From positions 23,963,934 to 24,027,933 of the forward strand of contig CM067298.1 of assembly GCA_034231615.1 (NCBI GenBank): DNA of 64,000 bases. Reading direction: 5' to 3'. A program made the translations under genes and the position numbers. The notes under the pieces were generated by a model. The model ran no database searches, was not told the DNA's origin, and saw only the letters and a program-made list of their open reading frames with translations. Shown here one piece after another: positions 1 to 64,000 of the stretch; position 1 is the stretch's first letter, and each line of letters starts with the position of its first letter. Source of the DNA: Meghimatium bilineatum. Taxonomy: Eukaryota; Mollusca; Gastropoda; Stylommatophora; Philomycidae.

Positions 1-90
1 GCAGAGTGCACCACCAAGACAAGAGACAGGAGATGTTGGAGATACGTTGCAGCCAACCTTCGTTGCGGAGACGGCACTTGATGATGATGA
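1..90 (+). mobile_element. 3' end of a LINE, family B (GATGAT tail), cut by window edge
   Basis: The segment begins with GCAGAGTGCACCACCA and ends in CTTGATGATGATGA. The same start and end recur at 2938-3026 on the plus strand and, reverse-complemented, near 17610-17715. Three copies ending in a short GAT microsatellite are best read as a LINE 3' terminus. Coding content is only the last residues of an RT C-terminal region. The 5' part lies outside the window. Confidence 0.6.
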
Positions 91-699
91 TTGTAGATTA
101 CGCTATTTCGATGACCTAATTATTTTGTTACTGGAGACAGTGATATGTCACTTTTAGTTGCATCCTGTATGATCGGAGATTGTTTCTTATTTGATCATAG
201 GAGGAATATAAATCATTCCAGTGTGTTCCGACTTGCGAACTACCTCTGTTGATGCAGAAAAAATGACATCCTGCCTAATCCAGCTAACGGCTAATCTATC
301 AGCATAGTATGTCATCACAAAGAGGCAACTAAACTGAACAGCAGGGAATGTCCATCCCAATACAAAAATTTGTGACGACGCACGAGGCGGAGGAATCCAA
401 ATGGATCAAGCGGTCAGATGGCAAAAAAGTGTGTGGCGCACAACAGGCACATTCAGGGCATACTAATGAATGTTGACTTGCCACCGCAGAAAAATAATGG
501 GGTCTTACCACGCACATTCCAAAACAAAACAACGGACAAACAAACACTTGAAGATTAGAAAGAAACAAAATAGTCACGTGTAATGTTAGAACACTACACT
601 CGTCAGGGCAGCAAGAAAACGTAACATTAGATGCAGATGCTTTACATGTAGGAGTAACATAGACAAGATGGAAAGATTCTGGTTAAATACGAAAGGAAG
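91..699. other. No gene or repeat recognised
   Basis: Low-complexity AT-rich sequence. An 82-codon minus-strand frame at 329-577 is Cys-rich but has no recognisable domain or splice context. The right end may already be 5' sequence of the LINE that starts near 700. Confidence 0.4.
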
Positions 700-3028
700 A
701 ATATAAATTTATACATTCAGGAGGAGGTTTCATGAACGCAGAGGGGGGGGGGGTTGCTATAAATACTGTTCATGAAAGATTTAGAAAAATACATCAGCGG
801 GTACTGGACATACAATGATAGAATGCTCACGCTAAAGATTACAACAAAATCTTTTGATATAGTCATTATATAAACATATGGACCAAATATAGACCCCATT
901 GAAGAAAAATATAAATCTACGACGAAGACTTACAACACCTATTCAAGCCAGTAAGATCAACAGACATTCTAATAGTCATGGGAGACATGAATTCAAAAGT
1001 AGGAAAAAGGAGACACAAGCATTGTATGGCAATTTGGGCTAGGGATAAGAAATAACCGAGGAGAAAGACATACAGTTCTTTGAAGAGAATAACATGACTA
1101 CATGCAAAACATTCTTTGAACATGTAAATAAAAGATTACATACATGAAAATGTGCTGGAAACATAAAAAAGAACCGGATAAATGTTATTATGATCAACAA
1201 CATATTTAGAAATAGTATCAAGAATACCAAAACATACACAGGAGCTAATATCAACTCTAACCACAACCCAGTGCTGTTAAAAAAATTCATGTCAGAAATA
1301 AAGAGACCAAGCATAGTAGAAAGCAATATTTATAGGTAGACACATCAGCACTGAAATAATATGATATAGAACAAAAATATTTTGTAGAAGTAAAGAAAGA
1401 TATGAACACCCAATGATAGAATGCATGAAACAGTACAGAAGGGAGGATCCAGAAGAGAAAATAGACAATGAACGGGATAGCTTATGGAAAATCATTCAAA
1501 CAATAAATGCAAATTTACCAATAAGAAACACTAACAACAAACAAACATGGATGACATACGAAGTATTAGAGGAAATGTCAGAAAGAAAGCTAAAAATACC
1601 CAAAAATATTCACGTATAGATAAAGAAATACGTAACATGTACAAAACAGGGCAAGAACAATGGCTTTAAACAAAATGAAGAGAAATAGAGATGTCACTAC
1701 ATCAGAAGACTAAAGATGTGAACAAGGAAATAAGATAGATCACAAATAAGAGAAACCATGTAAATGGAGGTGGCTGCATTAAAGACAAAAGTGGAAAAAT
1801 TATATTTGATATGACAGATGTGCCGACTAGACGTTCAGAATATGTGGATATTCAACAGTTATATATATGAGATATGTTTAGTGACTAACAGAACAAAACA
1901 ACATACAATACAACCATATTGATGGACCAGCAATACTGAAATAATAAGTAGAAAACGCAATAAAAACAGTAAAACATGAAAAGGCTACAGACGCTGATAA
2001 CATACCAGAAGACATAATAAAAACTCGAGATGAATTTGGTGTGGAAACTATCACATAACGCTGCAATGACATATATAGAATAGGACACATACCTAAAAAC
2101 CTAACGTCATCAGTATTCATACCACTACCCAAGAAGCCCAGGTTTGTGATTTTGCAGAATACAGAACAGTAAGTTTGATGAGCTACATAACCAAAATACT
2201 ATTCAAAATAATACATGAAAGAATTAAAAACAAGATAGTCCGCTAAGAACAATTCGGTTTTACGAAAATTATAGGAACCAGAGAATCTACACTCAGTATT
2301 CAACTATTGATAGATAAGTACATAGAAGTCCAAATATCTATATTTGCTTCATAGACTACAGCAAGACCGTTGACAGATTCAAAATATTAATTGAGTGCCT
2401 CCAAGAATTAGGCATGGATGGGAAAGATATCAGGCTGATTAAAAATATATATTGGGAACAGACTGCATCAATACGGTGTGAAAACAACTATTCGCCATAC
2501 ATAGAAATAGAATAGAAGTAATGCAATGATGTATTATATCGCCTAGCCATAATACATGTATTATATCATGTACTATATCTACACTGAGAACATTTTCAAA
2601 CACATAGAAGAAATGTCAGGCCTCAAGATCAGTGGGAAAAAATAACCAACCTGAGATATGCAGATGACACTTTTAGCAGAAAGTAAATAGGAACTATACA
2701 TATTTATAATATATGAAGTAGATAAATCAAGTAAAGAATATGGACTAAATATAAAGATCCAAAAACTATTGGATAAAATAAATATCATATTAAAAAATAA
2801 ATTGACATATTAAAAAACATGACACCTTGTTAAGTTAATTAACCTTACTTAAGGGTAGAGTTGATGGGAGGCGAACAGGAGGTAGGCAGACATATAAGTG
2901 GAGAGAAACATCACAAGATGAATATGTTACAGTTTAGCAGAGTGCACCACCAATGCAAGATACGTGGGATGTCAGAGGTTCGTTGCATCCAAGCTTCGCT
3001 GCGCAGACGGCACTTGATGATGATGGAA
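700..3028 (+). mobile_element. Decayed LINE, family B, endonuclease-RT
   Basis: Translated with many frame changes, this stretch gives the parts of a non-LTR retrotransposon in order. An APE-type endonuclease lies at about 700-1300, with IYGPNIDPIEEK-like and IVMGDMNSKVG motifs around 970-1000 and a C-terminal NSNHNPVLLK at about 1250-1280. An RT follows at about 1960-2700, with PLPKKP, a FASIDYSKTVDRF motif A near 2345, and RYADDT motif C near 2652-2670. The 3' end is at 2938-3026 and terminates in CTTGATGATGATG. Dozens of stops and frameshifts mean the element is long dead. The 5' boundary is approximate and no target-site duplication was found. Confidence 0.7.
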
Positions 3029-3179
3029 TACGTGTTACAAATACCTATCAAGGCTAATAAAAATATAATTTAAAAAACTAAAACAGTCATAATGAAGTGA
3101 ATAAGGACAAAAACCGTCGACGTTTCGATCTAAGATCTTGGTGTGAACGAACATATCATAATAAGAAAAATCCTAGTTT

Positions 3180-3390
3180 GTCATGTGACGTATTCTCTCC
3201 AGAACATTATTTTCTCATTGAACTCCCTGAACCCTTCTCTGTCTTGTGCCATGCGGCTTGCATTTTCCAACAACCTATTCATGTAATCTTTAATGTCGTC
3301 AGTCCATCGTCTTCTTGGTCTGCCCTTTCTCCTCCATCCAGGTACTCTACCATCCATTATTTGTAAACCGAATAGAGAAAAAAAAATATT
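3180..3390 (-). mobile_element. LINE C-terminal fragment
   Basis: A minus-strand frame reads GRRKGRPRRRWTDDIKDYMN and then ASRMAQDREGFREFNEK, ending FWREYVT. This is the characteristic tail of LINE ORF2 proteins after the RT domain (G-R-P-R-x-R-W followed by A-x-D-R). Only the last 70 or so residues are kept. A family B-like assignment is an inference. Confidence 0.65.
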
Positions 3391-3734
3391 CATGAACATC
3401 TTTTACAAAAATATAAACATTCCCTGTATAGAACAGGCGACACATGACAGGAAATTGTACGATTTGTTCTGTAGTTTCACTTTTTAACAGAAGTAATTAT
3501 CCATGCTACATCTTTGTTAAAGGTTGATGCTATTTTCATTAAGCAGTATGTTGATTATCGACTTCGGACACCATAGGTACACATATCTCCACTTCAGTAA
3601 GTCTCTTAGGAGTTAAAAAAAGTTAACCCATAGCATTTATTTAACAAAGATAATTCCATTTCAATGAAAGGAATTGGAGTGAACTAATTTCTGTTACACA
3701 AATCGGTCGAGACTTTACGATGTTAGCTGATTAA
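3391..3734. other. Mostly unassigned; short SINE 3'-end scrap
   Basis: No gene seen. At 3616-3650 there is a short stretch with AACCCATAGCATTTATT, matching the 3' end of the tRNA-derived SINE present at 9764-10036. Only about 30 bp is kept, so its origin is uncertain. Confidence 0.35.
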
Positions 3735-4440
3735 TCCAATGATGGACGAAATTACCCAGAACTGAATAGAGAAACAATCCTCCATCGACGGAAATCATTA
3801 CCGGAAGTCAACAACTTGAAAAGGCACACACACTTTCATATCTAGGAAGCAAATTAACACCTGGCGGTGACTAATGGCGATAAATTATAACTCGCATTGC
3901 AATAGTATCAAGTGACTTTAATAAACTGTCTAATATCTGGTAGTCAAAGTCAATCAGCACACTCACGAAAATGCGCTTATTTAATTCCTGCGTCATTCCG
4001 GGGCTGTCATATGGATGTGAGAGCTGGAAAAGTTCTTTTTTTCCCAGAAAAGAAAATATTGAGTTTCGAAAACAAATGCCTTCGTATGATAACTAACACC
4101 CACTGGAGCGAATTCAAATCGAACGAAAAAAAAATCAGAGAAGAAACACATCAAAACTACATCACAGATGTTATTAGAAAACGCCGTTGGTCCTACATCG
4201 AACATGTCCTATGTTCAGACAATAACAGAATACACCAACAATCTCTTGCATGGATACCAACAGGCAGAAGAACCATGAGTAGACCAAAGGAAACACTCAT
4301 AATAACAATACTTAAAGAAATTAAAACAAACAATATTCATACTATTCAAGAACTGTACAGAACAGCTTGGAACAGACAGAATTGGAGAGAACTGACCTCT
4401 GCCCCATGCGCTAACTTCAGCGCACAAGGAAAATGAAATA
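3735..4440 (+). mobile_element. LINE 3' end, family C
   Basis: The reading moves between frames at first (SLPEVNN, FSYLGSKLTPGG, then RLFNSCVIPGLSYGCESWK at about 3975-4030). It then settles into an open frame ending at 4436. This frame contains KILSFENKCLRMI, RRWSYIEHVL, GRRTMSRPKETL and LYRTAWNRQNWRELTSAPC. The order of pieces is that of the last third of an ORF2 protein: the segment after the RT, then the R-P-x-x-T and A-x-x-R-x-x-W-R tail. Methionine 3912 is only the first ATG of the open stretch. The element is 5'-truncated, and its 3' end abuts an opposite-strand SINE. Confidence 0.75.
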
Positions 4441-4707
4441 AATGAAAAGCATGTGTTATTGCCGTAGAGGTGTGAGATGTTAGTGATATAACATTTTAGT
4501 GGCTCTGCTATATGAGGACGACATCCATCTCTTCATCGCAGTGTTTCCCGAATAATCAGGTACCTAATTAAGGCTGGGTCCATCCGGAAGCCGTTGCGAT
4601 CTGGAAAAAATGTCCGCCTCAACTGTGTAATGAACCCAGAATCGCTCATATGCGAAATCAGTGCGATAACCACTGCTCTACGCGGTCCCTAAGAGCGTAG
4701 GACCTAG
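4440..4707 (-). mobile_element. tRNA-derived SINE (SINE-1), diverged
   Basis: Reverse-complemented, it starts with a tRNA-like head containing AGAGCAGTGGTTATCGCAC (A-box-like). A TGGGTTCATTAC B-box-like segment follows about 30 bp later. The body matches the better-kept copy at 9764-10036 along its whole length. The tail lies next to the LINE at 3735-4440. No target-site duplication was found. Confidence 0.65.
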
Positions 4708-5234
4708 TGGCTGGTGGTTATTTTTCTGTGCTGATTCAGTTTTCCTTTTGAACTGCGTGTGAGATCTAATCTTCAGACTACGCATATCTTCACTTCTAAT
4801 CCGCAAATTCTCAATACTGACTCATGACCTCAAAATCCTTCGATCGTGCACTCTCATGGAGCATTGAGTATGTCTGTTCTGCTCATATGTTGACCATTTA
4901 TTATTGGCAATCTGTTGGTCATCAGCTATTGACATATTTATAGTTTTCCGATTACAAATTCATTAACAAAATCTCAAGCTATTGTATAAATAAAAACTAT
5001 TTCATTAATTACTGTAACAAATAGTAATTTTGTTAATGCTTTCAGTAGTCATTAAATTTAATCACCATATTTATATATCATCAGATGAACCTATAAATGG
5101 AAACCAAACCAATGAAAAAACGTAAATAGAGGTTACCAACAAACATTTGATGCGTCCAAACTGCTGCCGTCTTACGTGTGATGTGATACCATTAATTTCC
5201 GTATATAAAATGGTTAAAGTAATCGTTTTAATTG
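4708..5234. other. No gene recognised
   Basis: AT-rich sequence without a coding frame, splice context or repeat that I can identify. Confidence 0.4.
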
Positions 5235-5830
5235 GAAAAAATCAAAAGACAACAGAAGAGATTTGAACCAGGTCTCTTCGCAACTTGTTTGAACAGGTTT
5301 TCCACATTCCACCAATCCGCACCCTGAGACACATCCCGGTCTGATGCCTTCTGATTTGTTCCTTTAACTTCTCAATGCTTCCTAAATATATATATATATA
5401 TATTAAAGTCTAATACTGCATGTTTCCCGTTAGATAGTTGCAGGAATGTGGTATTTGTAGCTTATAGTAGCTTGTAATTATATTAATTTACCCATATTAT
5501 ATCTGCATCAACCTTGTTTCTGTGTAGTGTTATTTATGTTTAGAAGTAGGAATAGCTGTCCTTGAAGTACTGATATCTAATGATATGTACTATTTTTTAA
5601 ATGTGTGTTGATCCTTGAGAAATTACATATATATGCAGTGTGTGTGTTTATTGTTATTGTCGATCGACTTGTGCATGTTTGTAGTAACTTGTTAATATAC
5701 ATGTTTGAAGTCTCAACTAAAATGGTATCTGTTTTAGGGTCGAATCCAGAAAACGTGTTGTCTCAACTTGCTAGGCGAATAGGTGCCAGATGAACGAACC
5801 TGGTTCGTTGTCTTCTGCCTTCAGTTATTT
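5235..5830. mobile_element. Long-inverted-repeat element (RepX), ~0.6 kb
   Basis: The ends are diverged inverted repeats. At 5250-5305 one reads AGATTTGAACCAGG, then GCAACTTG, then AGGTTTTCC. At 5755-5815 the other reads AAAACGTGTTG, CAACTTGC, then GAACCTGGTTCG. The interior at 5470-5740 matches 33240-33500 (shared GCAGTGTGTGTG, then TAGTAACTTG/TAGTAGCTTG). The terminal GGTTCAAATC-type motif resembles a Pol III B box. The interior also carries a short TA run at 5384-5403. There is no transposase. The boundaries are estimated. Confidence 0.5.
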
Positions 5831-6271
5831 TTTCAAACAGTATGGTGGAACTTTTTTTCTACATATATACATACACAGACCCGCTTCGAGTAGAAGGCTT
5901 ATTCTCAAAGCCTATCTATTCACTGAGAATTGAGTCTTCTGGATATGAAAGCTCACAAGCCTCCCTTCACCTCGCCACTGCACATAGCAAACAAGAGCAT
6001 CCACGCTCGTAAATCATGTGGATCACGCCATTAAGAGAACTAATAAAAATGCCTAAACACAAAATATCATCGGTTCAGTTTTAGATCATGACCTCGCAAT
6101 AACGTGCTGTGAGTGGTACTATCGGTAGGTGACTTACCACTTCATTGAAAGTGACGGAGTACATGCATGGAGTATAAGGAACCCCGAGCACAGTGAAGTT
6201 AGTCCTCTAGGTATCTTAAATGTACTCAACTGCTACTATTTTCTAAACGTAGTACTTGCAAGAAAGTTCAT
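5831..6271. other. No gene recognised
   Basis: Unique-looking AT-rich sequence; nothing identified except the 9-bp target-site duplication at 6272-6280 that flanks the next element. Confidence 0.4.
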
Positions 6272-6280
6272 TGCCCGTAA

Positions 6281-7139
6281 TTTTTTCTTCTTTCGTTCAC
6301 TTGAAACATGTCTATATCTGTAATTATGTCTCCTGAATAAAACTTACTATCTTTTTTTAGTTCATACAGTTGCCAATAGAGCTTTGATTCCAGTGTTGTT
6401 TCCTCTCGCCAATATGTCTACCTCAGCGTTTCATACTCAGAACATTCTTGAAGTATATGTTTGTCACTTTGTGCTGCCTGTCCACATGTACACACGGCAG
6501 TGTTGCTATTCTTGAATCTTGTGTACATGTGACTGCGGAGTTGGTTGTGTCCCGTTCTGAGGTGTTGAATTACAACTTGTTCTAATATGTTCATAATGTG
6601 ATAGTCATCTTGTAGTGGTGTTTGTGGCTTTCTTATTGACTTGATCATCTGTTTTTTTTCTGATGATAGGTGATTGGTACATCTGGTTGGTCTTCGGCAG
6701 CATCTTCCTTAGGCAGTTGGTCTGTTTTTTCATTTCCTGGTATTCCAAAGTGAGAGGGTATCCACTACATGGTTACTCTCTACTGGTAAGACAGTTCATT
6801 AAGTAGTTTTTGCACGTCTGTTAGTTTTCCAGACTGGAGAGCTTGATGCACTGACCTTCCATCTGTCAGAAATATCACGGGCTGTGGGCCATGGTTGGAG
6901 TTCATCAGTTTTCCAATTACATCATAATTGCCTGGATTTCTGCATCATAATTATTGCAGAATTTCCTTGTTGGTGTTCTGATTGTATCTCTAGACTTTTA
7001 TGGATATTCTATATATACACCTGCACCTCCATTCTTCACTGTATTCTGTGCTGACCATCTGTGTATACTCTGACCCATATATCTTGTGGATATTCCTCAT
7101 CCAGGAAACTGAGGGTGACTCCTTTGCTGCACACTGTTC
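6281..7139 (-). mobile_element. 5'-truncated LINE, family E, with target-site duplication
   Basis: On the minus strand the segment encodes the RNase H start (SFLDEEYPQDIWV, then VYTDG) near 7040-7120. A decayed middle follows, and then an open frame at 6648-6418 with the motifs DDYHIM, LRTGHNQLRSHMYT and VCTCGQAAQSDKHILQEC (Cys-Cys-His-Cys knuckle-like). The whole corresponds to 43315-44148 of the LINE at 40034-44148. It ends in GAACGAAAGAAG on the minus strand. The flanks carry TGCCCGTAA at 6272-6280 and 7140-7148, a 9-bp target-site duplication. 5' truncation is typical of target-primed reverse transcription. Stops make it inactive. Confidence 0.85.
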
Positions 7140-7148
7140 TGCCCGTAA

Positions 7149-7829
7149 CTAAATTCCGACTACTGATACACTGAAAATTGTGATGAATTTTCAACGTTAG
7201 ACTTCTTACCGTATAAGCACAAAAAGGGAAAAAAACGTTGAATGTTAACAATATATTTTATCAATATAGAATCGCAGTAACTTCTGCACGGTTGTTGGAT
7301 ACATTTCACTGTTTCTCGGATAAGTCAAACATAGAATTCTCTTGCACAAAATATAACGTGTATACGTTTTTTGTTTATTTTTGTTAACAACAAATAATTA
7401 ACCAAATTAAATCTGTGTTCAGTACTGATAGTGAAAGCTTTAAAATTCCACATTTAATATTTGCAAATATATATATATATATATTGAAAAATATTTATTC
7501 ATTGATTCAGCAAGTACCTATCATAGAGTTCGAACGGAATTATATTTTTGTAGTTCTAAATGTTTCAGACATTGGTCAGGTCAGTCCATCTCAAATATGT
7601 TTACTTAACTAAGACTCCAGTATAATTTAGTATATGTCATTTTAAAGGAAATAGGAAGCGCCGTATGACTGACTATCTTAATGTATTCGAATATGTTTTG
7701 TAGCATTACATTTGCAAAATAAATATGAACATGCATAAAAGAAAATGTTAAATTGGAAGATAACAAATTTCCATTCATGTCATGAACAACAATAACTTGA
7801 CTTAAACATTCTAATTGATATTCCAAGGC
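7149..7829. other. No gene recognised
   Basis: AT-rich, with a short (TA)n run near 7470-7485. No supported gene or element. Confidence 0.4.
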
Positions 7830-8080
7830 ATGCAAAATTAAAAAAAAACTAGCATACATCTTCTACAAGATGTTCCGCTCATGCAAAATTAAACAAACTA
7901 ATATACATCTCATTCAAGATGTTTCGCTCATGCAAAATTAAACAAACTAGTATACATCTCATAACAAGATGTTCCGCTCATGCAAATTTAAACAAAATAG
8001 TATACATCTCATAACAAGATGTTCCGCTCATGCAAATTTAAACAAAATAGTATACATCTCATAACAAGATGTTCCGCTCA
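7830..8080. repeat. 50-bp minisatellite, ~5 copies
   Basis: The anchor GATGTTCCGCTCATGC recurs at 7869, 7918, 7968, 8018 and 8068, a spacing of 49-50 bp. The copies differ by a few substitutions (AAAATTAAAC versus AAATTTAAAC). The last copy breaks off inside the anchor. Confidence 0.9.
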
Positions 8081-9029
8081 TTTTTAGATATAATTAGCAT
8101 CTTTGAGATGTTGCGGAGTGAAAAAAATCCAAATGATCTACGTCTATTTGTAACTTCATTGTTTCCACTCAACTTTCGTGTGCGAGCACATCCTTATTTA
8201 TGACAATAACTGAATATTATGAAATATTATTTATGTATATATATATTTACACCTTTCTCTGATACTGGCAACAGTCCCTTAGTGTCCAAACAAACGTGCA
8301 TTACAACAAGCACTCAAGGAAACCTCTGGCAATACTTCGGTTATGTCGAGAAAGTGCGTTCACTTCTGTGGTTGGACACCAAATGACCCACAGGCAAACC
8401 TCTATTAAGATCACTTCCTCTGCCATATCTAATGGTCTTCTCCAAATATGAGTCCTCGACCTTTTCTTCTCACATCCTATTTGCCCAGAAATACCGGTAT
8501 CCTTGTTGAGAAAACTTTTGTCTGATTTCGATATTTCATTGGCTGTGTTTAGACGGCAAGGACACACGCGGCTAAATATTTCGTCATTAATCATATTTAT
8601 TCTCCTTGCATTAGATGAATACAACGATGCACTCATTTCTATATTAATATCATAGTAATCTACATTAAATTGTATTTTTTTTTTCAAATGTTAGTCTCTT
8701 TTCTACGGACACATAATTACTATTGATGATTGGATGCACATTTTTCAAATCCAACATTCATACGAGTGTGTTTCAAATGAACACTTTAAACATATTATAG
8801 GAATTAGAATAGCCATGTCATTGCCTTGTAGCGTGTTAACATTTCTGTTAGAGATATCAGGGGGGTCCTACACATGTCATCTCGGTGGAGAAGAACAGCG
8901 CGACGTCATAATAGCAGTTACAAAATGGCCGCACTACCATTGACATGCATCAAGTGGAGCAGCACTCTTCTATTAATGTTTTTTTTTCTTAAATCTGTAA
9001 CTATGTGAAACCTTTAGCAATTCATCTGC
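8081..9029. other. No gene supported; one orphan 128-codon frame
   Basis: A minus-strand frame at 8301-8687 is open for 128 codons but shows no domain, Kozak context or splice signals, and its composition looks random. It is left uncalled. The rest is unassigned AT-rich sequence. Confidence 0.35.
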
Positions 9030-9418
9030 TAATGAAGGTCCAGTATGATGATACATGCCTGTCAAATGAAGGTCCAGTATGATGGTACATGCATGTCAGA
9101 TGAAGGTCCAGTATGATGGTACATGCCTGTCAGTTGAAGGTCCAGTATGATGGTACATGCCTGTCAAATGAAGGACCAGTATAATGGTACATGCCTGTCA
9201 AATGAAGTTCCAGTTTGATGGTACATGCCGGTAAAATGAAGGTCCAATACGATGGTACATGCTTGTCAAATGAAGGTCCAGTATGATGGTACATGCCTGT
9301 CTAATGAAGGTCAAGTATGATGGTACATGCCTGTCAAATGAAAGTCCAGTATGATGGTACATATCTATCAAATGAAGGTCCAATATGATGGTACATGTCT
9401 GTCAAATGAAAGTCAGAA
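9030..9418. repeat. 34-bp minisatellite, ~11 copies
   Basis: Units follow the pattern AATGAAGGTCCAGTATGATG then GTACATGCCTGTC with a period of 34 bp. Single-base variants are frequent (AAGTTCC, TTTGATG, CTTGTC). A related shorter-unit array continues at 9670-9763 and 10037-10110. Confidence 0.9.
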
Positions 9419-9436
9419 AAATCATACAATTAAGGT

Positions 9437-9600
9437 TTTTGAATCTGGTCTGCTTAGATGATGGCACCCACTTACCTCGCAGCTTGAGTCAATATGTCTT
9501 TGACCACACCGCAAGATGAAAGACGTGTTGACTCAAGCTGCAACGACACAGAGTGTCATCAGAGCGAACCTGGTTCAAATCCCGTTTGTTGCATGATTGT
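9437..9600. mobile_element. Short fold-back copy of RepX (two heads back to back)
   Basis: The left half reads TTTGAATCTGG, then GATGGCACC and CTCGCAGCTTGAGTCAA. The right half reads GTTGACTCAAGCTGC, then AGCGAACC and GGTTCAAATCCC. The two halves are inverted copies separated by about 25 bp. The motifs match the inverted termini of the elements at 5235-5830 and 31915-33570. GGTTCAAATCCC fits the Pol III B-box consensus. Confidence 0.55.
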
Positions 9601-9669
9601 TCTTTATTAATACATCTTCAATGTTTCTATGTTATATTATTCAAATTAATGCCCAGTAATATAGTGCTT

Positions 9670-9763
9670 GACTGTCAATGAAGGTCAAGTATGATGGTAC
9701 ACGTATGTCAATCCAGCAAGTGTATGATGATACACGTATATCAATCCAACAAGTGTGATGATT
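9670..9763. repeat. Variant minisatellite, left part
   Basis: About three units of the type CACGTATGTCAATCCAGCA AGTGTATGATGATA, related to the 34-bp array upstream. It stops at TGATGATT (9756-9763), the target-site duplication of the inserted SINE. Confidence 0.75.
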
Positions 9764-10036
9764 AAAAAAAGTAAAGTAACCCATAGCATTTATTAATGCC
9801 GTTGGGGTGTGAGATGTTAGCGATCTCACATTTCACAGGCTCTGCAAATGAGGGCGGTAGCCATCTCCTCTCCCTCGCAGTCTTTACTTCCCGGATTAAT
9901 CCGGTACCCATTTAAGGCTGGGTCGACCTGGGAGCCGTTGCGATCTGAAAACATTACCGCCACAGCTGGGGAATGAACCCAGGACCACTCATATGCGAAG
10001 CCAGTGCGCTAACCACTGCGCTAACGCGGCTCCCAA
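9764..10036 (-). mobile_element. tRNA-derived SINE (SINE-1) with target-site duplication
   Basis: Read on the minus strand from about 10034, the element starts GGGAGCCGCG and then shows an A-box-like TTAGCGCAGTGGTTAGCGC and a B-box-like GGGTTCATTCC, properly spaced for an internal Pol III promoter. About 190 bp of tRNA-unrelated body follows, ending GCATTTATTA/ACTTTACTTTTTTT-like near 9770. TGATGATT occurs at both 9756-9763 and 10037-10044. This target-site duplication shows insertion into the minisatellite. Non-autonomous: no coding capacity. A second copy is at 4440-4707. Confidence 0.85.
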
Positions 10037-10110
10037 TGATGATTCACGTATGTCAATCCAGCACGTGTATGATGAAACATGTATGTCAATCCAGAAAGTT
10101 TGAGTGATGT
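10037..10110. repeat. Variant minisatellite, right part
   Basis: About two units of CACGTATGTCAATCCAGCA type continue the array interrupted by the SINE. Confidence 0.7.
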
Positions 10111-11959
10111 GTTTAAAGAAAGGCATGCGTTTCGTGACACACAGTTCACAACAGGTGCAGCGAATATTATTCCCAGAATATTATGTCTTGTCGTTGAACG
10201 CCTGAAAAACCACTGATCGACAATTAGTGACATTACCTGATTACCGCACATCTAGGCATCAGACAATATTTAAAGTACCAAATTATCCTGGATGTACACC
10301 AGTAATACAAAGTGTCTGCAAGAAGGATGTCAGGAACGTTTACTCCAGAAATGAAACACGACTCACTGTTACCTATGAGAACTTTTGCGGCGGCACATCG
10401 AAGTAAAAGATGATGGCTGTAAAGAATTGTTTGTGAAAGCCAGTTTTAAAAAAACACATCAGAGCTTTCTCATGGTTCGCAAGCCGAGCATCCCCAAATG
10501 TACTGGTGATTGGTTGTAAAGATTATATTAAGTTAATAATGTTACTGTAATATTAACTAAACTATCAAAATAAAAAATAACCATGCAAAAACTAAATAAT
10601 AATAAACACAATAACAACGGCAGTTTCAACGTTGCGGTCCAAACGGGACCTTCCTTAAGAAACGAAAACACACGAAAATAACACAAACTTATTTTTAATA
10701 TAGAGAAGTTTAGACCAAGTGATCTGCGTATATAAACAGAAAAGAATAAATATTAGAGATAACTCGCTCAAATATGTGTAGAACAGTGCGTAAAATCCTA
10801 CACACTATTCATAGATGAAAATAGCGATATATAAAGATTCAAAGGTTGGAGAAGTTATAAGTGTTAAATAAGATCAAGTAAATGATAACAAGGATGATAG
10901 CTGAAAAGATAAACCACACAAACACTAAACTTTATATTACCCTGCCAGTCCACCGTAAACAAGCACATGCTATCCATAGAAATTCTTTTGGGGTGTTTAA
11001 GAAATTGATAACTCGATCCGCCCTTTCCTTTGGGTAAATAGAACATCACAATGAAGTCGTAGTTTGGGGGTGTCGAGCCCCCACAACAGGAAATCATAAC
11101 AGAACTTTTAATACTAGGAATTTAGCCAAAAAAATGATTCAACTCCCCTCAAACTCAAGCTTTAAATGATTTTTCACAAAAGTAATAGAATATTTCATGA
11201 AAAAAAAGTGAATTACACACAAAGAAGGGCGAATTTCCTTTTTTGTCATTAAATTGTTTAGTTTAACACTCCCAATCCTTTGCTGCAGATGTCGTAACAA
11301 CAGACCTGCTCACAATTACCACTAGTGAGAACATTGATCTAAGGAAAAAATACACTAGTTCCATTCTCTAAGCCATTCCCCTCCCCCTTTTTTTAAAACC
11401 CAGGCTACAGTAGAAACACTCGTTTCAGAAGAAAGGTCCTCCGAAAAATGTTAATTTCTATTTAAGTAAACTCATTTGCCTCCCTCCTTTACAAAGTCGT
11501 ATATACGGACCATGTCCCACCTGTTACAGAGTACAACGGTTATACAGAACATCAGCCCACACGTGCACGTGAAACCCAAGTCTTGTAACCTTGTAATTAA
11601 CGGATGTTTAATAATAAGACTGAACAGCTGTCAAATTATCTCTCGTACTGGACTTGCGGAAATATTTCATCTCTTCCACATTTTTAAACATACTAGCTCT
11701 TGACCAGTTGAAACAACACAGACATTTGTCAGAGTCTTAAAACAACATGTGAAAGCTGCTATCCAATAACAGAATCATCGTCTTTATATAACTAAATACT
11801 GTAGAATGTCCATCCGTTCCTTGCAACTCGAAATTGTTATTGTAGGAACGCAGTTATAATTACACATAGTACTGCTTCAATATAGTACCGGTGTATAGTG
11901 TATAATAAATATGTAGTTAGAGTAAAACCATGCATCTATTGTCTTTTTTCTGCTTTTGT
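10111..11959. other. Unassigned, gene-free as far as visible
   Basis: No recognisable protein, RNA gene or tandem repeat. Frames at 10864-11097 (-) and 11476-11703 (+) are under 80 codons with no domain. This may be intron or old repeat. Confidence 0.4.
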
Positions 11960-12660
11960 TGTAGGCGTCGCGGGATTGTATGGCGATCGGTTTTCGGGCT
12001 ATGACATATTTGGTCGCTTGATATGCAGTAGTATTATGACTTCTCAGTAATGTTGGTAACCCCTACAGTCCATCTCTTCTTGGTATTCACCTGTATCTTG
12101 CTGTTTCCATTTTAATGATCTATGCTCTTGCCGCTGGTCAATAAGGGTTCATTTTCTTTAAGTGGCCGAACCATTTCAGTCTTTGTTTTTCATAATATTT
12201 GACCACAGATGTTGTTCCAATAGTTCTTGTAATATCATCATTCCTCGCGTGATCTCTTCTTGTTTTGTTTTGTTGATTTTCTTAGACATATCATCTCACA
12301 CGTAGTAAACTATCTCTCTTGTTCTTTAGTTAGTGTCATTCTCTGACATAGATAACACAATGTATTTGTATGAAGATTGACTTTATGATTTAATTTTTCG
12401 TTTACATCGGGATAGAATTGTTTCAAAATTGGTCTAAGTTCATAATTTACGTAGTCGGCTTTTTGAATTCTTGTCTCGGGTTCTCTGTCTATTCATCCAT
12501 GGTCTGTAAAATGTCTTCCATGTTTAAATTGCTATACTTGTTTCAGTAATTGATAATTTATCTTTATGTTGTTTGTATTGGGAGATTAGACCTACTAGTT
12601 TTTCAGTATTGGTCTTTATGTTCAGGCAGCTTTCGTTGAATAGGTTTATGTGATCTTACA
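11960..12660 (-). mobile_element. LINE 3' fragment, family A, decayed
   Basis: On the minus strand, shifting frames give TTSVVKYYEKQRLKWFGHL around 12150-12240, then an RRDGL-like remnant of the basic G-R-P-R-K-R-W segment. The order mirrors the C-terminus at 37840-38110 (TEYIENQQIKWFGHIL, then GRPRKRWI), so it belongs to the same LINE family. It is heavily mutated and its 5' limit is approximate. Confidence 0.6.
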
Positions 12661-12744
12661 AGAAAGTTAGTAATGTACGAAAGAGATAACAATCTAAATA
12701 AGCGTAGTTATTTCATAAAATAAATAAGTGGGAATATATATATG

Positions 12745-13070
12745 AAAGGACATGTTATAATTATTAATAGGACATGCTACATACACTAATATGAAATACT
12801 TCCATTACTCGTAGGACATGCTTCAATTAGGACATGCTATAATTATTCATAGAATATGTGACAAATATTAATAGAACATCATGTAATTATTATTAGAACA
12901 TGCTACAATTATTAATAGGACAAGATTCAATGATTAAAAGGACATGCTTCAATTATTAATAAGACACTCTTCAATTATTTATACAACATGCTACAATTAT
13001 GAATAGGCCATGCTACAATTATTTATACGACATGCTACAATTATGAATAGGCCATGCTACATTTATTAAT
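12745..13070. repeat. Degenerate ~24-bp minisatellite
   Basis: Roughly a dozen units of the form GGACATGCTACAATTATTAATA with many substitutions and small indels. It lies just 3' of the host exon at 13142-13372, inside its presumed intron. Confidence 0.75.
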
Positions 13071-13141
13071 TATTATATCTTACTCGTATTAATTTTAGTT
13101 AGTTTTTTTTTCATTTTACATTAGAGAAATGTGATCCTTAC

Positions 13142-13372
13142 CTGTCTCCAAAATGTCCATACTTGTAAGATGCAGACGGTGGAAGTGAGAAGAAGTTTGG
13201 CAGCTGTTCCAGGTCTAGTGGAGCAAGTCCAAGTGATGTCATATTTGTATCTATCTGGTCACGTGTAGGAGAGTCGAAGAGGATGTTTGGAGGTGGAGAA
13301 GAGTCATCTATTGCTGACCGCCACACGTCTGTGCTAGTGATCGATGTATTGTATGGCGAATCCATGTTTGAT
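13142..13372 (-). CDS. Candidate host exon: start codon plus 74 codons, product unknown
   Basis: The best host coding candidate in the window. On the minus strand an acceptor-like TTTTATTGAGCAG ends at 13373. An ATG at 13365 follows in strong Kozak context (AAACATGG). The frame is open for 74 codons plus two bases and then meets a consensus donor, CAG|GTAAGG, at 13141/13140. So it looks like a first coding exon of phase 2 with a 7-nt spliced 5' UTR. The peptide starts MDSPYNTSITSTDVWRSAID. It is acidic and Ser/Pro-rich (SSPPPN, LPPSAS), with a hydrophobic patch LDLEQLPNFF. This composition is seen in disordered N-termini of regulatory proteins, but I do not recognise the family. No partner exon was found in the window; downstream exons would lie leftward and the promoter rightward. 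Base composition is more even than in the surroundings. Confidence 0.55.
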
Positions 13373-13499
13373 CTGCTCAATAAAATGTAACAATTTAAAG
13401 CATGTTTGATTATTTACTACAAGTTCAGTCATGTTGTATCATGACCGATAATTGGCACAGAAGACCTGTGTAATATAAAACCATATAATACTTACTGTA

Positions 13500-13620
13500 A
13501 GCATAACCTGAAAGGCCGATTTTGATTAACGCCGTGCATTTCGTTGATCGGTCGTGGCTTTTTTGGCATGCGGCTCCAAATATATAAATAGTGACCAACA
13601 AATCACGAACTACCTACCAA
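13500..13620 (-). repeat. Copy of an unclassified ~100-bp dispersed repeat (RepY)
   Basis: The minus strand contains TTGGTCACTATTTATATAT, TGGAGCCGCATGCCAAAAA and then a CCAACGAA-like end. This order recurs at 17055-17170, 32205-32320 and 33785-33900 on the plus strand. No coding, TIR or Pol III motif is visible. Confidence 0.55.
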
Positions 13621-13724
13621 TCATGAGAAAATAAATAGGAAAGAATGAAGTTCTAATTAATTCTGTACAGAGGTCTTATAGTACTGTAGAAGGTCACGGT
13701 TGTATGCATGCATATAAATACTTC

Positions 13725-14139
13725 AGATGACAATTCACGCAACAATTCAGATGGCAGCCGTAACAATAATTCAGATTGCAATTTACACGACAGTTCAGTT
13801 TGTAATGTACACGACAGTTCAGACTGTATTGTACACCACATGTTCAGATTGCAATATAAACTACAGTTCAGATTACAGTGTACAAGATAGTTCAGACTGC
13901 AATGTCCACAACAGTTCAGATTACAATATACACTACAGTTCAGATTACAATATACACTACAGTTCAGATTACAATGCAAAAAATGTTAAGTTGATAATTT
14001 AAGCAATAATTCAGATTACAATGTACGCTATATTTCATATTGTAATGTATGCAAATAGTTAAAATTTCAATTTACACAATAGTTCAAATTAAAATGTACA
14101 CAAAAAGTTCGGATTACAATGTACACAATAGTTAATATT
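13725..14139. repeat. 24-bp minisatellite, left part
   Basis: Units of TTCAGATTACAATGTACAC plus 4-5 variable bases, period 24 bp. The units become more diverged toward 14100. The array resumes at 16120-16530 on the far side of a LINE. Short open frames across it on both strands are artefacts of a period divisible by three. Confidence 0.85.
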
Positions 14140-16119
14140 TTGGAAACAAATTCAGAAAAACTCGGCAAACAGACCCCACACAAGCAAATGACATACTACA
14201 ATTATGCGATATTAGATGAGAAATTAAGGAGGTCATGAAAAAAAGTTTAGAAAAAGAATTTAGTCTCTAAATACCAAAATTAAAGTAAACAAAAATAAAT
14301 TATGCAAAATGAAACTAGCAAAAGAGAAATAGATTGATGACGAATGTGTAGCCATTAAAACAGCTATACAGCATGACAACAGCAATGAGGCATATGTCAT
14401 ATTTAAAAAAATAAAATTAAAAAAAACAACAAACAAACAGAATCACAGAAAGGTAAAATATCAATTATATAAGAGTAAAAGACACAAATGACAATATGCT
14501 ATATGAAAAGCCAAAAAATAATTAAAACATGGACTGAATATTGTAAAGAATTATACAACTATACAACAATTCAAGATCTAAATTCCATGACAATGTATAT
14601 GATTCAAGAGAATTAGATGATGCTGAAATCTTCAGATAAAATTTAAGATGTTATACGATCATTAAAAAAGTGGAAAGACCGCAGGAATAGGTAATATTTA
14701 TGCAGAAATCCTGAAACACACAGAAACAATAAATGTTTTGAGAACATTTTGTCAACGCAAGCAGGAAACAAAAAGGTGACTGACAAAACCGCAGTTTATA
14801 ACATTGCAAAAGAAAGTCAATTTAAAATGTGCAAAAATTCTAGAACTATTAGTCTTATCATTCATTCAAGCAAAGTGATGTTAAGGATATTGTTAAACGG
14901 ATTGAAACAACGATCAGAAAAAAATACTAGCTGAAGAACAAGCATATTTTTGCAAAAACATAATTTCTATAGAACACATACATCAGAATAATCGTTGAGA
15001 AGCACCTAAAGCATCAGCAATCTATAATAACTTTATCGATTTCACTAAGACATTCGATCAAGTATGGTAAGAAGGTTTATGGAAAATTGTGAGAAACTTT
15101 AATTTTGATAGAAATATAATAGAAATTATTTAATGCACTGTACAGTGTAGCAACTTGTGCTGTTTTAATTAATGGTGATATTGGAGGCTTGCACAAAACA
15201 ACTGCAAGGATTCAACAAAGATACATATTATCGCTGGTTCTACTAAATATATTCTTGGAACAAATAATGCAAGAGACATTACAGAACCAGCAACAACCAT
15301 ATCAATCAGTGGCCGCACTCTGTGCAACTTATGATTAGTACATGACATTGATCTTTTGGCTGGTATTGAGAAAGAACAAGAACTTACTTCTAAACTTGGA
15401 CAAAAAAAACTTGCAAAACTTATGGTAAGGAACTTGAGAAAAGCAAAATAATGGCAAAAGGAGATGACAACACCACGCCCGTTAACATCAGTGTGAATGT
15501 ACAGAAACTAGAAGTTTATACCTTTAAATACTTATGATCTTATATGAGCATCAATAGAAACACTAACAAAGAAATAAGGATTAGACTTGAATTAACCTTG
15601 GTGTAATGCCCAGATTAAATACATATGGAACAGCAGAAAAAGTTGAGAAACGAAGATAAAATCTATATAAATCTCTTATAATACCTATTCTTTTGTAAGG
15701 ATGTGGGAGTTGGGCAATAAAGCGGAAATGGAGAGGAGAATAGATTTTAAAAACAAATATGCAGACGAATATTACGCATCCATTAGTAAAAAGATGTATT
15801 CAACATATAAACTACATGAGAAACAATAAATACTCTTGCAGCTCAACAAGAACATCTCATAGCAGTGGTAAAACGTGGCAAACGTGTGTGGTTTGAGACA
15901 CGACTCAATTTCCAAAACTATCCTACAGGGAACAATGATGGGTAGAAGAAGAAGAGAAGGTCACAAGAAAGTATGGATTGAAAGTATGATAATAATAAAG
16001 ATTGGGCAGGATTAAGATTATCCAGACTCAACCAAGAAACATATAAGAGGGAGGGATTTTATGCTGATGTTTCTAGAGTTGAACTCCTATGACCCTGAAG
16101 GGTTATGTGTTTGGTGATG
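14140..16119 (+). mobile_element. Decayed LINE (family B-like) inserted in the 24-bp minisatellite
   Basis: Changing frames give RT pieces in order: TAGIGNIYAEILKH near 14680; ISLISHSSKVML and LRILLNRLKQRSEK at 14850-14925; an AEEQAYF and IEHIH stretch; then NNFIDFTKTFDQVW (motif A) at about 15025-15070 and GLWKIVRNF. After a decayed remainder, the C-terminal TPMTLKGYVFGDD near 16090-16120 runs into GGTGATGATG. Motif C is destroyed. The same 24-bp repeat stands on both sides, so the LINE inserted into a pre-existing array. It has more than twenty stops. Confidence 0.7.
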
Positions 16120-16530
16120 ATGTTGTACACGATAGTTCAGACTGCATGCACGTGGCAGTCAAGATAGTAATGTACACAATAGTTCAGATTATAATGTATA
16201 TGTATGTACACAATAGTTCAGATTATAATGTATATGTATGTACACGATAGTTCAGACTGCATGCACGTGGCAGTCAAGATAGTAATGTACACAATAGTTC
16301 AGATTATAATGTATATGTATGTACAAGACAGTTCAAATTGTAATGTATACAAATGTACACAACAGTTCAGATAATAGCGTATATGCATGTACATAATAAT
16401 TCAGATTATAATGTATACGCATGTACACGATAGTTCAGGTTGTAATGCACTCAATATTTCCAATTGCATGTACGTGACAGTTCAGATTAAAATGTGTACA
16501 CATGTACATGATAGTTTAGATTCCGTCTTG
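16120..16530. repeat. 24-bp minisatellite, right part, with compound units
   Basis: The unit GTACACAATAGTTCAGATTA continues. Here it is combined with TGTATATGTAT spacers and a longer block (GACTGCATGCACGTGGCAGT) that occurs twice, at about 16140-16165 and 16256-16281. This shows local amplification after the split. Confidence 0.8.
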
Positions 16531-17054
16531 AAGTCAAATAAACTGTGTAGTAAACCGTAGACTTTAATACCGTAAAAATTATTGTATACTTCGATGTAAT
16601 TGGATTTCTACATACAAAATGGTCTAACATGCTTACTACCAGTTGCCAAAACGCTTGACGTTCCCTTTAAACAGCGAAAATGTTTCACACAAATTAATAA
16701 ATATATGTACTATATACATTATACAAAAATAGCTGGTTTATTCGCTATTTCACAACTATCCGTCCTTGAAGAACACACTAAGCATCTGTCCTAGAAGTTT
16801 GAAGCCAGAAGTCGTTGGCGTCAAAATAAAGTATGACAATAGACAAAAATACGTCACATAGTGCCTGGTGAAGCACAAGTTGCAAAACACGTTGATCTTT
16901 AAATATTTACCGCACTGGCATATAAACGCAGGCTTCAGAAAAATTATTAGGTTAGAAATAATTTATGATGACACGATTTTTGAGAATTGCAAATTGCAAA
17001 CCTTTATCTGTTACACAGAGGCTATCGACTGTAAAGGCCTTCTAACAGAATTAA
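16531..17054. other. No gene recognised
   Basis: AT-rich. Frames at 16600-16794 and 16868-17080 are shorter than 70 codons and show no domain. Confidence 0.35.
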
Positions 17055-17170
17055 TTACATCCCATTCGTTAAGTTTTTGATTATTGTTTGGATTTTGGTT
17101 GGTCGCTATTTACATACTTGGAGTCGCTTTCCAAAAATATCCACGGCCAACCAATAGAATGCTCGATAAT
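17055..17170 (+). repeat. Copy of dispersed repeat RepY
   Basis: Contains GGTCGCTATTTACATACTTG, GAGTCGCTTTCCAAAAATAT and GGCCAACCAATAGAA. It aligns in order with 32205-32320 and 33785-33900, and reverse-complemented with 13500-13620. Confidence 0.6.
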
Positions 17171-17609
17171 TGGCCCCCTAGGTCATGATTTTGTTTTTGT
17201 GGGTCTGTAGTACTGTCGTTAGCCCCGGTCACACGGTGCACAAGCCATACAATATTATTTCTTTGTGGGTGTAATTAAATGTGGTATGTATAACTGTTGA
17301 AATATGGGAAAAGTAAATTTTAAAACTGAAATATGTTTACCTTTCTTTTGACAATTTATATGTGTAATTTGTCAAATGAACATCGACGTGTGCAGAAATT
17401 GCAAAGATCAACTCAACGCTTGTCAATTAAAGAATTTCGTAATAACAGAAATCGAAATTTTCAATCGTCCTGGTATGACAGATTTCCTTGGATAACTGGG
17501 TGCGCTGATTAACAAAGCATGTTTTGCTATGTATGTCCATTGTTTAGGACCAAAGATTATGAATGGTGCACGGAAAGCATTTGTGATTTAAGCAACTTTA
17601 TTAGAAACG
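17171..17609. other. No gene recognised
   Basis: Includes a 70-codon frame at 17519-17731 that runs into the antisense LINE end and is not a gene. Confidence 0.35.
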
Positions 17610-17960
17610 CAGTAAATCATCATCATCAAGTGCTGTCTCCGCAACGAATGATGGCTGGAACAGACCTCAAACATCTCTGTCTCTTGTTTTGGTGGTGCAC
17701 TCTGCTAGACTGTAACCTGTACATCATGTGATGTTACTCTCCCACTTTATCGCTGCCTACCTACTGCGCTCGCTTCCCTTTGACTTTACCCTCAAGTAAG
17801 GTCTTCAATAAGGTGTCATGTCTTTTAATGTGTCCAAAATATTGTTTTTGCCTGATCTTTATTTCCATTAATTAATAATTCTTTCTTCATATTAAGTGTT
17901 TTTAGAATTTCTTTGTGTTCTTCTCTTTTAATGGTGTTCTCCCTATTCTTCTATAAAGAG
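17610..17960 (-). mobile_element. 5'-truncated LINE 3' end, family B
   Basis: The plus strand shows ATCATCATCATCAAGTGCTG, followed by TCCGCAACGAA and GGTGGTGCACTCTGC. This is the reverse complement of the 3' termini at 1-90 and 2938-3028. Further in, the minus strand encodes HKRHDTLLKTLLEGKVKGK-like residues, the basic ORF2 C-terminus. It is truncated near 17960. Confidence 0.65.
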
Positions 17961-18149
17961 GAGCTAGCATTCATGTGGACACAGAGAGGATGAAAGTGCA
18001 GCAAACAAAGGAAATTATTTATAATTATTAGATTTACTAGATCAAAATGATTCCATAGAGAGAGAACACTTGCAGTCGTCTTCACTTCTAAAAGGTACTA
18101 CTCCAGCCATCCAAATATTCTTGAGTCTAACGGGAATTGAACTCTATGC

Positions 18150-18640
18150 ATACTATACATACAGACATCCAACATGATTTAATTGAAGTAATAACTGATG
18201 CTTTAAATGAGCGTATCAAATGTGAAATAAACAAGTCTCCATTTATTTCCATTCGAGCTGACGAGACTACACGTGTTATGTAAGTTTCAAATGAGCATAA
18301 TATTTAGATATTGTTTCAATGATAGAATAGAGGAAAGATTTGTTGGTTTTTACGACGTTTCCTAAAAATAAATCTGCTGCTGGGTTATATGAAATCATAC
18401 AGCAAGATTTGCATTACTGGGATGTAGACGACAAAAACGTTTTAAGTCAGCATCAACTGAACTTGGTATTTCTGCATGGTTTGAAAAATATTAAACAAAT
18501 TCGTATGTTTGTGCTTTGACTAATTTTCACACATATTTCAGTAAGTCTTCAAAAAGAACAGTTTTGAACAGGATTCAAGCTTCCACAAGCGTGTACCCCG
18601 AGATGGAATTTCCATTTCATATCATGAAATGTATCTATGT
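18150..18640 (+). mobile_element. hAT transposase remnant (DUF4371-type)
   Basis: With frame changes the plus strand reads HDLIEVITDALNERIKCEIN, then SPFISIRADETTRVM at about 18240-18280. This resembles the DETTD region of hAT transposases with a DUF4371 domain. Next come fragments like a VGF.. and SAAGLYEIIQ stretch, CALTNFHTYFSKSSKRT near 18510-18560, and PRWNFHF near 18600. The order is that of a hAT transposase with the central part deleted. No zinc finger or dimerisation domain remains. A minisatellite starts where the coding match ends. Confidence 0.6.
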
Positions 18641-19435
18641 TTAACTCAGTTGTCTCAGAGAAACAGTTTCATGAATAAGTCAGTTGTCTCAGAGAGACAG
18701 TTTCATTTATAACTAGGGTATTTCTGAGAGTCAGTTTCATTTATAAAATCGGTTGTCTCTGAGAGTCAGTTTCATTTATAAAATCGGTTGTCTCTGAGAG
18801 TCAGTTTAATATATACATCGGTTGTCTATGTTAATCAATTTCATTTATAACTCTGGTATCTCTAGAATCAGTTTCATTTATAACTCTGGTATCTCTAGAA
18901 TCAGTTTCATTTATAACTCTGGTATCTCTAGAATCAGTTTCATTTATAACTCTGGTATCTCTAGAATCAGTTTCATTTATAACTCTGGTATCTCTAGAAT
19001 CAGTTTCATTTATAACTCTGGTATCTCTAGAATCAGTTTCATTTATAACTCGGGTATCTCTGAGAGTCAATTTAATTTATAAGTTGGGTATCTCTGAGAG
19101 TCAGTTTCATTTATAACTCGGGTATCTCTGAGAGTCAATTTCATTTATAACTCTGGTATCTCTAGAATCAGTTTCATTTATAACTCGGGTATCTCTGAGA
19201 GTCAATTTAATTTATAAGTCGGGTATCTCTGAGAGTCAGTTTCATTTATAACTCGGGTATCTCTGAGAGTCAGTTTCATTTATAACTCGGTATCTCTGAG
19301 AATCAGTTTCATTCATAACTAGGGTATCTCTGAGAGTCAGTTTAATTTATAAGTCGGGTATCTCTGAGAGTCAGTTTAATTTATAAGTCGGGTATCTCTG
19401 AGAGTCAGTTTAATTTATAAGTCGGCTGTCTTTAT
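18641..19435. repeat. 33/34-bp minisatellite, ~24 copies, two unit types
   Basis: A 33-bp unit (TCAGTTTCATTTATAACTCT + GGTATCTCTAGAA) and a 34-bp unit (ACTCGGGTATCTCTGAGAG type) alternate in blocks. The run at about 18840-19040 is nearly pure 33-bp. It therefore stays open as an 86-codon frame and an opposite-strand frame, neither of which is a gene. Confidence 0.9.
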
Positions 19436-20039
19436 GTTAATGAATAGTTAGTGGTTGTTCATAAATGTCATCAATAATGTCCGCTAATATTTACCTCCCT
19501 CTATCAACAATTATCAAAAACGAAGGGACTTAATTACCCAGCTTAATTATGTCCGAATTATATTACTCACCCCAATCCCCAAATATTTTTTCCCTCGAAA
19601 TTAGAAAAGAACTACATTTATTTCACATTCTTTAAAAAAAAATGTGTCAAATTCATACATAAAACTCCAATAATAATATTTGATGACAAAATGAACACAT
19701 TAAAAATACTTGAAATTTAATCAGAGAAATGTAAACATTAAGAAACAAAGAAGATTACTGTCCGTGTAATGATCCTTCCCCCACCTGTTCCACACACAAA
19801 TCTCAATTTGACCATGGAGCAATGCTTCCTGTGGGTACATAATTATTAGAGATTTAAGATCAATATATTTTTATGGGTAAAACCGAGATATTGTTGGAAA
19901 AAATTCGCTGAAAATGTGATTTTTTAATTATTTTTTATTTTTTGCCAAAATATTTTTCTTCACATGTATGCTCATGATGTTCACTTGATATCTCAGCAAC
20001 AACTAATATAGTTAGCTTACGTTTACATCTGGCTCGTAT
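19436..20039. other. No gene recognised
   Basis: AT-rich unassigned sequence. Confidence 0.4.
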
Positions 20040-20305
20040 GTTGACGTTGTTTAGAAATCGGAGAAAAGAATAGATACGAAGTGACTTGCCATGCCTGCTG
20101 TAAGAGGCAACTAAGAAGATTTTGGGTTTGGAGATGTCTGTCCCATAGCATAGATGGTCAGGATGACCTAGAATTCATGATGAGTCGTATATGTCAGGTC
20201 GTAAGTGCAGAAGTTGCAGTCAAGCTGTAAACCATAACTCATTTCGCTCACTGGACTACATTATGCGAACATGTAGGAGTCTGAGAATGAACTTTGAAGA
20301 AATGC
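20040..20305 (+). mobile_element. Diverged SINE-2 copy
   Basis: Landmarks occur in the order seen in the full copies at 24172-24448 and 54686-54960: AGAATAG, then GTAAGAGGCAACTAAGAAG, a middle with ATAGATGGTC, then CTCACTGGACTACATTATGC and GAGTCTGAGAATGAAC. It is old and heavily mutated; ends are approximate. Confidence 0.5.
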
Positions 20306-20359
20306 ATTTCTACCCAGTGTATTTGTTGGACTGAACAGTGAATCACAGAAAAATGTCTG

Positions 20360-21537
20360 ATATAGTAGACTATACATCAGACATCCATGCATTTGACTAT
20401 ACATCAGACTTTCATACAGTAGGTTATAAATCAGACTTTCATACAGTAGGTTATAAATCAGACTTTTATACAGTAGGTTATAAATCAGACTCTCATACAG
20501 TATACTATGCATCAGACATTCGTACAGAAGACTATACGTCAGACTTTCATACAGAAGACTATACATCATATATTCTCACAATAGACTGTACATCACAATC
20601 AATTTCAAACATTAGAAAACACATCAGATTTTCATACAGTAGAATAGCATCAGACTTTAATAGACTATACATCAGACTTTTATAAAGTATACTATATACA
20701 GAATTTCTTAAGTAGACTATACATCATAATTTTATACAGTATATTACACTTCATACTTTCATACATACGACTATACATCAGACGTTGACACAGAACTGTA
20801 CTGTATTCTACTGTACTTTCAAACAGTGGAATATACATCAGACTTTTATACAGTACATTTAACTACAAATCAGATGTGCATACAGTAAACTATACATCAG
20901 AATTTGAGACAGTAGACTATAGATCAATCATTCATACAATATACTGTAAATAAGATATTAATACAGTAGAATATACATCAGAATTTCGTACAGTACACTA
21001 TACTTCAGACTTGCATACCGTACACTACACATCAGACTTGCATACAGTACACTACACATCAGACTTGCATACAGTACACTATACATCAGACTTGCATACA
21101 GTACACTATACATCAGACGCATACAGTACACTATACATCAGACTTGTATACAGTACAATATACATTTCATACAGTAGACTGCACATGAGACTTTCACAAA
21201 GTAGAGTATACATCATATTTCAAGCAGTAGACTAAGACATTCATATAGTATATTATACATTGGAATTTTCATGCAGTAGACTATACATCAGAAGTGCATA
21301 TAGTAGACTATGCGTCACAGTTTCATACAGTAGACTATGCATAAGACTTCCATACAGTAGAAAATACATCAAACTTTCATATAGCGTACTTTCATACAGT
21401 AATCGATACATCAGACATTCATGCAGTAGAAAATACATCAGACTTTCATACAGCGTACTTTCATACAGTAGACTATACATCAGACTACTTTCGTGCAGTA
21501 GACTAGATATAAGACTTTCATACAGTAGACTATACAT
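20360..21537. repeat. 27-bp minisatellite, first block
   Basis: The unit ACTATACATCAGACTTTCAT + ACAGTAG (27 bp) repeats with many substitutions. Local runs of TTGCATACAGTACACTACAC type occur at 21010-21120. It is one array with 21732-22405 and 25829-26640, interrupted by insertions. Confidence 0.9.
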
Positions 21538-21731
21538 CAGGGGTCGGCAACCTTTTGCTAACTGTGTGCCAACTTAAGGTTTCAAATTATTCAGAGTGCC
21601 GAAATGAACGAGGATATCGCGCTAATCAATTTATAATCAACTTTATACAGGAAACGTGAAGAACCTGCGTGCCATTTGAAATTGCTTGGCGTGCCAAGTG
21701 TGGCACGCGTGCCATAGGTTGCCGATCCCTG
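21538..21731. mobile_element. hAT MITE, 194 bp, with 8-bp target-site duplication
   Basis: The left end is CAGGGGTCGGCAACCTTTTG; the right end reverse-complemented is CAGGGATCGGCAACCTATGG. These are hAT-type terminal inverted repeats. CTATACAT lies directly outside both ends (21530-21537 and 21732-21739), the 8-bp duplication expected for hAT. It inserted in the 27-bp minisatellite. There is no coding capacity. Confidence 0.93.
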
Positions 21732-22405
21732 CTATACATCATAATTTCATATAGTAGACTATACATACTATTTTCAGACAGCTAGCAGAATATACACCAG
21801 AATTTTATACAACAAACTATACATAAGACTTTCGTGCAGTGGACTATAAATCAAAATTGCATATAGACTACACATCATACGTGCATATAGTGTACTATAC
21901 ACCATACTTTCATACAGTAGACAGTACAATACAATTTTATACAATAGTCTATATACCATACGTTCATATAGTAGACTATACATCATATTTCATACAGTAG
22001 AATATACTGCAGACTTTCATAATGTAGAGTATACATCAGAGATTCATACAGAGACTGTGCATCGGACTTTCATACAGTAGACTATACATAAGACTTTCAT
22101 ATAGCTAGTAGACTATACATCATAGTTCATACAGTATATTATACATCAGACTTTCATACAGAAGACTATACATTAGACGTTCATATAGTACATTATTCAT
22201 CAGAATTTCATGCATTAGACTATACATCAGATTTTAATATTGTAGCCTATACATCTAGACTGCCATACAGTACACCACTATACATCTTATTTCATGCAGA
22301 AGACTACACATCAGACATTTATATAGTAGACTATACATCAGAATTGTATACAGTAGGCTATACATCAGACTTTCGTAAAGTAGACTACACATCAGACTTT
22401 CTATA
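21732..22405. repeat. 27-bp minisatellite, second block
   Basis: Continues the array after the MITE and ends at ATCAGACTTTC, where the family A LINE begins. Confidence 0.88.
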
Positions 22406-25400
22406 TATTTATTTGCTAAAGCCTTTTTTATCTTACAGCGTTAGGGGTAGAAGAGTTTTCTGGAGACGGCCCAAGTGTGTGCTGAGTGTATTGTGGAATT
22501 TGTCGCCTCTTTTATTTTGGTGATCCATTGTTTTCGTAGTCGGTCTCTAGGTATGTCTTCACTGTATCTTTGTAGCATAGCTTGCTGTGGTATGATGTCT
22601 GATGGTAGTCTGCTGATGTGTGCAATCCATTTCATCTGTTGTCTTTTAATATATTCCAAGATTGCGGTGGTGCCGAATTTTTGTCTAATGTCCTCATTCC
22701 TCATTCTATCTTTTAGCGATATTCATTAAATTCTGCGTAAGCTTGTCATTCAACTGTCACAAGTTTATGTTTGTCTTGTGTTGTCGTTGTCCATGTTTGG
22801 CTTTGGTAGCACAGCGTTGGCATAATAATCGTTTTGAATAGTGTTATTTGGTGTTTTAATCTACATTTTTTTTCTGAACATTGGTGTCATTTGTCCTAAG
22901 GCTTGGTATGTTTTACTACATATATTGTTTATTTCTTTGTTTGTCTTACCGTTTGTTGTTATATTGCTTCCTAGGTATGTCATTTGTGTCACTTGTTTAA
23001 GACTGTTGTTTCCAATATATTTACTTGGTGTTCTTTCTGTTCTTCCGATCTTAATTACTTCAGGGTTTTTTTTCTATATTTATGTTCATGTTAAAGGTTG
23101 GCATGTTTGATGTAATCTGTCTATTTGTCTTTGTAATTCCCCTTCTGATGATGCTACTAGTGCTTGGTCATCTGCAAATAGTAGTTCGTTTAATTTATCC
23201 TTCATATTGTTTTGAAGTTATGTTATGAACAATAGGGGGGATAGTACACATCCCTGTCTCACACCCGAGTGAATTTTGATATTATCAGATGTACCTGTGT
23301 TTGTTCTTACTTCCCATTGACTATTGGCGTATATGCTCTGACATAGGTGTATCAAATGTTGGTGAAATCCATATGTCTGTAGTGTTATACAAAGGTGTGC
23401 TCTATCCAATCTCTCAAAAATTTCTTCTTGGTCCACGGAAGCCAAATATAAGTCTTGGTTATGTTCTGTCGCTCTTTCTGAAAGTTGTTTGATGACGAAG
23501 ATTGCATCTGTACAGCTTTTAGTTTTTCCGAAAGCCCAATTGTGTGTTGTTGAGTTGTGGTTCTATATATGCGCGCATCCTTCTCTCTAGTATCTTGCTA
23601 AAGATGTTTCCTATGTGGCTTAAGAGTGATATGCCTCTATACTTATTGCAGTCCCTCTAACTGCATTTTTCTTCCAGATGGGAACAATCACCGCTGGATT
23701 CCACATCTGTGGCATCTTTTGTGTCTTTCATATCACAATGAACATGATGGGTAGCCACTTTATACCTGTCACTGTTCGTATTGCTATTAGTTCTATAGGT
23801 ATGCCATCTATTCCTGCTGCTTTGTTATTTGGTGCATGTTTAACTGCGTCTTCAATTTCGGATTTAAGGATGTATGGTTCTATGTCTTCTATTGTATTTA
23901 TTGGTTTAATCACTTCTCCTTCCTGTAAGTGTAACAGATGGTTGAAATAATTTTTCCACCTTTCCGTGATTTCTTGGGACCTATTTAGTATGTTGCCGTG
24001 TTAATCGTTGATTATTTCTGTTAGTACGTATCGTTTCTTTTTACTTCTCATGGTTTCTACTTTTTTGTAAAACATCTTTGGTCCGTTTGTCTATCCTTGT
24101 TAAGCATGTCTACATATTTTTGCCATGACTTAATCTTTGCAGATTGGATAATTTTCTTGGTGTTAATCTTTCTTCTTCTTCTTCTACGTTCGTTCTCAAA
24201 CTCCTGCATAGCAGGATGTAGTCCGGAGAACGGAATGCGTTGTGTCCTGGTGTACCGCATTGCTGAGATTTCTGCGCCTTTCGGCCTAACACATCCGACT
24301 TCAGCAAGGTTTTGGGTCACTGACCATATATGGGATGGAACAGCCAACTCCATCCCATAACCTCCTTAGTCGCCTTTTACGACATGCGTGGAAGGTAAAC
24401 AGTGTTGCTATTCTTTGCTCCCAATTTGGGCCCCGGCAACACATGGGCTGGTGTTAATCTTTGCTGTCTTGTATGCTAAGTAATCTTCATTCGTTTTCCT
24501 TTTTGGTCAATGTCTTGTATTTTAGCATTTTATCTTTCGTTGCGTTCTTTACTTCTTCTTTCCACGAAGATGTTATTTTGTGTTTCGTGCCTTTATGATT
24601 TTTATATCCGCATATGTTTCCTATTGTTTGTATGATGGCATTTTAAAAATATTTGTATTCTTCTTCTATAGGCTAGGTGTTTTATAGTAGATTTGCGAAT
24701 TCTTCGTTAACTTCCTGCATATATTTTTTGCTCTTGTCTAGTTCTTCCAATTTCTGTATATCTAGATGCTCTTTGTGCTTTTCTTGTGCTTGTTATTTTT
24801 TCGCTCTGTCTGTTTTGACTGTTATTAATACTGTCTTATGGGCAGCGTCTGCACACATGTTAGGTATTACTCGTGCGTCTGTTATTTTTCGTCTATTGTT
24901 TCTTTTTGTGAGTATAAAGTCTATCTGGCTCTTACATTCCAGGCTGTTCCATTTATACCATGTGTACACTTGGGACTGTCTATTTTCAAAGAAGGTGTTC
25001 GTTATAAAGAAGTCGTGCTGGATGCATGTATCTATTAGTTTAGAACCTTTGTCGTTAATCTTTTTTCTTGTGTCGCCGAAAGGTCATTTATATTCCTCTA
25101 TTCCTTCTCTGTGTGCGCCAAGATGTGTTTTAAAATCTCCCAAAAATATATAGGCCATCTTCATTGTTGCTGTTATTTATTATTCTGTTTACTCCTCAAA
25201 ATTTCCTCTCTTTCGTTTTCGCTGTTTGGTGTGTTACATGGGGCATATGCCAGTATAAATGGTGTGTTTACATGGTCTATTGCAATTGTGACCGACATTA
25301 ATCCTTCATTCTGATGCGTAACTTGAACTATGTTCTTAGCGACTATCAGGTCTACGAAAGAGCCCACCCTGTGCTTTTCCCTTGAACCTGGGTCAACTCA

Positions 25401-25828
25401 ACTTTATAGGAACGTGCAATTTTGATATAGTTTCTTAATCCCCTGTCTTTAATCCTCATATCTGCTAGTCCTAGTATTTTTATTTTTCTCCTTTTCATTT
25501 CATCTATCAGGTCTTGTTTCTTGTTTTTTATTTCACAGATATTGATTGTAACAAATTTAATATGATGTTTTTTCCTTCGTTGTTTAATTTTACCAGTAGT
25601 CATCTTTAGAAAATTCTCAATTTTACTACTACCATTTTCACTGACGGTTTGCTAATCCTGTCTCAGTGATGTATCAGGAAATGCATATGGATACATCGCG
25701 ATCTCAAACTAACACATACAGAAATAAACCACATATTCCAAGCGAATATTCTTGAAGCATTGAACTGGACTTCCATTTTTGCTCACAAGAAATAACACAA
25801 CTGTCACTTCGCACCACCGGAAGTCCTT
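22406..25828 (-). mobile_element. LINE, family A, near full length, inserted in 27-bp array
   Basis: Minus-strand order: an N-terminal endonuclease at 25600-24850 (HIKFVTINICEIKNKKQDLI, then VTIAIDHVNTPFILAYAPCN; remaining APE motifs shifted); RT at 23930-23180 with NKAAGIDGIPIELI (fingers), GVRQGCVLSPLLF (motif B) and NELLFADDQALVASS (motif C) near 23190-23160; then a C-terminus with LEYIKRQQMKWIAHISRL and a basic RDRLRKQWI, ending SRKLFYP near 22441. A SINE sits at 24172-24448. The minisatellite motif TCAGACTTTC flanks both sides, fitting a target-site duplication, though the repeat itself makes that weak. Multiple stops and frameshifts. Confidence 0.8.
24172..24448 (-). mobile_element. SINE-2, full length, perfect 14-bp target-site duplication
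   Basis: TGGTGTTAATCTTT occurs at 24158-24171 and 24449-24462 without mismatch. On the minus strand the element begins AGCCCATGTGTTGCCGGGGC. It contains GTCGTAAAAGGCGACTAAGG and TCCGGACTACATCCTGCT, and ends GTTTGAGAACGAACGTAGAA followed by (GAA)n. It has no ORF of its own; its Arg-rich EFENERRRRRR frame is only the tail. It is inserted, in the same orientation, in the family A LINE between its endonuclease and RT domains. The tail resembles the 3' end of LINE E. Confidence 0.92.
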
Positions 25829-25855
25829 CAGACTTTCATACAACGTACTTTCATT
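25829..25855. repeat. 27-bp minisatellite, fragment between LINE and SINE
   Basis: One unit, CAGACTTTCATACAACGTAC + TTTCATT, lies between the end of the family A LINE and the SINE-2 insertion. Confidence 0.75.
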
Positions 25856-26014
25856 CTTCTTCTTCATTGTTCATTCTCAAACTCCTGCTGGCTCTCCCTT
25901 GTAGCAAGACCATTGTCCTACTAGATTTCTAGCAGGATGTAGTCCAGAGAATGGAAATGCGTTGTGTCGCCGTTTTATTTGCGCCAATGGCCCGACACAT
26001 CCGTCTTCGGCGGA
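25856..26014 (-). mobile_element. Short SINE-2 subfamily copy with target-site duplication
   Basis: On the minus strand it runs from CCGCCGAAGACGGATGTGTC through CTCTGGACTACATCCTGCT to GAGAATGAACAATGAAGAAG. TACTTTCATT at 25846-25855 and TACTGTCATT at 26015-26024 are the target-site duplication (one mismatch). It is inserted in the 27-bp minisatellite. Confidence 0.85.
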
Positions 26015-26640
26015 TACTGTCATTCAATAGATTATACATCAGACTTTCATACAACGTACTTTCATTCAGTAGACTATACATCAGACTATCATACGGTAGA
26101 CTATAGATCAGATTGTCGTTCGGTAGACTGTACATCAGAATGGTATATAGACTACACATCAAACTTGCATACAGTGGACTGTGCATCATAGTTTCATGCA
26201 GTAGACTATACATCAGACTTTCATGAAGTAGAATATACATCAGAGTTTCATACAGTAGACTATGCATAATACTTTAGTACAGTAGTCTGTCTATACATCA
26301 GACTTTAGTACAGTAGTCTATAAATCATACTTTCATGCAGTAGAATACACATCAGACTTTTATACGGTAGACTATATATCAGACCTTCATACAGAAGACT
26401 AACATCAGACATTCATGCAGTAGATTATACATAAGAATTGCATATAGACTATACATCAGACTTTCAAACGGTAGACTTGTACATTTCATAGACTATATAT
26501 CATACTTTCATACAGTAGACTATACATCAGGATTTCATATAGTAGACTATACTTCAGGATTTCATACAGTATATACATTAGGATTTCATACAGTAGACTA
26601 TACATTAGGATTTCATACAGTAGACTATACATAAATAAAT
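26015..26640. repeat. 27-bp minisatellite, third block
   Basis: Same unit as 20360-22405. It ends in regular TTTCATACAGTAGACTATAC copies and ATAAATAAATAAAAATA. Confidence 0.88.
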
Positions 26641-27219
26641 AAAAATATCGGTTTGAACCAGGGCCGTAGATTAGTCTTCGGTAGAATTGACGGGGAAGAG
26701 TTTTACCTTTCAAATTATTTCCTAGTTTAGGAAAACTATTAAGTTAAGGGGACGGGGAGGGTACCCGTTTTTTTAAATTTCTCCTTGTTTTGGTTTGTGT
26801 AGTGGTGGGGGGTAAACCCCTTAGAACTCCTATAAGCTTCCATCCATTTTGATACCATATATATCTTTCAACTACATCAGTCTTTTATACGTATAGCAGC
26901 ATGCGAGCATTAGCCTATGATTATAAATGCTTGCTTTTCAGGTTGGTCTGTAAATTTTAGCGATATTTATGTATATATTGATTTCAATGATAGTATCAGA
27001 ACTGAATGAACCCCATAACAAAAGTCTAACAAAAAATGTCTTAACTTTGTTTGAGGAAAGCTAAAAATGAGATCCGGTAGTTACGACATTGAAATTGATA
27101 ATGTATTGCCATGTGTGAAAACAGATCTAAATAACTAATGGCATAAGCGTATACAATTAGTTTAAAAAGTAATGTAAAATGTGTGCAATATATTTTTAAC
27201 AATTTATATTTATAGTATC
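26641..27219. other. Unassigned; possible DNA-transposon scrap
   Basis: At 26660-26830 a CAGGGCCGTAGATTAG start and a later GGGGGGTAAACCCCTTAGAA resemble parts of hAT-type MITEs. The second end is missing, so no element is called. Confidence 0.25.
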
Positions 27220-27380
27220 ACCGCCGTAGCCTGATGTGTCGGGCCACTGGAGCAAAAAAACGGCGACACAGCGCATATCCATTCTCTGGACTATATTCTG
27301 ATGGAAATCTAGTAGGGAGATCCCTAATCTACAAGGGAGATCCAGCCGGAGTTTGAGAATGAACGATGAAGAAGAAGAAG
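27220..27380 (+). mobile_element. Short SINE-2 subfamily copy
   Basis: It starts CCGCCGTAGCCTGATGTGTC, has ACACAGCGCATATCCATTC and TCTGGACTATATTCTG, and ends GAGAATGAACGATGAAGAAG + (AAG)n. Same extent as 25856-26014 and 42611-42765. No convincing target-site duplication. Confidence 0.8.
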
Positions 27381-27837
27381 ATTTATCAAAATAGTATTGT
27401 TTACGTCATTTTTTCTCAAATCTTCTTCCCTCCCCATTGTCAACTGTTGTCAAACTTCAGACCCCCTATTTATGACATAATTAATGGACGGTCCTTTAGC
27501 ATGTTTTGCTATGTGTGTGTATAACTGTGTGTACTGGTAGCATCAATCCATGCATCAGGATCCATGGGCTCATGCCCTTAGTACGGGAGCATACGATAAG
27601 AGCTTTTATAACACATAATATCGGAGCCGTTTTCTAAAAAGAACAGCAAAACATCGATATTTCAAATTTTATAAAAGGACAGAAGATAAAACATCTTTAT
27701 AGTTACCCAATAAATCATGAACAAGGAAGACGTTGAGCAGAAATAGTGTTATGTTGCAATAAAGAAATAATATTATAACATAAATCGTGTAAAACCGTAA
27801 CAAAGAAAGAGTGAAATCATAATAGAGAAGACGTCAA
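27381..27837. other. No gene recognised
   Basis: AT-rich. The last 60 bp (GTAAAACC, GTGAAATC) grade into the next array. Confidence 0.4.
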
Positions 27838-28368
27838 AGGTGAAGCAGTAAAACCACAAGCCTGAAATATTACAACCATAAAAGTGAAGCAGTAAAACGA
27901 CAAGCCTGAAAGATTACAACAGTAAAAGTGAAGAAGTAAAACCACAAGCCTGAAAGATTACAACCATAAAAGTGAAGCAGTAAAACCACAAGCCTGAAAG
28001 ATTACAACAGTAAAAGTGAAGCAGTAAAACCACAAGCCTGAAAGATTACAACAGTAAAAGTGAAGCAGTAAAACCACAAGCCTGAAATATTACAACAGTA
28101 AAAGTGAAGCAGTAAAACCACAAGCCTGAAAGATTACAACCATAAAAGTGAAGCAGTAAAACCACAAGCCTGAAATATTACAACAGTAAAAGTGAAGCAG
28201 TAAAACCACAAGCCTGAAAGATTACAACCATAAAAGTGAAGCAGTAAAACCACAAGCCTGAAATATTACAACAGTAAAAGTGAAGCAGTAAAACCACAAG
28301 CCTGAAAGATTACAACCATAAAAGTGAAGCAGTAAAACCACAAGCCTGAAATATTACAACAGTAAAAA
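27838..28368. repeat. 44-bp minisatellite, ~12 copies
   Basis: The unit GTGAAGCAGTAAAACCACAA + GCCTGAAAGATTACAAC + AGTAAAA has period 44 bp. AACAGT/AACCAT and AAAG/AATA variants alternate in roughly two-unit steps. Confidence 0.92.
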
Positions 28369-28952
28369 TGAAGAAGTATAACCATTCATACACCTGAACG
28401 TTTAAACTCGTAAAAATGAATAAGTATAACCATTCATACACCTGAACATTTAAACCGGTAAAAATGAAGAAGTATAACCATTCATACACCTGAACGTTTA
28501 AACCGGTAAAAGTGAAGAAGTATAACCATTCATACACCTGAACGTTTAAACCGGTAAAAATGAAGAAGTATAACCATTCATACACCTGAACGTTTAAACT
28601 CGTAAAAATGAAGAAGTATAACCATTCATACACCTGAACGTTTAAACCGGTAAAAGTGAAGAAGTATAACCATTCATACACCTGAACGTTTAAACTCGTA
28701 AAAATGAAGAAGTATAACCATTCATACACCTGAACGTTTAAACTCGTAAAAATGAAGAAGTATAACCATTCATACACCTGAACGTTTAAACCGGTAAAAG
28801 TGAAGAAGTATAACCATTCATACACCTGAACGTTTAAACTCGTAAAAATGAAGAAGTATAACCATTCATACACCTGAACGTTTAAACCGGTAAAAGTGAA
28901 GAAGTATAACCATTCATACACCTGAACGTTTAAACTCGTAAAAATGAAGATG
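28369..28952. repeat. 48-bp minisatellite, 12 copies
   Basis: The unit AAAAATGAAGAAGTATAACC + ATTCATACACCTGAACGTTT + AAACTCGT has period 48 bp. The two junction forms AAACTCGTAAAAATG and AAACCGGTAAAAGTG alternate. Because 48 is divisible by three, the minus strand is open for 226 codons. This is not a gene. It directly abuts the 44-bp array and shares its TGAAG.AGTA..ACCA skeleton. Confidence 0.92.
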
Positions 28953-29780
28953 TATCTGACTCTGTGGTGGAGTGGTACAGAGATAGCCAAGATGTCATGT
29001 TAAAACTCCGTCAGAGGCAACCGTGCATCAAGATAATTCAGATATCAATGGCAACCTACTGAACGTATTTATATTGCCTATATAATCTCAAAAAAATCTG
29101 AGTTGATCGCTACTTCTTGGATAGGAAAATCGTACAAATGAAGGAGAAAACTCGTAAAAGTGAATGCGTACGGCCGGTAGAGTGAAAAAGTAAAGCTGTA
29201 AAAGTGAATTAGTAAGTCATTAGAGTGAAGGAGTAAAACCGTAAAAGTGAATTAGTAAGCCATTAGAGTGAAGAAGTAAAACTATAACGTAAAAGTAAAT
29301 CGTAAAAGTGTAGTTCAAAGTCCGGGTAGTGGATACAAATGTAACCTCATAACAGTGATATTAATCGGGTTTAATACAATTTCTGAAGTGAAAGTGATTT
29401 TTTCTCCACAAAAATGAATAGGAGGAAAACATTAAGAGGGGGATGACAGCCATAAACGTGGAGAACAAAATATAAACAAATTATCAAAGATTGTTTTATC
29501 GTCAAGAATAAGAACATTGTCCTGTCAACATTATCGTCAATCTTCTGTTAGAATTTATGGTACTCGAAGTAAATAATGTTATAAAAATAATAAATGTAAA
29601 CAAGTCTTAAAACATGTCGAGTTAAATAAAATACTGAAACGGTGTAGAGAACCGACTTCACTGGACTCGTGTTTCTCCATATATACTCCAACGTCTCAAG
29701 GAAGTGTCACAGTACAGCCAAAAGTAAAACTCATAGACCGTAACTCCGTAGATCAAGCAATAATCCCCAGGATCTCCGAA
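28953..29780. other. Degenerate relatives of the 44/48-bp units, then unassigned
   Basis: At 29130-29320, phrases such as CGTAAAAGTGAATTAGTAAG and TAGAGTGAAGGAGTAAAACC are decayed units of the neighbouring arrays. Nothing else was identified. Confidence 0.5.
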
Positions 29781-29870
29781 TAAATACACTTTAAACCTGA
29801 CGTCACAACCCGGGATCGAACCCATACCTCTTGAGTGCAAGATACATGGTTTTAAGCACTATGATATCAA
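29781..29870 (-). mobile_element. tRNA-like head of another SINE (SINE-3)
   Basis: The minus strand reads ATCATAGTGCTTAAAACCAT (A-box region). After a spacer comes GGTATGGGTTCGATCCCGGG, containing the B-box consensus GGTTCGATCCC. A cloverleaf is not intact, so it is not a working tRNA. Its length beyond the head is undetermined; the body probably runs toward 29650. Confidence 0.5.
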
Positions 29871-30176
29871 GCATACAGTTATTTTATTTAGAAAACAATA
29901 AACCTTTTTCGTTTACGAGCGCTCTTTTCAACCATGGACGTGAGTCCATTTTCGTAATGTCTGAGAGCATTAGCATTATAAAAGTGTTATTCGTGAAATG
30001 TTGCCACCTCGGCCTCATATATTATACATAAAACGTGAGGTATCTCATTACTGACAAGTGACCACGAATAAATACAATTTACTCAGAAACAAAAGGCAGA
30101 AGTTGCGAAAGTTAACTGCGCAAAATCAAAGAAATAGAGAAAGAGCAGAATGCTCACTAGAAATGTGTGTAGGAAA
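29871..30176. other. No gene recognised
   Basis: Unassigned sequence, ending with GTAGGAAA, the probable target-site duplication of the next element. Confidence 0.35.
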
Positions 30177-30363
30177 CATGGCTGGATTTAGACTTGATAG
30201 GGCCCTAAGCTATTTGAGATATGGGGCCCTAAGCTATTTGAGATACGGGGCCCTTTAATGATTAAGAATATATAGATAGTGAAATAAAAATGTATTTGGG
30301 GACCCCAAGAAAGTGTGGGCCCTAAGCTATAGCTTGTTTAGCTTATAGGTAAATCAGGCACTG
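30177..30363. mobile_element. hAT-like MITE, 187 bp
   Basis: The ends are CATGGCTGGATTTAGAC and, reverse-complemented, CAGTGCCTGATTTACC. These are imperfect terminal inverted repeats. GTAGGAAA (30169-30176) and CTAGGAAA (30364-30371) are an 8-bp duplication with one mismatch. The interior has three copies of GGGCCCTAAGCTAT, two in tandem. Confidence 0.65.
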
Positions 30364-31914
30364 CTAGGAAAACTAACATGTTAACTAGTTAGAAGAAGTT
30401 GTAAAGATTAGATTAATAAATGACAAATTTTTTCTACGTGTAGTGAAAATAGATAGATCTTGAAATTAAGATAACACATTTTGTAATTCCTGATTTTCTG
30501 TGCAAATCAGGAGTTAAAGTATACTCACTTTCAAAACGATATGTAGGAATATTCCAACATTACACACAAGCAGGGCAAAAATAATGGTCATTATGGTGAT
30601 GTGGCCAGAGGTCTTTAAATATCCGTCACTCTAACATCGATGTTGACTCGATCGTAACCGGAGCTGGTTCCATTTAAATTTGTCATCCTTCATTGTAGGC
30701 ACAGGTCCAAACAGTTTCGTTGAGCAAGTATGGCTTCAGCATCAGTCCGAGATGCTAAGCGATAAAAACAAAATAGACAGGCGTAAAAATAAAGACGAAA
30801 AAGGTCTTCAAAACTTGTTATCGCCCGTTTCTTCCACTCTTGTTTCTTTGGAAACGTGAAACGGAAGTCAGTAAGGGAGAACACTCTGTCAGTTTAGCAC
30901 GAGATTTTCATTACTTTTCGATTTTTGCTGGCAGCAAGACTTGTTTTCATGGAGTAAAATGGGGTGCGATGAAAGAAGGAGGGGGAGAAGAAATATTAAA
31001 CAGGAGGGGAGAGGTGAAAATAGAAACCAATCGGTGAACGATGATTGGGCAAAGATAGGGAAACCTGTACAATTCTAGAAGAATCCTCGCCCAAGACGCT
31101 GCCCGTCTATTTGAGTTCCGTAGCCAGGAAGCCACAAAAGTGAACGAAGCGGGAACACTGTAGGCACGTGCCGGCGAAGAGACGCCCCGCAAGTTCCGCG
31201 AATCCTGGCTTCTCCTGCATCAAGGATGGGAGGAGGAAAAGATTGATTGAGGGGAGGGGCAAAAAAGAGGAAAGATAAGAGCGAAGGATCGAGGGCAGGG
31301 CTCTGAAGACGGACCCGTTCCGTACAATCGATAAAGTCCTTATTAAGTGCTTGATGGAGCTTTCTGATGAAGATTGTTGAGGTAATGATTTCATATATGA
31401 ATCAGTAGAACCTTACAAATAACATGGATGCCCGTTGGGGCTTTAGTCGGTACAATGTACGTTACAGGAACAAGCACTTAATATATCATGAAACATTGAT
31501 TGGCTATTAGAAACTGGTAAATAATGATTGTCCATTTACATTTATGTCTGAAAGAAATAGAACACACACAAATATTTCATAGACCATTTAAAAAATGTAT
31601 GTTACAAAGACAGAATTGTAATAAATGAGGAAAACATTACTTCGGGATTGACTATTACTGATAATTCGTAAAGGATATTTTATATGTACAATAAAAATGG
31701 GGTAGGGGTAGGGGAATTATGGCTGCTTTACGGAAGTGTAATATTAATGGCCATAACATGCAAAACAACATCATGTGCCTAAAAGCCCGTAGATAAGGGG
31801 ACTGACTTCAATCTACAATAAAGAGAGCATTGGTCTGTGCAATATTGTCGTCAATCTTCTGTTTGATTTTACGGTACTTGAAGTAGTGAGGGTGTTAAAC
31901 TTCCCCTCCTTCCT
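30364..31914. other. Unassigned; includes the most GC-rich stretch of the window
   Basis: 31080-31330 is clearly richer in G and C, and purine-rich downstream (GGGAGGAGGAAAAG). It belongs to no repeat recognised here. Frames at 30947-31192 (-) and 31107-31394 (-) lack domains or splice context. It could be host 5' UTR or regulatory sequence, but nothing proves it. Confidence 0.3.
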
Positions 31915-32204
31915 TACCGAAAAATCATAATGCAGCAAATGGGATTTGAACCAGCTCAACAGCTCAGATGGCACCCTCTCGCCTCGAAACTTGATTCTAT
32001 ATTAGTCAAGACTCTCAACGTGTATATTCCTGAGGTACCATGAATATGGACCGGTCGAACGACACAAACATGCTAACATCTGGACGTGCCAGCAGTCCTG
32101 AGTAAGCTAAAACGACCAATTAGATCTACTTATAAACATAAATAACACATAAACATAAACAAGGTTGGTTCTCGACTGTACAGACCTTCTAGCTGAATTA
32201 GTTT

Positions 32205-32320
32205 GGACCCCGTTCGTTACGTTTTTGTTTATTGTTTGACCGTTAATTTATCGCTATTTACGTACATAGAGTCTCATGCCAAAAATAGCCTAGATCAACC
32301 AATAGATACTACGCAAATCT
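32205..32320 (+). repeat. Copy of dispersed repeat RepY
   Basis: Contains TTTATCGCTATTTACGTACA, GAGTCTCATGCCAAAAATAG and GATCAACCAATAGA, in the same order as at 17055-17170. Confidence 0.6.
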
Positions 32321-32439
32321 GAAACTAGTATATGTTTACGTTTTAGTTGACAGGTCTCTCGACTATTTCCGCTGTCGTGCTTCAGATGTGATATGTGTAA
32401 ACGAATAATATAATATTGAAGCGTCCATGATTTATTAGT

Positions 32440-32575
32440 AAAGAAACATCAAAATGTAGCAAAAGGGATTTGAACAAGGTTCGCTAAGATGGCACATACT
32501 CCCCTCGCAACTTGAGTCAACACGTTTTCCGTCTTCGGCACACCTCATCCCTGAGAAAGATGCGGTTTTAGTCCA
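32440..32575 (-). repeat. Solo RepX terminus
   Basis: On the minus strand: AAACGTGTTGACTCAAGTTG, then GTGCCATCTTAGCGAACC, TTGTTCAAATCCC and TTTGCTACATTTTGATG. It matches the right ends of the elements at 5235-5830 and 9437-9600. It may be the arm of a separate copy nested in the 31915-33570 element. Confidence 0.55.
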
Positions 32576-32644
32576 AGACTTAGTTTGTTCTATAATAATA
32601 AATCATCCATGATTCTTAATTGTATTATGATTTGTTTCTCATGG

Positions 32645-32852
32645 TCGAGAACATACAACAAGCACAAAGATATGCCCGATATCACAGCAACAGACCCGAG
32701 AACATACAACAAACACAAAGATACGTACGATACCACTGCAACAGACCGGAGAACATACAACAAGCACAAAGATACGTCAGATATCACTGAAACAGACCCG
32801 AGAACATACAACAAACACAAAGATACGTCAGATATCACTGCAACAGATCCCC
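32645..32852. repeat. 51-bp minisatellite, 4 copies
   Basis: The unit AGAACATACAACAAGCACAA + AGATACGTCAGATATCACTG + CAACAGACCCG has period 51 bp. The 17-codon unit keeps a plus-strand frame open (TYNKHKDTSDITATDPR repeated); this is an artefact of the period. Confidence 0.9.
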
Positions 32853-32869
32853 ATTGAAAGTAGCAGCCA

Positions 32870-33230
32870 TATTTCAGGTAGTGAATATGACAACCGAGAG
32901 CAGATATTCCTGGGTGTGAAAGAAAGCTTTGAGTACAGTTTCCCAGTGCACAATAGAAACAGCGATTAACAAATGTATGAGAACAAATTTTGTTCACTAT
33001 CTCAAACCAATGCAGCGTTATGACTCAGACTCTAAATGCGTTGGCAGGAAGCACGTCCTCGCCCTCGAGGACGAAGCAACGTAAATCCAACTTGACTAAC
33101 ACCCGTTTCCCAATACGACCTTATAGATTTTGGTCTAGAATCCCAAAGGTACAGTGGGTAATCTCTTTCTTAGATAGGATTTGTTAGCCGAATGCAAAGC
33201 TCTTCGTCCAAGATAGTCGTAATCAACCCA
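32870..33230 (-). repeat. Copy of dispersed repeat RepZ
   Basis: The reverse complement reads GAGTCTGAGTCATAACGCTG, TTGTTAATCGCTGTTTCTAT and TCACACCCAGGAATATCTGC. It matches 55700-56000 in order and spacing. Confidence 0.65.
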
Positions 33231-33570
33231 CGACCTTGCTATCATGGGTAATTTACCCAAGTGACAGCTGAAGAAACCTTGTTTATGTTTATGTACCATT
33301 TCTGTTTACACGTAGACCTAATTGGTCCTTGTAGTGCTGAGTCCTTATGACACGTACTGATGTTAAAATTTTTGTGGTTTAGAGAAATTTACATAACTGT
33401 GCAGTGTGTGTGTTATTATTGTCATTGTGTCGTTCAACCGGTCGGTATTCATAGTAGCTTGGGAATAATGTACACGCTATAAGTCTTCACTAAAAACGCA
33501 CCTATTTCATTGATAAGCGAACATGATTAAATCCTTTTTACTACATTGTTATCTTCTTTAATAATACAAT

Positions 33571-34009
33571 ACATCATCGATGCCTTTATATTAATCACCC
33601 CCCCCCCCTTTTTTTTTCCTTCCCGCCTCATTAGCAAATCATAACATGACTTTTAGCACTACATATTTAGCGTAAAGGCGGGTAATCATCGTGTTACTTC
33701 ATAGCTATTCTGTCCCTTTCAATGAAGCGGAGCGCCGCCTGGCGAGAGAGCGGACCATCTGCAGTAATGACCTCTGTAAAGAAAGTAATCAAGACTTCAT
33801 TTGTTACGCTGTGGATTTTGTCGTGCTTATCGTTGGTCATTATTTATATACTTTGAGTCCCTGTCCATAAAGCAAAGGCCAACCAACGAAAGTCATGGAA
33901 ATAATATAAATCAGCATTTAAGATCACGTTTACTTTCTGTACACAGATTTTTTACAGGAGCCAGAATATGACGAGAGTACCACTCTAAAGAAAAAAAAAA
34001 CAAGTTTCT
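33571..34009. other. Mostly unassigned; RepY copy at 33785-33900
   Basis: The RepY copy reads TGGTCATTATTTATATACTT, TGAGTCCCTGTCCATAAAGC and GGCCAACCAACGAAA. Otherwise there is a C-run at 33597-33608 and no gene. A short exon-like frame at 33691-33773 (minus) was considered and rejected. Confidence 0.45.
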
Positions 34010-34100
34010 ACACAAGTCGTCGCACACACGAGCGGGATTCTAACCCACATTTTCTTGAGCAAAGAGCTAGCGACTTAACCACTACGACAGGGAAATCCCC
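34010..34100 (-). mobile_element. tRNA-like SINE head
   Basis: Minus strand: GTCGTAGTGGTTAAGTCGC (A-box-like), a spacer, then TGTGGGTTAGAATCCCGCTC (B-box-like, GGTTAGAATCC). The spacing fits a tRNA-derived SINE promoter. The body was not traced. Confidence 0.45.
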
Positions 34101-34431
34101 CATATTAATGTTGATACCATGCAGGTCTGTTTAAATATGGTGTACACACAGGAAGTACAAAGATATTTAACAGATCAACCAACTGAATGATATAAAAACG
34201 ACACTTTTGTATATTCAGTGATGTGGCAAAACACAATCCACAGGCAAAATCCAGTTTGCCAAGCCATTTCTTCAGAACAGCAAGGCTGATATACAAGTGC
34301 TATAAAAGCTAGTTCCAGAGCTTTCTTCTTCTTCTTCTTATGGCCCATGCCGTGTAGCGTTGTTTATCATGTCTATCCATGTCCTTATATTTCGTGAGAT
34401 TTAGAGTGTAATTGTAGTGAAAACTGTAATC
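34101..34431. other. No gene recognised
   Basis: Unassigned. A CTTCTTCTTCTTCTTATGGC run at 34320-34345 resembles a reversed (GAA)n retroposon tail, but no body is recognisable. Confidence 0.3.
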
Positions 34432-35313
34432 ACTGTCATACTGAGGTAATCACTGTCATACTGAGGTAATCACTGTCATACTGAGGTAATCACTGTCATA
34501 CTGAGGTAATCACTGTCATACTGAGGTAATCACTGTCATACTGAGGTAATCACTGTCATACTGAGGTAATCACTGTCATACTGAGGTAATCCACTGTCAT
34601 ACTGAGGTAATCACTGTCATACTGAGGTAATCACTGTCATACTGAGGTAATCCACTGTCATACTGAGGTAATCCACTGTCATACTGAGGTAATCACTGTC
34701 ATACTGAGGTAATCCACTGTCATACTGAGGTAATCACTGTCATACTGAGGTAATCACTGTCATACTGATGTAATCACTGATACTGAGGTAATCACTGTCA
34801 TACTGAGGTAATCCACTGTCATACTGAGGTAATCACTGATACTGAGGTAATCACTGTCATACTGAGGTAATCACTGATACTGAGGTAATCACTGTCATAC
34901 TGAGGTAATCACTGTCATACTGAGGTAATCACTGCGATACTGATGTAATAACTGATACTGAGGTAATCACTGTCATACTGAGGTAATCACTGTCATACTG
35001 AGGTAATCACTGTCATACTGATGTAATCACTGATACTGAGGTAATCACTGTCATACTGAGGTAATCACTGATACTGAGGTAATCACTGTCATACTGAGGT
35101 AATCACTGTCATACTGAGGTAATCACTGCGATACTGATGTAATAACTGATACTGAGGTAATCACTGTCATACTGAGGTAATCACTGTCATACTGAGGTAA
35201 TCACTGTCATACTGAGGTAATCACTGTCATACTGAGGTAATCACTGTCATACTGAGGTAATCACTGCGATACTGATGTAATAACTGATACTGAGGTAATC
35301 ACTGCGATACTGA
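34432..35313. repeat. 20-bp minisatellite, ~45 copies
   Basis: The unit is CTGTCATACTGAGGTAATCA, with 21-bp (ATCCACTG) and 17-bp (ACTGATACTG) variants. After 34760 the variants form a repeated block with ACTGCGATACTGATGTAATA, seen near 34930, 35125 and 35265. Confidence 0.95.
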
Positions 35314-36589
35314 TGTACTTGACTCAGGAACACGATATAAGCGACCTATATCATTCAGCGTCTTCAACCCGAAAACTTCTGTTTACTTTTGTGTGTACAA
35401 CAACTAGTTCACAACATCAAGGGCATCAATTATGTATATCAACAAGAAATAAAACAGTTGCATCAATAGATCTACTAGTTAACTTCTGTATTTAACGGCG
35501 AACTAATATACTTTCTCTGGCCGTTCTTTTTACAATTCGTCGTAGTTGTTTCGTTACTGAGAACTGTTGGTCGATCGTATAGCATGTCGCTGCTTGAGAT
35601 GGAGGTAGGTAATCCTACGTTCGCAACCCACAAGTTTCGTTCTCATGAGAAATTGAGTTTCCTTCTCACTTTTATTGTATTCGACTTCCATTTCGCCGTA
35701 TCTCTTACACTTGTATTTACTATAGAAAAATATTATTAACTAATTTTCACACTTAGAATCCTAGACGCATTTGGAAGTTTCTAAACTAATCCTCACACTC
35801 AGTATTCGAGACGTTTTCTCGATGCTTCAAATCTATCTATTTGACTTTGGTAATTCGACATCTGTCCTACACACACTGCCTGGCTGTCGACATCCACAGC
35901 CGCCAACCGAATCCCGACTGATCCTTAGTCCGACTGCGCTGAACTGAATATATTCCCCCCATTTATACTAGTTCCTAATCTAATATGCGTTATCACATTA
36001 AATTACAGACCTTATACTTTATGCAATTAAGTTTACAATATTGTTATTTCTAGACTTTCACACATCTAGTATTCAACTTTCTCCAGCTCTAAATAATAAC
36101 TACAATAAAATATTGACTTCGAGGTAGTCGAACTAGAGAACTTGCGATAAAAAATGGCATTTGCATTTGTGATGGCGACATAAAATGTAAATGAGTAAAT
36201 AATAATAAATGCCATTGGTCATTTCTAATCTACCTCAATGGATCAACCCCTTGATGTAACAATCCTTAAGTAGGTGTGAGTTAATATGGTAATGTTAACA
36301 TATCGTGTCGCTTCACGCTTAATGGCGATCTAGATAAATATTTACCCCATGCGATTGGTCACGGTCACAGAGCACAAGGAGATGGTTTGTAGTAGTCTTA
36401 ACAGGTAGTCATCTTGTTATTTGTCTGTCATAACACCGGCCTCCGATCAAAATCTACCTGCGCTATTTATGTAACTGCTAAGCGCCTGCCAATATAGTGA
36501 TCAAACAAAATCACTGTACCGTATTTGGCAACGATATATTTGTGTCGCTATTTCATTAGTGTAATAGCTTTATCCTAACATTCTGACAA
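35314..36589. other. No gene recognised
   Basis: AT-rich and unassigned. A tRNA-like string near 35570-35640 is too weak to call. Confidence 0.35.
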
Positions 36590-38150
36590 ATCATACTTAT
36601 AAGGGAAAATACCAAGACATCACAGAGGCAGAAATATTAAGCCAAGAAATAGAAATAACTATCAAGAACAGCCCGGACAAGAAATCGGCTGGCACGGATG
36701 GCATACCCAACGAAGCTATTAAAGCATGTAAAGATATTGGAGTGAAATGGCTGCAAAGAATATTCCCGATAGCGTGGAAAGAAGGGGAAGTCCCAGAGAA
36801 CTGGCAAAAGTCAGTAATCTTCCATTGTGGAAAAACAAGGCCAACAAAAGAGAGTGCGAAACATACCGAGGGATCTCGTTATTAAGCCACACCGGGAAAA
36901 TCTATGCAAAGTTAATAGAACAGAGTACAAGATACATCGTCGAACCACAATTGAGCCCCTCCAAATGTGTCTTCAGAAGAAGGGTTAGCTGCACAGACGC
37001 CTTGTTCACACTGAGACAAATGAGTGAGAGAACAATAGAATACAACAACGAATTAAACACAGTATTCATAGATCAAGAGAAAGCGTTCGATAGATTCAAC
37101 AGAGACGTACTATGGAGAAATGTATTGTATCAAAGGACAACTGTTAGAAAGTATAAGAGCTTTGTATAAAAACTGCAACGTGTGGTAAAAACATCAGATG
37201 ATATCACTGACGCATTTGATACAAACAAAAACTGGAGTGTGTAAGGAATGCATGCTCTTACCCTTGCTATTCAATACATACATAGACAGAATCATAACAG
37301 AGGCAAAAAGAGTTGAGGGCAACATCACAGACTCAGAACACGATAACTCAGAGCAACTAAACAATGAAATAAATGAACTACTCTTCGCAGACGACCAGAG
37401 CCTCGTATACGAAAACGAAAAACAACTACAAAACCATGTTAACTCACTATCTGCAACGTGTAGAAAATGCACATGAGAGCAATACACAAAAGATGGAAAC
37501 AATGAAAATATGCAGAACACCGAGCCCACTAAACATACAGATAGACAACATAATAGTAAAACAAGTAACAGAGTTCAAACATCTCGGTAGTATTGTTACA
37601 GAAAATGGAAGCCCCTATAAAGAAATAGAGACGAAATGGCAAAAGGCAAATGCAGTAACATACCAACTGTCACCACTACTCATCCCAAGATCAAGATGAA
37701 GTTAAAAGACACATGATCTACATTATATTCCAATCAACACTGTGTTACCAGTGCTAAACCTGGTCTCTCATCTTCACATTACAGAAAGATGGTGGCGTGA
37801 TATGAAATGCTTGAGGAAAGCCGCGGGGGTCACCAGGCTCGATAGATTACGAACTGAAGATATCAGGGAAAGAATAGGTATAATACCATGTACAGAATAC
37901 ATAGAAAACCAGCAGATCAAGTGGTTTGGCCATATTTTGAGAGTGCATCACGACAAGTTCTCCGTACAGGCATATAACCAAATGAGATCAGGGTACAAAG
38001 CCAGAGGAAGACCACGGAAAAGATGGATAGGAAACAACAAAGACATCCTGAACAGACACGGTCATAGCACAGCCACACATCTGGCTTTACAACGTAAGCC
38101 TCGAGCTCCAATCACCCCTACTCTTAACGGTAAGCGCGGATAACAAACCA
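36590..38150 (+). mobile_element. LINE, family A, RT to C-terminus
   Basis: Plus-strand pieces in order: SQEIEITIKNSPDKKSAGTD + GIPNEAI near 36640-36720 (fingers); YRGISLLSHTGKIYAKLIEQ at 36860-36920; TVFIDQEKAFDRFNRDVLW, motif A, near 37060-37110; a frame change; then NELLFADDQSLVYENEKQL, motif C, at 37370-37430; VTEFKHLGSIVTENGS near 37565; a stop-rich gap; and LRTEDIRERIGIIP, NQQIKWFGHILRV and ARGRPRKRWIG at 37850-38035. Motif B is damaged (QTKTGVCKECMLLPLLFNTY). 5' truncated, without endonuclease. At least five frameshifts or stops. Confidence 0.8.
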
Positions 38151-38289
38151 CCTGGGGAAAGACAATGGCTTTGTGTCTCTGTCCTTCTCGCAAACTTTGC
38201 AGTGATGGCTCTTATTTGATTCCTAGTGCCTTCAACGGCCTCTGGAGGTTATCATATCCTTAAGATACACCCCCAACCCCATCTCCCTG

Positions 38290-39166
<877 letters not shown>

Positions 39167-39645
39167 ACATCCATTGGTGGGACAAAGTACCAGACTACGA
39201 GGTCTTGGAAAAATCAACCTCAATAAGCATCCACACAATACTTATGAAGGCGCAGGCACGCTGGGAAGGCCATCTTGTGCGTATGGAGAACTCGCGTTTG
39301 CCAAAACAAATATATTATGGAGAACTCAAGGCAGGATTTCGAAAAGCTGGTGGACAGAAAAATCGTTTCAAAGACACGCTCAAGTCATCCTTGAAACATC
39401 TTAACATTGACGTAGGCGCCTGGGAGAGCCTCGCTCAGGATAGAACAGCATGGCGTTACAGCATTAGAACGGGAGCACTAGCGGCGGAAGAATTCAAACA
39501 AGAAACTGCAAGACAGAAGCGGACACGTAGAAAAGAAAAAACATCTTAACCTCACACAGATACCTTCTATTGTTGTCAATTCTGTAAAAGAACATTTTGT
39601 GCGCGCATTGGACTTCCTAGTCATTTAAAAACGCACTATTAACTT
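39167..39645 (+). mobile_element. 5'-truncated LINE, family D, with C-terminal C2H2 finger
   Basis: The plus-strand frame reads WWDKVPDYEVLE near 39170, RWEGHLVRMENSRLPKQIYY + GEL, GGQKNRFKDTLKSSLKHLNI, WESLAQDRTAWR and then a basic tail to 39549. After one stop codon the same frame continues. At about 39567-39642 it gives YCCQFCKRTFCARIGLPSHL + KTHY and a final stop. That is a C-x2-C-x12-H-x3-H zinc finger. The order matches the C-terminus of a widespread animal LINE ORF2. The element begins abruptly after the RT domain, as expected for 5' truncation. The finger presumably binds nucleic acid (inference). Confidence 0.8.
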
Positions 39646-39889
39646 TATTATTTTATTATTTATTGTTATTATTATTATGGTTGAGGTTTTGGTCATTGTC
39701 GATCACGACAGACGAACATCGTAATACTATTTAAACCTTTCTATTAAATGGAGATGTTATTACTGTCCGTATTGTTGTTCCTTTTATTGTTCCTCATGTT
39801 TAAAAAGTCAAACTACGACATAGATTTAGCGATCGCCACGTCCTGTCAGGAGTGTTGTATATGCTTCCATCTCAACTAGTCCACCTTCC
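39646..39889. other. Unassigned
   Basis: AT-rich with TTATTATTA runs; no gene. Confidence 0.4.
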
Positions 39890-40020
39890 TGGAAAAGATA
39901 GATGTGTCTGGACATTGATGCAAATGAAAGCTATTGACACAGCGCATTTCCATTCCTGGATTATACCCTGCTCGACGTCTAATAGGGAATTTACACCGCT
40001 ACAAGAGAGATCCGGCGGAG
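39890..40020 (+). mobile_element. Diverged SINE-2 fragment
   Basis: ACACAGCGCATTTCCATTCC, TGGATTATACCCTGCT and ACAAGAGAGATCCGGCGGAG follow the order in 27220-27380. The 3' tail is missing. It ends next to the first bases of the 32-bp minisatellite unit. Confidence 0.6.
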
Positions 40021-40399
40021 TTGCTGCATACTACCCCATCGAGACCAGCACCGTGCAGTGATGATGGGGCTTAGTTCAGCCATCAGGGTCTGGAAACTAA
40101 GACTGGTCGGGCAGTCCCACTCGAGCAGGACCATAGTCCTGCCCAAGTAAGTAGAGTGCTGAAGACGGAGGCATCCAGCCAAAAGGCGCACAGATAATCA
40201 GGATACCACGCACAAAACACAATGGAAACATGTCTATATCTATAAATAGTTATGTGCCTGCCCTGTGGCGGACGTTCAGGCAGGGACGGTGCCGTGCCCT
40301 ATACCTCGAAAGGGCCCAACCTCAGTTACTGGAAGTCCTTCTCAATTGCCCCGAGGAGCCAGGAGGCAAGGGAATAGAGCTACTGGCCAAACAAACAAA

Positions 40400-41056
40400 C
40401 GACCAATAAAAATAATGCACTGGAATGCTGAGGGTGTCAACAGCAAAAGAGATGGATACAACAAAAAATTGGAACTTGAAAATGTCCTCAGTGAAGAACA
40501 AGTTAGTATATGCTGTATCCAAGAAACACACATCAGCAGCGACATAGCCTTCAAAATCAGAGGCTACCAGTGCTACCTGTCTGACCGAAATGACAGGCGA
40601 AAGGGTGGAATTCTGACACTTGTTAAAAACAATATCAGCGCATGTCAGCTGGAAGTATATATGGAAGGGGCAGAATACCAGATGCTCCACCTAAAAACAG
40701 ACAGTGCAGAATTCCATCTCCTGAACTACTACTGCCCAAATGAAAAACCATTAGCACTAGACACAATTCCAGACAAAGAGTGACTTATGGTGTGTGGTGA
40801 CTTCAACAGCCACTCTCAGAGCTGGGGCTACGATCATATCGACAAGAGAGGTGAGGAACTTGAGAGCTGGCAGGATGAAAATAATCTCATCCTTATTAAC
40901 CAGCCAGCAGACTCACCAACCTTCTACTCGAGAGCATGGCACACCACCTCTACACCATACCTGGCATTCCACTCACCAAGCTTGGAATGGAACATCACAC
41001 GTGTCATTGGAAAGCAGCTTGGAGGTAGTGACCACAGACCAGTATTTCTGGAAATC
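40400..41056 (+). pseudogene. LINE E APE-type endonuclease domain (broken)
   Basis: This domain nicks target DNA to prime reverse transcription. Visible motifs in order: MHWNAEGVNSKR at 40418; IQETH (catalytic Glu) near 40515-40530; GGILTLVKNN; YYCPNE; GDFNSHSQSWG (catalytic Asp/Asn) at 40796-40830; TPYLAFHSPS near 40950-40980; and GGSDHRPVFLEI (Asp-His pair) at about 41021-41056. A TGA at 40781-40783 splits it just before MVCGDFN, probably a TGG-to-TGA change. In this family the TPYLAF site normally has Asp where this copy has Tyr (family knowledge), so the site looks mutated. No in-frame ATG lies directly upstream; the start is unknown. Confidence 0.85.
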
Positions 41057-41699
41057 CACAATGAATTTACCAAGGACAGCAGCACGCTCACTAGGTGGAA
41101 CTATAAAAGGGCAGACTGGAAAATGTACCAGCATTTAACCAGTGTTCTAGCTAAGGACATGAACTTGGAAAAAGACATCAATAGAGCAGTGAGTGAATTT
41201 AATAGATGTATACTACATGCTGCTAGTAAAACCATACCCAGGGGGGCACGCAAAAACTACAAACCCTACTGGAATGATGAACTGGAAAAGCTGCAAAATG
41301 AGATGGAAACATCTAGACAGCAGGCTGAGAACAGACCTAGCCAAGAACGTCACAACAAATATCAGCAAACAAAGGCTAAATTTCAAAGAGCCAAGTTACA
41401 AGCCAGACGGAGCAGCTGGAAAGAAAAAACAGTCGCTGTTCCTAGAAAGAGATACTAGGAAATTATGGAAACTTGTATAACAACTAAATGATGAAGGTAC
41501 ATGGAGAAATACCAGGATCACACTTTATAAAGATAGAAACATTTTAACAGGTAAACATGCAGCTGATTACTTTGCAGATTCCGTTGCAGAAGACAATAAC
41601 GTCAAAGTCAGCCCAGACAAACAACAGGAGGTTCGAGAGAACCAGCAAAACATTGGACAAGGCGAACCTATACCTGAAGTCATAGAGGCACCAATCACA

Positions 41700-43000
41700 A
41701 TGAGAGAACTGGAGCATGCAATATCCAAATTGAAAATGAAAAAGTCCCCTGGAGCTGATGGAGTGTCCAATGAAATGATTAGAAACCTGGGAATTGCAGC
41801 AAGAGCAAAGCTACTGCAGATTTTTAACACAAGCTGGTCCACAGGTAATGTACCACAGGCGTGGAGAGAAGCAATAATGATACCACTCCTCAAATCAGGA
41901 AAAGATGGCAACACAGTCTCCAACTACAGGCCCATCAGCCTCATAAGCTGTCTATGTAAAACAATGGAACGCATTATCAATCTTAGGATGCAGTGGTACA
42001 TTGAAAGTGAAAACCTTCTGGTATCACAGCAAGCAGGTTTAAGACAGTGCTACTCTACTGAAGCATTTGATAAGGTCTGGAAAGAAGGACTCCTAAAGAA
42101 ATTGCGAAATTGCAGGGTTAGCTCAAGAATGTACAAATGGGTAAAAGCATACCTGCATAATAGAAGAGCCAGGGTACAATTAGATGGTCGCAAGAGCAAG
42201 AAAGTTCTACTGCGTCATGGAGTCCCCCAAGGAGGAGTCCTGTCTCCCACACTTTTCTTGGTTTACATCAATGACCTAGTTGCTGAACTACCACACGGGA
42301 TCAAAGTGGCAATGTATGCTGACGACCTGGTGATCTGGTGCACGGAAGAACATGCAACAGTGGCCACTAAACAAATACAAAGACCTATCGATGCCCTAAC
42401 CTTATGGGCAAATAGATGGTGTGTCAGCATTAACACAGATAAGTGCAGCACTACACTCTTTACCCTCTCACCAAAACAAAAATCTGGTCATATCAAGATA
42501 GATGGAGAGCTCTTGAAAGAAGACAAACAACCCACATACCTCGGAGTTACTTTTGATGATAAGCTGACATGGAAGCAGCACATAAACAAAGCAACAACAA
42601 AAGCCAGGAACCCGCCGAAGACGGATGTGTCGGGCCATTGGCGCAAATAAAACGGCGACACAACGCATTTCCATTTTCTGGACTACATCCTGCTGGAAAT
42701 CTAGCAGGACCATGATCCAGCTAGATCCAGTTGGAGTTTGAGAATGAACGCAGAAGGAGAAGAAGAAAATCCAGGAAGAAGTTAGCTATCCTGAGAAAAC
42801 TAAGTGGAACCACATGGGGAGCCAGTGGAAATATACTCAGTAAAGTTTACCAGCAAGGCATAAGACCACACCTGGAATATGGTTCAGCTGCGTGGTGTCC
42901 TGCATCAAACACCACATTACAAGATCTAGATAAAGTGCAAAACCAGGCACTTAGAATAATGTTGGGAGCAATGAAATCAACACCCATAGCAGAGATGCAG
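41700..43000 (+). pseudogene. LINE E reverse transcriptase (deleted and SINE-interrupted)
   Basis: Motifs: SPGADGVSNEMIRNLG near 41747; NYRPISLISCLCKTMERIIN near 41920-41980; HGVPQGGVLSPTLFLVYIND (motif B) near 42217-42275; MYADDLVIW (motif C), with YADD at 42315-42326; PTYLGVTFDDKLTW near 42532. After the SINE come RKKLAILRKLSGTTWG and RPHLEYGSAAW. Between STE and AFDKVWKEG (about 42058-42065) roughly 25-30 residues present in relatives are missing, in frame, including the motif A catalytic aspartate. The second open stretch (from 42731) begins with residues from SINE DNA (EFENERRRRRR), not from the LINE. Confidence 0.88.
42611..42765 (+). mobile_element. Short SINE-2 subfamily copy inside LINE E, 12-bp target-site duplication
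   Basis: AAAAGCCAGGAA at 42599-42610 and AAAATCCAGGAA at 42766-42777 are the duplicated target (one mismatch). Removing the element restores the LINE reading ATTKARKKLAIL. The element starts CCCGCCGAAGACGGATGTGT, contains TCTGGACTACATCCTGCTGG, and ends GAGAATGAACGCAGAAGGAG + AAGAAG. Confidence 0.93.
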
Positions 43001-43354
43001 AAAATGGGAAGAATGCAAACACTTGGCGAACGCAGAGACACAAAAGTACTAATTCAAGCAGAAAATTTTCAGTGTATGCCTAGTCATCCAATGAAGGAAA
43101 GATTCCAAAATCTAGCAATGGGGCGACTGAAAAGGAGCAGCTTTATCCATCAAGCTAAACGACTCCGTAGACAACTTACAGACCTACCTGAAGTTGACAG
43201 CCCCTTAAGGTCTGTACCAGAACAAACCCCGTGGAGTGAAAGCCATGGAATGCCAATATACATTCAAACCCATGTGAAAGGAATACTAAGCGAGGACGAA
43301 CTGAACAGTGTGCAGCGAAGGACAGTCACCCTCAGTTTCCTGGATGAGGAATAT

Positions 43355-44115
43355 CCACAAGATATATGGGTCAGTGTGTACACAGATGGGTCAGCACAGA
43401 ATGCTGTGAGGAATGGATGTGCAGGTGTATATATAGAATATCCACACAAGCCTAGAGATACAATCAGAACACCAGAAAAATTCTGCAATAATTATGATGC
43501 AGAAATCAAGGCAATTAGTGTGGCAGCTAAAAAACTGCTGAATTCCAACTCTGGCCTACAGCCTGTGGTATTCCTAACAGATGCAAGGTCAGTGCTTCAA
43601 GCTCTCCAGTCTGGAAAACTAACAGACTTGAAAAAACTACTTAGCGAATTGTCTTACCAGTATAGTGGATACCCTCTCACAATGGAATACAAGGAAATGA
43701 AAAAGCAGACCAACTGGCTAAGGAAGGTGCTGCCGAAGACCAACCAGATGTACCAATCACCTACCATCAGAAAAAACAGATGATCAAGTCAATAAGAAAG
43801 CCACAAACACCAACACAAGATGACTATCACATTATGAACAGATCAGAACAAGTTATAATTCTACGTCTCAGAACAGGACACAACCGACTCCGCAGTCACA
43901 TGTATACAAAGTTCAAGATTGGTAACACGGCCATGTGTACATGTGGACAGGCAGTACAGAGTGCCAAACATATACTTCAAGAGTGTTCTGAGCATGAAAC
44001 GCTGAGGCAGACATATTGGCCAGAGGAAACAACACTGGAATCAAAACTCTATGGGACACTGTATGAACTACAAAAGACAGTGAGTTTTATTAAGGAGACA
44101 GAATTACAGATATAG
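43355..44115 (+). pseudogene. LINE E RNase H domain and C-terminal Cys/His motif (frameshifted)
   Basis: RNase H removes RNA from the RNA/DNA hybrid during second-strand synthesis. Visible: VSVYTDGSAQNA (first Asp, near 43385), NNYDAEIKAI (Glu, near 43500), FLTDARSVLQAL (Asp, near 43575). After a frame change comes GNEKADQLAKEGAAEDQPD (final Asp, about 43695-43750). The conserved His region (S/AHCGI-type in relatives) is not visible, apparently lost in a small deletion next to the frameshift. The next open frame from 43780 has LRTGHNRLRSHMYT and CTCGQAVQSAKHILQEC and ends QKTVSFIKETELQI at 44115. Confidence 0.85.
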
Positions 44116-44159
44116 ACATGTTTCAAGTGAACGAAAGAAGAAAAAGAAGCTACATACTA

Positions 44160-44579
44160 GTAGGCATGTATGTCAATGTTGCTGCATACTAGTAGAACGA
44201 ACGCTAAGGATGAAGTTTCAATTAATTCAAAATTATTCCGTAAGTGTTGTTGACCCATTAGTAGTGAAGGTGCATCTGACATTCCTCGACACCTAGGATT
44301 TTGTCACAGAAGCGTTGTTGACCCATCAGTAGTGATGGAACATATGATATCTCTCACTACCTGGGATTCTGTCATAGAGGAACAAATGTGCAATGTCAGC
44401 TGACATACATCTATTGGAGCATTATTTGACAGAAGAGAAACATGTGAAACAGAAACAAGACGTGTACTGGTAGGGGGACAACATGCAACATTTATAACTG
44501 TAAATACTTTCACCGATAGGGATTCTGATGTGAAGAATTTTCTGGAAGGAAAACTTCACTTTTTATTTGCTGTTGCTGC
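44160..44579. other. Minisatellite edge, then a 75-bp tandem duplication
   Basis: At 44160-44195 one 32-bp minisatellite unit continues. At about 44246-44395 two diverged copies of a ~75-bp segment (GTTGTTGACCCATTAGTAGT and CACCTAGGATTTTGTCACAG; second copy from about 44320) follow each other. No gene. Confidence 0.6.
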
Positions 44580-47500
44580 ATGCTAGTCGGTCTGTATATC
44601 AATGTTGCTGCATGTTAGTAGGCATGTATGTCAATGTTGCTGTATAAGCATGTATGTCAATGTTCCTGCATGTTAATAGGACTGTATGTCAATGTTGCTG
44701 CATGTTAATAGGACTGTATGTCAATGTTGCTGCATGTTAATATGACTGTATATCAATGTTGCTGCATGTTAGTAGGCATGTATGTCAATGTTGCTGTATA
44801 AGCATGTATGTCAATGTTGCTGCATGTTAGTAGGCATGTATGTCAATGTTGCTGCATGTTAGTAGGCATGTATGTCAATGTTGCTGCATGTTAGTAGGCA
44901 TGTATGTCAATGTTGCTGTATAAGCATGTATGCCAATGTTGCTGCATGTTAGTAGGTCTGAATGTCAATGTTGCTGCATGTTAGTAGTCATGTATGTCAA
45001 TGTTGCTGCATGTTAGTAGGCATGTATGTCAATGTTGCTGCATGTTAGTAGGCATGTATGTCAATGTTGCTGTAAAAGCATGTATGTCAATGTTGCTGCA
45101 TGTTAGTAGTCATGTATGTCAATGTTGCTGCATGTTAGTAGGCATGTATGTCAATGTTGCTGCATGTTAGTAGGCATGTATGTCAATGTTGCTGTATAAG
45201 CATGTATGTCAATGTTGCTGCATGTTAGTAGGCATGTATGTCAATGTTGCTGCATGTTAGTAGGCATGTATGTCAATGTTGCTGCATGTTAGTAGCCATG
45301 TATGTCAATGTTGCTGTATAAGCATGTATGCCAATGTTGCTGCATGTTAGTAGGTCTGAATGTCAATGTTGCTGCATGTTAGTAGTCATGTATGTCAATG
45401 TTGCTGCATGTTAGTAGGCATGTATGTCAATGTTGCTGCATGTTAGTAGGCATGTATGTCAATGTTGCTGTAAAAGCATGTATGTCAATGTTGCTGCATG
45501 TTAGTAGTCATGTATGTCAATGTTGCTGCATGTTAGTAGGCATGTATGTCAATGTTGCTGCATGTTAGTAGGCATGTATGTCAATGTTGCTGTATAAGCA
45601 TGTATGTCAATGTTGCTGCATGTTAGTAGTCATGTATGTCAATGTTGCTGCATGTTAGTAGTCATGTATGTCAATGTTGCTGCATGTTAGTAGTCATGTA
45701 TGTCAATGTTGCTGCATGTTAGTAGGCATGTATGTCAATGTTGCTGCATGTTAGTAGGCATGTATGTCAATGTTGCTGCATGTTAGTAGGCATGTATGTC
45801 AATGTTGCTGCATGTTAGTAGGCATGTATGTCAATGTTGCTGTATAAGCATGTATGCCAATGTTGCTGCATGTTAGTAGGTCTGAATGTCAATGTTGCTG
45901 CATGTTAGTAGTCATGTATGTCAATGTTGCTGCATGTTAGTAGGCATGTATGTCAATGTTGCTGCATGTTAGTAGGCATGTATGTCAATGTTGCTGTATA
46001 AGCATGTATGTCAATGTTGCTGCATGTTAGTAGTCATGTATGTCAATGTTGCTGCATGTTAGTAGGCATGTATGTCAATGTTGCTGCATGTTAGTAGGCA
46101 TGTATGTCAATGTTGCTGTATAAGCATGTATGTCAATGTTGCTGCATGTTAGTAGTCATGTATGTCAATGTTGCTGCATGTTAGTAGGCATGTATGTCAA
46201 TGTTGCTGCATGTTAGTAGGCATGTATGTCAATGTTGCTGCATGTTAGTAGGCATGTATGTCAATGTTGCTGTATAAGCATGTATGCCAATGTTGCTGCA
46301 TGTTAGTAGGTCTGAATGTCAATGTTGCTGCATGTTAGTAGTCATGTATGTCAATGTTGCTGCATGTTAGTAGTCATGTATGTCAATGTTGCTGCATACT
46401 AGTAGGCATGTATGTCAATGTTGCTGCATACTAGTAGGCATGTATGTCAATGTTGCTGCATGTTAGTAGTCATGTATGTCAATGTTGCTGCATACTAGTA
46501 GTCATGTATGTCAATGTTGCTGCATGCTAGTAGTCATGTATGTCAATGTTGCTGCATGTTAGTAGTCATGTATGTCAATGTTGCTGCATGATAGTAGTCA
46601 TGTATGTCAATGTTGCTGCATGTTAGTAGTCATGTATGTCAATGTTGCTGCATACTAGTAGTCATGTATGTCAATGTTGCTGCATGTTAGTAGTCATGTA
46701 TGTCAATGTTGCTGCATGTTAGTAGTCATGTATGTCAATGTTGCTGCATGTTAGTAGGCATGTATGTCAATGTTGCTGCATACTAGTAGTCATGTATGTC
46801 AATGTTGCTGCATGTTAGTAGTCATGTATGTCAATGTTGCTGCATGTTAGTAGGCATGTATGTCAATGTTGCTGTATAAGCATGTATGTCAATGTTCCTG
46901 CATGTTAATAGGACTGTATGTCAATGTTGCTGCATGTTAATAGGACTGTATGTCAATGTTTCTGCATGTTAATATGACTGTATATCAATGTTGCTGCATG
47001 TTAGTAGGCATGTATGTCAATGTTGCTGTATAAGCATGTATGTCAATGTTGCTGCATGTTAGTAGGCATGTATGTCAATGTTGCTGCATGTTAGTAGGCA
47101 TGTATGTCAATGTTGCTGCATGTTAGTAGGCATGTATGTCAATGTTGCTGTATAAGCATGTATGCCAATGTTGCTGCATGTTAGTAGGTCTGAATGTCAA
47201 TGTTGCTGCATGTTAGTAGTCATGTATGTCAATGTTGCTGCATGTTAGTAGGCATGTATGTCAATGTTGCTGCATGTTAGTAGGCATGTATGTCAATGTT
47301 GCTGTATAAGCATGTATGTCAATGTTGCTGCATGTTAGTAGTCATGTATGTCAATGTTGCTGCATGTTAGTAGGCATGTATGTCAATGTTGCTGCATGTT
47401 AGTAGGCATGTATGTCAATGTTGCTGTATAAGCATGTATGTCAATGTTGCTGCATGTTAGTAGTCATGTATGTCAATGTTGCTGCATGTTAGTAGTCATG

Positions 47501-48890
47501 TATGTCAATGTTGCTGCATGTTAGTAGTCATGTATGTCAATGTTGCTGCATGTTAGTAGGCATGTATGTCAATGTTGCTGCATGTTAGTAGGCATGTATG
47601 TCAATGTTGCTGCATGTTAGTAGGCATGTATGTCAATGTTGCTGCATGTTAGTAGGCATGTATGTCAATGTTGCTGTATAAGCATGTATGCCAATGTTGC
47701 TGCATGTTAGTAGGTCTGAATGTCAATGTTGCTGCATGTTAGTAGTCATGTATGTCAATGTTGCTGCATGTTAGTAGGCATGTATGTCAATGTTGCTGCA
47801 TGTTAGTAGGCATGTATGTCAATGTTGCTGTATAAGCATGTATGTCAATGTTGCTGCATGTTAGTAGTCATGTATGTCAATGTTGCTGCATGTTAGTAGG
47901 CATGTATGTCAATGTTGCTGCATGTTAGTAGGCATGTATGTCAATGTTGCTGTATAAGCATGTATGTCAATGTTGCTGCATGTTAGTAGTCATGTATGTC
48001 AATGTTGCTGCATGTTAGTAGGCATGTATGTCAATGTTGCTGCATGTTAGTAGGCATGTATGTCAATGTTGCTGCATGTTAGTAGGCATGTATGTCAATG
48101 TTGCTGTATAAGCATGTATGCCAATGTTGCTGCATGTTAGTAGGTCTGAATGTCAATGTTGCTGCATGTTAGTAGTCATGTATGTCAATGTTGCTGCATG
48201 TTAGTAGTCATGTATGTCAATGTTGCTGCATACTAGTAGGCATGTATGTCAATGTTGCTGCATACTAGTAGGCATGTGTGTCAATATTGCTGCATGTTAG
48301 TAGGTCTGAATGTCAATGTTGCTGCATGTTAGTAGGCATGTATGTCAATGTTGCTGCATGCTAGTAGTCATGTATGTCAATGTTGCTGCATGTTAGTAGT
48401 CATGTATGTCAATGTTGCTGCATACTAGTAGTCATGTATGTCAATGTTGCTGCATGCTAGTAGTCATGTATGTCAATGTTGCTGCATGTTAGTAGTCATG
48501 TATGTCAATGTTGCTGCATGATAGTAGTCATGTATGTCAATGTTGCTGCATGTTAGTAGTCATGTATGTCAATGTTGCTGCATACTAGTAGTCATGTATG
48601 TCAATGTTGCTGCATGTTAGTAGTCATGTATGTCAATGTTGCTGCATGTTAGTAGTCATGTATGTCAATGTTGCTGCATGTTAGTAGTCATGTATGTCAA
48701 TGTTGCTGCATACTAGTAGTCATGTATGTCAATGTTGCTGCATGTTAGTAGTCATGTATGTCAATGTTGCTGCATGTTAGTAGTCATGTATGTCAATGTT
48801 GCTGCATACTAGTAGGCATGTATGTCAATGTTGCTGCATGCTAGTAGTCATGTGTGTCAATATTGCTGCATGTTAGTAGGCATGTGTGTT
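44580..48890. repeat. 32-bp minisatellite, ~135 units, 4.3 kb, higher-order structure
   Basis: The main unit is CATGTATGTCAATGTTGCTG + CATGTTAGTAGG (32 bp). A 26-bp unit carrying TATAAG in place of CATGTTAGTAGG recurs at semi-regular intervals. Marker variants (TTAATAGGACTGTATGTC, TCTGAATGTC, CATACTAGTAG, CATGATAG) appear in the same order twice: from 44640 and again from about 46872, offset 2232 bp at the start and about 1834 bp later. There are no long open frames. Confidence 0.97.
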
Positions 48891-49101
48891 AATAGTCAAA
48901 TCTGCAGACTTTCCTCATGCTGATGATACACATATAACTATGCAGCTAAACAAACAGTTATTTCTAGTTTCTATAAACGTATATCGCGATATCTTTCGCA
49001 TCACATTTTTCCTGGCATGTTTTCTTCTTTCCATGTGATAGTATTATTGTTGCTGTCACGGCTTTAATCTGGTTATAACTCTCTTCTCTCTCTCACTCTC
49101 T

Positions 49102-49103
<2 letters not shown>
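48891..49103. other. Unassigned, ends in (CT)n
   Basis: Array edge followed by AT-rich sequence and a CTCTCTCT run at 49081-49103. Confidence 0.4.

Positions 49104-49190
<87 letters not shown>
49104..49190. repeat. (TA)n microsatellite
   Basis: Uninterrupted TA dinucleotides. Confidence 0.98.
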
Positions 49191-49191
<1 letters not shown>

Positions 49192-49194
49192 CTT

Positions 49195-49640
49195 ATCTTT
49201 CCATCGGCTACTTACAGTTATGAGACCTGGGCAATGACAGGGGGGGGGGGGGTAAGGAAAATATTTTATATTAAATACTATTGAAAGGTCCTAAGATACC
49301 ATGGACAGAGAGAAGACCCAAAGAATTCAGTAAAGAACTGAACACAGAAAACGATTGGCTCATCAAAACTATCACGAAAAAACCGCAAGCTAACATATTA
49401 TGTTAATGTTAAAAGATATAAATGGTTAGGAAGATTAATTATTGAGGCAAATTTTCTAGGGTGAAAAATAAGACGTCGAGAGAAACGGGACAACGGAAGG
49501 CGTTTTTGAAATATGATACTGGAAGAAAAATGGCAGCTTGAACTGAACCAAGAGGTTTACAGAGAAACACTGGCAATAACGTTCTACAAAGGACGAATAA
49601 CAAACGACGAAGTACTGTTTCACATCTTGTTCATTGTGCT
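49195..49640 (+). mobile_element. LINE C-terminal remnant
   Basis: Frames give TYSYETWAMTG near 49210, KYKWLGRLIIEANFLG near 49420, then GRRRF and LEEKWQLELNQEVYRETLAI. This is the usual order after an RT domain (ETW, then W-x-G-x-L, then the basic segment). The family is uncertain. A G-run at 49241-49251 and several stops lie within. Confidence 0.5.
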
Positions 49641-50189
49641 CATTAATTAGCCAACCACGACTTGCCATAAGGTTTAAGATTAGTGTCTCCATCAATACGT
49701 AGTTCGTAGTAATATTATTCCTTGATCTACTCAGATCATGGGCACTGATATCACTTTTTTCCTGATAGATGTATCGATCAGGCAAATTTGTGTGTGTGTG
49801 TAAAATCATGTCACAAGTAACAAGTGAACTGAAACTTTGATCGGTCACTTCAGCTTTTTCCGATGCACTTTTCCCGTATTTCCAGACGATAGTATTGTTT
49901 TTATGCTATAAGAAATATGAACTAGATCAAAATGATTGAACCAACAATCACTCATGTGGGTTCCGGAGGGAAAAAGAAAATATAGGAACATCTAAAGCTA
50001 CCCTAAAAACATCATAGGCCGCCATTTTTCATTTTGAACCACAATTCGTATAAATCTATAAATAATAATAAGTCTGAGATGCTATTCTTGTCTGTAAGTG
50101 AAATATCCATTTATTTCAAAATGTAGTCTTTAAAAAGTGGTTGAAATTTGAAACGTTTTATAAAATATACATTTGAGACAATAATACCA
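49641..50189. other. No gene recognised
   Basis: The minus-strand frame at 49456-49848 overlaps the LINE remnant antisense and shows no domain. Confidence 0.35.
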
Positions 50190-52162
50190 TAGTGGGGTGA
50201 AATATACAGCATTTGGGGAGAAATAGAACTAATGAAGGTGAGAAATGGACCATAAGTAGGAGAAATAGTCCAAGAAAATCAATTAATACAATTGTATATT
50301 ATCAAAGGATATCTTGAAACTTAGGTAGCTTTCTGTTCTTTTTGTACACTTGTAGCAAATAGGCTGTGGTAAAATTGCTTTAATTTGACTAATTTTAACA
50401 GTCCCTATATCTTCTACAGTAAACCAAAAAAAACTTATCAAACATTTTCCTACTTTTTCTTAAAAAGATTATTTCCACATCACCATCTTCATCTTTACGC
50501 TGCATGACTTTCCCAATTAAATATTTTGTTCTCTTTCCTGTCTGAAACTAAACACAACATATAGACCAAGATTTATATCTGTACTTTCTACACCATCCAT
50601 CCTAATATTGTTGTTTTCATCATCACTATCTCGCCCAGTGTCAGACACGTCAGAATCTGTGTCATCATCATCATGTGGTATATTGTCAGTATAATCATCA
50701 GAATCACTGATATTTACTTCAAGCACAAAATGTGATTATTGGCTTTTGATATGTAACATTCTTTGTATTTTCTGATCTGCATTCCAATTTCATTTCCATC
50801 ATTGCTGGAGACAATGTTGCCAGTATTGCTTTTCCACGTTTTCTTACTCGATTGCTTTCCTTACGAGGAGCAGCCTTAGGATATCCTTTAAATAATTCAG
50901 GAGGAGAAAATGCTATTAAAGCGTTTCAAGCGTGCAGAAACAATGCAGCACATTGTGACAAGTTCACCTCGCTCTCTTGATGTGATTTGCCCAACCAGTT
51001 TGATACCACGTGGTGCAATGACTAGGAACATATTGTACTGTTTCATCAGTTTCCGTGTCATCAGTTACTGTTTCATCATATTTTACCAGTTTCATCAAGA
51101 TTGTAAATCTGAGCCATACTTACATTCAGTGTTGTATATGAGACCTGTAGTAAATTTTCAAAGTTTGCAACATTGTGTCTATTAAATGCAGCTGTTCGTG
51201 CCAATGATGTTGCTTCTGGCTGTCTTATTGACAATTGCCAATGTCGCTTCAGAAAGCCATAAAGCCATTCTCTACCTGTCATTGAGTTTTCAATCCATGT
51301 TTGTCTACATTTCAAACGATTTAATGTTGTCATTTCAAAGTCAAGAGTACGAGCACTTTTTGGAGTTAACCCGTGAAACATTCTGGAACCATTATAAAGC
51401 TAATTGACCAGATTCTCTTCCTGTTCATGATTAAAAATCTGACTGTGTTGATAATTTGGGGTGAGTCTAATTACCGACAATTTTGACTTTTAATATTGGT
51501 TATCAGTGTTGTACGATCTATTGCATATTCCCTGGAAGCTTGTCTAACAGGCATATCATCTGTAACGGCAGTCACTGCAGCTCTCATAATTGACTCTGGT
51601 ACTTTGCCTTGATCTGTTTTCCTCTGGTAAATACGGGTTATGTTTTTACTGAGAAAGAAAATATATAAAATAGGATTAGATTGGAAGTTTCATATAGTTT
51701 CAATGTATTTCTTCAATTGTTTAAACAAACTAAGATCTAAAAATTATTTGTGATTAATTTCTAATGAAATACTGAAACCTTTCCATGTGTTGGGAGAAAT
51801 GGTCCAATGACGGTCCATTTCCCCCGCAGGTATTCAAATAGAAAAATATCACACACACTCTAAAATTTCTTAATTGTTTGGCATAAAGAACATTATTTAC
51901 GTAGGAAAATAATCATTCTGTATATAAAATAACTTACCATGCAATCAGCAAAACAGCAACGAAAATTGAACTTGAAATGTCACGTCAAAGACCCAACTTT
52001 TTCCTTGGTGAAAATGTCATCACGGATTGTGAAAATTCACGCCGGCCGGACGTTGTTTTTTCATTATGGTCCAAATTAATATGGACCATTAGTTTTTTAG
52101 ATACAAAGGGGAAGAGGGGGGGGGTCTAATTTTCCTAGCGGTCTATATCTCCCCATTCTTCC
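50190..52162 (-). mobile_element. Decayed pogo/Tigger-like DNA transposon
   Basis: The minus strand in order: a psq/CENP-B-type helix-turn-helix (ESIMRAAVTAVTDDMPVRQA, then SREYAIDRTTL) near 51620-51510; an open frame at 51381-51076 with WLYGFLKRHWQLSIRQPEAT, SLARTAAFNRHNV and IYNLDETG (DDE domain start); VGQITSRERGELVTMCCIVS near 50990; an acidic tail (DDDDTDSDVSDTGRDSDDE) near 50660; and a C-terminal domain with KVMQRKDEDGDVEIIFLRKS. Candidate imperfect TIRs: TGGGGTGAAATATACAGCA near 50195 and, reverse-complemented, TGGGGAGATATAGACCGCT near 52150. Several frameshifts and at least one internal stop; inactive. The order argues against a domesticated gene. Confidence 0.7.
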
Positions 52163-52954
52163 CTACTTAAAGAAGAGGACATTATGTGCTACAAGACAAT
52201 ATTAGAACGTAGAAACAGCGGACCGCAACATATGAGGAATCAAAACCTCTGCCCTATGTGCCGCCTGTGACACGAAATTAACCAACTAACTATAAGAAAT
52301 ATAATCAATGATCTATGGCGATGATAGATGCGACTCACAAGACGAATCTGAGCCACAAAACCTTCCACAATATGTACAATAGTACTTTCGCACAACGCAA
52401 GGTCCATCAGCTTTGCAATGAATGCACATACTATCAGAGTACAATATCCTATAGGTCCTAGGAATATCATGGACAGCGAGAAGGTCTTTCTAATCTCTTG
52501 CTATAGTCTGATTGCACGTTCATGGACATAGTGAAGATCCTTCGCACGTTCATGGACATAGGGAAGATCCTTCTAATCCCCTGCTATACTCTGATGGTAC
52601 GCTCATTGTAATGCCTTGTATTTTAGGTAAGTACTATTCTTATACAGTTTTACAGTACCTCGCTTACTATTCACATTATGTACAATGAAACACAGGTTCA
52701 CTTGTACCATCGTGTACTGTTGTGTAACTTTTTAAACGTGCAGCTCTTGAACTATCTTTGATCACGTTTTCCTCTGTCTTTATACCATTCCTAATCTTTC
52801 TGTGCAAGACCATCCATGGCAACCTGTTTCCATAATTCAAAATAATAGCTTGCATTGCTATGTAATCACACTTTTTTTTATTTTGCTATGTAATGACACC
52901 TTTCTTCGTGTTCTTATCGAATACTACAGAATATATCATCATTATGATCATCAT
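52163..52954. other. No gene recognised
   Basis: Contains a duplicated phrase, GCACGTTCATGGACATAG, at about 52513 and 52543 (30-bp spacing). The rest is unassigned. Confidence 0.4.
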
Positions 52955-54034
52955 CATCTCTGTCCCCAAGTAACATGGGGAAGTGACAGTTGTTCTTACA
53001 GAACATATCATCTCTGTCCCCAAGTAACATGGGGAAGTGACAGTTGTTCTTACAGAACATATCATCTCTGTCTCCAAGTAACATGGGGAAGTGACAGTTG
53101 TTCTTACAGAACATATCATCTCTGTCCCCAAGTAACATGGGGAAGTGACAGTTGTTCTTACAGAACATATCATCTCTGTCTCCAAGTAACATGGGGAAGT
53201 GACAGTTGTTCTTACAGAACATATCATCTCTGTCCCCAAGTAACATGGGGAAGTGACAGTTGTTCTTACAGAACATATCATCTCTGTCCCCAAGTAACAT
53301 GGGGAAGTGACAGTTGTTCTTACAGAATATATCATCTCTGTCCCCAAGTAACATGGGGAAGTGACAGTTGTTCTTACAGAACATATCATCTCTGTCCCCA
53401 AGTAACATGGGGAAGTGACAGTTGTTCTTACAGAACATATCACCTCTGTCCCCAAGTAACATGGGGAAATGACAGTTGTTCTTACAGAACATATCATCTC
53501 TGTCCCCAAGTAACATGGGGAAGTGACAGTTGTTCTTACAGAACATATCATCTCTGTCCCCAAGTAACATGGGGAAGTGACAGTTGTTCTTACAGAACAT
53601 ATCATCTCTGTCCCCAAGTAACATGGGGAAGTGACAGTTGTTCTTACAGAACATATCACCTCTGTCTCCAAGTAACATGGGGAAGTGACAGTTGTTCTTA
53701 CAGAACATATCATCTCTGTCCCCAAGTAACATGGGGAAGTGACAGTTGTTCTTACAGAACATATCACCTCTGTCCCCAAGTAACATGGGGAAATGACAGT
53801 TGTTCTTACAGAACATATCATCTCTGTCCCCAAGTAACATGGGGAAGTGACAGTTGTTCTTACAGAACATATCATCTCTGTCCCCAAGTAACATGGGGAA
53901 GTGACAGTTGTTCTTACAGAACATATCATCTCTGTCCCCAAGTAACATGGGGAAGTGACAGTTGTTCTTACAGAACATATCACCTCTGTCCCCAAGTAAC
54001 ATGGGGAAGTGACAGTTGTTCTTACAGAACATAT
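52955..54034. repeat. 54-bp minisatellite, 20 near-identical copies
   Basis: The unit ATCATCTCTGTCCCCAAGTA + ACATGGGGAAGTGACAGTTG + TTCTTACAGAACAT has period 54 bp. Only a handful of substitutions occur (CACCTCTG, GTCTCC, GAAATGACAG, AATATATC). The period is 18 codons without stops in one plus and two minus frames. Frames of 434, 369 and 372 codons therefore appear and should not be annotated as genes. CCCCA...TGGGG gives each unit a small inverted repeat. Confidence 0.97.
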
Positions 54035-54675
54035 CGAATATATAATATAATATTGAACATAGTTGTATATATAATTATTTTTGGTCTTCGATTCTATACA
54101 TCATAGAAATGTCACTCGACAACTAATTATCTCTAAATGTATGGACAAGTGACCCCTCGAATTCTTGTTCTAAGAGAGATTTAAGAAACGATGGTGAGAT
54201 TTGAGAAGTGACCCGTTACCAGAAGAGATTTCATTCTGAGGGGGCACACATACAATGAAGAATGACAGCCATTTATTACAATGTCGTAACGGAGTTGTCT
54301 CTCATTCGTCAGACAGTTGCAACACATCATTAGGAACAGCGCATTGCGTTACGTCCGAAATATGGCACTCGTATTACAGTCAAAGTGAAAGACAGCTCGA
54401 TTCCTCCATGTAGCAATCGTGTTTGTGAAACTGAATAATGTGTCGACTGAGGTGACCAGGCGAGTCACAGACAATAGAATGTGTACGTTTGAAAAGTTGG
54501 AAGACAAAAAAGAGTGCAAAATAGTAAATGATAGAGCATCTGAAAGAAAGGAAATAGGAAATACGGATTATTTTATTTTATTAAAGAAGAACGCTATCTC
54601 GGCGTGTCTGAAGAAAGACATACAGGGGTTTAATTTCAAGAACTTCAACAAAATTCATGTAATGGTGAATAAATG
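54035..54675. other. No gene supported
   Basis: An 85-codon plus frame at 54419-54676 (Lys-rich, no domain) lies directly before a SINE and lacks splice or Kozak support. Confidence 0.35.
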
Positions 54676-54685
54676 AAACACTCTA

Positions 54686-54960
54686 CACCCGTGTGTTACC
54701 GGGACGTGAAAGGGAAGCAAAGAATAGCTATACTGTTTATTTTCAATGCATGTCGTTAGAGACGACTAAGGAGGTTGTGGTGTGAGGATGGCTTCCCAAT
54801 CCCATATATATTAAAGTTACCAAAAAGTCATTCTGAAGTCGGATGTTTCCTACCGAAAGGCGGAGATATCGCAGCTAACCTCTAAACTAGGCACAACACA
54901 TTCCGTTCTCCGAACTCGACTACATCCTGCTAATTTGTTGGAGTTTGAACGAAAAAGAAG
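54686..54960 (+). mobile_element. SINE-2, full length, 10-bp target-site duplication
   Basis: AAACACTCTA is found at 54676-54685 and 54961-54970. Same landmarks as 24172-24448: CACCCGTGTGTTACCGGGAC start, GGGAAGCAAAGAATAGC, ATGTCGTTAGAGACGACTAA + GGAGG, GAAGTCGGATGT, TCCGTTCTCCGAACTCGACT and GGAGTTTGAACGAAAAAGAA tail. More mutated than the minus-strand copy. Confidence 0.9.
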
Positions 54961-54970
54961 AAACACTCTA

Positions 54971-55299
54971 AAACAATGCAAGAAACTATACAATCTTTTC
55001 TGTTGAGATGGACGAAGAACATATGGAGAAACACGAATACACTGAATTAATTTCTCTAAACATTCTGGACCCATCAAGAAACATTATAAACTCTCGGCAG
55101 TGTGCCGGATGCCTTGAGAATAAGTCTGCTACTCAGAATGGCATATGTCACGAAACACGTTTGGTATTTTACTTGGGTCACGCACTATATTTGCCTATAG
55201 TGGGTCGAGGTGCTTAGCTGCCAGTGAACCATTTCTCTAGTTCGAAGACTTAATTTTCCACTGTTTACTAGGGACAATAAATTTACTTCTCTCTATAAG
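54971..55299. other. No gene recognised
   Basis: A frame at 55008-55217 (69 codons) has no domain. Confidence 0.35.
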
Positions 55300-55430
55300 G
55301 TCGTTTTCGGCAACTGGTGTCAGGTGAGTTGGATTTTGATTGTTTTGTCCGTGTAGACGAGGTTCCTTTTGTCCTCAGTGTTGCCAATCATGTCTGGAGT
55401 CATAATCTTGGCATGTGCATTTCCCTCGAA
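55300..55430 (+). repeat. Partial RepZ copy
   Basis: TTTCGGCAACTGGTGTCAGG, GAGTTGGATTTTGATT, GTGTTGCCAATCATGTCTGG and AGTCATAATCTTGGCATG parallel the copy at 55700 (GGGCAACTGGTGTCACTCAA, AGTTGGATTTAGATT, CAATGTTGTCAATACATTC). Confidence 0.55.
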
Positions 55431-55699
55431 CTCGCCTCGTCTTCCTGTGATGGTCTTCTAATCCAACGCCAAGCATGGTCTGTGTTTTTATTTTTAGCCA
55501 TTTCTGTTTATCACCTACTATTCCCTTAGATATTACAGACCAAAATCTGTCTCTGGATGATAGTCTTCAAGGTGGGGACGGTGAGCAGAAATTTATACTT
55601 GGGTTCATAACGCCTATCTTAGACGAGCAGCTTCGTAGCCGACTAACAAATCCCGTGTAAGAAAGACGTCTGTACATTTGTGAGTCTTGACCCAAATTT
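55431..55699. other. Spacer between two RepZ copies
   Basis: No gene; frames at 55317-55529 and 55475-55660 run through repeat sequence. Confidence 0.35.
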
Positions 55700-56000
55700 A
55701 TATTTACGGCCATGTTGGGCAACTGGTGTCACTCAAGTTGGATTTAGATTTCTTTGCCCTCGAAGGCAAAACTTGCTCCCACGCAATGTTGTCAATACAT
55801 TCAGAATCTGTGTCATAACGTTGCAGTGGTCTGAGATTGTGAACGAAGAAAATGTGTTCTCAAACATTTGTTAACCGCTGTTTCTATTGCGAACTGGGAA
55901 ACTTTACTCATTCACACCCAGTAATATCTGCTCTCGGTTTCACACCCAGTAATATCTGCTCTCGGTTGACGTATCCACTACCTGTTCACATGTAGTGGAT
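55700..56000 (+). repeat. RepZ copy
   Basis: It contains GGAAACTTTACTCATTCACA, two tandem copies of CACACCCAGTAATATCTGCT CTCGGTT at 55914-55970, and CCACTACCTGTTCAC. It matches the reverse complement of 32870-33230. Confidence 0.65.
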
Positions 56001-56334
56001 CATGTTCACTGGAGCGTCCATCCTTAAATTGTATCCAGAAAATCAATTGTATATGTGAGTTAGCTCGAATGGACATTAATATGTGTAGAAATAAAGTATC
56101 CTTATGTGTCCTACAATAGTACTTACGTAAAACATAGGATTTTGAAAGTTTCACTTCAACACGACGGACTATCACTAAAGCTAAGGAGATATGAGGTATG
56201 AACAAGAATTACAATACACAAGGCATTTTCAATGTTTCGAACAGCCAAGTCTTTCTCAAGAATATTTAAAACAAAGAGTGAAAAAACAATGTTAACACCA
56301 CCGAGGCACTATTGCAGGGCTATTCAATTATATT
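56001..56334. other. No gene recognised
   Basis: Unassigned. Confidence 0.35.
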
Positions 56335-56480
56335 TACTCGGGGGCCAAAATGTAGAAAATGCGGATCATCACGGGTCAGATGTCCGAATATAGTTATATA
56401 CATTTAGTTTTTTTATAACTATTACATTGTTTTAGCAATGATACGCGGACACTTACTAGGCCTCCGCGGGCCGGATTTAT
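56335..56480. mobile_element. Partial hAT-like element, one end only
   Basis: It starts CAGGGCTATTCAATTATATT and has CTCGGGGGCCAAAATG and later GCGGGCCGGATTT. This arrangement is known from hAT-type MITEs whose ends pair around GGGCC. The right terminus is missing, and a (TA)n run (56489-56525) follows. Confidence 0.35.
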
Positions 56481-56488
56481 TATTATAC

Positions 56489-56489
56489 G

Positions 56490-56525
<36 letters not shown>
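56489..56525. repeat. (TA)n microsatellite
   Basis: TA dinucleotides, uninterrupted. Confidence 0.95.
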
Positions 56526-56529
<4 letters not shown>

Positions 56530-56749
56530 TTAAGTATTTAAAATTGGAGTTATGACACAACGAGCAGATCAATAAGTTCTCAGTCTCTTTCAGCACATTG
56601 TGAACATGAATATATTTATCGCTCCTATCAAGATAGGTTCTATAACCGAAAACATTAGGTTTGTAAAAAAAAAAACAAGATCTTCAATTATGTACTAACT
56701 GTAGAACAGTACTCAATAAAAATGATACGGAATAGTCGATAAAACACAT

Positions 56750-57022
56750 CTATAATGTTAAAGAAAAAGTTAGTTTTTTTCGGTCACATTAAGAGACACG
56801 ACGGCATGGAGTGTTACTGGAGGAGATGCTATAAGGCAACATGCGCAAAGGTTGCCCAAGACATTCAAGAGGACAAAAGCTGGACAAAAGCTGGACAAAA
56901 GACATTCAAGAATGTCTGCGCATGTCACTAAAAGAGGCAGGATAACCTGCTAAGACCGCGAAGAATTCAAGAGATCCATAGAGAAGATTACGTTCTGGAA
57001 AGAATGTCACCTGATGATGATA
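56750..57022 (+). mobile_element. LINE 3' end, family B
   Basis: Reads LKKKLVFFGHIKRHDGME near 56760, then a decayed basic segment containing a 13-bp tandem repeat (AGCTGGACAAA at 56878-56901), and ends AATGTCACCTGATGATGATA. The next LINE fragment follows without spacer. Confidence 0.65.
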
Positions 57023-58735
57023 GAACAGTAGCGAACGGGCAATTAATTAGTAAAGAGAACAAAATCTTACTAAGAATAGTTATGAAAAGAATACAGCAAA
57101 AATTAAAAACCGAAGTTAACGAGGTACAAGCAGGATTTCGGTCAGGATAAGTCACACAAGATCATTAAATATGAGAAACATTATCGAAAAAATGTGAGAA
57201 TGCAAAGCAGATCTATACATGTGTTTTATCTATACATGTGTTTTATCTATACATGTGTTTTATCTATACATGTGTTTATCTATACATGTGTTTTATCTAT
57301 GCATGTGTTTTATCTATGCATGTGTTTTATCTATGCATGTGTTTTATCTATACATGTGTTTTATCTATACATGTGTTTTATCTATGCATGTGTTTTATCT
57401 ATACATGTGTTTTATCTATACATGTGTTTTATCTATGCATGTGTTTTATCTATGCATGTGTTTTATCTATACATGTGTTTTATCTATGCATGTGTTTTAT
57501 CTATACATGTGTTTTATCTATACATGTGTTTTATCTATGCATGTGTTTTATCTATACATGTGTTTTATCTATACATGTGTTTTATCTATGCATGTGTTTT
57601 ATCTATACATGTGTTTTATCTATACATGTATTTTATCGTCTATTCCAAAGCATTTGATTGCGTAGGGGTCTACATCAGTAACAATGGGAAATAATGAGAG
57701 AAATGGGCTTCCCAGAACATCTAACATATCTTGGTGAATCACTCTACTATAATGAACAAGCAGCTGTGAGGATTGATGTGATATCTCAGAAAGGTTTTCG
57801 GTAGATAGCGGGATAAGACAGGGATACACCCTATCACCATAGTTATATAATATATGTGCAGAAAACATCATGAGGAAAGTAAGGAACGTCAAGGAACACA
57901 AAAAATTCCATCCCCTAAATATCGGAAGATGTGAAATACCAGAGATAAGATACGCAGATGATATGGTATTTCTAACTGCACGCATAGAAGGGCTAGAAAG
58001 GATGATCATTAAAACAAAAGCATGCAGTGAAGAACAGAACCTTCAATTAAATATTCAGAAAATCAAGATCATGACAACAGATAAAACCAAAGTAACACCA
58101 AGAATTAAAATACATAACATGGAACTGGAAAACGTCGACAAGTTTGATTATCTGGGTGAAAATATTAACAGCTTATGTGATTGTGCAATGGAAATTATGA
58201 AAAGATTAGCAATAACGAAATTAAAAGAAATGAAAAATATTTGAAAAAAACTGTTATACAGAGACAAAAGTTATGCTTCTTAGATAGTTTCCAATTGCAA
58301 CTTATGTCAGTGAGACTTGGACAATAAATAGAACAACGGGAAAAAATATCGGCTTTCGAACTGAAGTGTTACAGGGAAATTTTATCTCCATCAGAATTTC
58401 TTGGACAGAAAAGATAAGGAATAGTGAAGTTTTGAATATGCTGGATATAGAGAAAGGATTACTGGTGAATACAATTTTATATGGAAAGCTGAAATATTTC
58501 GAACATATAAAAAGACGCGATGGCATGGAGAGACGCATATTAGAGAGAAGAATTCGGGAGGAAGAAGAGGTAGACCTAGAAGGAGATGGACAGATGACAT
58601 CAAAGACTGTATAAAGATAGCATTGGAGTAGGCAGGAACATTGACACAGGGTAGAGTCAGGTTAAGGATATCACTTTCAAAGACAACGTTCTGGAAAAAA
58701 ATATGTCACGTGATGATGATGATCAGAACGACCCA
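57023..58735 (+). mobile_element. LINE, family B, with a minisatellite grown inside the RT
   Basis: Pieces in order: RIVMKRIQQKLKTEVNEVQA + GFRSG near 57090-57150; CKADLYMCFI at 57203-57232; a 17-bp array (57212-57637); then the rest of motif A, YSKAFDCVG-like, near 57640-57660; a damaged motif B region; IRYADDMVFLTARIEGLERM (motif C) near 57945-58000; VDKFDYLGENINS; EFLGQKR near 58395; YFEHIKRRDGMERR near 58490; and RRGRPRRRWTDDIKD-like residues near 58575. The 3' end is TCACGTGATGATGATGA at about 58705-58721. Frameshifted throughout; no endonuclease. Confidence 0.82.
57212..57637. repeat. 17-bp minisatellite, 25 copies, inside LINE motif A
   Basis: The unit is CTATACATGTGTTTTAT, with a CTATGCATG variant and one 16-bp unit. 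Three units equal 51 bp and lack stops, so all three plus frames stay open (139-166 codons); these are not genes. The first unit overlaps LINE codons for LYMCFI. Confidence 0.95.
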
Positions 58736-58742
58736 CTTCCAC

Positions 58743-58765
58743 AAAAAAAAAAAAAAAAAAAAAAA
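58743..58765 (+). repeat. Poly(A) run, 23 bp
   Basis: A pure A run between the family B 3' region and the family D LINE. It may be a retroposon tail. Confidence 0.8.
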
Positions 58766-59684
58766 CTTTTCAACAACGTGCAGAAGTGTTCAAGAAAACC
58801 TCAGAATATACAAAATACGTGGCCCAGCAAAAAAAGCAGATGAGATCGAGACTTATGCTGATAAGAATTATTCCAAACGCTTCTACAATGTCTTACAAAA
58901 GATCCACGGTCCACAATCTTTCTGCCTGACGTCAATCGTGGATGCCAATGACACCAAGTCACTAAATGAGAAGGCTCAGATATTAGACTGATTTGGGCAG
59001 AGCACTTCCAGGCTGTCCAGCATTAAACATCTAACGTACGAAATTAAGCTATAACACGCATGTTACAAGTTCAAATAACAGCAAACATCAATATCACTCT
59101 CAACTTGGCTGAAATTACAAAAGCAACCAATCAACCGTTCAATAAGAAAATATTTGGTGTTTACTCATTGCCGACAGAAGCCTACACAGTAGGAGGTTCC
59201 ATTTTGATGCAGAAACTGACTTATCTATTCCACTCAATCTGAACCAAAGATTTTGTTCCACAAAAAATAAAAGATGACACTATCGTCCATCTTTATAAGC
59301 GTAAAGACAATCGCCGATCCTGTGACAACAAGGAAATATCTCCCCTGTCAATTGTTGGTAAAATAATTGCCCGCATCCCCATCAACCGTTCAAATGACCA
59401 TCTAGAACAAGATTTACTCCCAGAGATTAAGTGTTTCTTTAGAACAAAACGCGGAACTATCGATATGGTATTTGCAGCTTGACAACTCCAGGAGAAATGC
59501 CAAGAACAACAGTGCAATCCCTACATGGTTTTAATAGATTTAACAAAAGCCGTTGGAGCAAACATAAAATGACTATGGAAGATCATAGGAAAATTTGACT
59601 GCCCGATAAATTTATCAAGATCGTCCAGCAGCTTCTCGAGGGTATGATGGCTCGTGTAATAAGTGACGGAGAGCTGCCATATGT

Positions 59685-62170
59685 TTTAAGATGGTCGTCT
59701 GCAATATCTTTCAGGAGGCTGTAGCGTATTCTATCGGGCACTGGAGTGCCATCTGATGTTTTCTTTATGGTATCTTTTACATTCTTCAACGAGACCAGTT
59801 CCTCATCAGCGATATCGTTTGTTACTAGCGGTGCTATTAAAGTGGTCACTATAGTCTTACATTCATCAATATTGTTCTGGTCTGATTGTTGAAGGTATCT
59901 GCTGAAGAAAGCGCTGCCCTTCTGCTCATCTGTGCTTAGTATAAGCCCCGAATCGTCCTTCAAACACAGGTTTAGTTTTGTGTCAGTTTTTCGATTCATT
60001 GCCTTGTGTAAATTTCCAAAATTTGTATAGGGCACTGTCAACTGCCACATCTTGTGCGAAATTATCCCAGCGTTCTTTCTTGGTATCCTTTACGATTTGT
60101 TTAAAGGATTTAGTAGTCTTCTTCATAGTACGCTCCGACTCTTTTTTGCTTTCCATGGAGACTCGGAGAAAATGTCTATGGCAAGGTGCTGGAGAGAATA
60201 ATCGCTAGAAGACTGGCATTCGATTTAGAAAATAAAGGCCTACTTCCTGATACTCTATGTGCATACAGACCGAGGAGAGATACGACCACAATTGTGACAA
60301 TCCTCGCCTATGACATCTACAAAGGGTTTTAGGAAAAGGAGGAAACAGTGGTCGCCACGGTCGACCTAGAAGATGCTTAAAACAGAGTCAGCTTTGGCCA
60401 GCTAATACATTGGCTAAGCAAACTCAGCATCGACTGGTGGATAATTCGATGGATAGCAATGGTGTTAATGTCCAGACCTGTTGCTCTGAGATTAGGATCC
60501 TGGACATCAGAGATCAGAACTATAGCATCGGGATTACCACAGTGATCACCACTATCACCTGTACTATTTAATGTCTACACATACAAAATAGCGCAGCTAC
60601 AAGACCCTGGACCCGGCAGGATACTAACATATGCGGATGACCTCGTGATGGCATGATTGATGACGTCCAGCGTAATCTAGAAGATTTGTCGCTCTGGTGT
60701 ACTAACTACAATGCAGTTATTAATCCCACTAAGGCAAACATCGTCTGGTTCTCACTGAACAATAGAATAGTCACAGACAAATTACCAGCAGTCTCCTGCA
60801 TGGGCATCAACATTGGCAGGGAGCGGACTATGAAATATCTAGGCATCACTTTTGACAGAAGTCTATCCTTCGCGAAACATGTGGACAATATCATCCAGAA
60901 AGCTAGGAAGGTTGTCAGTGCAGTCAAAATCATGGTATCTGCAGAGTTGCTGCAGCGAACTCATTTTCAGATGATACAGGCAGTGGTATTATCTGTGTTG
61001 GACTATGGTTTAGGTTTATTGACGCTGTCGCAAACACATATGGATAGATTGGAGAGAGTTCAAAATGAGGCCATGAGAGCTGTCCTATGATGCACAAGAG
61101 ATACACCTATCGTGGCCATGAGGTTTCTCCTAGACCTACCTAGCATCAAATCAAGACATAAAATAGCCCAGGTTAAAGAATACTTCAAGGTCGCCAATAA
61201 TGATCATCACGTCTTACACCAATCTCTAGACAGCACAAAAGGAAAGCGAATCAAGAGAGGAAGGTCCTGGATGGCAGAAGCAGAAGATACCCTACTCAGA
61301 GTGTGTGAGCTGGAGGAAGTGGGAAAAGGCTGTGAATGGGTGACATAAGGCAAAGAGAGAAAATTATTGACAACAGTTGTGATACATATGGGAAGAGAGT
61401 GCCGCGACTGGGCTGCCAACAGAATAGGGGAAATGATCTAAGAATTCATACTGCAGCACTCGAAGACACATGATACAATAATTTACACAGACGGCTCAGT
61501 AACGCAAGAAACAAGCAGGTGTGGTTGGGTTTCGTGGCCTACCAAAATGGCAAGAAATTAGCTGAGAAGCCATCTGCCTACCCCACTACAACATCGAGTA
61601 TGCGAATGGAAATAGAAGCGGTGACAGCAGTTCTCACTTTGATGGTGACGCAACCACCAACAGACTCAGTTATTCTATCGGACTCTCAAAGTATGCTGCG
61701 CAAAATAGAAAAGTGTATGATCAGAACTGAATGGGTCACTCTTCTCGACAATGCACAGTTCATTACATGGATTTACTGTCCTGGCCATGCTGGGGTCAGG
61801 GGTAACGAAAGAGCCGATGTATTGGCTGGTAAAACTTTGGTGAATGGCACCGAGATAAGAAGAGACAGGATTGAATTGATTAGAGCAGTCATGGATACCC
61901 TACGAGAAGACGAGGAGGAAGTCGAACGTGACATACGAGAAGACGAGGAGGAAGTCGAACGTGACAATGTACATATTTAAAGAATGGTAGAAATGGGAGT
62001 GACTAGAGGTGATTGGAGAAAGTGATCCCTCTCCGGAAAGCTCAGAAGAACGCGCAATCAGCAACTGACTGGGACACTGAGCTTATACACTTTTAGATGA
62101 CTGACGGAACCGCAAGCAGAGCATATATGGGAATGCCCCCGGTGATGTGACGCTTGTTCCTAATCAAGAA
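59685..62170 (+). mobile_element. LINE F with internal inversion (twin-priming type)
   Basis: An RNase H-bearing LINE. The 3' portion (60163-62170, plus) has ENVYGKVLERIIARRLAFDL, EETVVATVDLEDA (motif A), SGLPQ.SPLSPVLFNVYT (motif B), LTYADDLVMA with YADD at 60630-60641, KYLGITFDRSLSFAKHV and RNase H. The 5' portion (59685 to about 60160) lies inverted. On the minus strand it reads KQIVKDTKKERWDNFAQDV, NLCLKDDSGLILSTDEQKGS and DRIRYSLLKDIADDHLK, sequence that belongs just upstream of the RT. About 40 residues are lost at the switch point. TGCCATATGT (59675-59684) and TGTCAGATGT (62171-62180) form a diverged target-site duplication in LINE D. Stops at 60330 and 60378 and others inactivate it. 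Confidence 0.83.
61440..61980 (+). pseudogene. LINE F RNase H domain
   Basis: All five RNase H landmarks are readable: IIYTDGSVTQE (Asp), MRMEIEAVTAV (Glu), VILSDSQSML (Asp), WIYCPGHAGVRGNERADVLA (His and final Asp). A frameshift lies between the first block and the second (near 61510-61530). The last 60 bp hold a perfect tandem duplication of 33 bp encoding REDEEEVERD twice before the stop at 61978. Upstream RT C-terminal residues (RVQNEAMRAVL) are separated by a stop at 61088. Confidence 0.85.
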
Positions 62171-62527
62171 TGTCAGATGTATTTGAAGTTACAAATGTCG
62201 TCACACAGGGTTGCATGGACACCCCAACATATTTCAGCATGATGTACATTGCCCTGCTCATGGACAGTCGCCAGGGTTGTAAAAATGACGGAGTAAAAAT
62301 AAATATAGGACAGATGGAAATATATTAATCTTAGACGACTACAAGCATTCAAAATAGTGAAAGAGATAGCTATCACATATCTGCTGTTTGCTGATGACTG
62401 CGCACTAATTGCCAGTTCCGAAAAAAAGACATACAAGCCAGCATGGACATGTTTCCTACAGCGTGTGACATGTTTGGCTTGACCATCAATACCAAGAAAA
62501 TGGAGGTAATGTTTCAACTCTCTTCCA

Positions 62528-62914
62528 CCCCATCAAGGCCAGCACCGTGCAGTGGTGATGGGGCTTAGTTCAGCCACCAGGGGCTGGAAACTAAGACTGG
62601 TCGGGCTGTCCCATTCGAGCAGGACCATAGTCCTGCCCAAGTAAGCAGAGTGCTGAAGACGGAGGCATCCAGCCAAAAGGCGCACAGATAATCAGGATGC
62701 CACGCACACAACACAACGGAAACATGTCTGTATCTATAAAAAGTTATGGTGCCTGCCCTGTGGCGGACGTTCAGGCAGGGACGGTGCCGGGCCCTATACC
62801 TCGAAAGGGCCCAACCTCAGACACTGTATGAACTACAAAAGACAGTGAGTTTTATTAAGGAGACAGTATTACAGATATAGACATGTTTCAAGTGAACGAA
62901 AGAAGAAGAAGAAG
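62528..62914 (+). mobile_element. 387-bp internally deleted LINE E (5' end fused to 3' end), own target-site duplication
   Basis: 62528-62820 matches the first 292 bp of LINE E (40034-40325), starting at the same CCCCATC. 62821-62914 matches its last 93 bp (44056-44148), ending in (GAA)n. The junction is CCCAACCTCAG|ACACTGTATG, so all coding sequence is gone. AACTCTCTTCCA (62516-62527) and AACTCTATTCCA (62915-62926) flank it, a 12-bp duplication with one mismatch. It was therefore inserted as a unit by target-primed reverse transcription, into the family D LINE, and was not formed by a deletion in place. It keeps whatever promoter the leader has and the 3' end recognised by the LINE machinery. 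Confidence 0.93.
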
Positions 62915-63600
62915 AACTCTATTCCAGTACCCTGGCCTAGCTATTAAGGTCAATATCTATAGTCTCTTACCAGTCTACAGATTCACTTATCTTAGTAAAA
63001 CTCTCTCCAGGGCTGATGACATTGATGTCGAAATCAACAAAATAATCTCTAGGCGACTTGCATTTGACAGACTGAGAAACATTGTGAACGGAAGAGTATT
63101 AACATGGCCACAAAATTAAGTCTGTCGCGCCATTATATTCACTACCTCGCTATACGATGAGACCTGGACAGTGTGCATCAGACACACCAGACAGTTAAAT
63201 CACGATACTGCATCACATAGATTTTTCATAGAATGCCCAACTGATACGGGTATGTGTGCATGTATGATACATGCATCCAGAAAATGCTTATGTTTGGTGA
63301 GTTCTTCAAAATGAAAACAAATGCCCGGTGGATAGAAGAGTCACGCTCGAAGTGTTTTTTAAGACCTTCAGCATCGACGTCACAGTCTGTCGCTCAGAAT
63401 CTATCAGTGTGATGCAGCAACGCCAGCAAAGGTGCTTGCATCGCTGAGAAGCATCTAATTTCAGACACACTGGGAAACGTGCTGCCAGAAAAAACACAAA
63501 AACGAAGACATAGACGCCCAACTATGATTATGTGTGTCTCAAATCTGGCAGATATTTTTGGTTTGTATTATTACATTACATCATTTGCGATTATTTAATT

Positions 63601-64000
63601 CACAAAAAAATAAAATTATATTGAATATGATAATCGTGTAATTAGTACAGGCACATAGAAATATGTGCGGTACATGAGACAGTGCCATTTAAAAAAAATG
63701 ATGTGTCCTGTTTGGATTCAAAATATTGTTAATTAATTAATGTGGCTATATTTTATTTTGAAATTCATTAAAATTACGACATATTTATTTACCTGCAAAG
63801 TAGTTTAATAATTGTTTAATGTTGTGGTCGAATTTAATATGTAAAATGTATATATCTGCTTATTATTACATGATAATATTTTTGGCACACTTTAAACTGT
63901 TCTCGTGACCTATTATATGGCTTGAACGTGTTCGAATGTTTACGGAAATATCGGCGGCATCTTTGAAATTTACCAAGAAAGGTAATAACATACGTTTATT
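63601..64000. other. No gene recognised
   Basis: AT-rich to the end of the window; no element or coding frame identified. Confidence 0.4.

Follow-up and report, generated by a model that had tools for sequence, protein, structure and literature searches.

Background

Short elements that keep the two ends of a LINE while lacking its open reading frame are known as SIDEs, a term used for the trypanosome elements (PMC4035085). Known examples include RIME, NARTc, Ag-Sponge, the R2 SIDEs and Persaeus, and such elements have been described as rare (PMC3414825, PMC6740152). The element described here, S, occupies positions 62528–62914 of the window, the whole 64,000-nucleotide stretch of DNA that was analysed. 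Judged from its sequence it is a SIDE of a LINE family for which the full-length copy in the window, LINE E, serves as reference.

The trypanosome pairs RIME/ingi and NARTc/L1Tc likewise consist of a short deleted element and a partner LINE encoding endonuclease, reverse transcriptase (RT) and RNase H, and the 5' end with its HDV-like ribozyme is common to both partners, as is predicted here (PMC4035085). Ribozyme activity has been proven for the trypanosome elements (PMC4035085) and is only predicted for S, and in contrast to RIME and NARTc many junctions coexist here in one genome. The R2 SIDEs of Drosophila also combine an HDV-like ribozyme with a LINE 3' end and are mobilised in trans, but they are located in 28S genes, are old and stem from four separate events across species (PMC3414825), whereas the SIDEs of the LINE E family are dispersed insertions with mostly private junctions. 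Persaeus of Lepidoptera and its LINE partner Zenon share with the present case the dispersed SIDEs, several independent origins and a variable 5' break point (PMC6740152). Those origins, at least four, were counted between host lineages, the copies within a species clustering together, and the middle of Persaeus is unrelated sequence (PMC6740152); here the many junctions lie inside one genome and the ends are directly joined in nearly all parsed copies. A ribozyme in Persaeus/Zenon is not mentioned in the available part of PMC6740152.

The short element and its insertion site

The features of the locus are as follows:

62516..62527, plus strand: left target duplication, AACTCTCTTCCA
62528..62914, plus strand: S, a SIDE in which a LINE leader is fused to a LINE 3' end, with a (GAA)n tail (BLASTN against LINE E; genomic matches)
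62820..62821, plus strand: point at which leader and 3' end meet (three exact occurrences of the 22-nt junction in the genome)
62915..62926, plus strand: right target duplication, AACTCTATTCCA

S is 387 bp in length. Using BLASTN, its bases 1–299 were aligned to LINE E 1–298 (94.3% identity over 299 columns, with one gap) and its bases 293–386 to LINE E 4022–4115 (97.9% over 94 columns), in agreement with an earlier sequence-only reading of this DNA, in which the first ~292 bp and the last ~93 bp of LINE E were said to be joined. That reading was likewise correct about the CCCCATC start, the (GAA)n end and a junction between 62820 and 62821. The 12-bp target-site duplication that it reported is present, though with one mismatch between AACTCTCTTCCA and AACTCTATTCCA, and its view of S as a non-autonomous LINE derivative, lacking the interior but retaining both the 5' leader and the 3' end, is supported.

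All 40 scored genomic matches to S, taken from 2198 first-look candidates, were significant. The host site is another RT-like repeat: 38 of the 40 scored matches to the joined flanks are uninterrupted paralogues without an insert, 74–83% identical, and the remaining two are the window's own halves. The deletion and the insertion of this copy may have been one single event.

The parent LINE

40034..44148, plus strand: LINE E, a full-length copy of the kind from which S derives (pieces of endonuclease, RT and RNase H, their frames broken), interrupted by a second short repeat

LINE E is 4115 bp long; beyond LINE position 290 the first ATG comes at 382, and the last coding frame ends at window position 44115. 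Endonuclease, RT and RNase H domains were all three detected. Membership of the Ingi clade is defined by these domains together with a place inside the clade in an RT phylogeny, and LINE E is a candidate member; in some gastropods Ingi elements occur frequently (PMC11203168). The genome contains 3,451 exact occurrences of a 21-mer from the leader end and 15,868 of one from the 3' end, so that most 3' ends are without a leader or have an altered one.

On its minus strand the window contains a further member of the LINE E family, truncated at the 5' end (7139–6282; 88% identity to the last ~850 bp of LINE E). The second short repeat, of about 155 bp (GAATGAACG..GAAGAAGAA), lies inside LINE E at 42612–42768 and elsewhere in the window at 26013–25849, 27221–27381 and 24246–24169, with a weaker match at 39895–39981. 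It has a (GAA)n-like end, a body unlike LINE E and a 3' end resembling the LINE E tail, and is possibly a SINE exploiting a related LINE.

Predicted ribozyme and classification

HDV-like ribozymes possess a nested P1-P2-P3-P4 fold starting from the cleavage site, with C-N-R-A in J4/2. The first 75 bases of S have this layout and are predicted to self-cleave; cleavage would be expected just before 62528, with base 64 as the candidate catalytic C.

62528..62602, plus strand: predicted HDV-like ribozyme (P1 CCCCATC/GATGGGG, P2 GGCCAG/CTGGTC, P3 ACC/GGT, P4 CAGCC/GGCTG, J4/2 with ACTAAGA)

The descriptor, which was composed after S had been inspected, fits only base 1 of S on both strands of the window, plus a one-base shift. 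It fits base 1 in 41 of 61 copies, at none of 199,908 flank positions and in none of 20,000 shuffles; in its strict form it fails in 20 of the 61 copies and in LINE E itself.

No HDV match was obtained in an Rfam search of S. The three matches that it did give were all to lncRNA models below their gathering scores, so S was not assigned to a known Rfam family, and there were no tRNA, 7SL or 5S matches up to an E-value of 5. ARAGORN found no tRNA gene in 62400–63000, and a B-box pattern had no match in copy L002 with up to one mismatch allowed. The Pol III-derived head (tRNA, 7SL or 5S) that defines a SINE was thus not found in these searches. "SINE-like", as S had been called, suits its size and its dependence in trans and nothing further, there being neither a tRNA gene nor an Rfam match at gathering score. 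By its structure S belongs with the SIDEs: it joins LINE 5' and 3' ends without the ORF, and 54 of 61 copies are insertions with target duplications and a LINE 3' tail.

Copy number and junction diversity

Since S-shaped elements had been proposed to form a family of their own if they shared one junction, the 1.6-Gb genome was searched with the exact 22-nt junction of the window. It occurs three times, not many, and with 75 junctions in 107 copies the proposed single propagating family is not supported. The three exact-junction copies have no private substitution common to all of them, junction letters aside, and one common to two. The expectation that such elements are multicopy was borne out, with more than 100 similar elements and 107 parsed copies.

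The best 40 matches to S already contain many differing junctions, these first copies having been picked by similarity to S and so biased toward short spacers. In total, 107 insert-free parsed copies, from three successive batches (56 + 31 + 20), gave 75 distinct junctions after equivalent positions had been collapsed. The first batch left out L019, which lacked a recognisable anchor, and, because of inserts that could not be parsed, 6 of 62 junctions. The second, a pattern batch of 64 rows, had 33 with a readable junction, two of which were dropped as misparsed indels to leave 31; of its other 31 rows, 20 were fetched later, two (L095, L120) were already included and nine were unread. From the 26 rows of the last batch four with inserts and two duplicates were removed, leaving 20.

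In the 107 parsed copies the 5' breakpoints fall at LINE positions 291–378 (the ATG being at 382) and the 3' breakpoints at 3937–4045 of 4115, while a few copies with longer spacers (bins 184–214 and 450–480) fall outside these ranges. As read from these copies, the many junctions of the LINE E family SIDEs take out almost all of the ORF but hardly anything more. Searches with one constant pair of anchors and a gap between them, in spacer bins 30–31 nt wide, gave 31 copies for spacers of 0–30, 13 for 31–60, 27 for 61–91, 37 for 92–122, 21 for 123–153, 9 for 184–214 and 3 for 450–480, the counts being without bin 154–183. The first five bins (0–153) total 129, and the genome holds at least 129 exact-anchor copies. 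Bins 123–153, 184–214 and 450–480 are counts only, with L113 alone parsed, and the anchors are blind to 5' breakpoints below 292 (one such copy, L019, was seen) and to 3' breakpoints above 4045. Two copies in bin 184–214 join early 5'UTR to sequence deeper in the ORF, which indicates that the 3' limit is not absolute.

Of 23 copies found without a 5'-end requirement, 22 start no more than 3 nt away from the first base of S. Target duplications scoring at least 7 were found in 54 of 61 copies versus 5 of 305 mismatched-pair controls. Two pairs of copies, L187/L188 on contig 10 and L189/L190 on contig 15, have the same junction, flanks and target duplication; because the flanks are identical the surrounding DNA must have been duplicated, and these were set aside as segmental duplicates, not transposition.

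Leader copies in map order

As a sample that had not been picked for deletions, the first 46 leader copies along contig 1 were followed over ~530 nt of downstream sequence. Forty run on as LINE and six are whole-ORF deletions, with six different junctions (5' breakpoints 301–376, 3' breakpoints 3951–4033); within that distance none of the 46 jumps to any other part of the LINE. Were the 5' breakpoints uniform over 293–802, the probability of all six falling before the ATG would be 3e-5. Of 34 contiguous copies that were followed to the expected distance, 32 have LINE 3' sequence there (31 within 6 nt of the LINE end, L109 within 35 nt), several of them 30–155 nt short; L115 has a same-strand 3' 21-mer 5.1 kb downstream, and L093 gave no assignable 3' end. 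The sampled leader copies are thus nearly all either about full length or ORF-less. The SIDE share of 13% (5–26%), extrapolated from one stretch of one contig to the 3,451 leader occurrences, would correspond to some 450 SIDEs.

Phylogeny of the leaders

Two trees of leader sequences were examined for changes of label between LINE and SIDE. The first, with 81 leaders (66 SIDE and 15 LINE rows), requires 10 such changes, five of them forced by well-supported branches; the second, with 100 leaders (86 SIDE, 14 LINE; without L094), requires 11, three of them forced. Both trees have limited support: stars mark 9 of 75 inner branches in the first and 11 of 95 in the second, and the bootstraps were still unsettled. 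The SIDEs interleave with LINEs of different subfamilies, and the leader of SIDE L059 is identical to those of LINEs L088, L089 and L097. Even copies with the same junction do not always group in the second tree: the two rows with n5.7/n3.16 need two changes, both forced, and the six with n5.5/n3.13 need five, two of them forced. Since a SIDE would be unable to regain an ORF alone, the label changes are best read as separate losses, and the data strongly suggest that the LINE E SIDEs had many separate origins instead of spreading from one deleted ancestor.

Some copies nevertheless do appear to descend from a common deleted ancestor, as indicated by clustered junction classes. L004, L012, L014 and L015 group together with moderate support and have four different target duplications, from which it follows that the deleted unit was probably transposed there; L026, L037 and L060 form another clustered class. 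Mobilisation of a SIDE unit in trans is thus plausible for the four-copy class, and to that extent the suggestion that the element "moved as a unit" holds, while for the window copy it is unproven.

These classes, and the different target duplications within the first, are what would be expected if a few early SIDE masters had spread in trans and later small deletions had diversified their junctions, as proposed for the R2 SIDEs (PMC3414825). As a general explanation this is unlikely: the trees mix SIDEs with LINEs from different subfamilies, the leader of one SIDE equals those of three LINEs, and the six map-order SIDEs show six junctions. Nor did any of the parsed copies retain long portions of both the 5' and the 3' side, such as could have yielded the others step by step, although the long-spacer bins were mostly counted only.

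Proposed mechanism of origin

The reading preferred here, at a probability of roughly 0.55, is that most SIDEs arise anew during target-primed reverse transcription. The RT would start at the (GAA)n 3' end, copy roughly 70–180 nt and then jump into a 5'UTR, either that of the RNA being copied or that of a second LINE RNA; copying would proceed to the RNA 5' end, whose exact position the predicted HDV-like ribozyme would define, and insertion of the product would create a target duplication of the normal kind. The 5'UTR and the 3' end may be kept near each other by base pairing or by a protein bound to both, which would make jumps arrive ahead of the ORF, and SIDEs with both ends may occasionally be remobilised in trans. 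A jump during insertion fits the pre-ORF and near-3'-end breakpoints, the normal target duplications and the many private junctions. The model is drawn from genomic sequence.

Two stretches of S could provide such pairing:

62719..62734, plus strand: 5' arm of a predicted panhandle (complementarity, folding, cofolding)
62874..62889, plus strand: 3' arm of the predicted panhandle (complementarity, folding, cofolding)

In LINE E, positions 192–207 and 4076–4091 are perfectly complementary over 16 nt, and its ends cofold at -19.1 kcal/mol versus -7.0 (sd 2.7, best -13.0) in 60 shuffles of the 3' end. S itself folds into a panhandle (z -4.0), one of 100 shuffles being equally stable. Pairing that is perfect over all 16 nt belongs to LINE E; in other copies the 5' arm differs at one or two bases, often leaving a G-U pair or a mismatch, and none of the copies compared has a change that compensates. 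The 11-nt pairing core is broken in one of 13 LINE copies in which both arms were found. These uncompensated changes and the broken core count against a selected function of the panhandle.

At the junctions, microhomology averages 1.04 versus a null of 0.82, with ~5% of shuffles as high; an analytic null also shows an excess. It is slight, and a strong dependence on microhomology is disfavoured. So is a strong dependence on predicted RNA accessibility, which explains little, values as high being obtained in 36% (5' side) and 2.6% (3' side) of draws. Repeated 5' breakpoints were observed at TACT/GG, which is present twice in the 5'UTR (LINE E 297–298 and 351–352), and repeated 3' breakpoints before TATGAAC and AACTAC; these positions are possible jump hotspots. 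Jumping non-LTR enzymes can add non-templated nucleotides (PMC6740152), and the absence of clear additions of this kind at nearly all junctions counts against the jump.

So does the fact that a deletion at the DNA level, removing the middle of a full-length LINE after insertion, would leave an identical target duplication. The two arms form a distant inverted repeat in DNA, and the slight microhomology excess points the same way. However, such deletions would not be expected to end with this regularity immediately ahead of the start codon and close to the 3' end; the 46 map-order leaders include no jump to another LINE part within ~530 nt, and bin 450–480 holds three copies against 13–37 in the short bins. 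Post-insertion deletion is considered unlikely, slightly more so than the early masters. Splicing of LINE RNA from 5'UTR to 3' end before reverse transcription, as in the human SpIREs (PMC5860796), would likewise join both ends in one step but is highly improbable, since only 2 of 75 distinct junctions fit GT/GC-AG boundaries.

The jump during target-primed reverse transcription has a parallel outside retrotransposons. In RNA viruses, polymerase jumping produces defective genomes that keep the ends and lose the coding middle, with heterogeneous joins and complementary ends. The analogy is one of process only, LINE E being a non-LTR retrotransposon. A bolder form of the jump model, in which defective genomes are made routinely, the panhandle steers the jump over the whole ORF and about an eighth of the insertions with a leader are new elements without a gene, each with a join of its own and able to parasitise the parent, is offered tentatively and is more doubtful than the jump itself.

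Conclusions

SIDEs are an already known kind of element; the new aspect is the many private-junction deletions of the whole ORF within one genome. No report of many such deletions from one LINE family in one genome was found in the open-licence literature (subscription papers lying mostly outside it), and nothing was found there that ties the term "defective interfering" to retrotransposons. Because one genome offers 129 or more exact-anchor copies and 75 distinct junctions, the statistics of breakpoints can be read jointly with the target duplications and with the recurrence among LINE subfamilies, which bears on whether SIDEs are formed by template jump or by DNA recombination. If the jump model is true, the RNA ends stay close during target-primed reverse transcription, and the LINE would continually spawn its own parasites.
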